From Thermodesulfobacteriota bacterium (GTDB lineage: Bacteria > Desulfobacterota > Deferrisomatia > Deferrisomatales > JACRMM01): a stretch of DNA of 46,546 nt. Of this stretch, positions 1-46,546 are shown one piece after another (the first letter of the stretch is position 1; the number at the start of each line of letters is the position of its first letter). The notes beneath the pieces were generated by a model. That model was not told the DNA's origin and ran no database searches. It saw only the letters and a list, made by a program, of their open reading frames with translations. The stretch is taken from assembly GCA_040756475.1 (NCBI GenBank), contig JBFLZB010000005.1, positions 1 through 46,546 on the forward strand, given 5' to 3'. The translations under genes were made by a program, and so were the position numbers.

Positions 1-2871
1 GGGCTTGCCCTGGCGGCGTCGGCGGCGTCGGCGATCTTCGCGGCCCTGGGGGAGGGGAGGCGGGCGCGGCCCCGCATCGGCCCGGCCCGGGCTGCCGAGC
101 TCCTGGCGGGCGCGAGCCCCGGGTTGCGAGAGCTCCTCCTCACCGGCGCGGACCTGGCCGCCTGGGGGGAGGGGGGAGCCGAGGCTCGGGGGGCGAGCCC
201 CGAACTTGCCCGGGCCCACGTAGAGGAAGCCGAGCGGACGGCCCGGGAGCTCGACCCGGCACGCGCCGTGCCGGGCAGACCGGCAGCCCTGCGGGCCCTC
301 CAGGCGGTGACGGCGGCGGCGCTGGTGGCCCTGTGGGGTGCGCTCGACCCCGGCGCCCGCGGGCCCTTCGGGGCCCTCTTCGCCGGAGGCGCCCCCGCGC
401 CCGTGACCCTGGGCAACCTGCACCTGACCTACGCGCCGCCGGCCTATACCGGGCTGCCGGAGCGCCGGGTGGAGGGGACCGATGGCGCCGCGCGGGGCTA
501 CCGGGGCACCCGGGTCACCCTGGAGGGCGAGGTCTCGCGGGCCCTGGAGGGCGGTCGCTGGGTGGGCCCCGGGGGGGAGGTGGTTCCCCTGGCCCTGGAG
601 GGCCGCCGCTTCTCGGTCTCCTGGCTCCTGGACCGGCCCGGCACCTACTCTTTGGCGTTCTTCCAGGGGGGCCGGGAGGTGCCCTCGGATTTCCTGCCCC
701 GGGCCGTGGCCCTGGTGGAAGACACCCGGCCGGCGGTGGAGCTGACGGCCCCCGAAGGCGACCGGGAGGTGACCTCCGACCAGGAGGTGGAGGTGGCCTT
801 CGCGGCGTCCGACGACTTCGGCGTGGAGCGGGCCGAGCTCGTCCTCCAGGGAGAGGCCGAGGTGCGGCTGCCCCTGTCGCTCGTGCCCGCGGGGGTCGAC
901 CCCGGCGCTGCCTCCGGAGCCGTCCCCGGGGCTGTCCGGCGCGTGGAGGGCCGCACCCGCTTCCTCCCCCTGGCCCACCCGCAGCTGGGGGAGGGCGCGC
1001 ACCTGCGGGTGGAGGCCTGGGACGGGGACACCGTCTCGGGCCCCAAGGCGGGGAGCAGCCGGTCGGTCTACGTCTCGTTCCTGGACAAGCGCCGTCTGGT
1101 GGCCGAAATCGCGGGCCTGGAAGAGCGGCTCCTGGAGGCCCTCCTGGGCCAGCTCGCGGACCACCTGGAGCTTCCGGAGCCTGCCGCACCCGCGGACCTG
1201 GAGCGGCTGCGCGCCAAGGGTCACGACCTGCTCCGGCTCTTCGACCAGCTCGTGGACCGGGTGGAGCGGGCCGCAGCGGAGGGGGCCCTGGGGGCGGTGG
1301 CGGTGCTCAAGATGGAGGGCGGGCTCCGGGGCGCCCTGGAGCCCTTCCTCGCCGGGGGAGCGGAGCGGGAGCCCCTGATCGCCGAGCTGGAGCGAGACAT
1401 CCTCTTCCTGGACCGGCTCCTGCGCAGCCTGCGGATGGAGGAGGCCCTGAGCCTGGGGGACGAGCTCGCGGCCCTCCAGCGCAGCCTCTTCGACGACCTC
1501 CAGCGGGGCGCCGCCCCCGAGGACCTCCTGGCCCGGGTGGACCAGCTCCAGCAGCTCCTGGCCCAGATGGCCCAGAAGCTCAGCCAGGGCGCCGCCGAGA
1601 TGCCCGATGCCTTCGCCAACGCCGACGCCGTGCGCGACATGCCGGCGAGCGAGCTGGAAGACACCCTGCGAGAGCTCCGGGAGGCCCTGGAGGCGGGGGA
1701 TCGGGAGAAGGCCCAGGCCCTGGCGGAGAAGCTCCTGGAGACCCTGACCCAGTGGCTCGCCGCCCTGGAGAAGGCCGCCGGGGGCGCCTCCCAGGGGGAG
1801 ATGGACCCCCTGCTCCATGAGCTCTCGGAGCTGGAGGCCGACGTGCAAGACATCGCCGCCCGCCAGGAGAAGATCCTCCAGGAGACCCAGGAGATCGGCC
1901 GCGAGGCGTCCCGTCGGGCCCTGGAGGGCCTGCGCGAGGAGGTGGAGAGCTTGCTGGAGCGCAGCGAGCGCCGCCTCCGGGTGGTGGAGGAGGCCGCCCG
2001 GCGCATCGAGATGGGCGCCCCCCGGGCGGGGTTTCACGGCATGCCGGCGCCCCCGGGAACGGAGGACCGGCCGCCCGGCGCCGACAGACCCAATGGGGCC
2101 CTGCGGCTCCTGGAGAGCCGTCAGCGGGTGGGCGCGGCGGTCGCCGAGGTGCGCGAAGCCCTGCGGGAGGACCTGGGCCGAACCCGGGAGGGCGCCCGGG
2201 CCCTGGGAGAGGCGATGGAGGACCTGCGCGCCGGTGCCCTGGGAAGCCTGGACGCCCAGGACCCCCGGGCCCGGCAGGTGGAGGAGAACGCGGGCGCGGC
2301 GCGGCGGGAGGTGGAGGGGCTGCTCCAGGATCTCGATGCCCTGGCGGGCCGCCGCCTGGAGGGCCTCCGGCCCCAGGACGCCCAGGCCCTGGGGGAGCTC
2401 GGCGAGCGGGAAGGGGAGCTCGGGGAGCGCACCGGCGCCGTGGGCGATCGCCTGGAGGGCCTGGCGAGGCGGAGCCCCTTCGTGGATCCGGGGCTGCCCG
2501 GCCGGGCCCGCGCCGCCCAGCAGGCCATGGGCGAGGCCGGGGAGAGGCTGGGGCAGGGCGACCCCTTCGGGGCGGTGCCCCCCGAGACCCGGGCCCTGGA
2601 GGAGCTCGCCGAGCTCGGGCGCCGGCTCGAGGGCGCCCGGCGCCAGACGGGAGAGGGCCAGCCCGGCCAGGGCCTCCAGGTGATGCGGCGCCCGGGCCAG
2701 CGCCCCGGCCAGGGGCAGGACGTGGACCGCAGCCCCGTGGAGATCCCCCGGGAGATGGAGGCCCGGGAGCTGCGCGCCTTCCGCGAAGAGGTGCTGCGGG
2801 CCATGCAGGGCCGCTACCCCCGGGACTACGAGGAAGAAGTGGAGCGCTACTACGAAAGGCTGATCCGGTGA
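1..2871 (+). CDS. DUF4175-like membrane/coiled-coil protein, 5' partial
   Basis: The frame is open from the first base, so the true start lies upstream. The first visible residues (LALAASAASAIFAAL) look like the end of a membrane helix. A second hydrophobic segment (ALQAVTAAALVALWGAL) follows near residue 100. After that comes an Ig-like or beta-rich periplasmic part and then a very long Ala/Glu/Arg/Leu-rich region that should be mostly coiled coil, broken by Gly/Pro/Gln-rich linkers. The tail YPRDYEEEVERYYERLI resembles the usual C-terminus of DUF4175 proteins, which are commonly encoded beside MoxR/DUF58/VWA genes. It overlaps the next gene by 4 bases (GTGA). The biochemical role is unknown; a scaffold for the neighbouring VWA proteins is my inference. 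Confidence 0.75.
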   Translation, partial: GLALAASAASAIFAALGEGRRARPRIGPARAAELLAGASPGLRELLLTGADLAAWGEGGAEARGASPELARAHVEEAERTARELDPARAVPGRPAALRALQAVTAAALVALWGALDPGARGPFGALFAGGAPAPVTLGNLHLTYAPPAYTGLPERRVEGTDGAARGYRGTRVTLEGEVSRALEGGRWVGPGGEVVPLALEGRRFSVSWLLDRPGTYSLAFFQGGREVPSDFLPRAVALVEDTRPAVELTAPEGDREVTSDQEVEVAFAASDDFGVERAELVLQGEAEVRLPLSLVPAGVDPGAASGAVPGAVRRVEGRTRFLPLAHPQLGEGAHLRVEAWDGDTVSGPKAGSSRSVYVSFLDKRRLVAEIAGLEERLLEALLGQLADHLELPEPAAPADLERLRAKGHDLLRLFDQLVDRVERAAAEGALGAVAVLKMEGGLRGALEPFLAGGAEREPLIAELERDILFLDRLLRSLRMEEALSLGDELAALQRSLFDDLQRGAAPEDLLARVDQLQQLLAQMAQKLSQGAAEMPDAFANADAVRDMPASELEDTLRELREALEAGDREKAQALAEKLLETLTQWLAALEKAAGGASQGEMDPLLHELSELEADVQDIAARQEKILQETQEIGREASRRALEGLREEVESLLERSERRLRVVEEAARRIEMGAPRAGFHGMPAPPGTEDRPPGADRPNGALRLLESRQRVGAAVAEVREALREDLGRTREGARALGEAMEDLRAGALGSLDAQDPRARQVEENAGAARREVEGLLQDLDALAGRRLEGLRPQDAQALGELGEREGELGERTGAVGDRLEGLARRSPFVDPGLPGRARAAQQAMGEAGERLGQGDPFGAVPPETRALEELAELGRRLEGARRQTGEGQPGQGLQVMRRPGQRPGQGQDVDRSPVEIPREMEARELRAFREEVLRAMQGRYPRDYEEEVERYYERLIR

Positions 2872-4493
2872 GCCGCGCAAATCCAGCTTACCCGGGGGGC
2901 TTGGGGTGCCGCGGGCTCCTCGCCCGGGGCCTGGGGGCCCTCCTGGTCGCCCTGGCCCTCGGCGGCCCGGCCCGTTCCCAGGAGACCCCCCCCCAGGAGC
3001 CCCCCACTCGGGAAGTCTACGGGCTCTCGGCGGCGGACCTGGGGCTCTACCTGGGCAATACCCTGCTTGGAGCTTGGAGGGTTCCCGAAGCCCGCCGGGT
3101 GGTGGACGGCCTTCTCGCGGAAGACCCCGGCGACCCCAACGCCCGGGCCCTGGAGGCCCACGTCTTGTTCTTCGAGGGGCGCTACGCAGATGCCCTGGGG
3201 CGACTGGAGAGCCTGGGAGTGACGGGACCCTTCCGGAACCTGGTGGCGGCCACGGCGGAGGCCACCCGGGACTTCCGGTCCCGGACGAGCGCCCACTTCG
3301 AGGTCTCCTGGGGCCATCCCAAAGACGAGGTGCTGGCCGACGCGGCCCTGGAAGCCCTGGAGGCGGCCCGGGAAGCCCTGGTGCGGGAGCTCGGGTTCGA
3401 GCCCCAGGGCCGGGTGCGGCTCGAGATCTACCCCACCACGGCGTCTTTCACTGCGGTCTCCACCCTCACCCGCCAGGAGGTGGAGACGTCGGGCACCATC
3501 GGCCTGTGCAAGTTCGACCGCCTCATGATCACCACGCCCCGGGTGACCGCCTGGGGCTACCGGTGGCGCGACACCCTGTGCCACGAGTACGTGCACCTGG
3601 CGCTCTACCGCCTGACCCACGGGGCCGCGCCCATCTGGGTACACGAGGGCATCGCCAAGTACCTGGAGGCGAGCTGGCGGGGGGTGCTGGGGGAGCTGGA
3701 GCCCTCCGGGCAGGCGCTGCTCTTCCGGCGCCTGGAAGCCGGCACCCTCATTCCCCTGGAGGCCATGAGTCCCTCGGTGGCCAAGCTTCCCTCGGCCGAA
3801 GATACGGCCCTGGCCTTTGCCCAGGTGGGGACCATGATGTCCTTCCTGGAGGAGCGGCGGGGGCCCGGGGCGCTGCGGGGCCTGGTGGAGGAGCTCGGTG
3901 GCGGAGCGGGGGACCGGGAGGCACTGGAGACGGCCTGGGGAGACACCTTTGGCTCCTTCGAGGGGGCCTGGAGGGAGTGGGCGGCACGGCTGCCCCTGGA
4001 GCGGGAGGCCGTGCAGGTGATCGGCCTGGAGCTCGCCGACCACGGCCAGCCCCTGGACGGGGAGCCCGGCGCCATCGCCGACCCCCAGGCCCGGGACTTC
4101 TCCCGCCTGGGCGACATGCTGCGGGCCCGGGGCCGGATGGTGGCGGCCGCGGCGGAGTACCGCAAGGCCTATGCTGCGGCCCCGGCGGCCCCGGGCATCG
4201 CCTCGCGCCACGCACTGGGGCTGCTTGCCACCGAGCGCTACGAAGCGGCGGCGCAGGTGGCGGCCGAGGCGCTTCGCCTCTATCCGGACCTGCCGGGCCT
4301 GTGGCACCGCAAGGGGGAGGCCCTGCTGGGCCTGGGGCGGTTCGGCGAGGCCGCAGAGGCCCTGGAAGAGGTGCTGGAGATCAACCCCTTCCACGTCCCC
4401 GCGAGGGGGGCGCTCCTCCACGCCGCCCGCGCCCTGGGCGACTCCCGCCTGGTTGCCCGGGAGGAGTGGGCGCTGGGGCTGTTGGAAGAGTGA
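2868..4493 (+). CDS. Peptidase MA-like (gluzincin) metallopeptidase with TPR repeats
   Basis: A 541-residue protein with GTG start overlapping the upstream stop. An N-terminal hydrophobic stretch (GLGALLVALALGGPARS) looks like a secretion signal. The catalytic signature is visible: HEYVH at 239-243 and a downstream Glu in WVHEGIAKY (E260), the HExxH...E zinc arrangement of gluzincins such as the peptidase MA family. Helical repeats before it (about 50-110) and after it (about 400-530, e.g. PGLWHRKGEALLGLGRFGEAAEALEEVLEINP region) have TPR spacing. It sits between the DUF4175 protein and moxR, so it probably acts in the periplasm with the MoxR/VWA proteins. The substrate cannot be told. The stop codon lies inside a short tandem repeat. 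Confidence 0.82.
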   Translation: MSRANPAYPGGLGCRGLLARGLGALLVALALGGPARSQETPPQEPPTREVYGLSAADLGLYLGNTLLGAWRVPEARRVVDGLLAEDPGDPNARALEAHVLFFEGRYADALGRLESLGVTGPFRNLVAATAEATRDFRSRTSAHFEVSWGHPKDEVLADAALEALEAAREALVRELGFEPQGRVRLEIYPTTASFTAVSTLTRQEVETSGTIGLCKFDRLMITTPRVTAWGYRWRDTLCHEYVHLALYRLTHGAAPIWVHEGIAKYLEASWRGVLGELEPSGQALLFRRLEAGTLIPLEAMSPSVAKLPSAEDTALAFAQVGTMMSFLEERRGPGALRGLVEELGGGAGDREALETAWGDTFGSFEGAWREWAARLPLEREAVQVIGLELADHGQPLDGEPGAIADPQARDFSRLGDMLRARGRMVAAAAEYRKAYAAAPAAPGIASRHALGLLATERYEAAAQVAAEALRLYPDLPGLWHRKGEALLGLGRFGEAAEALEEVLEINPFHVPARGALLHAARALGDSRLVAREEWALGLLEE

Positions 4494-4556
4494 GGCGGGC
4501 GTGAAGCGTGAGACGTGAGGCGTGAAACATGCAGGGTGAAGGGTGCAGGGTGAAGG
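4490..4556 (+). repeat. GTGARRC heptamer tandem array
   Basis: Eight consecutive heptamers run from 4501 to 4556: gtgaagc, gtgagac, gtgaggc, gtgaaac, atgcagg, gtgaagg, gtgcagg, gtgaagg. A further gtgaggc at 4490-4496 contains the TGA stop of the preceding gene. The period is exact while the sequence drifts at two or three positions. The same unit type recurs at 40571-40605. Confidence 0.85.
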
Positions 4557-4570
4557 GGAGCCGAGGGTTT

Positions 4571-4603
4571 CCATAGGTCCCATAGGTCTCATCGGTCCCA
4601 TAC
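4571..4603 (+). repeat. GTCCCATAG-type nonamer tandem array
   Basis: Three and two-thirds copies of a 9-base unit: ccataggtc, ccataggtc, tcatcggtc, ccatac. The same unit is found on the opposite strand at 13495-13542. Related units (GTCCGACGG, GTCCACCGG) occur at 23658 and 40606. Confidence 0.85.
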
Positions 4604-4624
4604 CCCCCCCACGATCCTCAACCC

Positions 4625-4666
4625 ACCACGGACCACGGACCAAGGACAACGGACAACCAGCAACCC
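4625..4666 (+). repeat. ACMACGG heptamer tandem array upstream of moxR
   Basis: Six heptamers: accacgg, accacgg, accaagg, acaacgg, acaacca, gcaaccc. The array ends 12 bases before the moxR ATG. The same unit (in CAACGGA phase) precedes mqnD at 39685-39726. Confidence 0.85.
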
Positions 4667-4678
4667 AAAGGTACCCCA

Positions 4679-5686
4679 ATGAACCAGACTGGAAGTGAGA
4701 CCCCGGCGGACCGGGAGCTGGTGGTGGAGGCCGCCCGGGCCCACGCGGAGGTGGCGGCGGAGATCGGCAAGGTGATCGTGGGCCAGCGGGGGGTGGTGGA
4801 TCTCCTGCTGGTGGCGCTCTTCGCGGGGGGGCACGGCCTCTTCATCGGGGTGCCGGGGCTGGCGAAGACGCTCCTCATCCGCACCCTGGCCGATGCCCTG
4901 GCGCTGGACTTCAAGCGCATCCAGTTCACGCCGGACCTCATGCCCAGCGATATCACCGGCACCGAGGTCCTGGAGGAGGACCACGCCACCGGCCGCCGGG
5001 CCTTCCGCTTCGTCCGGGGCCCGATCTTCACCAACATCCTCCTGGCCGACGAGATCAACCGCACCTCCCCCAAGACCCAGGCGGCGCTGCTCCAGGCCAT
5101 GCAGGAGTACAAGGTGAGCGCGGCGGGAGTGGACCATCCCCTGGAGCCGCCCTTCCTCGTCTTCGCCACCCAGAACCCCATCGAGCAGGAGGGCACCTAC
5201 CCCCTGCCCGAGGCCCAGCTCGACCGGTTCATGTTCGCCATCGAGATGGACTACCCCGACGCCTCCGAGGAGCTGGAGATCGTGCGCAAGACCACCGCGG
5301 GCCCGCCCCCGGCGCTTCGCAAGGTGCTCGACCCCGAGCGCATCCGCCTCTTCCGCGAGGCCGTGCCCCGGGTGCCCGTGGCCGACGCGGCGCTGGCCTA
5401 CGCGGTGCGGCTGGTGCGGGCCACCCGCCCGGGGCCCGAGGCCCCCAAGGCCGTCCAGGAGCTCGTCTCCTGGGGCGCCGGTCCCCGGGCTGCCCAGCAC
5501 CTGGTGCTGGGGGCCAAGGCCCGGGCGCTCCTTGCGGGCCGCTACGCCGCCGGGCCCGAGGACGTGCGGGCGCTCGTGGTGCCGGCCCTCAAGCACCGGG
5601 TAGTGCCGAGCTTCCGGGCCGAGGCCCAGGGGGTAAGCGTGGCGGAGATCCTCGCCCAGGTGGTGGAGTCGGTGTCGGCCGCGTGA
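4679..5686 (+). CDS. moxR: MoxR-family AAA+ ATPase
   Basis: A 335-residue cytoplasmic AAA+ ATPase. Walker A is the MoxR-type GVPGLAKT (57-64) and Walker B is LLADEINR (121-128). The motifs FTPDLMPSDITG, TQNPIEQEGTYPLPEAQLDR (about 170-190, sensor region) and the C-terminal lid are all in place, and length is normal for the family. MoxR proteins act as chaperone-like ATPases that work on VWA/DUF58 partners, often in metal cofactor insertion or envelope stress. Here DUF58 and two VWA genes follow directly (4-base overlap with DUF58). The only ribosome site visible before the ATG is AAAGG at 4667-4671. The gap upstream is filled with tandem repeats, so this may also start a sub-operon. Confidence 0.95.
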   Translation: MNQTGSETPADRELVVEAARAHAEVAAEIGKVIVGQRGVVDLLLVALFAGGHGLFIGVPGLAKTLLIRTLADALALDFKRIQFTPDLMPSDITGTEVLEEDHATGRRAFRFVRGPIFTNILLADEINRTSPKTQAALLQAMQEYKVSAAGVDHPLEPPFLVFATQNPIEQEGTYPLPEAQLDRFMFAIEMDYPDASEELEIVRKTTAGPPPALRKVLDPERIRLFREAVPRVPVADAALAYAVRLVRATRPGPEAPKAVQELVSWGAGPRAAQHLVLGAKARALLAGRYAAGPEDVRALVVPALKHRVVPSFRAEAQGVSVAEILAQVVESVSAA

Positions 5687-6618
5687 GCCCCCTTGCGCCC
5701 ATGCTCACCCGCGCGGACCTCTTCGACCCGGTCCTGGTGGCCCGCTTGAGCCGCCGGGAGATCCCCGGTCCGCCTTCCCCCTATCCCCATCGGGGGCTGC
5801 ACCGCAGCGCCCGGCGGGGGGCGAGCCTGGAGTTCTCGGAGCACACCCTGTATGCCCGGGGGGACGACCTGCGGCACCTGGACTGGAAGTTCCTCGCCAA
5901 GACCGACCGGTTCCTGGTGAAGCGCTACGAAGACGAGCGCCTCCAGCGCGCCGTGCTCCTGGTGGACGCGAGCCGCTCCATGGTCTACGGGGCGGAGAAC
6001 GGGGGGCTTCGCTCCTCCAAGTACCACCTGGCCGCCCGCCTGGCGGCGGCCCTGGCCGCGTGCCTCCTGCGCCAGGGCGACGCGGTGGGGGTGCACCTGG
6101 CCGGCGGGGAAGAAGGGGTGTGGCTCCCGCCCCGAAGCGGCTCGGCGCAGCTCGGCGCGGTGCTCGAGGTGCTCGGGGGAGCCCGCCCGGCCGGCGAGGC
6201 CGCCCTGGGCACGGCCTGCCGGGGTGTGGGGGAGCGGCTCAAGCGCGACGCGGCGGTCTTCGTCTTCTCCGACTTCCTCGACGAAGGGGAGGAGCGCCTC
6301 GAAGGAGCGCGGCTCTTGCGGGCCCGGGGCCTGGCCCCCCGGGTGGTGCACCTGCTCCACGCCGAAGAGGTGGACCTCCCCTTCGAGAACACCACCCGCT
6401 TCCTGGACCTGGAGGGCCCGGCGAACCTCGTGCTCGATCCCCTACCCCTGCGCCGGGCCTACCGGGAGGAGATCTCCGCCTTCGTCCGGGGCCTGGCCCG
6501 GCAGGCCGAGGCCCTGGGGGTGCCCCACGCCTTCCTCAGCGGGGCCGACGACCCGGCTCCGGCGCTGGGCCGGCTCCTGCGCCGGGCCCAGCGGCCCCAT
6601 CGGGCAGCGAGGCGCTGA
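5683..6618 (+). CDS. DUF58 domain protein
   Basis: A 311-residue protein with GTG start overlapping the moxR stop. The DUF58 signature RGDDLRHLDWK lies at 59-69. It is followed by a VWA-like fold with a metal-site loop DASRS at 95-99 and FVFSDFLDEGEE about 200-211. There is no transmembrane segment, so this is the short soluble DUF58 form. The second candidate start is ATG 5701 (MLTRADLF), but the overlap favours GTG. DUF58 proteins are the standard partners of MoxR ATPases. It is separated by 6 bases from the BatA-type gene. Confidence 0.92.
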   Translation: MSPLAPMLTRADLFDPVLVARLSRREIPGPPSPYPHRGLHRSARRGASLEFSEHTLYARGDDLRHLDWKFLAKTDRFLVKRYEDERLQRAVLLVDASRSMVYGAENGGLRSSKYHLAARLAAALAACLLRQGDAVGVHLAGGEEGVWLPPRSGSAQLGAVLEVLGGARPAGEAALGTACRGVGERLKRDAAVFVFSDFLDEGEERLEGARLLRARGLAPRVVHLLHAEEVDLPFENTTRFLDLEGPANLVLDPLPLRRAYREEISAFVRGLARQAEALGVPHAFLSGADDPAPALGRLLRRAQRPHRAARR

Positions 6619-6624
6619 CCGGCC

Positions 6625-8682
6625 GTGGACTTTCTTCGTCCGGCCCTCTTGTGGGGTCTCCTGGGGATCGCCGTCCCCATCCTCATCCACCTCCTGGGGC
6701 GGCGCCGGGTGCGCACCGTGCCCATTGCCACGCTCCGGTTCCTGGAGCGGGCCCGAGCCCGGGCCTCGGCCCACCTGAAGCTCCGGCGCCTGCTGCTCTT
6801 GCTCGCCCGGGCGGCCGCCCTGGGGTGCCTGGCCCTCCTCTATGCCGGGCCGGGGTGCCGGCAGGGCGCAGGGCCCGAGGGGCCCGCCACCTGGGTGCTG
6901 CTCCTGGATACCTCCCCCAGCATGGCGGCGAGCCGGGACGGCCGCGTGCCCCTGGAGGACGGCCGCGCCGCCCTCCGGGCCATCCTGGGGGCCGCGATCC
7001 CCGGCGACCGGTTTCTCTTCGCCACCACTCGGGATGGGGACCCGGGTTGGCACCAGGGTTTTTCGGCGGACCCGGCCCCGGTGCGCCGGCGCCTGGACGA
7101 GGCCGCCATCGCCTTCGGGCCCCACCGGATCGGTGCGGCGGTGGAGACGGCCCGGGCGCTCCTGGAGGGCCTCCCCGGGGGGCGGGTGGCGCTGGCCACC
7201 GACCTCCAGGCTTCGGCCTGGTCCGAGCGGGGCGCAGGGAGCGCGCGCGGCGCCGGCGCCCCCGTGCAGGCGATCGACGCCGGCCTGGCTGCCCCGCGAA
7301 ACGCGTGGGTCGCCGCGATCGACGAAGGGGAAGCGGCGGTGCGGGTGCAGGTGGGCGCCTCGGGGTGGCCTGCGGGGGAGGTGCCGCGGCGCACCGTGCA
7401 CCTCGCCCTGGGCGACGAGCGGCGTCTCACGGCTTTTCTCGAAGGAACGGAGACCTCGTTTCGCTTCGAGCCCCCGCCCGGCGTGTACGAAGGGGAGGTG
7501 CGCCTGGAGCCCGGGGGCGATCTGGCCCTGGACGACCGGGTGGCCTTCGTGGGGCGGGGGCGGGCCGCGACCCGGGTGCTCCTGGTCAACGGCGATCCCT
7601 GGGGGTTCGAGATCCGCGACGAGCTCTTCTTCGTGCGGCGGGCCTTTGCCCCGGGCACCCGGCTCGCGGGGGCGTTCCAGGTGCGGGAGGTGCGCCTGGG
7701 GGATCTGGTGCCGGCCGATCTGGCGGAGGTGGACGCGGTGCTCTTCGCCAATCCGGGCCCCCTGGGCCCCGAACTGGTGGACGCCGTGCGCCGGCGCCTG
7801 GAGGAGGGCGCGGGCGTTGTGGTGACGGCGGGCGACCGGTGGTCCACCTACGAGTCGGCCCAGGGGCTGGAGCCGATCCTGGCGGCGCCGGTGCGCGACG
7901 TGGTGACGCTTCGCCCCGACGACGCCTCGCGGCGCCCCTTCGAGGTCCTGGATCTAGCCGGGCTGGCGGGCCCGGCGGCCCTCTTTCGGGACCGGGCGGC
8001 GGGAGATCTCTCGGGGGTGCGGGTGGAACGGTACTGGCTCCCCGAAGCCCGGGTGGGGGAGGGGGTGGACGTGTGGATGCGTCTGGAAAACGGCGCCCCC
8101 CTCCTGGTGGAGCGCCGGGTGGGCCGGGGGCGCACCCTGCTGCTGGGCACGACGGCAGACCGGGACGGGGCGGACCTCTGCCTCCAGCCCGCCTTCCTCC
8201 CCTGGCTCGAGCGGGTGCTCCTGCACGCGGCAGGGCGCCTGCGGCCGCCTCTCGCCCCCTGGGCCACGGCCGGGTACCCCCTGGAGCTCCCCTACGATGT
8301 CCCGGTCGCCGTGGACGGGCCCGGCGGCCGCCTCTTCTGGGCGCCCGGGGAGCGCTTCGTTCCCCCGGTTCCCGGGGTGTACCGGATCCGTGCGGGGGAG
8401 ACCTTCCTGGATGCCTTTGCGGCCCGGATCGACCCCGCCGAGTCGGATCTGACCCGCCTTGCGCCGGAGGAGGTCGAGGCCCGCCTCGGCCCCGGGGCGG
8501 GCACGGCGGGGGCAGCGGCTGGGGCCGGGCCGTTTTCGGGCCGCAGGGACGTCTCGGCGTGGCTCGCCGCCGCCCTCCTGGGCGCGCTGGTGCTCGAAGC
8601 CGTGCTCTCCGGTCGGTGGCGACGGGTGCGGGGCGTGGGGGAGCTGGGTTTGGAAGGGGGAAGGATGAAGGGGGAAGGATGA
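6625..8682 (+). CDS. BatA-type membrane protein with VWA domain
   Basis: A 685-residue protein with GTG start. The N-terminal BatA segment carries two membrane helices (about 6-24, LLWGLLGIAVPILIHLLG; about 53-74) split by the typical Arg-rich link RRRVRTVPIATLRFLERA. A VWA domain follows with the metal site DTSPS at 95-99. A long periplasmic beta-rich part includes a gatase-like region (ATRVLLVNGDP, about 313-323, and GAGVVVTAGDRW). A last helix lies near the C-terminus (WLAAALLGALVLEAVL). It belongs to the Bat (Bacteroides aerotolerance) type of MoxR partner. The final codons are made by a 14-base tandem duplication that also builds the next gene's start. Confidence 0.88.
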   Translation: MDFLRPALLWGLLGIAVPILIHLLGRRRVRTVPIATLRFLERARARASAHLKLRRLLLLLARAAALGCLALLYAGPGCRQGAGPEGPATWVLLLDTSPSMAASRDGRVPLEDGRAALRAILGAAIPGDRFLFATTRDGDPGWHQGFSADPAPVRRRLDEAAIAFGPHRIGAAVETARALLEGLPGGRVALATDLQASAWSERGAGSARGAGAPVQAIDAGLAAPRNAWVAAIDEGEAAVRVQVGASGWPAGEVPRRTVHLALGDERRLTAFLEGTETSFRFEPPPGVYEGEVRLEPGGDLALDDRVAFVGRGRAATRVLLVNGDPWGFEIRDELFFVRRAFAPGTRLAGAFQVREVRLGDLVPADLAEVDAVLFANPGPLGPELVDAVRRRLEEGAGVVVTAGDRWSTYESAQGLEPILAAPVRDVVTLRPDDASRRPFEVLDLAGLAGPAALFRDRAAGDLSGVRVERYWLPEARVGEGVDVWMRLENGAPLLVERRVGRGRTLLLGTTADRDGADLCLQPAFLPWLERVLLHAAGRLRPPLAPWATAGYPLELPYDVPVAVDGPGGRLFWAPGERFVPPVPGVYRIRAGETFLDAFAARIDPAESDLTRLAPEEVEARLGPGAGTAGAAAGAGPFSGRRDVSAWLAAALLGALVLEAVLSGRWRRVRGVGELGLEGGRMKGEG

Positions 8683-8684
8683 AG
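8657..8684 (+). repeat. Perfect 14-base tandem duplication at a stop/start junction
   Basis: Two identical copies of ggggaaggatgaag (8657-8670, 8671-8684). The second copy supplies both the ATG of the DUF4159 gene and the overlapping TGA of the BatA gene. The first copy supplies an out-of-frame ATG and extra purine-rich ribosome-site sequence. Confidence 0.9.
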
Positions 8685-9458
8685 AAGACCGGATGGTCGC
8701 GCCGGGAGGTGCTGCTGGCGCTGGCGGGGGGCGGTGCCGGGCTCCTGGCCGGGGCGGGGTGGCCCGGGCGGGGGGAGGCCTACGGCCGCAGGGACTACTT
8801 CACCTGGGCCCAGCTGCGCTACCCGGGGTCTTGGGACCCCAGCCCCCGGGCGGCCGAGCGCTTTCTCGAGGCCCTGCGCCGGCGCACCAGCGTGGAGCCC
8901 GAGCCCCGGCGGCGGGTCGTGGACGTGGGGAGCCCCGAGCTCTTCGCGCTCCCCTTCCTGTACGTGGGGGGCAGGGGGAGCTTCCCCAGCCTGGGCGCGG
9001 AGGCCGAGGGGTGGCTTCGCCGCTACCTGGAGCACGGAGGATTCGTGCTCTTCGACGATGCGACCGGGGTGGCGGACTCGGGGTTTGCCCAGGGGGTGGC
9101 CGAGACCCTGGGCCGGGTGCTCCCGGGCCGGGGCCTCGAGCCGCTGCCGGCCGACCACACGGCCTTCCAGAGCTTCTATCTGCTGCGAGACGTGCCCGGG
9201 CGAAAGCTCGTGCGGCCGTTTCTATACGGAATCGACCTTGAAGACCTGACCCCGGCCGTCCTGTGCCCCAACGACCTGGGGGGAGCTTTCGACGGGGACC
9301 CCCTGGGCGGCTACACCCACCCCTGCACCCCCGGGGGGGAGCGCCAGCGGGAGATGACCTTCCGGCTGGGGGTCAACCTGGCAATGTACGCCCTGACCGG
9401 CAACTACAAGAAGGATCAGGTGCACATCCCCTTCATCCTGAAGCGGAGGCAGCGGTGA
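8679..9458 (+). CDS. DUF4159 protein with Tat-like signal
   Basis: A 259-residue protein beginning MKKTGWSRREVLLALAGG, with an SRR twin-arginine-like motif (7-9) and a hydrophobic core of about 15 residues, so export through Tat is likely. The mature part contains the DUF4159 hallmarks: YFTWAQLRYPGSWDP, LRRYLEHGGFVLFDDA and a C-terminal FRLGVNLAMYALTGNYKKDQ (the last motif about 230-249), all in a flavodoxin or gatase-like fold. Members are regularly found between BatA-type and VWA genes in MoxR operons, as here. It overlaps both neighbours by 4 bases. The function is unknown. Confidence 0.85.
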   Translation: MKKTGWSRREVLLALAGGGAGLLAGAGWPGRGEAYGRRDYFTWAQLRYPGSWDPSPRAAERFLEALRRRTSVEPEPRRRVVDVGSPELFALPFLYVGGRGSFPSLGAEAEGWLRRYLEHGGFVLFDDATGVADSGFAQGVAETLGRVLPGRGLEPLPADHTAFQSFYLLRDVPGRKLVRPFLYGIDLEDLTPAVLCPNDLGGAFDGDPLGGYTHPCTPGGERQREMTFRLGVNLAMYALTGNYKKDQVHIPFILKRRQR

Positions 9459-11674
9459 CCGGGGAAGGGGCGTGGGTGCTCCTGAACGGTCACCCCGGGT
9501 GGATCGCGGCCCTGGCCGTCCTGGGGGCGCTGGCGGTGGTCTCGGGCCTCCACTCCAGCCGGGGGCTCCCCCCGGCGCGCCGGGCGCTGCTGCTGGGGGT
9601 ACGCCTCGCGGCGGTGGTGGCCGTGGCCGCCGCGGTGCTGCGCCCGGCCCGGGAGGTGGACCTCACCCGGGCCAAGCGCTCGCCCCTTGCGGTGGTCCTG
9701 GACACCTCGCGGAGCATGGCCCTGGGGCCCCAGGCGCCCGGGCCCGCGCTCCAGCGCTGGCTCGCCGAGGCGGACCTGGGCCGGGATCTGGGGGCCTTCT
9801 ACCGCGTGGAGCTGCTGGGGCTGGGGGATCCGCCCCCGGTCCGCGACCCCGCCGAGCCCGCCGAGGGGGGGACGTTTGCCGGGCCCCACACCCCGCTCGG
9901 CCGCACCCTGGAGAGCCTGGCCCGGGTGCGCCCCGACACGGCGGCCGTGGTGCTCCTCTCCGACGGGCGCGACACCGAGCGGCCGGGCGTGCCCCCCGGG
10001 GGGCTCCCCTTTCCGGTGTACCCCGTGGTCGCCGGGTCCGGGCCGGTGCAGGATCTCTGGATCGAGGCGGTGGAGACGCCGCCGGTGGCCTTCATCCGCA
10101 CCCCGGTGGAGGTGCGGGTGCGCCTGGGGCTCTCGGGGCTTGCCCCCGGGCCGGCCGCCGTGACCCTGCTCGAGGGGGGCCGGCCCCTGCGCTCGGAGGT
10201 GGCGGAGCTCGGGCCCGAAGGCGCAACGGTGTCGTTGTCCTTCACGCCCACCCGCACCGGGCGCCGGGCGTATCGGGTGGAGGTGACGCCTCGGCCCGGC
10301 GAGGCGACGGCCGAGAACAACCGGGCCCAGTTCAGCCTGAACGTGATCCGCGACAAGACGCGGGTGCTGCTGGTGGCCGGCACCCCCACCTGGGACGTGC
10401 GGTTCCTCTCCCGGCGGCTGCGGCAGGACCCGGGCATCGACCTCATCACCTTCCTCATCCTGCGCACCCCCCAGGATCTGGCGCTGGTGCCCCAGGACGA
10501 GCTCTCCCTCATCCCGTTTCCCACCCAGGAGCTCTTCGGCCAGGAGCTGCCCTCCTTCGACGCGGTGTTCTTCGCCAACTTCGACTACGCCCCTTACGTG
10601 CCGCGCCACTTCCTGGACAACCTGGTGCGGTTCGTGCGGGACGACGGCGGCGGCTTCGCCATGCTCGGGGGCGACCGCTCCTTTGCCCTGGGGGGCTACG
10701 AGGGGACCCCCCTGGAGGAGATCCTTCCCCTGGACTTCTCGGGTGCCGCCCCCGGGCGGGCCTACCTGCGGGGGCGGTTTCGCCCGCGCCTGACCGACGC
10801 GGGGCTGCGCCACCCGCTCTTCCAGTGGCACCCCACCTCCGAGGAAAACCGGGCCCTCTGGAACGCCCTGCCCGAGCTCGACGGCATGAACTGGGTGCTG
10901 CGCCCCCGACCCGGGGCCGTGGTGCTGGCCGAGAACCCGGAGGCCCGCACCGAGTACGGTCCCCAACCCCTGGTGGCCCTGGCCGAGGTGGGGGCGGGGC
11001 GCACCCTGGCCGTGGCCAGCGACAGCCTGTGGCACTGGGCCCTGCCCCACGCGGGGGCCGGCGGCGAGGACGCCGCCTACCGGGACTTCTGGACCCGGGC
11101 CCTGCGCTGGCTCGTCCACGACCCCGAGATGGAGCTGGTGCGCCTGGGGATGCCCCCTAGTCCGGTGCGGGCGGGCCAGGAGCTGCGCCTGCGGGTGCGG
11201 GTGCTCGACCGCTCCTACGAGCCGGCGTCGGGTGCCGCCCTCGGCGGAAGCCTCGCCGCGGAGGACGGCCTGCCGATCCCCCTGGAGTGGTCCGAGCAGG
11301 CGCCTGGCGAGTATGCGAGCGCGCCGGTGGTCCTGCCTCGGGAGGGCCTGTGGCGGGTCGAGGCACAGGCCCAGGCCGGGGGGGCGTTCCTGGGGCGAGA
11401 CGCCGTGGAGTTTCCCGTGGAGGGGGAGAGCCCCGAGGGGCTCCGGCTCGGCGTGGACCGGGCCTACCTGGAAGCCCTGGCCGAGGCCTCCGGCGGCCGC
11501 GCCTTCCCCCTCGGGGACCGGGGCCTCATCCAGCACCTGGCCGAGCGGGGCCGCAGCCAGGTGGAGGTGGTGGGCCGCCGGGTGGAGGAGCCCTGGGCCG
11601 CCGGCCCGCTCCTCGCCCTGTCGGTGCTCCTCTTCGGCCTGGACTGGGCGCTGCGGCGGTTCTGGGAGGGGTGA
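9455..11674 (+). CDS. Membrane protein with VWA and glutamine-amidotransferase-like domains
   Basis: A 739-residue protein whose GTG start overlaps the DUF4159 stop. Two N-terminal membrane helices (about 14-31 and 45-62) precede a VWA domain with the metal site DTSRS at 83-87. A beta-sandwich region with the CARDB-like end GRRAYRVEVTPRPGEATAENN follows. A gatase-1-like domain starts at KTRVLLVAGTPTWDVRFL and includes GGGFAMLGGDRSFALGGY, but no nucleophilic Cys is evident. A C-terminal helix (LLALSVLLFGLDWALRRF) closes it. It is the last gene of the MoxR operon and is followed by a hairpin. Confidence 0.85.
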   Translation: MTGEGAWVLLNGHPGWIAALAVLGALAVVSGLHSSRGLPPARRALLLGVRLAAVVAVAAAVLRPAREVDLTRAKRSPLAVVLDTSRSMALGPQAPGPALQRWLAEADLGRDLGAFYRVELLGLGDPPPVRDPAEPAEGGTFAGPHTPLGRTLESLARVRPDTAAVVLLSDGRDTERPGVPPGGLPFPVYPVVAGSGPVQDLWIEAVETPPVAFIRTPVEVRVRLGLSGLAPGPAAVTLLEGGRPLRSEVAELGPEGATVSLSFTPTRTGRRAYRVEVTPRPGEATAENNRAQFSLNVIRDKTRVLLVAGTPTWDVRFLSRRLRQDPGIDLITFLILRTPQDLALVPQDELSLIPFPTQELFGQELPSFDAVFFANFDYAPYVPRHFLDNLVRFVRDDGGGFAMLGGDRSFALGGYEGTPLEEILPLDFSGAAPGRAYLRGRFRPRLTDAGLRHPLFQWHPTSEENRALWNALPELDGMNWVLRPRPGAVVLAENPEARTEYGPQPLVALAEVGAGRTLAVASDSLWHWALPHAGAGGEDAAYRDFWTRALRWLVHDPEMELVRLGMPPSPVRAGQELRLRVRVLDRSYEPASGAALGGSLAAEDGLPIPLEWSEQAPGEYASAPVVLPREGLWRVEAQAQAGGAFLGRDAVEFPVEGESPEGLRLGVDRAYLEALAEASGGRAFPLGDRGLIQHLAERGRSQVEVVGRRVEEPWAAGPLLALSVLLFGLDWALRRFWEG

Positions 11675-11722
11675 GGGGGAGGGCAGAAGGCGCCCCACCC
11701 CTCACCGGGCGGGAGGGGCAGA

Positions 11723-11745
11723 AATCGCCGCGGAGAGCGGCGATT
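11723..11745. terminator. Bidirectional hairpin between convergent genes
   Basis: Perfect 9-bp stem AATCGCCGC / GCGGCGATT with a 5-base loop (ggaga). It lies between the end of the MoxR operon (+) and the end of vapC (-), so it could terminate both. There is no long T tract. Confidence 0.6.
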
Positions 11746-11760
11746 CTCGACCGGGGCGGA

Positions 11761-12147
11761 TCAGTTCTTTCGGTACGGCACCACGACCCGGGCAAGCATG
11801 GGGAAGTGGGTCTCGTTCAGGGTGGCGAGGGTTGCCTGGGCAGCTTCCGCCGTGGCCGCGATGAGGGCGTCGGCGAGGCCGGTAGCGTGGCTCTTTCGAT
11901 AGTCGCGGCGATACAGCCCGCCCCGTTCGGCGATGTGCTCGTCCACGGGGACGATGGAAAAAGCCCCGAGGAAGTCTCCCAGGCGGGACCGCTCCGGTCC
12001 CTCACGCACCCCCGCGAAAAGCTCGGCGACGGTGACGGCAGAGAGGAGCGCGGGGCCACTGACCGCTTCCAGCCACTCGGCGGCCTGGGGTAGCCCCGGC
12101 AGGTAGTCGACACACACGTCTGTGTCCACGAGGTACCGGGTGGCCAC
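11761..12147 (-). CDS. vapC: VapC-family PIN-domain toxin
   Basis: A 128-residue PIN-domain ribonuclease. The acidic residues expected for the metal site are visible: Asp in YLVDTDVCVDYL near the N-terminus, Glu in TVAELFAGV and Asp in GLADALIAATA. I chose the GTG at 12147 because it begins MATRYLVDTD, the usual VapC N-terminus, and lies 2 bases after the vapB stop with GAGGG upstream. The frame stays open to 12180. With vapB it forms a type II toxin-antitoxin pair: the toxin cleaves RNA and the antitoxin neutralises it and represses the operon. Confidence 0.92.
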   Translation of the reverse strand: MATRYLVDTDVCVDYLPGLPQAAEWLEAVSGPALLSAVTVAELFAGVREGPERSRLGDFLGAFSIVPVDEHIAERGGLYRRDYRKSHATGLADALIAATAEAAQATLATLNETHFPMLARVVVPYRKN

Positions 12148-12149
12148 CG

Positions 12150-12398
12150 CTACTCGCCCTCGACGGGAAATCGCTCCCACTCTCGGCGCATCGCCCGGAG
12201 GTCCGGCAGATCATCCCTTCCCGCCCAGATCCCCCGCCCCCGGCAGAGCTGGTCGAGACGCCCCGCCTCCGCCCGGCGCTCCAGAAATCGGTCGATGGCC
12301 CGCCGGATCAGCTCGCTCTTCGTCTGCCCGGTCTCCCGCGCCAGCGCGTCCAGCGCTTTCTGCTCGTCCTCGGTCAGGTAGATCTGGGTCCGAACCAC
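12150..12398 (-). CDS. vapB: VapB-type ribbon-helix-helix antitoxin
   Basis: An 82-residue protein with GTG start and GGGAGG ribosome site. The N-terminal part (MVRTQIYLTEDEQKALDALA, then TKSELIRRAIDRFL) is a clear ribbon-helix-helix DNA-binding fold. The C-terminal half (RLDQLCRGRGIWAGR...) is the toxin-binding tail. It lies directly upstream of vapC. A promoter and paired TATACAT sites sit just upstream, consistent with autorepression. Confidence 0.92.
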   Translation of the reverse strand: MVRTQIYLTEDEQKALDALARETGQTKSELIRRAIDRFLERRAEAGRLDQLCRGRGIWAGRDDLPDLRAMRREWERFPVEGE

Positions 12399-12415
12399 AG
12401 CCGCCTCCCGACGCG

Positions 12416-12435
12416 ATGTATAAGGTCAATGTATA
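12416..12435 (-). promoter_or_regulatory. Direct-repeat candidate operator of vapBC
   Basis: Two identical heptamers TATACAT (12429-12435 and 12416-12422, minus strand), separated by TGACCT, overlap the -10 box and the expected transcription start. Ribbon-helix-helix antitoxins bind short repeated half-sites in this position, so this is the likely VapB operator. Confidence 0.6.
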
Positions 12436-12458
12436 GGCCGAACGCCTGAAACGGTCAA
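12430..12458 (-). promoter_or_regulatory. Sigma-70-type promoter of vapBC
   Basis: On the minus strand, TTGACC (12453-12458) is followed by 17 bases and TATACA (12430-12435), leaving about 30 bases to the vapB GTG. Box match and spacing are near ideal. Confidence 0.72.
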
Positions 12459-12478
12459 TCGCGGACCGCCCCTTCCCG

Positions 12479-13390
12479 TCAGCGGGCCTGGTGCTTGAGG
12501 AAGGTGCCGGCGCGGTACTCCTCGAAGGCGACCCGCAGCTCCTCCTGGGTGTTCATCACGATGGGGCCGTACCAGGCCACGGGCTCGCCCAGGGGCTTGC
12601 CCGAGACGTAGAGGAAGCGCACCGGGTGCTCCTCGGCCGAGACCGTGACCCGGTCTCCGTCGCCGAAGAGGACGAGGGTCCCGTCCGGCAGGAGCGGTTC
12701 GCGCTCCAGGTCGAAGTAGTTGGCGCCCTCGGCTTCGTAGGAGAAGGGTTTCCTTTCCTCGCAAAAGCAGCCGCGTCCTTCGATGACGTAGGCGAAGGCC
12801 GTGTGCCCCGCCGGGGTGGGGTGGGTCCAGGAACCCCCGGCGGGGATGCGCACGTCGAGGTACTCCGGTTCGATGACCACGTCGCGCACCGGACCCTGCA
12901 CGCCCCCTGCCTCGCCGCAGATCACCTTGGCCTCGACGCCCCCGGGCAGGGCGGCGGTGGGGATCTGGGCGCTCTTCACGTCCCGGTAGCGGGGCTCCAT
13001 CATCTTGTGGGCTGCGGGCAGGTTGGCCCAGAGCTGGAAACCGAGCATGGCGCCCCCGGGGTCGCCCTTGGGCATCTCCTGGTGGATGATGCCGCTGCCG
13101 GCGGTCATCCACTGCACGTCCCCGGCGGTGATCACCCCCCGGTTGCCCAGGCTGTCGCCGTGCTCCACGTCGCCCCCGAGCACGTAGGTGATGGTCTCGA
13201 TGCCTCGGTGGGGGTGCCAGGGGAAGCCGGGGAGGTAGTGCTCGGGCTCCCGGGATCGGAAGTCGTCGAGCAGCAGGAACGGATCGAAGAGGGGCACCTG
13301 GCTGAAGCCGAAGGCCCTCTTCAGGTGGACGCCCGCCCCTTCGATGGTGGGCTTGCTGCGAAACACCTTGCGGATGCGTCGGGTCACCAC
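12479..13390 (-). CDS. Pirin family protein
   Basis: A 303-residue bicupin. The N-terminal cupin has the pirin metal ligands in order: HPHRGIET (two His), VEHGDSLGNRG and the SGIIHQEMP motif (His and Glu). Also present are the ITAGDVQWMTAGSG core and the C-terminal pirin domain with LFGDGDRVTV and FLYVSGKPLGEPVAWYGPIVMNT. Pirins bind iron; some oxidise quercetin and others act as regulators, and the role here cannot be assigned. The GTG at 13390 has GGAGG seven bases upstream; a second GTG follows immediately, and the frame is open to 13435. The gene lies about 80 bases upstream of vapB on the same strand. Confidence 0.92.
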   Translation of the reverse strand: MVTRRIRKVFRSKPTIEGAGVHLKRAFGFSQVPLFDPFLLLDDFRSREPEHYLPGFPWHPHRGIETITYVLGGDVEHGDSLGNRGVITAGDVQWMTAGSGIIHQEMPKGDPGGAMLGFQLWANLPAAHKMMEPRYRDVKSAQIPTAALPGGVEAKVICGEAGGVQGPVRDVVIEPEYLDVRIPAGGSWTHPTPAGHTAFAYVIEGRGCFCEERKPFSYEAEGANYFDLEREPLLPDGTLVLFGDGDRVTVSAEEHPVRFLYVSGKPLGEPVAWYGPIVMNTQEELRVAFEEYRAGTFLKHQAR

Positions 13391-13494
13391 GGCTTCGCCT
13401 CCCTCCCCCCGACTCGCACGGACTCCAGTGTGCACGGGGGGAAGGGGGCGTCAAGGGAAAGGAGGAGACGGCGGGGGCCCACAGGGAAGGGCGA

Positions 13495-13542
13495 TGGGAC
13501 CTATGGGACCTATGGGACGAATGGGGGGACGAGTGGGGTCGG
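13495..13542 (-). repeat. GTCCCATAG-type nonamer array, inverted orientation
   Basis: On the plus strand the units read tgggaccta, tgggaccta, tgggacgaa, tggggggac, then (after gag) tggggtcgg. On the minus strand they match the 4571-4603 array. It lies upstream of the pirin gene in the 246-base gap 13391-13636; the rest of that gap shows a G/A-rich stretch and nothing else I recognise. Confidence 0.8.
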
Positions 13543-13636
13543 CTCGGAAAACGAAAACACCGGGGGAGCGCCGGGGCAGGGGCGCCGGGGGCAGTTGAGC
13601 GCCCGGAGCACCGGCGTCCCCCGGTGGAAATCGGGG

Positions 13637-14314
13637 CTAGCGGACCACCTCCCAGGAACCGTCGGGCTGGCGGCACGCGGTGCCGTAGATCTGCTGCGAC
13701 CGGCCGCCGATCAGGGCCGTGGCGGTGTACTCGCGGCAGTAGCGGCCGGCCTCCTGGTAGGTGGCGATGGGGGTGACCTCGTAGCGCGTGCGGGTGTCGG
13801 GGTTGTGCCAGGCCACGGCCGTGCGGGTGGGGGCGGTCTCCAACACCTGGTTCACGTAGAGCCGGTCCACCGCGTCCATGGAGCGGCCCACGCTGCCGCC
13901 CACCAGCACGCCCACCACCGTTCCCCCGACGATGGCGGCCGTGCGGCCCGATCCCTTCCCCACCTGGGCCCCGAGCACGCCCCCCACGGTGCCGCCGATC
14001 AGGTTGCCCAGGAGTTCCCGGTTCCCCCACGCGCCGCCCGGGTAGGCGGGTCCCGCGTAGGCCGTGTACGACTGGTAGACCACCGTGGTGGAGGGGTAGG
14101 GGTGGCGCAGGCCGTGCTCCCGGTAGGGACCGTGGAGGTGGACCGGCGTCCAGGGGGGCGGACCAGGGCGGACCGGGGCGCGGCGCACCCAGGTGGGCGA
14201 GGACTTGCTTCCGTGCGGCTTCCGGTACCGGTCCCCGGCTTCGGCGAGCCCGGGGCCCAGGGTCCAGGACGCGACAAGGGCAAGGGCGGCAACCGAGAGG
14301 CTCTTCGTTCTCAT
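13637..14314 (-). CDS. Glycine-zipper surface-antigen-like outer membrane protein
   Basis: A 225-residue protein with a signal peptide (MRTKSLSVAALALVASWTL..., cleavage near GLAEA-GD). A Pro/Tyr-rich segment follows. Then come two glycine-zipper helices (NLIGGTVGGVLGAQVGKG and AAIVGGTVVGVLVGGSVG, about 103-143). The C-terminal domain CREYTATALIGGRSQQIYGT with ACRQPDGSWEV matches the 17-kDa surface antigen family. Members are envelope proteins of poorly known role. The gene is divergent from the flavoprotein at 14572. Confidence 0.82.
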   Translation of the reverse strand: MRTKSLSVAALALVASWTLGPGLAEAGDRYRKPHGSKSSPTWVRRAPVRPGPPPWTPVHLHGPYREHGLRHPYPSTTVVYQSYTAYAGPAYPGGAWGNRELLGNLIGGTVGGVLGAQVGKGSGRTAAIVGGTVVGVLVGGSVGRSMDAVDRLYVNQVLETAPTRTAVAWHNPDTRTRYEVTPIATYQEAGRYCREYTATALIGGRSQQIYGTACRQPDGSWEVVR

Positions 14315-14502
14315 GGCGTCCTCCTTTCCGGGTCAGCGGCGGGCCGCGAAGGGGCTGCGCCGCGGGTGTGCAGCCCTACGGTAGCGCCCCGGGCAGCCTG
14401 CCGCCATCGACATCGGGGGGCATGCGGCCCGGCACCGACCCGTATAAGGGCCGTACGGGGGCTCGGGCCGGGTCTCGGGGGTGGCGCAGATGCCGCGCCC
14501 TT

Positions 14503-14532
14503 TTGACCCGGCTCAAGGGGCCCCCGTATACT
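14503..14532 (+). promoter_or_regulatory. Sigma-70-type promoter of the flavoprotein-sirtuin genes
   Basis: TTGACC (14503-14508), 18-base spacer, TATACT (14527-14532). This places transcription start about 30 bases upstream of the GTG at 14572, with GGAGGTGA as ribosome site. It lies in the 257-base divergent gap 14315-14571. Confidence 0.65.
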
Positions 14533-14571
14533 CCGGCCGCAGAACGAACCTGCCACCCGCGGAGGTGAGCC

Positions 14572-15402
14572 GTGAACATTCTCGGCATCAGCGCCAGCGC
14601 CCGTGCCTGGGGCAATACCGATCTCCTGGTGCACCACGCCCTCCGGGGGGCCGAGGCCGAGGGGGCCCAGGGCCGGTTCCTGCGCCTCACCGACCTCGAC
14701 CTGGGGCCCTGCAAGGGGTGCATGGCCTGCGTGTTCAAGGGTGTCGACTGCGTGCAGCCAGACCGGCTCCCGGAGCTCCTGGAGGCCTGGCGGTGGGCCG
14801 ACGGGGTGGTTCTGGGGTCGCCGACCTACGTCCTGGGGGCCACGGGGGCGGTGAAGAACCTCCAGGACCGCTTCATCCGCTTCGGGGTCGCCCGGGAGTT
14901 CGTCGGGAAGCCCGGCGTCGCCGTGGCCGCGGCGGGGGTTCCGGGGTGGGAGCCCTTTGCGCTGGCCCAGCTGTCGCTCACCTTTCTCTTCCTGGGGATG
15001 CCCGTAGTGGATCAATGGGTGGGGTACGGCCAGGGGCCTGGGGAGGTGCTCGACGACGAGCGGGCCTGCCGGCGGGCCGGGGAGGCCGGGCGGGCCCTGG
15101 CCCGTGGGCGAACCGCCTACCGGGGCGAGCCCGGCACGTGCCCCGTGTGCCACCTGGACCTGGTGACGGGGAAGCCGGACGGTTCGGCCCGCTGCACCCT
15201 GTGCGACCTGCCCGGGGCGTGGGAGGACACGGGCGGCGGCCAGCGGGCCTTTCGCCCGGAGCCCGGCGCGGAGCCCCGGTGGAGCGAGGCCAGCATGCGC
15301 CACCACTTCGTGGACCGGATCCTTCCCTCGGGTCCCCGCTTCAAGGCCCGCATCAAGGAGATCCGGGCTCGGGTCGAGGCGTTTCGGGAGGGGGCGCCTT
15401 GA
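14572..15402 (+). CDS. Flavodoxin-fold NAD(P)H/FMN-dependent oxidoreductase (iron-sulfur flavoprotein type)
   Basis: A 276-residue protein starting MNILGISASARAWGNTDLL, the FMN-phosphate loop of the NADPH-dependent FMN reductase family. CKGCMACVFKGVDC (about 48-61) is the Cys cluster of iron-sulfur flavoproteins. GSPTYVLGATGAVKNLQDR is the second FMN loop. A C-terminal CPVCHLDL ... CTLCDLPG pair (about 190-220) could bind zinc or iron and is not a standard part of the fold. GTG start with a strong GGAGGTGA. It overlaps the sirtuin by 4 bases. The likely role is redox chemistry with flavin; partner unknown. Confidence 0.85.
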   Translation: MNILGISASARAWGNTDLLVHHALRGAEAEGAQGRFLRLTDLDLGPCKGCMACVFKGVDCVQPDRLPELLEAWRWADGVVLGSPTYVLGATGAVKNLQDRFIRFGVAREFVGKPGVAVAAAGVPGWEPFALAQLSLTFLFLGMPVVDQWVGYGQGPGEVLDDERACRRAGEAGRALARGRTAYRGEPGTCPVCHLDLVTGKPDGSARCTLCDLPGAWEDTGGGQRAFRPEPGAEPRWSEASMRHHFVDRILPSGPRFKARIKEIRARVEAFREGAP

Positions 15403-16154
15403 GAGAGGTGGTGGCCCAGGCGGCGGAGCTCCTGGCGTCGCGGCGCCGGGTCGTGGTGCTCACGGGAGCGGGCATCAGCGTGGAGAGCGGAATCCCGGAC
15501 TTTCGCAGCGCGCAGGGCCTCTGGACCCGGTTTCCGCCCGAGGAGTATGCAACGCTTCAGGCGTTTCGGCGAGATCCTGCACGGGTGTGGCGCATGCTCG
15601 AGGCGATGGAGGCGGTGCTCGACGCGGCCCGTCCCAACCCGGGGCACCGAGCCCTGGCCCGTCTCGAAGAGGCGGGAATCGTGGAGGGGGTGATCACCCA
15701 GAACATCGACGGCCTCCACCAGGAGGGGGGGAGCCGGCGGGTGGTGGAGTTCCACGGCTCCCACCGTACGCTCACCTGCCTGTCGTGCGGCAGCCGCTTC
15801 ACCCGGGCCGACGCGCGGGCCCGGGGGATGCCCCCCGGGTGCGACTGCGCCAACCTGCTCAAGCCCGATGTGATCTTCTTCGGAGAGGACATCCCCGGAT
15901 CGGCCCTGGCGGAGAGCTACCGGCTCGCGGGCACCTGCGGCGCCATGCTCGTGGTGGGGACCTCGGCGGAGGTGGCACCGGCCAACGAGATGCCGCGGGT
16001 CGCGCGCCGGGCAGGGGCGGCGTTGGTGGAGGTGAACCTGGAGCCGTCTTCCCTCACGGGCACGGTCACCGATATCTTCCTGCGGGGGCCGGCGGGGCGC
16101 GTGCTCCCGGCGCTGTGCGACGCGGTGCTGGATCGCTGCTCGGCCGCCGGATAG
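15399..16154 (+). CDS. cobB: Sirtuin NAD-dependent protein deacylase
   Basis: A 251-residue sirtuin. NAD site: GAGISVESGIPDFRS (about 25-39). Catalytic region: TQNIDGLHQEGG and FHGSH (catalytic His). LKPDVIFFGE and VVGTSAEVAPA are also present. The zinc site is unusual: the first pair is CLSC but the second is CDC (C-x-C), where sirtuins normally have C-x2-4-C. The TTG at 15399 overlaps the previous stop; GTG 15408 and 15411 are alternatives. Sirtuins remove acyl groups from lysines, often on acetyl-CoA synthetase. Confidence 0.93.
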   Translation: MREVVAQAAELLASRRRVVVLTGAGISVESGIPDFRSAQGLWTRFPPEEYATLQAFRRDPARVWRMLEAMEAVLDAARPNPGHRALARLEEAGIVEGVITQNIDGLHQEGGSRRVVEFHGSHRTLTCLSCGSRFTRADARARGMPPGCDCANLLKPDVIFFGEDIPGSALAESYRLAGTCGAMLVVGTSAEVAPANEMPRVARRAGAALVEVNLEPSSLTGTVTDIFLRGPAGRVLPALCDAVLDRCSAAG

Positions 16155-16233
16155 CGACCCCGCCCACTGGCGCGCACCGCGCGCGCCGGTATGCTGGGCC
16201 ACCATGGCCTCTCCCGACCCGCAGGGACGATGG

Positions 16234-16581
16234 ATGCGCTTTCCGAAACCGGCCCAGAGCCTTGTGCTGATTGCTCTCCTCCTGGGGGCGGCCCCCGGCG
16301 CCCAGGCGCGCTACCTTCGCTGCGGCTCCGACCTGGTGGCGGTGGGGGACCGCAAGTTCGACCTCCTCCAGCGCTGCGGCGAGCCGGCCCTCACGCAGAG
16401 CCGCACCCGGGAGCGGGCCGTCCAGGTGTGGGATCCGGTGCGCCGGGTCCTGCGGGAGGTTCGGGTGACCGTGGAGGTGGAGGAGTGGACCTACAACTTC
16501 GGCCCCCACCGGTTCTACTACGTGGTGCGCATGGAGGACGGCCGCATCGTGGGCATCGAGTCCGGAGGCAGGGGGTATTGA
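16234..16581 (+). CDS. DUF2845 secreted protein
   Basis: A 115-residue protein with a signal peptide (MRFPKPAQSLVLIALLLGA..., cleavage near AQA-RYLRC). The mature part, LRCGSDLVAVGDRKFDLLQRCGEP then VEEWTYNFGPHRFYYVVRMEDGRI, is the DUF2845 pattern with two conserved Cys. An upstream ATG at 16204 is in frame, but AGGGA precedes the ATG at 16234, and that start gives a normal signal peptide. The gene is 34 bases upstream of the octahaem cytochrome and may be cotranscribed. Function unknown. Confidence 0.78.
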   Translation: MRFPKPAQSLVLIALLLGAAPGAQARYLRCGSDLVAVGDRKFDLLQRCGEPALTQSRTRERAVQVWDPVRRVLREVRVTVEVEEWTYNFGPHRFYYVVRMEDGRIVGIESGGRGY

Positions 16582-16615
16582 CGCCGGCGCCGTGCGCCAG
16601 AGGAGGAGGAACGCA

Positions 16616-18091
16616 ATGAGGAGCCGCGTCCTGTTTTTCGCGGGAGCGCTGCTGGCGGCGTCCGCTGCATCGGCCGCGCCCCTGAGCGGCGACACCGAGG
16701 CCTGCATCGGGTGTCACCAGGAGGTGACCCCGGGGATCGTGGCCGACTGGCGGGCGAGCCGCCACGCCCGGGTCACGCCCGCCCAGGCCCTGGAACAGGC
16801 GCCCCTGGCCCGGCGCTTTTCGGCGGCCGAGCCCCCGGCCGGCACCGCCGCCACCGCCGTGGGGTGCGCCGAGTGCCACACGCGAAACCCGGACGCCCAC
16901 CCCGACAGCTTCGAGCACAACGGCTACCGGGTGCACATCGTCGTGAGCCCCGCGGACTGCGCGGGGTGCCACCCCCAGGAGCGCGACGAGTTCGCCCAGA
17001 ACCTCATGGGCAACGCTTACGGGAACCTGGTGGAGAACGCCCTCTATCGCCAGCTGGTCGAGTCGGTCAACGGGGTGCAGACCTTCGAGGGGGGCAAGCT
17101 CGTCGCCCACGCCCCGGACGACCTGACCAACGCCGACTCGTGCCTGGCGTGCCACGGCACCCGGGTGGAGGTCCGGGGCACGGCTGCCCGGGATACCGCC
17201 ATGGGGGAGATGGACTTCCCCGTCCTCTCCGGGTGGCCCAACCAGGGGGTGGGGCGGATCAACCCCGACGGGAGCGCCGGCGCGTGCACCGCCTGCCACA
17301 CGCGGCACCAGTTCTCCATCGAGGTGGCCCGCAAGCCCTACACTTGCTCCCAGTGTCACAAGGGGCCCGACGTTCCCGCCTACCCGGTCTACATGGTGAG
17401 CAAGCACGGGAACATCTATGATTCCCTGGAAGCCAAGTGGGATTTCGAAGCCGTTCCCTGGGACGCGGGAAAGCACTTCACCGCCCCCACTTGCGCCACC
17501 TGCCACGTGAGCCTCGTGACCCGTGGCGCCGAGGTGATCGCCAAGCGCACCCACCGGATGAACGACCGGCTTTCCTGGCGCCTCTTCGGTCTCGTTTACG
17601 CCCACCCCCACCCGATCTCAGCGGACACCACCGGCATCCGCAACCGGGCAGGGCTTCCCCTGCCCACCGAGCTCACGGGGGAGCCCGTGGAAGAGTTCCT
17701 CATCGGGGCCGAGGAGCAGAAGGCCCGCCGGGAGGCCATGATGGCGGTGTGCGGGGCGTGCCACAGCCGCCAGTGGGCCGAGGGGCACTTCGCGCGGCTG
17801 GAGCGGGCGGTGGAGACCACCAACGCCATGACGCTGTCGGCCACCCAGCTCCTCCTCTCGGCGTGGGAGAAGGGCCTGGCCGGGGGCCCCGCCCAGGGCG
17901 CGAGCCCCTTCGACGAGGCCATCGAGCGCAAGTGGGTGCGCCAGTGGCTCTTCTATGCCAACTCGATCCGCTTTGCATCGTCCATGGGCGGCGCGGACTA
18001 CGGCGTCTTCGCCAACGGCCGGTTCTACCTGGCCGAGAACCTCCGAGAGATGGCCGACTGGCTGGAGTTCCTGGAGCACTCCAGACCATAG
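16616..18091 (+). CDS. Octahaem cytochrome c, hydroxylamine-oxidoreductase-like
   Basis: A 491-residue periplasmic cytochrome with a signal peptide (MRSRVLFFAGALLAASAASA-AP) and a strong AGGAGGAGGA ribosome site. Eight CxxCH haem sites are visible in order: CIGCH (C30), CAECH, CAGCH, CLACH, CTACH, CSQCH, CATCH and CGACH. Spacing and the sequence around them (SVNGVQTFEGGK; VGRINPDGSAG; YMVSKHGNIYDS; FTAPTCATCHVS) match the HAO family, in which haem 4 is catalytic. Family members oxidise hydroxylamine or hydrazine or reduce nitrite. Whether the Tyr that cross-links haem 4 in oxidising enzymes is present cannot be decided by eye; GADYGVFANGRFYL is a candidate region. No membrane quinol partner is adjacent. 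Confidence 0.88.
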   Translation: MRSRVLFFAGALLAASAASAAPLSGDTEACIGCHQEVTPGIVADWRASRHARVTPAQALEQAPLARRFSAAEPPAGTAATAVGCAECHTRNPDAHPDSFEHNGYRVHIVVSPADCAGCHPQERDEFAQNLMGNAYGNLVENALYRQLVESVNGVQTFEGGKLVAHAPDDLTNADSCLACHGTRVEVRGTAARDTAMGEMDFPVLSGWPNQGVGRINPDGSAGACTACHTRHQFSIEVARKPYTCSQCHKGPDVPAYPVYMVSKHGNIYDSLEAKWDFEAVPWDAGKHFTAPTCATCHVSLVTRGAEVIAKRTHRMNDRLSWRLFGLVYAHPHPISADTTGIRNRAGLPLPTELTGEPVEEFLIGAEEQKARREAMMAVCGACHSRQWAEGHFARLERAVETTNAMTLSATQLLLSAWEKGLAGGPAQGASPFDEAIERKWVRQWLFYANSIRFASSMGGADYGVFANGRFYLAENLREMADWLEFLEHSRP

Positions 18092-18121
18092 GCTGCACAG
18101 GGGTCCATGGGGAGTGGGGGC

Positions 18122-18136
18122 GGGGGGGGGGGGGGG
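18122..18136. repeat. G15 homopolymer
   Basis: Fifteen consecutive G in the convergent gap after the cytochrome gene. It could be a slippage-prone tract or a site of sequencing error; it is not in a coding frame I accept. Confidence 0.85.
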
Positions 18137-18165
18137 CGGCCCGGGGGAGAGGATCCCCCGGCCCG
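18137..18165. terminator. Hairpin between convergent cytochrome and clpB genes
   Basis: Stem CCGGGGGA (18141-18148) / TCCCCCGG (18154-18161) with loop gagga, extended by three more pairs after one mismatch. It could terminate the cytochrome transcript. There is no T tract. Confidence 0.5.
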
Positions 18166-18186
18166 CTCGTCGGTTGGGATCGAGAC

Positions 18187-18222
18187 CGATAGCGATCCCG
18201 ATCCCGATAGCGATACCGATTC
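18187..18222 (+). repeat. CGATAC-type hexamer tandem array
   Basis: Six hexamers in register: cgatag, cgatcc, cgatcc, cgatag, cgatac, cgattc. The same unit occurs in inverted and direct form at 27743-27805. Confidence 0.85.
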
Positions 18223-18289
18223 CGAGGGCGAACTGGATTCCCCATCACCGGGTCAAGCACCGATGGCGGCCGGAGATCGGGGCCCGGGC

Positions 18290-20965
<2,676 letters not shown>

Positions 20966-21029
20966 CGAACGCTCCTTTCGAACCCGGCGGACTCTGCACA
21001 AGGCGTGCCATCACGGACGACCGGCGCAA

Positions 21030-21057
21030 ACAATAAGTCGGGATCCCGGAAGGGCAA
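21030..21057 (-). promoter_or_regulatory. Possible clpB promoter
   Basis: Minus strand: TTGCCC (21052-21057), 16 bases, TATTGT (21030-21035). It is about 65 bases upstream of the clpB ATG. The -35 box reads CTTGCCC and could also be a weak heat-shock (sigma-32) box. I see no CIRCE element. Confidence 0.4.
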
Positions 21058-21116
21058 GTGGGGGCGGTCCCCGGCGCGATCTTCCTTGTCGAGACGGACC
21101 GTGTTCTCTAGGCTAA

Positions 21117-21152
21117 CGAGGCCACGCCTCAGACCGTCGAGGCGTGGCCTCG
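21117..21152. terminator. Perfect 14-bp stem-loop in repeat-rich gap
   Basis: CGAGGCCACGCCTC (21117-21130) pairs perfectly with 21139-21152 around an 8-base loop (agaccgtc). It is the strongest hairpin in the 396-base gap between clpB (-) and the MglA-like gene (+). Both flanking genes point away, so it need not be a terminator and may be a repeat element. Confidence 0.6.
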
Positions 21153-21187
21153 GCTGTCAGCGGTCAGCCGTCAGCGTTCAGCTTGAA
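21153..21187 (+). repeat. GCNGTCA heptamer tandem array
   Basis: Five heptamers: gctgtca, gcggtca, gccgtca, gcgttca, gcttgaa. The array is adjacent to the 14-bp stem-loop and drifts at the 3' end. Confidence 0.8.
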
Positions 21188-21200
21188 GCCAGGGCGAGCC

Positions 21201-21230
21201 GTAGGGTGGGTCAAGCGAAGCGACCCACCA
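21201..21230 (+). repeat. REP-like palindrome GTAGGGTGGGTC...GACCCACC
   Basis: GGTGGGTC (21205-21212) pairs with GACCCACC (21222-21229) around aagcgaagc. The whole element (gtagggtgggtcaagcgaag, then cgacccaccat) resembles a short palindromic repeat common between genes in many proteobacteria. Confidence 0.65.
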
Positions 21231-21301
21231 TTTCTCGGGAGCGAAACTTGACGCATTGTTCCAGATTTCAGGTCCTCAAGAATTTCTAGCGTGTCCGTGC
21301 C

Positions 21302-21324
21302 GTAGGAGCGGGCTTGCCCGCGAA
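21302..21324 (+). repeat. REP-like element GTAGGAGCGGGCTTGCCCGC
   Basis: GTAGGA followed by a GCGGGC-tt-GCCCGC hairpin. It closely resembles the REP sequences well known from Pseudomonas. Two related copies form an inverted pair at 31160-31238. Confidence 0.7.
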
Positions 21325-21361
21325 GAGTTTGCCGTTGCCGCCGAAAGGAGTCGGAGCCGCC

Positions 21362-22006
21362 ATGCCTCGCCTGGACGAACGCACGCAGATCCTGCGCTTC
21401 AAGGTCGTCTTCTGGGGGCCGGGGCAAGGGGGCAAGACCACCGCGCTGCGGCAGATCCACGCCGCGGTACCCCCCGAGCGCAAGGGAAGGCTCGTGTGCC
21501 TCTCTACCGAGACCGAGCGCACGCTCTTCTTCGATTTCGCGTCGGTGCACCTGGGACGGGTGGACGGGGGAGGGCCGGCGGTAGCCGCGGACGTGTACAC
21601 GGTGCCCGGCCAGGTCTTCTACGTGGAGGCGCGCCGACAGCTCCTGCGAAACACCGACGCGGTGGCCTTCGTGGCCGACTCCGCCGAGCCGCGGGAGGGG
21701 GCCAACGTGGAGTCGCTGCGAAACCTCCGGGAGGTCCTGGGGGGGTGGGGCCTGGATCTCGACGAGCTTCCCCTGGCCTTCCTCTACAACAAGCGCGACC
21801 TCCCGGACGCGGTGCCCGTGTCCCGGCTCCGGGCGGCGCTGAACCCGGAGCGCCGGCCCGAGTTCCAGTCGGTGGCGAATCGGGGTGAGGGAGTCATGGA
21901 GATCCTGGGTGCCCTCTGCGGGCTCCTCCTCGAACAGCACGTCTTCCGGGGAGCGCCGGGCACCGTGGACGGCCGGTGGTTCGCCGTGCCGGGGTTCGAG
22001 GGGTAG
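21362..22006 (+). CDS. MglA-like small Ras-type GTPase
   Basis: A 214-residue cytoplasmic GTPase. P-loop GPGQGGKT (19-26), the MglA-type switch TVPGQ (80-84, in place of DTAGQ) and the guanine-specificity motif NKRD (143-146) are visible. In Myxococcus MglA sets cell polarity for gliding and type IV pilus motility, with MglB as its activator. No MglB/roadblock gene is next to this one, so the partner must be elsewhere or absent. The ATG at 21362 was chosen over upstream in-frame starts because it gives the compact family N-terminus (MPRLDERTQILRFKVVFWGPG). Confidence 0.85.
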   Translation: MPRLDERTQILRFKVVFWGPGQGGKTTALRQIHAAVPPERKGRLVCLSTETERTLFFDFASVHLGRVDGGGPAVAADVYTVPGQVFYVEARRQLLRNTDAVAFVADSAEPREGANVESLRNLREVLGGWGLDLDELPLAFLYNKRDLPDAVPVSRLRAALNPERRPEFQSVANRGEGVMEILGALCGLLLEQHVFRGAPGTVDGRWFAVPGFEG

Positions 22007-22026
22007 GAAGGATTCGGGGCAAAACG

Positions 22027-22058
22027 CCGACGGCCCGGGAGGGTCCCCGGGCCGTCGG
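22027..22058. terminator. Bidirectional terminator hairpin
   Basis: Perfect 13-bp stem CCGACGGCCCGGG (22027-22039) / CCCGGGCCGTCGG (22046-22058), loop agggtc, between the convergent GTPase and SLOG genes. It is very stable but has only TT after it. Confidence 0.7.
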
Positions 22059-22080
22059 TTGCGGTGGCAGTTTGCCGGGG

Positions 22081-22629
22081 CTACTTGGGGAACGACCGGA
22101 CGAACAGCTCCTGGATGGCCTTCTTCCCGGCGGCGTTCAGGTTGCGGGTGCCGGTGCCGCAAAACGTGCTCTTGGCGATGGTGGGCACCTCTTCCACCCA
22201 GGTGTCGCTGCGCCAGGTGAACCAGTGGCCCTTTTCCTGATCGAAGACGTACAGGGGCCGGTTCCACATCTTGGCGAGCTCGGCTGCCCAGCCGGTGCCG
22301 CCCTTGACGGTGCCGTCGCCCTGGATCTCACCCACCACGAAGACCTGGTAGCCGCTGTTGACCTGGTGCCAGATGCTCTGGAGGATCTGGCGCATCCAGG
22401 GGCGGGTCGAGTAGTCGCGGTGAAGGCGCTTGGAGACCTCGGCCATGCTCACGTCGCCCTTGGCCAGGTCAGCCGCCTGGAGCTGGCGGCGGCCGGGGGC
22501 GCGCTGGATGTGGTGGCCGTCGAAGGTGTAGTGGACCTCCGCCACGCCGTGGGTCGCGGCCGCCTCGCCGAAGGCTTCCTCGGCGCCCCGGGCGCCTCCA
22601 CTGAAGAGGGTGACGTCGCTGGGCTTCAT
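22081..22629 (-). CDS. SLOG-superfamily (YpsA/LOG-like) protein of unknown function
   Basis: A 182-residue soluble protein. Two glycine motifs typical of the SLOG Rossmann-like nucleotide-binding fold are visible: FSGGARGAEEAFG (9-21) and KGGTGWAAELAK (109-120), with the strand QVFVVGEI between them. Conserved-looking motifs IWHQVNSG, VFDQEKGHWFTW and FCGTGTRNLNAAGKKAI suggest a defined subfamily. SLOG proteins bind nucleotide or NAD-type ligands, and some act in cytokinin-like phosphoribohydrolase or defence signalling; no such partner is adjacent here. It has its own promoter, divergent from kdsB, so it is probably a single-gene unit. Confidence 0.7.
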   Translation of the reverse strand: MKPSDVTLFSGGARGAEEAFGEAAATHGVAEVHYTFDGHHIQRAPGRRQLQAADLAKGDVSMAEVSKRLHRDYSTRPWMRQILQSIWHQVNSGYQVFVVGEIQGDGTVKGGTGWAAELAKMWNRPLYVFDQEKGHWFTWRSDTWVEEVPTIAKSTFCGTGTRNLNAAGKKAIQELFVRSFPK

Positions 22630-22718
22630 GGTGTCTTCCTTTCCTGCCGGACGGGGCCGGCTCGGGGTGTCTCGGGGCCCGGCGGGGCGTGCCCGGCGCC
22701 GGGAGGAAAAGGGGAGCG

Positions 22719-22747
22719 CTTGTACCGGATTTCGACCCCCGGGTCAA
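22719..22747 (-). promoter_or_regulatory. Candidate promoter of the SLOG gene
   Basis: Minus strand: TTGACC (22742-22747), 17-base spacer, TACAAG (22719-22724), about 90 bases before the ATG. A GC-rich palindrome (ttccgccgg / ccggcgggaa, 22754-22776) lies between this and the kdsB promoter. Confidence 0.5.
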
Positions 22748-22797
22748 GCAGTTTTCCGCCGGAATGCCGGCGGGAATTCATGCCCCAAGGGCGCGGC

Positions 22798-22827
22798 TTG
22801 ACACCTTCGAAAGCCGCCGAGTATGGT
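22798..22827 (+). promoter_or_regulatory. Candidate promoter of the kdsB operon
   Basis: TTGACA (22798-22803, perfect -35), 18-base spacer, TATGGT (22822-22827). It is about 30 bases upstream of the kdsB TTG and probably drives the Kdo/Lpt block. Confidence 0.65.
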
Positions 22828-22859
22828 ACCGCCCTTCTCGGGCCGCACAAGGAGGCCGT

Positions 22860-23645
22860 TTGCGCGCCGTCGCGGTGATCCCCGCCCGATATGCCTCGTC
22901 CCGCTTCCCCGGCAAGCCCCTGGCCCCCCTGCTGGGCCGCCCCATGGTCGCCTGGGTGGTGGAGGCGGCCCTGCTGGCGCAGCGGCTCGACGAGGTGTGG
23001 GTGGCAACCGACAGCGAGCCCATCGCCCGGGCGGCCGAGGAAGCCGGGGCGCGGGTGGCCATGACCTCGCCGGCGTGCGCCAGCGGCACCGACCGGGTGG
23101 CGGAGACGGCCCGGTCGGTGGTCGCCGACGTGTACGTGAACCTCCAGGGCGACGAGCCCCTTCTGGAACCCGCCGACGTGGACCGCCTGGTGGGCGTGTT
23201 CGCCGACGAACCCGCCACGCGCATGGCCACCCTGGCCCGACCGGCGGACCGGGAGGGCGACCTCTCGGACCCCAACGTGGTCAAGGTGGTGTGCGACGCG
23301 TCGGGGGCGGCGCTGTACTTTTCCCGCTCTCCCATCCCCTACTATCGGGACGCCTGGGGGGGAGCGGGTGCTGCCGGTCCGGCGCCGGCGGGCCAGGTCG
23401 AACCCTTGCGGCATCTGGGCATCTATGCCTTCCGGCGCGAAGCCCTCCTGGCGTTTGCCGCGCTGCCCCCCGGCCGGTTGGAGGACGCCGAGCGGCTCGA
23501 GCAGCTGCGCGCCCTGGAGGCGGGGTGGCGCATCCGGGTGGTTGCCGCCCGGGGGGACTCCCTCGGGGTGGACCGGCCCGAAGATCTCGTCCGGGCCGAA
23601 AAGGCCCTGCGGGCCCGGTTCGACCCCGGACGGCTGGGGTGCTGA
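22860..23645 (+). CDS. kdsB: 3-deoxy-manno-octulosonate cytidylyltransferase
   Basis: A 261-residue enzyme that activates Kdo with CTP to CMP-Kdo for lipid A inner-core synthesis. Motifs: VIPARYASSRFPGKPL at the N-terminus, ASGTDRVAE, VNLQGDEPL, FSRSPIPYYRD and LEDAERLEQLRALEAGWRI. I chose TTG 22860 because AAGGAGG (22849-22855) lies just upstream and the protein then begins MRAVAVIPARY, as in the family. The frame stays open further upstream but without a ribosome site. It is the first gene of the Kdo block. Confidence 0.95.
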   Translation: MRAVAVIPARYASSRFPGKPLAPLLGRPMVAWVVEAALLAQRLDEVWVATDSEPIARAAEEAGARVAMTSPACASGTDRVAETARSVVADVYVNLQGDEPLLEPADVDRLVGVFADEPATRMATLARPADREGDLSDPNVVKVVCDASGAALYFSRSPIPYYRDAWGGAGAAGPAPAGQVEPLRHLGIYAFRREALLAFAALPPGRLEDAERLEQLRALEAGWRIRVVAARGDSLGVDRPEDLVRAEKALRARFDPGRLGC

Positions 23646-26163
<2,518 letters not shown>

Positions 26164-26167
<4 letters not shown>

Positions 26168-27132
26168 GCGCGCTGGAGACCGCCCGCCGGGTGCTGCGCA
26201 TCGAGGCGCAGGCCCTGGAGGGGCTGGCCCGAAACCTGGGAGCCGAGTTCGAGCGGGCGCTGGACCTGGTACTGGCGTGCCAGGGCAAAGTGGTGCTCAC
26301 GGGAATGGGGAAGAGCGGGATCGTGTGCCGCAAGATCGCCGCCACCCTGTCCTCCACGGGCACGCCCGCCTTCTTTCTCCACCCGGCCGAGGGGGTCCAC
26401 GGGGATCTGGGCATCCTGGCCCGGGGGGACCTGGTCATTGCGGTCTCCAACTCCGGGGAGACCGAGGAGCTGGTGGAGATCCTCCCGGTGATCCGGCGCC
26501 TGGAGCTCGGGCTCATCGCCGTGACGGGAAATCCCCGATCCACCCTGGCGCGGCGAAGCCACGTGGTCCTGTTCCTGGGCGTGGAGCGGGAGGCCTGCCC
26601 GCTCAACCTCGCCCCCATGGCGTCCACCACCGCGACGCTGGCCCTGGGGGACGCCCTGGCGGCGGCCCTCATGGAGCGCAGGGGGTTCTCTACCCAGGAC
26701 TTCGCCCGGTTCCACCCGGCCGGGGCCCTGGGCCGTCAGCTCACCCTCCAGGTGGACGACCTCCTCCACGACGGAGACGAGATCCCCCGGGTGGCGCCGG
26801 CGACGCCCCTTCGCACCGCCATCCTGGAGATGACGTCCAAGCGCCTGGGGCTCACCGGGGTCTTCGACGCCGAGGGCCGCCTGGCGGGGGTCATCACCGA
26901 CGGCGACCTGCGGCGGGGCCTGGAGCGGCGCGCCGACCTCCTGGAGCTCACCGCGGGCGAGGTGATGACGCCGGATCCCAAGCGCATCGCCCGGGGCACC
27001 CTGGCGGTGGAGGCCCTGCGCCTGATGGAGGCCCACGCGATCACGAGCCTCTTCGTGGTGGACGGCGAGGGGTCCCGCAGCGTCGCGGGGGTGGTCCACA
27101 TCCACGACCTGGTGAAGGCGGGGCTGCGATGA
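26164..27132 (+). CDS. kdsD: Arabinose-5-phosphate isomerase
   Basis: A 322-residue enzyme converting ribulose 5-phosphate to arabinose 5-phosphate, the first step to Kdo. An N-terminal SIS domain carries VVLTGMGKSGIVCRKIAATLSS-type motifs (about 40-60), EGVHGDLG and SNSGETEELVEI. Two CBS domains fill the C-terminal half, e.g. MTSKRLGLTGVFDAEGRLAG and LRLMEAHAITSLFVVDG. GTG start overlapping the kdsA stop. Confidence 0.96.
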
Positions 27133-27662
27133 CCCTGGACGAGCGGCTGGCGCGGGTGGAGCTCCTGCTCCTGGACGTGGACGGGGTGCTCACCGACGGC
27201 CGGGTGATCCTGGACGACCGGGGGGTCGAGACCAAGGCCTTCGACGTAACCGACGGCCACGGCCTCAAGCTCCTCCAGCGGGCGGGGGTCGCGGTGGGGC
27301 TCGTCACGGGGCGCCGCAGCCGGGTGGTGGAGCACCGGGCCCGGGAGCTAGGCATCCTCGAGGTGCACCAGGGGGTGAAGGAGAAGCTCCCGGTGGTGCG
27401 GGCGATCCTGGCGCGCCGAGGCCTCGCGCCCGAACGGATGGGGTACGTGGGGGACGACGTGGTGGATCTTCCGGTGCTCCTCCAGGCGGGCCTGGCCGTG
27501 ACGGTTCCCGACGCGCCGGACTACGTACGCCAGCGCGTCCACTGGGTGACCGGGCGCCCCGGGGGCCGGGGCGCGGTGCGGGAGGTGTGCGAGGCCGTCC
27601 TGAGGGCCCGGGGGGCGTGGGAGGCCGTGACGGCCAAGTACTTTTCGCCGGAGCTCCTGTGA
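27129..27662 (+). CDS. kdsC: 3-deoxy-manno-octulosonate-8-phosphatase
   Basis: A 177-residue HAD phosphatase that removes phosphate from Kdo 8-phosphate. HAD motif 1 is LDVDGVLTDG near residue 16, motif 2 is LVTGRRS, motif 3 Lys lies in GVKEKLP and motif 4 is GDDVVDLP. The ATG overlaps the kdsD stop (ATGA). Short C0-type phosphatase of normal length. Confidence 0.96.
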   Translation: MTLDERLARVELLLLDVDGVLTDGRVILDDRGVETKAFDVTDGHGLKLLQRAGVAVGLVTGRRSRVVEHRARELGILEVHQGVKEKLPVVRAILARRGLAPERMGYVGDDVVDLPVLLQAGLAVTVPDAPDYVRQRVHWVTGRPGGRGAVREVCEAVLRARGAWEAVTAKYFSPELL

Positions 27663-27669
27663 AGGCAGC

Positions 27670-28383
27670 GTGGTGAACCCGAGCTCCCCGGACGATTTCC
27701 CCGGATCGGACCCCCGGAGTCCCGCGCCCGAAGGCGGACTCGGTATCGCTATCGCTATCGGGATCGGTATTCGAGCACTGACGAAGGGGAAAGCGATACC
27801 GATACTGACAGCGGTTGCGAGCGCAACGCAACGCGTCTCTCGCCGCCGACGGCCATGGGCCGGGGCCCCGGGGATCTTGACCGTCGCGGTCCTCTTGGGG
27901 TGGAGCGGCCTGGGCTGCCGGGGAGACGAGGGGCGCGAAGCAGGCTCGGAGTTGCCGCGGCCCACTTCGGTTTTCGAGGGGGTCGAGCTGGTGCACCAGG
28001 AGGAAGGGGGAGACTGGTGGCGGCTGACCGCCGCCGAGGGCGCGGGGTGGGAAGGGGAAGGCACCGGGTCCCTGCGGGAGGTCCGGGGGGAGATTCGCCG
28101 CGGAGGGCACGCCCTGCGGTTGGAGGCGGGAGGGGCGGATATCGACGGGAGGGACGTGGTGCGGCTGTCCGGGGGCGTGGAGGTGGCGTGGGACGCGTAC
28201 CGGGCGCACCTGGACCGGGCCGAGTACCGCCCGGGCCAGGGCCGGGTGACCTCGGATGACGCGGTGTCCCTCGAGGGGGCCGGGCTGCGGGTGCGGGGCC
28301 GGGGGCTGGAGGTGGACGTGGAGAAGCGAACGGCGCGGGTTCGGGAAGGGGTGGAGGCGTCGGTGGGGGGAGGAACGCCGTGA
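27670..28383 (+). CDS. lptC: LptC, lipopolysaccharide transport periplasmic protein (start uncertain)
   Basis: The last 150 residues form the LptC/LptA-type repeating beta-strand fold (SVFEGVELVHQEEGGDWWRL, VRGEIRRGGHALRLEA, DDAVSLEGAGLRVRG). A single membrane helix, ILTVAVLLGWSGLGC, precedes it; its end could also be a lipobox. The frame is open from GTG 27670, but residues about 25-45 are encoded by a CGATAC-type repeat array and read GIAIAIGIGI. The alternative TTG at 27877 gives a protein with a helix but no basic lead and a poor ribosome site. LptC bridges LptB2FG to LptA in LPS transport. Overlaps lptA by 4 bases. Confidence 0.82.
   Translation: MVNPSSPDDFPGSDPRSPAPEGGLGIAIAIGIGIRALTKGKAIPILTAVASATQRVSRRRRPWAGAPGILTVAVLLGWSGLGCRGDEGREAGSELPRPTSVFEGVELVHQEEGGDWWRLTAAEGAGWEGEGTGSLREVRGEIRRGGHALRLEAGGADIDGRDVVRLSGGVEVAWDAYRAHLDRAEYRPGQGRVTSDDAVSLEGAGLRVRGRGLEVDVEKRTARVREGVEASVGGGTP
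27743..27805. repeat. CGATAC-type hexamer array, inverted then direct
   Basis: Plus strand reads gtatcg, ctatcg, ctatcg, ggatcg, gtattcg (27743-27773), the complement of the 18187 unit, followed after 20 bases by cgatac, cgatac (27794-27805). The two halves are inverted and could pair. The array lies between kdsC and the conserved part of lptC, inside the open lptC frame. Confidence 0.82.
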
Positions 28384-28910
28384 AGAACCTTGCGGCGGTC
28401 GTCGCGGCGGCGAGCCTTGCGTTCCTTTCGGGAGTCGGGGCGCCGGACACGGCCCGGGCCCAGGCTCCGCCCCCGGGTATTGCCCCGGGGGGCATTCCCC
28501 GGTGGGACGTGGGCTCCGAGCCCCTCCAGGTGGACTCCCGGAGCCTGGAGGCCCGGGGGGCGGAGGGGATCGTGGTCTTCGAGGGCGAGGTGGTGGCCCG
28601 GCAGGGAGACCTCACCCTCCAGTCGGACCGCCTGGAGGTGGGCATCGACGGGGAGACCCGGGAGCTCCGGTCGGCCGTGGCACGGGGCACGGTGCGCATC
28701 CGCCGGGGCGAACTCCTGGCCACGGCGGCCGAGGCCACCTACGACGCGGCCGCGGGGATCATCGTCCTTACGGGGGACCCCAAGGTCTGGCGGGACCGGG
28801 ACGTGGTGGCGGGGGACCGGATCACCCTGTACCTGGCCGAGAACCGCAGCGTGGTCGAGGGCGCCAAGGCGGTGCTCTTTCCCGGCAGGCCGCCGGGAGA
28901 GGAGCGGTGA
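28380..28910 (+). CDS. lptA: LptA, periplasmic LPS transport protein
   Basis: A 176-residue protein with a signal peptide (MKNLAAVVAAASLAFLSG..., cleavage near ARA-QA). The OstA/LptA fold is seen as LQVDSRSLEARGAEGIVVFEG, LTLQSDRLEV, AEATYDAAAGIIVLTGDP and WRDRDVVAGDRITLYLAENR. LptA forms the periplasmic bridge that carries LPS from the inner to the outer membrane. GTG start overlapping lptC; its stop overlaps the lptB ATG. Confidence 0.94.
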   Translation: MKNLAAVVAAASLAFLSGVGAPDTARAQAPPPGIAPGGIPRWDVGSEPLQVDSRSLEARGAEGIVVFEGEVVARQGDLTLQSDRLEVGIDGETRELRSAVARGTVRIRRGELLATAAEATYDAAAGIIVLTGDPKVWRDRDVVAGDRITLYLAENRSVVEGAKAVLFPGRPPGEER

Positions 28911-29644
28911 TGGAAGGGCCGCGGCTCCTGGAGGCCGAGGGCCTGGTGAAGCGGTACGGGGGGAAGGCCGTCGTGGCAGGGGTGGGCCTGCGGGTGGAGC
29001 GGGGCGAGGTGGTGGGGCTCCTGGGTCCCAACGGGGCGGGCAAGACCACCACCTTCTACATGATCGTGGGCCTGGTGCGGCCCGACGGGGGGAGCATCCG
29101 GCTGGGAGGAGCGAACATCACCCGGCTCCCCATGGTGCAGCGGGCGCGTCGGGGTCTGGGATACCTTCCCCAGGAGGCGAGCGTCTTCCGGCGACTCACG
29201 GTGCGCGACAACGTGTTCGGGGTCCTCGAGGCACGGGGCATGGCTCGGGACGAGGCCGAGGCCCGCACCGAGGCCGTGCTCGAGTCCCTCTCGATCCGAC
29301 ACCTGGAGGATCGCAGGGCCCATCTCCTTTCGGGGGGGGAGCGCCGCCGGGTCGAGATCGCCCGGGCCCTGGCCACCGATCCGGCCTTCGTCCTGCTCGA
29401 CGAGCCCTTCGCCGGCATCGATCCCATCGCCATCGCGGAGCTCCGGGACCAGATTTTGCATTTGAAAGCCCTCGGCATCGGTGTCATACTCAGCGATCAT
29501 AACGTCCGGGAAACCTTGGGCGTTTGCGATCGCGCCTACATCGTGAGCCAGGGAGCGATCCTGGAGGAGGGGCCGCCAGCCGCCATCGTCCGAAGCCCCA
29601 AGGCGCGGTCCGTATACCTGGGAGAGGGATTTCGCCTGGATTGA
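28910..29644 (+). CDS. lptB: LptB, LPS export ABC transporter ATPase
   Basis: A 244-residue ABC ATPase. Walker A GPNGAGKT (about 39-46), Q-loop YLPQEASVFRRLTV, signature LSGGERRRVEIARAL, Walker B FVLLDEPFAGIDP and H-loop LSDHNVRETL are complete and match the LptB subfamily. It powers LPS extraction from the inner membrane with LptF and LptG, which are not in this window. One base overlaps lptA; six bases separate it from rpoN. Confidence 0.97.
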   Translation: MEGPRLLEAEGLVKRYGGKAVVAGVGLRVERGEVVGLLGPNGAGKTTTFYMIVGLVRPDGGSIRLGGANITRLPMVQRARRGLGYLPQEASVFRRLTVRDNVFGVLEARGMARDEAEARTEAVLESLSIRHLEDRRAHLLSGGERRRVEIARALATDPAFVLLDEPFAGIDPIAIAELRDQILHLKALGIGVILSDHNVRETLGVCDRAYIVSQGAILEEGPPAAIVRSPKARSVYLGEGFRLD

Positions 29645-29650
29645 GACGCC

Positions 29651-31138
29651 ATGGCCCTTGAGATCCGGCAGAACGTAAGCCAGCAGCTGCGCCTGACCCA
29701 GGAACTGGTGATGACTCCCCAGCTCCAGCAGGCGATCAAGCTGTTGCAGCTCTCCCGCCTGGAGCTCGTGGACCGGGTGCAGCAGGAGATCGAAGAAAAT
29801 CCCCTCCTCGAAGAGCTCCGGGAGGACGACGCTCCGGACACCGCCGCTCCCGAGGAGGCTTTTTCCCTGGACGCGGTCGGAACCGGGGAGGCGCAGCCCG
29901 CTCCCACCGAACCGCCCCCCCCAGAGTTTTCCCCCGAAGAAAAGCCCGCGGCGGCCGAGATCGACTGGGAGCAGTACCTGGACTACTACGACTCGGGCAG
30001 TCCCTCCGACGGACCCTACGACGCCACCGAGGAGCGCCCCTCCTTCGAGAACTTCCTCTCCCCCGAGACCACCCTCCAAGATCATCTCCTTTGGCAGCTT
30101 CGCCTCGCCCACCTGGATCGCGAGGAGAAGACGATCGGGGCCCACATCGTGGGCAACGTGGACGAGGACGGCTACCTGCGCGCCTCGGTGGAGGAGATTG
30201 CCGCGGCGGCCCAGGCCCCGGTGGAGGGGGTCGAGGCGGTGCTCGCCGTGGTGCAGGACTTCGATCCCCTGGGAATCGCCTCCCGAACCCTCCAGGAGTG
30301 CCTCCTTCGCCAGGCCCGGGAGCACGACCTGGGGGAGAACGTGCTTCGGGTGATCGCCCACGGCCTCAAGCACCTGGAGACCAAGAACTACAAGCGGCTC
30401 GCGAAGGAGCTCGACCTCTCCTACGACGAGGTGCTCGACGCCGCAAGCGAGATCTCCCGGCTCGAACCCCGGCCCGGCCGCACCTTCGCCAGCACCCGGG
30501 TGGATTACGTCGTCCCCGACGTCTTCGTGACAAAGGAAGGGGGCGAGTACGTGGTGCGTCTCAACGAGGACGGGGTTCCGAAGCTCCGGGTCTCGCGCTA
30601 CTACCAGAACCTGCTCCAGGACCAGAGCGCCCAGGGCAAGGAAGCCAAGGGATACATCCAGGAGCGGATGCAGGCCGCCCTGTGGCTCATCAAGAGCATC
30701 CACCAGCGCCAGCAGACGCTCTTCAAGGTGGCGACGTCCATCGTGCGGTTCCAGCGGGAGTTTCTCGACAGGGGCGTGGCCCACCTGCGGCCCCTCATCT
30801 TGAAGGACGTGGCCGACGACATCGGCATGCACGAATCCACCGTGAGCAGGGTCACCACCAACAAGTACATGCACTCGCCCCACGGCACGGTGGAGCTCAA
30901 GTTCTTCTTCTCCAGCGCCATCCAGAGCCGGAACGGCGAAGACCTGGCCAGCCGCAGCGTGAAGGTGCGGATGCGGGAGCTCATCGCGAAGGAGGACGCG
31001 CGCAATCCCCTGAGCGACCTCCAGATCGCCGAGCTGCTCTCGAAGGAGTTCGGCTTGAAGATCGCCCGCCGTACCGTGAGCAAGTACCGGGAGAGCCTGG
31101 GCATTCTGCCGTCGTCGGGGCGTCGCCAGCTCTTCTGA
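29651..31138 (+). CDS. rpoN: RNA polymerase sigma-54 factor
   Basis: A 495-residue sigma-54. Region I: QQLRLTQELVMTPQLQQAIK, then LLQLSRLELVDRVQQEIEENP. An acidic Pro-rich linker is at about 60-120. The core-binding region follows (LQDHLLWQLRLAHL...). The DNA-binding helix-turn-helix is DIGMHESTVSRVTTNKYMHSP and the RpoN box is ARRTVSKYRESLGI (about 472-485). It directs transcription at -24/-12 promoters with enhancer-binding ATPases. Linkage lptB-rpoN is typical of proteobacteria. Confidence 0.98.
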   Translation: MALEIRQNVSQQLRLTQELVMTPQLQQAIKLLQLSRLELVDRVQQEIEENPLLEELREDDAPDTAAPEEAFSLDAVGTGEAQPAPTEPPPPEFSPEEKPAAAEIDWEQYLDYYDSGSPSDGPYDATEERPSFENFLSPETTLQDHLLWQLRLAHLDREEKTIGAHIVGNVDEDGYLRASVEEIAAAAQAPVEGVEAVLAVVQDFDPLGIASRTLQECLLRQAREHDLGENVLRVIAHGLKHLETKNYKRLAKELDLSYDEVLDAASEISRLEPRPGRTFASTRVDYVVPDVFVTKEGGEYVVRLNEDGVPKLRVSRYYQNLLQDQSAQGKEAKGYIQERMQAALWLIKSIHQRQQTLFKVATSIVRFQREFLDRGVAHLRPLILKDVADDIGMHESTVSRVTTNKYMHSPHGTVELKFFFSSAIQSRNGEDLASRSVKVRMRELIAKEDARNPLSDLQIAELLSKEFGLKIARRTVSKYRESLGILPSSGRRQLF

Positions 31139-31159
31139 GGCCGAAGGAGCACCCGCTGT

Positions 31160-31238
31160 GTAGGACCGGGCTCGCCCGCGAGCGGGGGCCTGGCGGCCGT
31201 TGGTTTCTCGGAGGGTTCGCGGCCAAGGCCGCTCCTAC
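31160..31238. repeat. Inverted pair of REP-like elements (BIME-like)
   Basis: GTAGGACCGGGCTCGCCCGCGAG (31160-31182, a 23-base imperfect hairpin) and, on the other strand, GTAGGAGCGGCCTTGGCCGC (31219-31238 as the complement). The two face each other across about 35 bases, between rpoN and mltB. Same family as 21302-21324. Confidence 0.72.
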
Positions 31239-31292
31239 GGATCGTGCTCTGCTCCCGGCCGCCGGCCTGCGCTCCTTTCTGGAGGATTCCCC

Positions 31293-32267
31293 ATGTCGTC
31301 CCGCCGCTTCTTCGGCGTCGCACTGCTCTGCACCGTCCTGGCCGGGGCTCCGCTTCGTGCCGAGACTCCCGACTTCTCCCTGTGGCTCGCCGAGCTGCGT
31401 GCCGAGGCTCTGCGGGCGGGCATCTCGGCGGCCACCCTGGACGCCGCCCTCACCGGAATCGAACCCATCCCCCGGGTCATCGAGCTCGACCGCCGCCAGC
31501 CCGAGCTCACCTGGACGCTGGACCAGTACATGACGCGGATCGTCTCCGAGGAGCGGGTGGCCCGGGGCCGGGAGAAGCTGCGGGAGCACGGGGCGCTCCT
31601 GGAGCAGGTGGGGAAGCAGTACGGCGTGCCCGCCCGCTTGCTCACCGCCCTGTGGGGCATCGAGACCAACTACGGCCAGGCCTCCGGCGGCTTTCAAGTC
31701 ATTCCGGCGCTCGCCACCCTGGCCCACGAAGGGCGCCGCAGCGACTTTTTCCGCAAGGAGCTCCTCCTGGCGCTTCGCATCGTGGATCAGGGCCACGTGA
31801 CCCCGGAGGGTATGATGGGGTCCTGGGCCGGGGCCATGGGCCAGATGCAGTTCATGCCCTCCACCTTTACCAGTTACGCGGTGGACGGGAACGGGGACGG
31901 GAAGATCGACCTGTGGGGGAGCCGGGAAGACGCCTTCGCCTCGGCCGCCAACTACCTCTCGCGCATGGGCTGGGACGGGGCGCGAACCTGGGGACGCGCC
32001 GTGCAGGTGCCCCCCGGGCTCGATCGGTCGCTTGTGAGCCTCGACGTGCGAAAGCCCCTGGAGGAGTGGCAGGCCCTGGGGGTGCGCCGCACCAACGGGG
32101 CCGACCTCCCCGAGGTCTCGGGCCTCACCGCCTCCCTCATCCAGCCCGACGGCCCCGGCACCCCCGCCTACCTGGTCTACGACAACTTCCGCACGATCCT
32201 GCGCTGGAACCGCTCCCAGTTCTTCGGCATCGCCGTGGGCACCCTGGCGGACCGCATCGGGGAGTGA
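31293..32267 (+). CDS. mltB: Lytic murein transglycosylase, MltB family
   Basis: A 324-residue exported enzyme (signal peptide MSSRRFFGVALLCTVLAGAPLRAE). The catalytic Glu is in ALWGIETNYGQ. Further family motifs are GSWAGAMGQMQFMPSTFTSY, DGNGDGKIDLW and FASAANYLSRMGWDG. It cleaves the glycan strands of peptidoglycan to 1,6-anhydromuropeptides in the periplasm. No lipobox is evident, unlike E. coli MltB. GGAGG lies 8 bases before the ATG. The frame is open upstream across the REP pair, but that part is not conserved-looking. Confidence 0.95.
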   Translation: MSSRRFFGVALLCTVLAGAPLRAETPDFSLWLAELRAEALRAGISAATLDAALTGIEPIPRVIELDRRQPELTWTLDQYMTRIVSEERVARGREKLREHGALLEQVGKQYGVPARLLTALWGIETNYGQASGGFQVIPALATLAHEGRRSDFFRKELLLALRIVDQGHVTPEGMMGSWAGAMGQMQFMPSTFTSYAVDGNGDGKIDLWGSREDAFASAANYLSRMGWDGARTWGRAVQVPPGLDRSLVSLDVRKPLEEWQALGVRRTNGADLPEVSGLTASLIQPDGPGTPAYLVYDNFRTILRWNRSQFFGIAVGTLADRIGE

Positions 32268-32275
32268 GGGGGCCG

Positions 32276-32542
32276 GTGCGGAATCCGGGAGCCCTGGGAG
32301 CGCGCCGCATCCGGTGGGTCGCCGCGGTTCTCCTCGCCCTCGGGGCGTGCTGCCAACCGGCGGCGGCGGCCCGACGGAGAGGACCTGCGGCGGGCCTGGG
32401 AGGGCCACCGGGAGCGGGCCGCCGCCGCCGGCTCCCGGTGCAGCTCGAGAAGCGGTCCCGGGAGGGGCCTGCCGAGATCTGGGCCCAAGTGCTCGGAGTG
32501 CTCCCCGTCCCCTTCGAAGCCGTGCTCCGACCCGCAGACTGA
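32276..32542 (+). CDS. Small predicted lipoprotein
   Basis: An 88-residue frame with GTG start and GAGGGGG three bases upstream, beginning 8 bases after mltB. The N-terminus MRNPGALGARRIRWVAAVLL leads to LGACCQ, a lipobox-like sequence ending in Cys. The rest is Arg/Gly/Pro-rich, ending in a more ordered segment (REGPAEIWAQVLGVLPVPFE). I recognise no family. It could instead be non-coding; the gap to the next gene is only 12 bases, which favours an operon gene. Confidence 0.45.
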   Translation: MRNPGALGARRIRWVAAVLLALGACCQPAAAARRRGPAAGLGGPPGAGRRRRLPVQLEKRSREGPAEIWAQVLGVLPVPFEAVLRPAD

Positions 32543-32554
32543 CAGGGGCAGCGC

Positions 32555-34399
32555 ATGGAAGCCCAGCGCACGCGCACCTTCTACGACGAGCTGCCCGACT
32601 ACGGGCGCCCCCGCCTGCAGCTCCCGGCCGAGCGGCGCGAGCGGATGCGCCGGCGCCTGGCGCTCCTGTACGGGGAGTCCCAGGCGCGGCAGTGGCTGCC
32701 GGAGCTGGAGCGTATCCTGACCGTGCATGCGGCCCACAAGCCCCCCGAGATGCTCGAAAAGGAGCAGCACTACGACCCCGCCGAGCGGTTCCACCAGGGG
32801 CACGAGATCCTGATCACCTATGGGGACATGGTGAAGGGGGAGGGGGAGACCCCGCTCTCGGTGCTCCACGACTTCGTGCGGGCCCTCTACCCGGAGTCCA
32901 TCAACACCCTGCACCTCCTGCCGTTCTTCCCCTACTCCTCGGACCGGGGTTTCGCGGTGGTGGACTTCCGCCGGGTCGACCCAAAGCTCGGATCGTGGGA
33001 AGACATCCGCCGGAAGAAGGGCCGCTACGATCTCATGTTCGACGCGGTCTTCAACCACTGCTCGTCCCTGAGCGAGATGTTCCTGGAGTACCGAAACGGC
33101 CACCCCGCCTACCGCGATTTCTTCATCGCCTTCGACTCCCCCGACGCGCTGACCCCGGAGCAGCGCCGCAAGATCTTCCGCCCGCGCACGAGCGACATCC
33201 TCACCCGCTTCGAGACCATCGCAGGCCCCAGGTGGGTCTGGACGACGTTTTCGCCGGACCAGATCGACCTCAACTTCCGCAACCCCGCCGTCCTCATGCA
33301 GGTGATCGACAGCATCCTCCTGTACATCCGCCGGGGGGCGGATCTGCTCCGGCTCGACGCCGTCACCTACCTCTGGGCCGAGCCAGGCACCGAGTCCGTG
33401 CACCTGCCCGAGACCCACGAGATCGTCAAGCTCCTGCGCGACGTGGTGGACGCCGTGGCCCTGGGGGTCGCCCTGGTCACCGAGACGAACGTGCCCCACG
33501 AGGACAACGTGTCGTACTTCGGGGACGGGTGCGACGAAGCCCACATGGTCTACCAGTTCCCGCTTCCCCCCCTGGTCCTGCACGCCTTCTACCGCGGGGA
33601 CGCGACGCTGCTCTCCCGGTGGGCGGCCCAGGTGCGCCCCCCTTCCGACCGGGCCACCTTCCTCAATATTCTCGACACCCACGACGGCATCGGCCTGGTG
33701 GGTGCCAAGGGGTTCCTGCCCCCGGATGAGGCGCGGTTCCTGGTCGAGACTGCCCGGCAGCGGGGGGCCTACGTGTCCTACAAGTCCATCGGCGGCGGGG
33801 AGGAGCCCTACGAGATCAACAGCACCTGGTGGAGCGCACTGAACCCGGAGGACGCCGCCGAACCCCTGGAGCGCCGGGTCCGGCGCTACCTGGCCTCCCG
33901 AGCCATCGCCCTGGTCCTCCCGGGGGTTCCCGGGATCTACGTGCACGGCGCCCTGGGAACGCCCAACGACCACGAGCGGGTGGGCCGCACCGGTGTGGGC
34001 CGCGACGTGAACCGGGGCACCATCGACGGAGGCGAGGCGCTGCGGGAGCTGGAAGACCCTGCTTCCAAGCTCTCCCTGCTCCACCGGTGGGGCGGGCGCA
34101 TGGCGCGCATTCGCGCCGAGCTGCGCGTCTTCCATCCCCGGGGCCCGCAGGAGGTGCTCCCGATCACCCCCCGGGTCTTCGCCGTACGCCGTTCCTCGCC
34201 CGAAGGAGCAGAGCACCTGATTGCTCTGATCAACGTCACGGGCGAGCGGGTGGAGGCCCAGATCCCCCGCGGCCACCTGCCCGACGCGACCAGGGCCTGG
34301 CGCGACCTCCTCGGGGACGCGACCTGGCAGGCGACCGTGCAGGGGCTCTCCATGGTTCTCGACCCCTACGCGGTGGCCTGGCTCGTCCCGGCCCCGTGA
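32555..34399 (+). CDS. GH13 sugar phosphorylase (sucrose phosphorylase-like)
   Basis: A 614-residue alpha-amylase-fold enzyme. The barrel motifs are visible: LMFDAVFNHCSS, the nucleophile in ADLLRLDAVTYLW, the acid/base in LVTETNVPHEDN and the transition-state Asp in LDTHDGIG. The overall pattern (LPFFPYSSDRGFAVVDFRRVDP, RWVWTTFSPDQIDLNFRNP, SYKSIGGGEEPYEINSTWW) is that of subfamily GH13_18, which holds sucrose, sucrose-6-phosphate and glucosylglycerate phosphorylases. Which sugar is used cannot be decided here. The protein is longer than Leuconostoc-type sucrose phosphorylases (about 490) because of an N-terminal helical part. Confidence 0.88.
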   Translation: MEAQRTRTFYDELPDYGRPRLQLPAERRERMRRRLALLYGESQARQWLPELERILTVHAAHKPPEMLEKEQHYDPAERFHQGHEILITYGDMVKGEGETPLSVLHDFVRALYPESINTLHLLPFFPYSSDRGFAVVDFRRVDPKLGSWEDIRRKKGRYDLMFDAVFNHCSSLSEMFLEYRNGHPAYRDFFIAFDSPDALTPEQRRKIFRPRTSDILTRFETIAGPRWVWTTFSPDQIDLNFRNPAVLMQVIDSILLYIRRGADLLRLDAVTYLWAEPGTESVHLPETHEIVKLLRDVVDAVALGVALVTETNVPHEDNVSYFGDGCDEAHMVYQFPLPPLVLHAFYRGDATLLSRWAAQVRPPSDRATFLNILDTHDGIGLVGAKGFLPPDEARFLVETARQRGAYVSYKSIGGGEEPYEINSTWWSALNPEDAAEPLERRVRRYLASRAIALVLPGVPGIYVHGALGTPNDHERVGRTGVGRDVNRGTIDGGEALRELEDPASKLSLLHRWGGRMARIRAELRVFHPRGPQEVLPITPRVFAVRRSSPEGAEHLIALINVTGERVEAQIPRGHLPDATRAWRDLLGDATWQATVQGLSMVLDPYAVAWLVPAP

Positions 34400-34434
34400 G
34401 GCCGCACCGCAACGGTGCGTGCGCCGGTGCGGCC
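34400..34434 (+). terminator. Hairpin after the phosphorylase gene
   Basis: GGCCGCACCG (34400-34409, first G overlapping the stop region) pairs with CGGTGCGGCC (34425-34434). An alternative inner hairpin GCACCG-caa-CGGTGC (34404-34418) uses the same left arm. No T tract follows. The rest of the 177-base gap shows nothing I recognise. Confidence 0.5.
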
Positions 34435-34576
34435 CCCTGTTGTGCTGTCGCGTCGCGGGTCGAGCTCTCCGGGCCCGCAAGCGGGCGGCGCCGACGGTCT
34501 CGCGCGGGCAGGCGGGCAGCGGTGTTGCGGGCCGGGAAGGCGGCGGTACGCTGCCTGGGGTGCGGAGGCCGACGCC

Positions 34577-36079
34577 ATGAACATCCTCCTGATCTTTCCC
34601 GAGTTCCCGGACACCTTCTGGAGTTTTCGGCACGCGCTGAAGTTCGTGCGCAGGAGTGCCGCCTATCCCCCCCTGGGGCTCCTCACGGTGGCCGCCCTCC
34701 TGCCCCCGGCCTGGGAAAAGCGCCTGGTGGACCTCAACGTGCGGCGCCTCGCCGACGAGGATCTCGGGTGGGCGGATCTGGCGTTTGTCAGCGCCATGGG
34801 CGTGCAGCGGCCCTCGGCGCGCCGGGTCGTCGACCGCTGCCGCGAGGCGGGGGTGCCCGTGGTGGCGGGGGGGCCGCTCTTTACCGCGGAGCCCGAAGCG
34901 TTTCCCGAAGTCGCCCACCTGGTCTTGAACGAGGCGGAGCTGACCCTGCCCCCGTTCCTGGAGGACCTGGCGCAGGGCAGCCCCAAGCGGGTGTATGCGA
35001 GCAAGGACTTCGCCGACATTCGCGCGACGCCGGTGCCCCTGTGGGGGCTCGCGGAGCTCGACCGGTATGCGGCCATGTCGGTGCAGTACTCCCGAGGGTG
35101 CCCGTACCACTGCGAGTTCTGCAACGTCACCGCGCTGCTCGGCCATCGGCCCCGGGTCAAGAGCCCGGAGCAGATCCTGGCGGAGCTCGACGCCCTGTAC
35201 GCCCGGGGCTGGCGGGCGAGCGTGTTTTTCGTGGACGACAACTTCATCGGCAACGCGCGCCACCTCAAGGCCGAGCTCCTCCCCCGGCTCATCGCCTGGC
35301 AGCGCAGGCGGCGCCTGCCCTTCTTCACCGAGGCCTCCATCAACCTGGCCGACGACCCGGAGCTCGTCTCGATGATGGTGGAAGCGGGGTTCGAGTCGGT
35401 CTTCGTGGGCATCGAGACCCCCCACGAGGGAAGCCTCGAGGAGACCTGCAAACAGCAGAACCGGGGGCGCGATCTGCTGGCCGACGTGAAGCGCCTCCAG
35501 CGGGCCGGGTTGGAGGTCCAGGGGGGCTTCATCGTGGGCTTCGACAGCGACCCGCCCGGGATCTTCCAGCGCCAGATCGACTTCATCCAGCGAAGCGGGA
35601 TCGTGACGGCCATGGTGGGGCTCTTGCAGGCCCCTCCCGGCACGCGCCTGTACGAGCGCCTGGGACGGGAAGGGCGCCTGGCGGGGGACAGCGGGGGCGA
35701 CAACGTGGCCGCCACCACCAACATCGTGCCGGCCATGGGGCTGGAACGGCTGGTGGCGGGGTATCGGGAGGTGCTGCGCAGCCTCTACGCGCCCAGGCAG
35801 TACTACCGGCGCCTGCGGACGTTTCTACGGGAGCACCGGCTGCCGCCCCTGCGCCCCAAGCTGCCCTTCCAGCACCGGATGGCCTTCTTTCGGGCCGCCT
35901 ACCACCTGGGCATCGTGGGCAGGGAGCGGTTCCAGTACTGGAGCACGCTGCTCTGGACGCTGTGCACGCGGCCCCGCTCGCTGCCCCTGGCCGTCACGCT
36001 GGCGATCTACGGCCACCACTTCCGCAAGATCTGCGAGCGGGAGGCCGGGGGAGGTCCGGGGCTGCGTAAGCCCCGGTGA
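34577..36079 (+). CDS. B12-binding-domain radical SAM protein (DUF4070 type)
   Basis: A 500-residue enzyme. The N-terminal cobalamin-binding-like domain (MNILLIFPEFPDTFWSFRHA ... VVAGGPLFTAEPEAF, about 1-135) is followed by the radical SAM domain with C175-x3-C179-x2-C182 (SRGCPYHCEFCNV), and FFVDDNFIGN and FESVFVGIETP. The C-terminal part (about 380-480) is the DUF4070 region. Members include methyltransferases such as the hopanoid C-3 methylase, but many have unknown targets. The ATG at 34577 gives the normal family start; the frame is open upstream. Confidence 0.87.
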   Translation: MNILLIFPEFPDTFWSFRHALKFVRRSAAYPPLGLLTVAALLPPAWEKRLVDLNVRRLADEDLGWADLAFVSAMGVQRPSARRVVDRCREAGVPVVAGGPLFTAEPEAFPEVAHLVLNEAELTLPPFLEDLAQGSPKRVYASKDFADIRATPVPLWGLAELDRYAAMSVQYSRGCPYHCEFCNVTALLGHRPRVKSPEQILAELDALYARGWRASVFFVDDNFIGNARHLKAELLPRLIAWQRRRRLPFFTEASINLADDPELVSMMVEAGFESVFVGIETPHEGSLEETCKQQNRGRDLLADVKRLQRAGLEVQGGFIVGFDSDPPGIFQRQIDFIQRSGIVTAMVGLLQAPPGTRLYERLGREGRLAGDSGGDNVAATTNIVPAMGLERLVAGYREVLRSLYAPRQYYRRLRTFLREHRLPPLRPKLPFQHRMAFFRAAYHLGIVGRERFQYWSTLLWTLCTRPRSLPLAVTLAIYGHHFRKICEREAGGGPGLRKPR

Positions 36080-36142
36080 GGGGGCGGCGAAGAGCGACAC
36101 CGGGGGATGTCCGCTGGGCGCGGAACCGGAGCGGATTTCTCC

Positions 36143-37378
36143 TCAGACCGGTCGCACCGCGCAGTACTTCTTCTTGCCGGCCCGCAGGAGCACGGCGCCG
36201 TCCCGGAGATCGGCGGCGGTGACGGGCCGGTCGAAGGCGGTCACGGCTTCGCCGTTCACGTAGGCGCCGCCCTGCTGGATGAGCCGGCGGGCCTCGCCGC
36301 GGCTCTTGGCGAGGCCCGCGTCCGCGAAGAGGGCGAAAGCCTCGATGCCGGCCTCCAGGGCGGTGCGAGGCACCTCGAAGGAGGGCACCTCGGCCAGGTC
36401 TCCGGCCCCGGCAAAGAGCGCTTGGCTCGCGCCGCGGGCCTTGTCGGCCTCCTCCTCCCCGTGGATGATCTTCGTGACCTCGTGGGCCAGCACCTCCTTG
36501 GCGGCCCGGATCTCGGCGCCCTCCAGGGCCCCCAGGCGCCGCACCTCGTCCATGGGCAGGAACGTGAAGAGCCCCAGGAACCGCCCCACGTCGGGGTCCT
36601 CGGTGTTGATCCAGTACTGGTAGAAGTCGTAGGGGGTGGTGCGGTCCGCCGCGAGCCACACGGCGCCCTGGGCGGTCTTGCCCATCTTGGCGCCCGAGGA
36701 GGTCGTGATGAGGGGGAAGGTGAGGGCGTGGGCCGCCGTGCCCTCCACCCGCCGGATCAGGTCGACCCCGGCCAGGATGTTTCCCCACTGGTCGTTGCCC
36801 CCCATCTGGAGCGAGCACCCGTGGCCCTGGCGGAGGACCAGAAAATCGTAGGCCTGGAGGAGCATGTAGTTGAACTCGATGAAGTTCAGCCCGGTTTCGA
36901 GGCGCTGCCGGTAGGACTCGGCGGCCAGCATGCGGTTGACCGAGAAGTGGATGCCGATGTCCCGCAGGAACGCGATGTAGTGGAGACGCTCGAGCCACTC
37001 GGCGTTGTTCAGGAGCATGGCGCCGGTTTCGAAGTCCAGGAGCCGGGCGAGCTGGGCGCGGATGCCCACCGCGTTGACCTCGATGTCCTCGCGGCTGAGC
37101 ATCTTGCGCAGCTCGGTCTTGCCCGAAGGGTCGCCGATGAGGGCGGTGCCCCCGCCCAGGAGCGCGATGGGGCGGTGCCCGGCCCGCTGCATGTGGGCGA
37201 GGCCCATGACGGGCAGGAGATGCCCCACGTGGAGGCTTGAGGCCGTGGGGTCGAAGCCCACGTAACAGGTCACGGGGGCCGTCTCGGGACGGCCCAGCGC
37301 TTCGCGCAGCGCCGCCTCGTCGGTGGACTGCTCCACGAAGCCGCGCTCTCGGAGGGTATCGAGGACGTGCTCTGCCAT
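36143..37378 (-). CDS. tyrS: Tyrosyl-tRNA synthetase
   Basis: A 411-residue class I synthetase that charges tRNA-Tyr. HIGH is HVGH (in SLHVGHLLPVM), KMSKS is KMGKT (GAKMGKT), and FNYMLLQAYDFL and GGNDQWGNILAG form the tyrosine pocket. The C-terminal S4 RNA-binding domain is at about 345-410 (KSRGEARRLIQQGGAYVNGE). The ATG at 37378 has AAGGAG upstream; the frame runs on upstream but is not TyrRS-like. It has its own promoter; I see no T-box element. Confidence 0.97.
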   Translation of the reverse strand: MAEHVLDTLRERGFVEQSTDEAALREALGRPETAPVTCYVGFDPTASSLHVGHLLPVMGLAHMQRAGHRPIALLGGGTALIGDPSGKTELRKMLSREDIEVNAVGIRAQLARLLDFETGAMLLNNAEWLERLHYIAFLRDIGIHFSVNRMLAAESYRQRLETGLNFIEFNYMLLQAYDFLVLRQGHGCSLQMGGNDQWGNILAGVDLIRRVEGTAAHALTFPLITTSSGAKMGKTAQGAVWLAADRTTPYDFYQYWINTEDPDVGRFLGLFTFLPMDEVRRLGALEGAEIRAAKEVLAHEVTKIIHGEEEADKARGASQALFAGAGDLAEVPSFEVPRTALEAGIEAFALFADAGLAKSRGEARRLIQQGGAYVNGEAVTAFDRPVTAADLRDGAVLLRAGKKKYCAVRPV

Positions 37379-37407
37379 GGCTCGCTCCTTGGGTTTCGGG
37401 AGGCGGG

Positions 37408-37437
37408 ATGATAGCAACCGCCCGGCGGGCGGGTCAA
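37408..37437 (-). promoter_or_regulatory. Sigma-70-type promoter of tyrS
   Basis: Minus strand: TTGACC (37432-37437), 18-base spacer containing a GCCCGCCGGGCGG palindrome, TATCAT (37408-37413), about 30 bases upstream of the tyrS ATG. This leaves too short a leader for a T-box. Confidence 0.7.
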
Positions 37438-37476
37438 CGCGCCCTGGGCCCCCTCGATCCACCGCCTGGGTGGTAA

Positions 37477-37634
37477 GCGGGGTCCGGGAGCCCCTGCGCT
37501 CCGCCCCGCAATCCGCGGCAGTTGGAGGAGGGGTCCCTTGCGGAACCGGTGCGCCTGGCCTCACGGGTTTCCAGGGACTGCGGCGGATCAGTCGATGCGG
37601 TACGGGACTGCGCTCCGGGGCTCCCGGACCCCGC
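37477..37634. repeat. 18-bp inverted repeat flanking a 122-base segment
   Basis: GCGGGGTCCGGGAGCCCC (37477-37494) and its exact complement at 37617-37634. Next to them, TGCGCTCC appears in direct orientation at 37495-37502 and 37609-37616, and GCCCCG follows both. It lies in the middle of the 385-base divergent gap between tyrS and the primase-like gene (37379-37763). Outside it I see only the two promoters. Confidence 0.8.
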
Positions 37635-37678
37635 CCCGAAGAGAGGTGGTGGATTTGGGGGCCGGCGAGCCGCCCCCG

Positions 37679-37708
37679 TTGGAACGGTGAGGCGGGGCGT
37701 GCTATATA
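37679..37708 (+). promoter_or_regulatory. Candidate promoter of the primase-mqnB-mqnD genes
   Basis: TTGGAA (37679-37684), 18-base spacer, TATATA (37703-37708), 55 bases before the ATG. The -10 stands out in very GC-rich DNA. Confidence 0.5.
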
Positions 37709-37763
37709 CCCGGACGAGGCCACGGACCCCCCCAGGGCCCAGGGCCGCAGCGAGCCGGAGGTC

Positions 37764-38930
37764 ATGGCGATTCCCGTTGCGTACCCGCCCGCGAGGGCCG
37801 AGCTCCTGCGCACGTTTCGGCTGGTGGACTTTGCGGCGCGCCGGCAGCCGGGGTTTCGCAATCGGCTGGTGCCCGTGGAAGAGGTGGCGGGGCTGGTCCG
37901 GCGCTACGGGGCCCATGGGTGCTACGCCACCTTCTACCTGTACGACGAGGCCATTCGGGTCCACGCGCAGGGGGCTGGCGCGCCGGGCAAGCCTTCCGTG
38001 GCGGGGTACGACGGACCGGTGTACGCGCCGGTGTGGCCGCTGGACATCGACGCCCCCGACCTGGGGGAGGCCCTGGCGGCCGCGCGGGCCGTGGTGGAGC
38101 GCCTGGGCCGCGTCTGGGGGGTGCCCCGGGAAGCGGTGCGCCGCTACTTCAGCGGGAAGAAGGGGTTCCACGTGACCGTGGACACGCGGGTCTTCCTTGC
38201 CCCGGTTCCCTCGCGGCTCGCGCCGGAGCTCCTGCATCGGCTCACCCGGCGCCTCGCCCGGGAGCTCGGTTTCCCGCCGTCGGGGCCGCTGGATCTCTCC
38301 CTGCGGGACCGGGTGCGGCTCTTGCGCCTGCCCAACACCCGCCACGAGGAGAGCGGCCTCTTCAAGGTTCCCCTCTCGGCGGAAGAGCTGGGCTCCCTGG
38401 GGCCCGAGGCCATCCGGGAGGCGGCCCGCGCCCCGCGCCCCCTGGCGGGAGTGGACCCCTCCGGACTGCTCCTCGAAGCCTGCCTCGACCTCGTGCCCCG
38501 GGCGCGGGCCATCCTGGAAGAGGTTGCCGCCCCGTCGGGGGACGCCGTCCCCCGGGGGCGGCCCCCGAGTTCGGCAACGGCGGCCGGGGGTACCCGGGAG
38601 GTCCTGGAGTGCCCCGCGCGGCAAGCCCTCCTGTCGGCCCCGGCCCCGCCGGGGCAACGCAACAACACGGCCATCCGGCTGGCCTCGTGGCTGCGGGAAG
38701 CGGGGTGGGACGAGGAGGCCGTGGGGGAGCGCCTCGGGGCCTGGAACGGGAACAACCCCACCCCCCTGGCCGACGAAGAGGTGCGCCACGTGGTACGCTC
38801 GGCCTTCGCGAGCCCGGAGCCCTACCGCTACGGCTGCCGGGACCCCCTGATCGCGCCCCTGTGCCCGCCGTCGCCCGCGCAGAGGGCGCGCTGTCCCTAT
38901 CATCCACGAAACGCCGGAGCGCAAGGGTGA
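37764..38930 (+). CDS. Archaeo-eukaryotic-type primase (AEP) domain protein with PriCT-like tail
   Basis: A 388-residue protein. The AEP-type catalytic acids are in WPLDIDAPD (D94, D96), the nucleotide-binding motif is SGKKGFHVTVD (130-140), and LRLPNTRHE (about 190-200) fits the third motif. The C-terminal helical part (NNTAIRLASWLREAGWDEEA ... EVRHVVRSAFA) resembles a primase C-terminal (PriCT) domain. It ends with a Cys cluster GCRDPLIAPLC...RCPYH, a possible zinc or Fe-S site. No helicase, phage or CRISPR gene is adjacent. GGAGG lies just before the ATG; the frame is open upstream. Overlaps mqnB by 4 bases. Confidence 0.8.
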   Translation: MAIPVAYPPARAELLRTFRLVDFAARRQPGFRNRLVPVEEVAGLVRRYGAHGCYATFYLYDEAIRVHAQGAGAPGKPSVAGYDGPVYAPVWPLDIDAPDLGEALAAARAVVERLGRVWGVPREAVRRYFSGKKGFHVTVDTRVFLAPVPSRLAPELLHRLTRRLARELGFPPSGPLDLSLRDRVRLLRLPNTRHEESGLFKVPLSAEELGSLGPEAIREAARAPRPLAGVDPSGLLLEACLDLVPRARAILEEVAAPSGDAVPRGRPPSSATAAGGTREVLECPARQALLSAPAPPGQRNNTAIRLASWLREAGWDEEAVGERLGAWNGNNPTPLADEEVRHVVRSAFASPEPYRYGCRDPLIAPLCPPSPAQRARCPYHPRNAGAQG

Positions 38931-39664
38931 TACCCCTCGACGTGCTCTGCGCGGCCGCCACCCCTGGGGAGCTCCAGCTTCTGGACGCGAGCCTGGGGAA
39001 GGCCCGGGCGGGGCGGGGCGGGGTGCGCTCCTGGCGGTGGGGCCGGGTCGGGGAGCTGCGGGTCGGCGTGCTCGCGTGCGGGGCGGGCAAGGCCAACGCC
39101 ACCCTGGCACTGGGCCCGGTGTTGGAGTCGACGCGCCCGCGCCTCGTGCTCGCCGTGGGCGTGGCCGGCGCCTACCCGGGGTCGGGCCTCGCCGTGGGCG
39201 AGGCGGCGGTGGCGACCGAGGAGATCTACGGGGACGAGGGTGTGGAAACCCCCCATGGGTTCCGGGGGATGGAGGAGACGTCCCTTTCCCTTTGGGAAGA
39301 CGGCCGGGCGCGGTATTTCAACCGCTTCCCGGCCGACCCCGGCGTGAGCGCCGTCCTCGCCGGCTGCGGCGTCGGAGCAGCCCGGCTCGGGACCGGGCCC
39401 TTCGTCACTCTCTCCACGGTTACCGGCACCCGGGAGCGGGCTGTGGAGCTCGGGCGCCGGTACGCAGCGCTGTGCGAGACCATGGAGGGCGCTGCCTTCG
39501 CCCACGCGGCGGCCGCCTACGGGGCCGCCTTCGGAGAGGTCCGCGGGGTGTCCAACCCCGTCGGCCCCCGGGACCGCGCCTCCTGGAAGATCCAGGAGGC
39601 CGCCGCCGCCGCGCAGGAAGTGGCCCTGCGCTTCCTGCATTCCTGGCCGGCACGGAGAACGTGA
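38927..39664 (+). CDS. mqnB: Futalosine hydrolase
   Basis: A 245-residue nucleosidase of the futalosine menaquinone pathway, cleaving futalosine to dehypoxanthinyl futalosine. The PNP/UDP-phosphorylase fold motifs are visible: VGVLACGAGKANATLAL, LVLAVGVAGAYPGSGLAVGE, TVTGTRERAVELGRRYAA and the catalytic CETMEGAAFAHAA, then RGVSNPVGPRDRASWKI. GTG start overlapping the primase-like gene. mqnD follows 62 bases later. Confidence 0.92.
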   Translation: MIPLDVLCAAATPGELQLLDASLGKARAGRGGVRSWRWGRVGELRVGVLACGAGKANATLALGPVLESTRPRLVLAVGVAGAYPGSGLAVGEAAVATEEIYGDEGVETPHGFRGMEETSLSLWEDGRARYFNRFPADPGVSAVLAGCGVGAARLGTGPFVTLSTVTGTRERAVELGRRYAALCETMEGAAFAHAAAAYGAAFGEVRGVSNPVGPRDRASWKIQEAAAAAQEVALRFLHSWPARRT

Positions 39665-39684
39665 GCCGGCGCCGACGGGACCTT

Positions 39685-39726
39685 CAACACGCAACGGGCA
39701 ACGGACAACGGACACCGGACAACACC
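39685..39726 (+). repeat. CAACGGA heptamer array flush with the mqnD start
   Basis: Six units in register: caacacg, caacggg, caacgga, caacgga, caccgga, caacacc. The last ends at 39726 and the mqnD ATG begins at 39727. It occupies the place where a ribosome site should be; GGA trinucleotides within it are the only purine-rich stretches. Confidence 0.88.
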
Positions 39727-40581
39727 ATGCCAACCCTACAGGTGGGCTACTCCCCCTGCCCCAACGACACCTTTCTCTTCTACGCGCTGATTCACGGGCT
39801 CGTGGACACGGAGGGGTACCGCTTCGAGCCGGTGCTCGAGGACGTGGAGACCTTGAACCGCTGGGCGCTGGAAGGGCGGCTCCCCATGACCAAGGCGAGC
39901 TACGGGGTCGTGGGCAGGGTTCGTCGGCGCTACTGGTGCCTGCGCTCCGGCGGCGCCCTGGGGTGGGGCTGCGGCCCCCTGGTGGTGGCTCGCGACGCCC
40001 GGCCGCTGGAAGAGCTCGTGGGCACGCCGGTCCTGGTGCCGGGCCTCCACACGACGGCGAGCCTGCTCCTGAGCCTTCGGGCCGGCCCCGGGGTGGAGCG
40101 GGTGCCCCGGGTCTTCCACGAGATCCTGCCCGCGGTCGCCCGGGGCGAGGCGCAGGCGGGTGTCATCATCCACGAGGGGCGCTTCACCTACGCGAGCCAC
40201 GGGCTTACCGCGGTGGAGGACCTGGGGGCGTGGTGGGAGGGGGAAACGGGGCTCCCGATTCCCCTGGGGGGAATCCTGCTCCGGCGCGGCGAGGCGGGCG
40301 TGGACCCGGAAGCCGTGCAGCGGGCCCTGCGGCGCAGCGTCGCCTATGCCCTGGCCCACCCCGAGGAGCCCATGGAGACCGTGCGGCGGCATGCCCAGGA
40401 GCTCGAAGAAACGGTGATGCGAGAGCACATCCGCCTGTACGTGAACGGGTTCTCGGAAGACCTGGGGCCGCGCGGCGAGCGCGCGGTAGAGACCCTGCTG
40501 GCGAAGGCCGCCGAGCTGGGGGAGGCGCAACCGGTCGGGGAGCCGCTGTTTCCGGGTGGCGGGGGGAGACGTGAAGGGTGA
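39727..40581 (+). CDS. mqnD: 1,4-dihydroxy-6-naphthoate synthase
   Basis: A 284-residue enzyme of the futalosine menaquinone pathway, forming 1,4-dihydroxy-6-naphthoate from cyclic dehypoxanthinyl futalosine. Motifs: VGYSPCPNDTFLFYALIHG at the N-terminus, LPMTKASYGVVG, GCGPLVVAR and AGVIIHEGRFTYASHGL, with the periplasmic-binding-protein-like fold of MqnA/MqnD. Its last codons (Arg-Glu-Gly-stop) fall within a GTGARGG heptamer array. The ATG directly follows another heptamer array. Confidence 0.94.
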   Translation: MPTLQVGYSPCPNDTFLFYALIHGLVDTEGYRFEPVLEDVETLNRWALEGRLPMTKASYGVVGRVRRRYWCLRSGGALGWGCGPLVVARDARPLEELVGTPVLVPGLHTTASLLLSLRAGPGVERVPRVFHEILPAVARGEAQAGVIIHEGRFTYASHGLTAVEDLGAWWEGETGLPIPLGGILLRRGEAGVDPEAVQRALRRSVAYALAHPEEPMETVRRHAQELEETVMREHIRLYVNGFSEDLGPRGERAVETLLAKAAELGEAQPVGEPLFPGGGGRREG

Positions 40582-40641
40582 GGCCCGACGGGTGACGGGT
40601 GACGGGTCCACCCCGTCCACCGGGTCCACGACGCCCACCCC
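40571..40641 (+). repeat. Composite heptamer (GTGAMGG) and nonamer (GTCCACCNN) array
   Basis: Heptamers gtgaagg, gtgaggc, ccgacgg, gtgacgg, gtgacgg (40571-40605) run straight into nonamers gtccacccc, gtccaccgg, gtccacgac, gcccacccc (40606-40641). The mqnD stop codon lies within the second heptamer. The order heptamer then nonamer repeats the arrangement at 4490-4603. Confidence 0.85.
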
Positions 40642-40670
40642 CCCAACAACCCCCCGGGGCCTCTTGCCCC

Positions 40671-41051
40671 CTACGCCACCAGGGTTCGGATTTCTTCGAG
40701 GATTTCCCTGGGGTAGAAGGGTTTGGGGATGAACTTCCGGGCGCCCAGGTCGAGCACCTGGCGCACGATCTCGTGGCCGGTGGTCGCAGAGGTGACGAGG
40801 GTGGGCGGGGCTGCCTGGCCGTATAGGCGGCGCAGGGCGCCGAGAAAACCCAGACACTCGGGGGTGCGGGCGAAGTGCATGTCGAGAAGGATGCACCGCA
40901 CTTCCCGGCCGGCCAGATGGCCCAGCCCGGCCTCGGGGGTTCGGCAGCAGATCAGGTCCAGATCCTCGTCGGCGAAGGCGTATTCCAGGAGCTTGAGGAT
41001 GTCGGGGTCCTCGTCGATCAGGAGCACGGTGGGGCGGGAGGCCGGTTGCAT
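40671..41051 (-). CDS. Single-domain response regulator
   Basis: A 126-residue receiver domain without an output domain. The acidic pocket is in VLLIDEDPDIL, the phospho-acceptor Asp is in CILLDMHFA, Thr/Ser in LVTSATTG and the conserved Lys in FIPKPF. GGAGGG lies 6 bases before the ATG at 41051; the frame is open to 41120. Such proteins signal by protein contact. Its place, divergent from a PilB-like gene and near PilT, suggests a link to pilus control. No histidine kinase is nearby. Confidence 0.9.
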   Translation of the reverse strand: MQPASRPTVLLIDEDPDILKLLEYAFADEDLDLICCRTPEAGLGHLAGREVRCILLDMHFARTPECLGFLGALRRLYGQAAPPTLVTSATTGHEIVRQVLDLGARKFIPKPFYPREILEEIRTLVA

Positions 41052-41082
41052 GTGACACCCTCCATGGAATCCGGGGACGACA

Positions 41083-41104
41083 GGGGAAATGCTAGCATGT
41101 CCCC
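41083..41104. promoter_or_regulatory. 22-base near-perfect palindrome in a divergent gap
   Basis: Core ATGCTAGCAT (41089-41098), perfect, flanked by GGGGA and TCCCC arms; only one symmetric position mismatches. It lies in the 102-base gap between the response regulator (-) and the PilB-like gene (+), where an operator would be expected. Confidence 0.55.
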
Positions 41105-41153
41105 CGGTGTGGTTCTTCACCCAAAGGAGTGAATTTTCTCCGGCGAGGACGAA

Positions 41154-42803
41154 ATGAGCGGCGGAAGACTCCTGGGCTCCCTCCTGGTGGAGCGAGGGCT
41201 GCTATCCCCCGAGGCGCTGGGCGCGGCCCTGGCGCGGCAGGCCGGCTCCGGACGCAGGCTGGGCGAGGTCCTGGTGGAGATGGGTCTGCTCGGGGAGGAA
41301 GCCCTGCGGTGGGCCCTGGCGGAGCAGATGGACATCGCCCTGGTACACCCCGACCCGGCGGCCCTCGATCCGGAGGCCCTGGCCCTGCTCCCGGCACCCG
41401 TGTGCCGGCGCTATGGCGTGCTCCCCCTCTACCTCTCCGAGGAGCAGCCGGGGGGCCCGAAACTCCTCACCCTGGCGGCGGCCGACCCGGCCAACCGTCT
41501 CGCCCTGGACGACGTGGCGGCCCGCACGGGGCGAGGCCTACGGGTGGTGGCCGCGCTGCGGGAGGAGGTCGAAGCGGCTCTGGACGCGATCCACGGCCCG
41601 GCGCCCCGGGAGGACGTGGGCCTGCGCTCGTCGGCGCTTCCGGCCGAGAGCCTGCCGGAGATCCTGGAGGACCCCACGGGGAACGCTCTCCTGCGCGGCC
41701 TCCTGGAACCGGTCGCGGCCCGGGGGGAGGGGGGGTTCCACCTGAGGGCCCGGGCCGGGGAGACCCGGGTGGAGGATCTGGTGGGGCGACCCCTCTTTGT
41801 CGGCGGGGACGCGTGGCACGGCATCCTCCTCGACCGCCTGCGCCGGCTCGCGGGGCTGGACCCCGCGCCCGCCCGAGGGCTCCTGGAGCGCGGACGGGTG
41901 TCCTTCGCTCCCGGGGCCGGACCGCCATCCCTCTTTCGGCTCTCGATCCTCTCCGGGCTGGAGGGGGCCGAGGCCCAGGTGAAGCTCTTGCGGCCCGAGA
42001 GCCGGCGGCGATCCCTGGTCGAGCTGGGGTTCACCGAAGCGCAGGTGGGGGCCGTGCGGGAGGCGATCGGGAGGCCCGGTCTCCTGTGGGTGACCTCGGC
42101 GGGGGAGGAGGGGCTCGCGAGCACGCTGTTTGCGCTCCTGCGGGAGATTCCGGGCACGGGGAGGACCGTGACCCTGGAAGAGGAGGTGGGCTACCTCTCT
42201 GCCGAGTTCCTCCAGCTCGACGCCGCACACCTGGGGGCAGACGGCACGGCCGAGGTGCTGCGGGAGCTCAAGCACCTGGACTTCGACCGCGTGGTGGTGG
42301 ACCGGGCGGTCCCGTCGCTGCTGCCCCCCCTCCTGTCCCTGGCCCTGCGCAAGCGGTGGGTGCTGGCGGCAACCCCGGGGGTCGTCCCGGGCGGGGGTCT
42401 GCGCGAGCTCGCGGCGCGGGCGCCCGACGCCCCGCTTTCCGCCCTTCGGCTCCTGGTGCACCAGCGTCTCGTCCCGCGCCTGTGTCCCCGGTGCCGGGTG
42501 GCCTGCCGGCCCGACCGCGGCGAGTGGGAGCGGTTGGTCGGGGAGAGGCCCCTTCCGGAGCAGGTCTGGGAGGAGGGGAGCGGCTGCGAGGGGTGCGGTG
42601 GGAGGGGGACGACGGGGAGTCGCGCCTTCTTCGAGGTCCTGCCCGTGGGGGCCGCGGAGCGGGAAGCCCTGTGCGCCCAAGGGGGGGGCGAAGACGCCGC
42701 CGAACGCCTGTGGGAGGGCGCGCAGGCCGCCCTGCGGACCCAGCTTGCCGCGGCTGCGGCGGAAGGCGCGGTCGCCTTCTCAGAGCTCTGGGACGGTGCC
42801 TGA
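41154..42803 (+). CDS. PilB/GspE-like protein with degenerate ATPase motifs
   Basis: A 549-residue protein with the domain order of a type IV pilus or type II secretion extension ATPase. An MshEN-type N-terminus comes first (RLLGSLLVERGLLSPEAL, then RRLGEVLVEMGLLGEEAL, about 5-55), a pattern that binds cyclic di-GMP in MshE. A GspE N-domain (about 58-150) and the ATPase region follow. Walker A should read GPTGSGKTTT but is VTSAGEEGLASTLF (about 313-326); Walker B is LDFDRVVVDRAV with no GEIRD, and the His box is absent. The zinc element is kept: CPRC (C444, C447) and CEGC. It cannot hydrolyse ATP in the usual way. Its last 24 bases overlap the convergent gene. Confidence 0.82.
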   Translation: MSGGRLLGSLLVERGLLSPEALGAALARQAGSGRRLGEVLVEMGLLGEEALRWALAEQMDIALVHPDPAALDPEALALLPAPVCRRYGVLPLYLSEEQPGGPKLLTLAAADPANRLALDDVAARTGRGLRVVAALREEVEAALDAIHGPAPREDVGLRSSALPAESLPEILEDPTGNALLRGLLEPVAARGEGGFHLRARAGETRVEDLVGRPLFVGGDAWHGILLDRLRRLAGLDPAPARGLLERGRVSFAPGAGPPSLFRLSILSGLEGAEAQVKLLRPESRRRSLVELGFTEAQVGAVREAIGRPGLLWVTSAGEEGLASTLFALLREIPGTGRTVTLEEEVGYLSAEFLQLDAAHLGADGTAEVLRELKHLDFDRVVVDRAVPSLLPPLLSLALRKRWVLAATPGVVPGGGLRELAARAPDAPLSALRLLVHQRLVPRLCPRCRVACRPDRGEWERLVGERPLPEQVWEEGSGCEGCGGRGTTGSRAFFEVLPVGAAEREALCAQGGGEDAAERLWEGAQAALRTQLAAAAAEGAVAFSELWDGA

Positions 42804-44657
42804 TCCTCTGCGGTGGCGCTCGTCCAGGCGCCGAAAGCCCTCCATGAGGAGCCCCTCGGTGTTGCCCTGGATCGTCTGGGCGCGGGCTCGGGCGTCGGGC
42901 TCGATCCGGAACGCCCCGTCGGCCCAGCCCATGATGGCATAGAGGGCGTCTTCCCCCTCCAGGGGCCCGGTGCGTGCGTCCACGATGGCGCCGTCGCGCA
43001 GCGCCACCTCGGCGGCGCCCTCCGGGCCCTCCAGGCGCAGCACTGCGGTCTTGAGCCCGTTGGCCAGGATCTGGACGATGTCGGCGAATCCCATGTCGCG
43101 CAGGTTGCCGCTCACCACGCCCCGGTCCGGCCGCCCCCGACCCGCAGCCCGCTCCAGCTTGGCCGCCACCACCTCGGGGTGGGTGTCGGCGGTGAACACG
43201 TCTTCCGCGCCCAGGCGCAGGGCGTACATGGTGTCGGGTCCCGAGTCGGTGGGAGAGAGGAGGAACACGGGGGGCCGCCCCTCGGGCGACGCTCTTCCCA
43301 GGGCCTCCAGGAGGGAGAGTCCCGGACCCACCGCCGCCAGCACCGCATCCCATCGCCCCTCTGGGGGGGGTGCCTCGGCGCGCTCCACCTTCCAACCCCC
43401 CTGGCCGAGGCGGCTGAGCAGGGCCTCGGGGAAGGCCGCCTCGGGAAACAGGGCGAGCACCGAGAACGATCCCGCCTGTTCCAGCAGGTGGGCGCCGTCG
43501 GCCCACCGCAGAAGTCCGGTCACGGCGTCGGGGTCCAGGCATGGGTCGGCCCGCACCGCGTCGGCCGCCCCGGCGGGCGTGGCACCGGTGCCGAGCGCCC
43601 CTTCGTAACACGCCACCGCCCGGAGCACCTCTTCCCCCGAAAGGGGGCGGCTTCGGGAGGGGAGCGACCAGCCGGCGAGCGCCGCGCGCCAGGCGGCGAG
43701 CTCCAGGCGGTCCAGGGCCCCCGCCCCCAGTCCCCGGCGGCCGGCCAGGAACCGCACCAGGGCCGCCGCCTGGCGGGCCCGGGGGAATCCGTCCCCGAGC
43801 GCCAATCGAGAGGCCTCCTCGGCCAGGGCCTGGGCCTCGGCCGCGAGCCCCGCAGCGGCTGCGTGCTCCTCCAGGGCCGCCGCAGGATCGTCGAAGCTGC
43901 GCACGCGGGGGTGGGTTACGTGGGGGGCCCACTCCTCCTGCACCCAGGCCGCCGCCCACTCGCCGGACCGGAGCAGATCCCGGGCCTCCGCGGCGGAGCC
44001 GGCCCTGCGCACGTCGTACCCCGCCGCCTCGAAGAGCGCCGCCATGGCGCGCCGCCGGCGGGGCTCCGGGTCGGCCACCAGCACCCTTGCCTTGCCGCCG
44101 TGCCGGCCCGGGTCGCTCCCGCGCTCCCGGGGTGGGCCGGGCGGCCCCTGCTCGTCCTTGGAAGAGAGGGCGGCGATCTCCGGAGCAAAGGCAGGCTCCT
44201 CCAAGACCCCTTCGTAGTGGCGGGCGATGAGGCGGGCGATGGCCGCCTCCGGAGCAGCCAGCACGTTGACCTTGCGGGCCCCCGAGGCAAACCGCGCCTC
44301 GTCCACGGCCGACACGTTGTCGGGGTCGGCGGCGGCGAGATCCAGAACGCCTCGCTCCGGGTCCCAGCCGATCGGGAGCACGCGCAGGCGGCGGGCGAGC
44401 TCCAGGGGGACACGGGCCAGTGCCCGGGGCTCCACCGGCATGCGGGACGGCAGAAAAGGGGGTACCCGGTGCAGGAGCCCCAGGGCCTGGGCCAGAGTGT
44501 CTTCCGTGACGAGCCCGAGGCTCAGGAGCTGGGTGCCCAGGCGGCCCGGCTGGACCCTCTGCCGGTCCAGTGCCCGGTCCAGGGCCGTCGCGTCCACCGC
44601 CCCCGAGCGCAGCAGGATCTCGCTCAGGCGCTCCCGGGGTCTGCGCAAGGGTTTCAC
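42780..44657 (-). CDS. MshEN and DUF4388 domain protein with receiver-like middle
   Basis: A 625-residue protein. The N-terminus is MshEN-like (RLSEILLRSGAVDATALDRA, RLGTQLLSLGLVTEDTLAQA) followed by a GspE N-type segment. A receiver-like fold (ARVLVADPEPRRRRAMAALF, about 187-206) has no visible phospho-Asp. A second one around VFLLSPTDSGPDTMYALRLG is also degenerate. The C-terminus (about 525-610) is a DUF4388 domain: GNLRDMGFADIVQILANGLK, EVALRDGAIVDARTG. DUF4388 proteins occur with motility and two-component systems in delta-type bacteria. GTG start overlapping the pilT stop, so probably cotranscribed with pilT. Confidence 0.78.
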   Translation of the reverse strand: MKPLRRPRERLSEILLRSGAVDATALDRALDRQRVQPGRLGTQLLSLGLVTEDTLAQALGLLHRVPPFLPSRMPVEPRALARVPLELARRLRVLPIGWDPERGVLDLAAADPDNVSAVDEARFASGARKVNVLAAPEAAIARLIARHYEGVLEEPAFAPEIAALSSKDEQGPPGPPRERGSDPGRHGGKARVLVADPEPRRRRAMAALFEAAGYDVRRAGSAAEARDLLRSGEWAAAWVQEEWAPHVTHPRVRSFDDPAAALEEHAAAAGLAAEAQALAEEASRLALGDGFPRARQAAALVRFLAGRRGLGAGALDRLELAAWRAALAGWSLPSRSRPLSGEEVLRAVACYEGALGTGATPAGAADAVRADPCLDPDAVTGLLRWADGAHLLEQAGSFSVLALFPEAAFPEALLSRLGQGGWKVERAEAPPPEGRWDAVLAAVGPGLSLLEALGRASPEGRPPVFLLSPTDSGPDTMYALRLGAEDVFTADTHPEVVAAKLERAAGRGRPDRGVVSGNLRDMGFADIVQILANGLKTAVLRLEGPEGAAEVALRDGAIVDARTGPLEGEDALYAIMGWADGAFRIEPDARARAQTIQGNTEGLLMEGFRRLDERHRRGSGTVPEL

Positions 44658-45715
44658 GCGGGTTTGCACAGCCGCTCGAAGACCTGCTTGTTGTGGGCGT
44701 ACCGCAGGGCCTCCTCCGGGGCCACCGCCTGGGTGTTTACCAGCTCCAGGAGGTGCTGATCCAGGAGTTGCATCCCCTCCTTGCGCCCGGTCTGGATGAG
44801 GGACGGGATCTGGAAGGTCTTGGCCTCGCGGATGAGGTGGGAGACCGCGGTGTTGTTCAGCAGGATCTCGATCCCGGCCACCCGCCCGCGACCGTCGGCC
44901 CGCCGCAGGAGCACCTGGGCGATGACGCCGCGCAGGCTCTCGGCGAGCATGGCCCGGGCCTGGGGTTGCTGGTCCGCGGGAAAGGCGTCCACGATCCGGT
45001 CCACCGTCTTGGCGGCGCTCTGGGTGTGGAGGGTCGCGAGCACCAGGAGGCCGGTTTCCGCGGCCGTGAGCGCCAGGCCGATGGTGGCCAGGTCGCGCAT
45101 CTCGCCCACCAGGAGCACGTCCGGGTCCTCCCGCAGGGCCGCCTTGAGCCCGCTGGAGAAGGACTGGGCGTGGCGGCCCATCTCCCGCTGGTGGATCAGG
45201 CACTTCACGTCCTCGTGGAGGAACTCCAGGGGGTCCTCCAGGGTGATGACGTGGTCCGCGCGCTGGAGGTTGCGGGCGTGGAGCATGGCCGCCAGCGTCG
45301 TGGTCTTGCCGCTGCCCGTGGGCCCGGTGACCACCACGAGCCCTCTCTTGTCCAGGGCGAGCCTTCCCACCACGGCCGGGAGGCCCAGGGAGTCCAAGGA
45401 CGGCGGGGAGGCGGGGATCCATCGAAAGGTGGCCCCCAGGCCCTTGCGGTGGCGGTAGGCGTTGCCCCGGAACCGCGCCAGACCCTCCACCCCGTAACCG
45501 AAGTCGAGATCCCGGTGGGATTCGAGGCGCTCCAGGTCCTCCTCCGGCAGGATTTCCAGAATCAGGTCCTCGGCTTCATCGGCGGAGAGGTCCGGGTGCC
45601 GGGCGCGCTGGAGGGTGCCGTTGACCCGGAACATCGGCGGGGCCCCGGCGCTCACGTGGAGGTCGGAACCGCCCAGTTCCACCAGCGCTTGAAGGAGGGT
45701 GTCGATGCGGGCCAT
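44654..45715 (-). CDS. pilT: Type IV pilus retraction ATPase PilT
   Basis: A 353-residue hexameric ATPase that retracts pili. N-terminal PAS-like domain (LVELGGSDLHVSAGAPP; VNGTLQR). Walker A GPTGSGKTT (131-139), Asp box LEDPLEFLHE, Walker B LREDPDVLLVGEMRD, His box TGLLVLATLHTQSAAKT. The retraction-type AIRNLIRE position is replaced by HLIREAKTFQIPS, as in PilT/PilU proteins. Length and motifs are normal, in contrast with the PilB-like protein nearby. 121 bases with no obvious element separate it from the next gene. Confidence 0.96.
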   Translation of the reverse strand: MARIDTLLQALVELGGSDLHVSAGAPPMFRVNGTLQRARHPDLSADEAEDLILEILPEEDLERLESHRDLDFGYGVEGLARFRGNAYRHRKGLGATFRWIPASPPSLDSLGLPAVVGRLALDKRGLVVVTGPTGSGKTTTLAAMLHARNLQRADHVITLEDPLEFLHEDVKCLIHQREMGRHAQSFSSGLKAALREDPDVLLVGEMRDLATIGLALTAAETGLLVLATLHTQSAAKTVDRIVDAFPADQQPQARAMLAESLRGVIAQVLLRRADGRGRVAGIEILLNNTAVSHLIREAKTFQIPSLIQTGRKEGMQLLDQHLLELVNTQAVAPEEALRYAHNKQVFERLCKPA

Positions 45716-45836
45716 CGGCGGGACCGTAATGCAGCAGCCCGGGAGGTGTCAAGACGCCCCGCAGCCCGGGTCCCGGGCGTGAAACGCGGGCGGGCGGCCT
45801 CCTGGGGCAGTGGGATCGGGAGAGACCTTTGGCGCC

Positions 45837-46418
45837 TCAGGGAGCCCGCTCGGGCTTGAGGATTTCGGCGCAGAAGCTCGGATCCCGCACGCCCCGCACG
45901 ATCCCCGCGGCGACCGACGCCTCCAGGCGCCCCAGGTGGATGAAGCGGATCCGCCCCTGGGGGTCGAGGACGAAGGTGGTGGGCGTCCCCACCACGCCGT
46001 AGCGTTCGGCCACCTCGAAGTAGGTCTCGGTCTCCCTGTCGTAGGCGTTGGGGAATGTGATAGCCTTCGCCGCGAGGAAGGGCCGGATCTTCTCGTCGAA
46101 CTGGGGGCCGTCCAGCGAGATCCCCAGGACCGTCAACTCCAGGGGTCCCAGCTCGCGTTCGAGCTCGGCGAGCTCGGGAAGCTCCCTCTGGCACGGGAAG
46201 CAGAAGTAGCTCCAGAAGACGAGCAGAACCGGCTTGCTCCCCAGGTGCTCCGACAGACGCAGGGTGCGGCCGTCGAGAAACTCGAGGGCGAAGTCGGGAG
46301 CCATATCTCCCACCCGGACCGCGCCCGTTGCGGGAGTTGGCGCACCCGTGCCGGCGGCGGGGGCGGCGGACGCGAGGCCCATGGCGAGCAGCACAGCGGC
46401 AATCCACAATGGTTTCAA
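45837..46418 (-). CDS. TlpA/ResA-like thioredoxin-fold protein
   Basis: A 193-residue exported protein: hydrophobic leader MKPLWIAAVLLAMGLASAAP, then an AhpC/TSA-thioredoxin fold (VGDMAPDFALEFLDGRTLRL). The redox pair is C73-F-P-C76 in WSYFCFPCQREL, and the cis-Pro is in GVVGTPTTFVLDP. Family members reduce disulfides or haem-binding Cys in the periplasm. A role in cytochrome c maturation is possible, given the octahaem cytochrome, but is only inference. Its start overlaps a divergent gene. Confidence 0.9.
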   Translation of the reverse strand: MKPLWIAAVLLAMGLASAAPAAGTGAPTPATGAVRVGDMAPDFALEFLDGRTLRLSEHLGSKPVLLVFWSYFCFPCQRELPELAELERELGPLELTVLGISLDGPQFDEKIRPFLAAKAITFPNAYDRETETYFEVAERYGVVGTPTTFVLDPQGRIRFIHLGRLEASVAAGIVRGVRDPSFCAEILKPERAP

Positions 46419-46546
46419 GGCATCCTCGGCGGCAATCGTTCTCGTCCATGGGATGGGGGTCGACCATCGGATGTGGACCCTCCAGGCGCCGGCCTTGCAA
46501 GAGCTGGGCCCCGTCTGGGCTCCGGACCTCCCGGGCTTCGGCGACG
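46381..46546 (+). CDS. Alpha/beta hydrolase, 3' partial
   Basis: The frame starting ATG 46381 reads through to the window end. It contains IVLVHGMGVDHRMW and ALQELGPVWAPDLPGFG, the oxyanion-hole HG and the DLPGFG strand of alpha/beta hydrolases such as carboxylesterases. The catalytic Ser lies beyond the window. No other in-frame ATG, GTG or TTG lies before the HG motif, so the gene appears to begin inside the 5' end of the divergent thioredoxin gene (38-base overlap). Substrate unknown. Confidence 0.65.
   Translation, partial: MASSTAAIHNGFKASSAAIVLVHGMGVDHRMWTLQAPALQELGPVWAPDLPGFGD

Follow-up and report, generated by a model that had tools for sequence, protein, structure and literature searches.

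A PilB-like pseudo-ATPase with a predicted cyclic di-GMP module is conserved beside a PilT3-type retraction motor gene

The described pilus motors closest to the protein reported here are MshE, the extension ATPase of the MSHA pilus of Vibrio cholerae, and PilF of Thermus. Both are active extension motors with Walker A and Walker B motifs, and both join an MshEN/GSPII N-domain, carrying tandem 24-residue motifs, to a GspE/PilB core with a tetracysteine. Direct control of extension by cyclic di-GMP (c-di-GMP) via MshE is known, and work on the MSHA pilus has left a separate input to retraction open (PMC7096442). PilU, a PilT-like retraction ATPase with its ATPase motifs kept, is an accessory that relies on PilT (PMC6762196). 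FimX, CpiA and other regulators of pilus motors act on PilB; FimX, whose GGDEF domain is degenerate, binds c-di-GMP.

In Geobacter sulfurreducens, the gene upstream of the retraction motor gene pilT3 (GSU0436) is GSU0435, which has been named mshE. Two other Geobacter species share this arrangement, and in G. sulfurreducens co-transcription of the pair was not clearly seen by RT-PCR (PMC5065972). Mutants in pilT3 attach late to electrodes, which was tentatively put down to exopolysaccharide (EPS), and are delayed in the reduction of Fe(III) oxide. PilT3 complements a pilT mutant of Pseudomonas aeruginosa, and work cited in the same study found both PilT3 and MshE at high abundance on Fe(III) oxide (PMC5065972). 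GSU0435 has been published as an MshE homologue or an ATPase (PMC5065972, PMC8557921), being listed as a "PilB/PulE/GspE family ATPase" with 26% identity to PilB (PMC8557921); a loss of ATPase motifs is mentioned in neither paper.

We analysed a stretch of 46,546 nucleotides from a Thermodesulfobacteriota bacterium (contig JBFLZB010000005.1), the whole of which is called the window. One of its genes (Table 1) codes for a protein with the N-domain, tandem motifs, GspE/PilB core and tetracysteine of MshE and PilF but, unlike these motors, with a lost ATP site. Compared with PilU, it would share the role of an accessory relying on PilT, whereas it is PilB/MshE-like, apparently dead and equipped with a putative c-di-GMP module. 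With FimX, CpiA and similar proteins it would share the control of a pilus motor, their folds being unrelated to its own.

The coordinates of the open reading frame are exact, and its GC content at the three codon positions (0.83/0.54/0.90) fits a coding frame in a GC-rich genome. Matches to MshEN (PF05157, 3e-14) and T2SSE (PF00437, 1e-14) both exceed the Pfam cut-offs; the latter scores 54.1 bits against a gathering score of 24.9, which establishes homology to the PilB/GspE superfamily. Scores for the equivalog models stay below their cut-offs, both for PilB (TIGR02538, 71.5 vs 675.65) and for GspE (TIGR02533, 62.1 vs 630.25). A sequence-only reading of the window had proposed that the MshEN N-terminus, the GspE N-domain and the CxxC-CxxC element remain in this protein, and the Pfam matches together with the alignment of all four cysteines bear this out.

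Table 1. Coordinates of the pseudo-ATPase gene, its motifs and its neighbours in the window
Feature	Position	Strand	Description
Pseudo-ATPase gene	41154..42803	+	549 aa; MshEN - GspE/PilB N2 domain - dead ATPase core - tetracysteine
Tandem 24-residue c-di-GMP motifs	41169..41327	+	Residues 6-29 and 35-58; 5-residue spacer; full match to extended consensus
Former Walker A, SAGEEGLA	42096..42119	+	Approximately residues 315-322; from alignment with 20 intact PilB/GspE proteins; lost in four orthologues too
Former Walker B, VVVDRAV	42291..42311	+	Approximately residues 380-386; invariant Arg384 at the position of the catalytic Glu
Tetracysteine (zinc) element, CPRC ... CEGC	42483..42596	+	Residues 444-481; C444/C447 and C478/C481; invariant in all orthologues
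MshEN + degenerate REC-like region + DUF4388 (PATAN) protein	42780..44657	-	Convergent neighbour; beside the pseudo-ATPase in 5/5 genomes
pilT, Walker motifs intact	44654..45715	-	Orthologous to the PilT paired with Geobacter-type pseudo-ATPases
Single-domain response regulator, canonical REC	40671..41060	-	PF00072, 4e-12; divergent from the pseudo-ATPase gene; kept in 5/5 genomes

Alignment with the 20 intact proteins shows how each motif has changed. The Walker A sequence GPTGSGKT has been replaced, and the pattern GxxxxGK[ST] is absent from all five orthologues, the window protein included. At Walker B, IIMVGEIRD has become RVVVDRAVP, with Arg in place of the catalytic Glu and with D383 and R384 invariant among orthologues, and the His box LSTLHTND reads LAATPGVV. 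The Asp box is partly kept in the window clade, as EDPVE corresponds to E-E/D-E-V, in which none of the five orthologues varies at E342 or E344; its acidic stretch is gone in the one Geobacter-branch sequence aligned (L026). The earlier claim that all ATPase motifs were lost thus holds for Walker A, for Walker B with the catalytic Glu and for the His box, and goes too far for the Asp box, which survives in part in the window clade. As far as residues can tell, the loss of the ATP site strongly supports the view that the protein is a pseudo-ATPase.

Orthologues with the same losses were found in four genomes from other genera of the same order. They are 55-57% identical, and their frames are open over 549-554 codons. 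For the closest pair, dN/dS is 0.072 over the whole gene and 0.012 over the dead core, which is the most constrained part; these figures are rough, as they come from the Nei-Gojobori method applied to one pair with GC3 of about 0.9. The pseudo-ATPase reading therefore gains from the repetition of the motif losses and from purifying selection. No frameshift restoring the motifs was found in the window gene or its orthologues, and no orthologue with intact Walker motifs was found among 395 genomes of the phylum searched with a window-clade profile or at the equivalent locus of 62 Geobacter-type genomes.

The order TlpA - pilT - MshEN/REC/PATAN - pseudo-ATPase - REC - mqnD is kept in 5/5 genomes from four genera. 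In a sixth genome the same pilT is present and the contig stops short of the pseudo-ATPase position; all that a seventh offers is a pilT fragment at a contig end, with one in-frame stop. Five genomes of another family of the same order contain neither this PilT nor the pseudo-ATPase. In the window, the 3' end of the MshEN-REC-PATAN gene shares 24 bp with the pseudo-ATPase gene, and at its other end it probably starts at a GTG that overlaps the stop of pilT. The REC-like region of its product is without the usual phospho-acceptor. In the same genome, PilB has its gene next to a canonical pilT on a different contig.

Other genes of this genome were noted in passing. Upstream in the window (37776-38930, +), between tyrS and menaquinone genes of the futalosine route, a stand-alone protein with a PriCT-1 primase C-terminal domain is encoded, whose N-terminal part matched no Pfam family. 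On contig C33 (L004, 1501-3165) there is another PilB/GspE paralogue, in which Walker A is kept as GPPESGKT, GEIRD has become GEITS and the His box is lost; it is perhaps a motor heading to inactivity.

When compared with the extended consensus of PMC11731258, the motif (R/K/L)LGxx..Q is complete twice in the window protein; the match includes Leu at the first position, which was linked to high affinity in that work. The NCBIfam model NF053729 is matched with a score of 58.1 against a cut-off of 38, and the cut-off is likewise passed by all three branches of pseudo-ATPases described below and by the neighbouring MshEN-REC-PATAN protein. Motif I of the Geobacter branch is weaker, with Ser at the first position and usually no Gly at the tenth. 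MshEN is among the best-kept parts of the pseudo-ATPases. An AlphaFold model built from a three-row alignment had a mean pLDDT of 53, and only its MshEN part is usable: this part matches the complex of MshE with c-di-GMP (5htl) with Z 11.8, and the core matches EpsE and PilB weakly (Z 6-7). From these data we infer that the MshEN domain of the window protein binds c-di-GMP. The sensing of c-di-GMP suggested in the sequence-only reading is well supported for the window clade by motif, as predicted binding only.

A search of the phylum revealed two more degenerate PilB-like branches besides that of the window. Of the 124 genomes of two families, 101 contain the Geobacter-type branch (43/48 and 58/76), whose proteins are approximately 25-29% identical to that of the window. 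Among 62 copies read from 62 genomes, Walker A is kept in 0/62 and the four zinc cysteines in 62/62. Where the P-loop once was, this branch carries conserved charged residues (R in 57/62, E in 55/62, R in 61/62 and R in 59/62), as if the site had been put to another purpose instead of wearing away, and close pairs show dN/dS of 0.045-0.27. One copy, in a one-contig genome (G490:C1:3663805-3665437), is disrupted, being split into two matches and a gap. The third branch (L054-L058) was found in five genomes of one family, four copies being without internal stop and one having a stop at a contig end; no adjacent pilT or pilus genes were seen in the one locus examined (L044). Viral contigs were also searched for PilB relatives, and none was obtained.

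In the tree, the three degenerate branches lie on one side and every active PilB/GspE tested lies on the other (100/100), and dropping the catalytic columns gives the same split (100/99). Sister to the window branch is the five-genome branch, with support of 99/97 for the whole protein and 82/72 without the core. A single loss of ATPase activity is only suggested by this topology, because the branches are long, their compositions differ and the program cautions that long branches may have been joined. The window gene thus appears to be one branch of a larger, apparently undescribed group of pseudo-ATPases. Our search of the open-access literature turned up no account of a pseudo-ATPase in the PilB/GspE family. 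Pseudoenzymes are familiar, as are pilus motors under c-di-GMP control; a PilB-like partner of PilT that is dead yet conserved would be a novel variation on these.

A pilT gene is adjacent and on the same strand in 61/61 checkable Geobacter-branch loci, the 62nd being cut by a contig end. The window PilT falls into a single clade with the Geobacter-branch partners (96/82), to the exclusion of the canonical PilT, whose gene accompanies that of PilB; identities within this clade are 54-58% vs approximately 46% to canonical PilT. The published pilT3 primers fit the pilT genes beside pseudo-ATPases with 0-1 mismatches in several genomes. By position and primer match, GSU0435-pilT3 is the Geobacter-branch equivalent of the window pair, and GSU0435 itself probably is without Walker motifs, judging from relatives in the same families and not from its own sequence. 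Seven genomes keep pilT3 and miss the pseudo-ATPase, with a plain gap in its place and, in five of them, dnaB directly upstream; three more with PilT and no pseudo-ATPase match have contig ends nearby and were excluded from this count. The pseudo-ATPase is therefore not obligatory for PilT3. A Geobacter-branch pseudo-ATPase without its partner PilT was not found, and PilT3 without pseudo-ATPase but never the reverse is the pattern expected of an accessory of PilT3.

The genome evidence points to a PilT3-type retraction motor, more specifically than the possible capping of "the pilus motor" suggested in the sequence-only reading; this motor, the wider family and the Geobacter equivalent all go beyond that reading. 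Because relatives have stayed beside one pilT across distant families, we favour a conserved non-catalytic paralogue of PilB/MshE working with a dedicated PilT3-type retraction motor, to which we give an even chance. The sequences would fit the following course. Binding of c-di-GMP to the MshEN domain would alter the conformation of a PilB-shaped body incapable of ATP hydrolysis. This body may dock on the PilT ring or take the site of PilB on the PilC/PilM platform; either way it would set when PilT3 may engage and retract. In the lineage of the window, the MshEN-REC-PATAN neighbour and the CheY-like regulator may provide further input. We hold sensing, docking and gating of PilT3-type retraction to be inferred steps. 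Counting against this explanation are the lack of clear mshE-pilT3 co-transcription in G. sulfurreducens (PMC5065972), the third-branch locus without an adjacent pilT, the weaker motif I in the Geobacter branch and the seven genomes that keep PilT3 alone. A broader version, in which ATPase activity was lost once before the lineages split and the whole family consists of ancient pseudo-motors, dedicated c-di-GMP-gated regulators of PilT3 and perhaps its ring partners, is put forward tentatively, with rather less confidence.

Alternative explanations have to be weighed against this regulation of PilT3. That the gene is simply decaying, or is a product of sequencing or assembly error, could be argued from the absent motifs, from the split copy in one Geobacter-family genome and from the several genomes which have lost the gene. 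The same losses recur in many genomes with intact frames, dN/dS is far below 1 and gene order is conserved; for the window clade, the shared losses, open frames and purifying selection refute decay, and we consider its probability practically nil. The pseudo-ATPase could also be an idle plug, competing with PilB for the PilC/PilM platform and so holding extension off, with PilT3 merely carried along. The PilB domain plan is kept, including the GSPII N-domain and the tetracysteine, and in motors of this kind the N1 domain is believed to touch the stator (PMC11656802). The linkage that persists across families is to pilT3 and not to pilB, the latter standing elsewhere in the window genome, and we find a mere plug unlikely.

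The output may be signalling instead of pilus movement, if the protein mimics nucleotide-free PilB and controls EPS or attachment. An ATPase-dead Walker A mutant of Myxococcus xanthus PilB does signal EPS production dominantly (PMC5544727), and EPS is what was tentatively invoked for the pilT3 mutants (PMC5065972); this leaves the conserved pilT neighbour unexplained, and none of the genes in the block shared by the five genomes was recognised as an EPS gene, so that we judge it quite improbable. An inactive subunit might also be mixed into the hexamer of PilT3 (or PilB) and fix its symmetry or direction, c-di-GMP being uninvolved. The core fold, the same by sequence, and the strict pairing with one PilT would fit such a hexamer, yet the good conservation of MshEN would be unexplained, and the probability of this arrangement appears slight.

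An MshE-like protein that is dead yet conserved and linked to a single PilT clade makes a concrete candidate for a c-di-GMP input to retraction. Its equivalent is present in G. sulfurreducens, where the delayed attachment of pilT3 mutants on electrodes and iron oxides is unexplained (PMC5065972). In the interpretation of pilB deletions, proteins of the GSU0435 type are probably not to be counted as spare extension ATPases, unlike in PMC8557921. If the reading of these proteins as ancient pseudo-motors is true, retraction as well as extension would be under direct second-messenger control.
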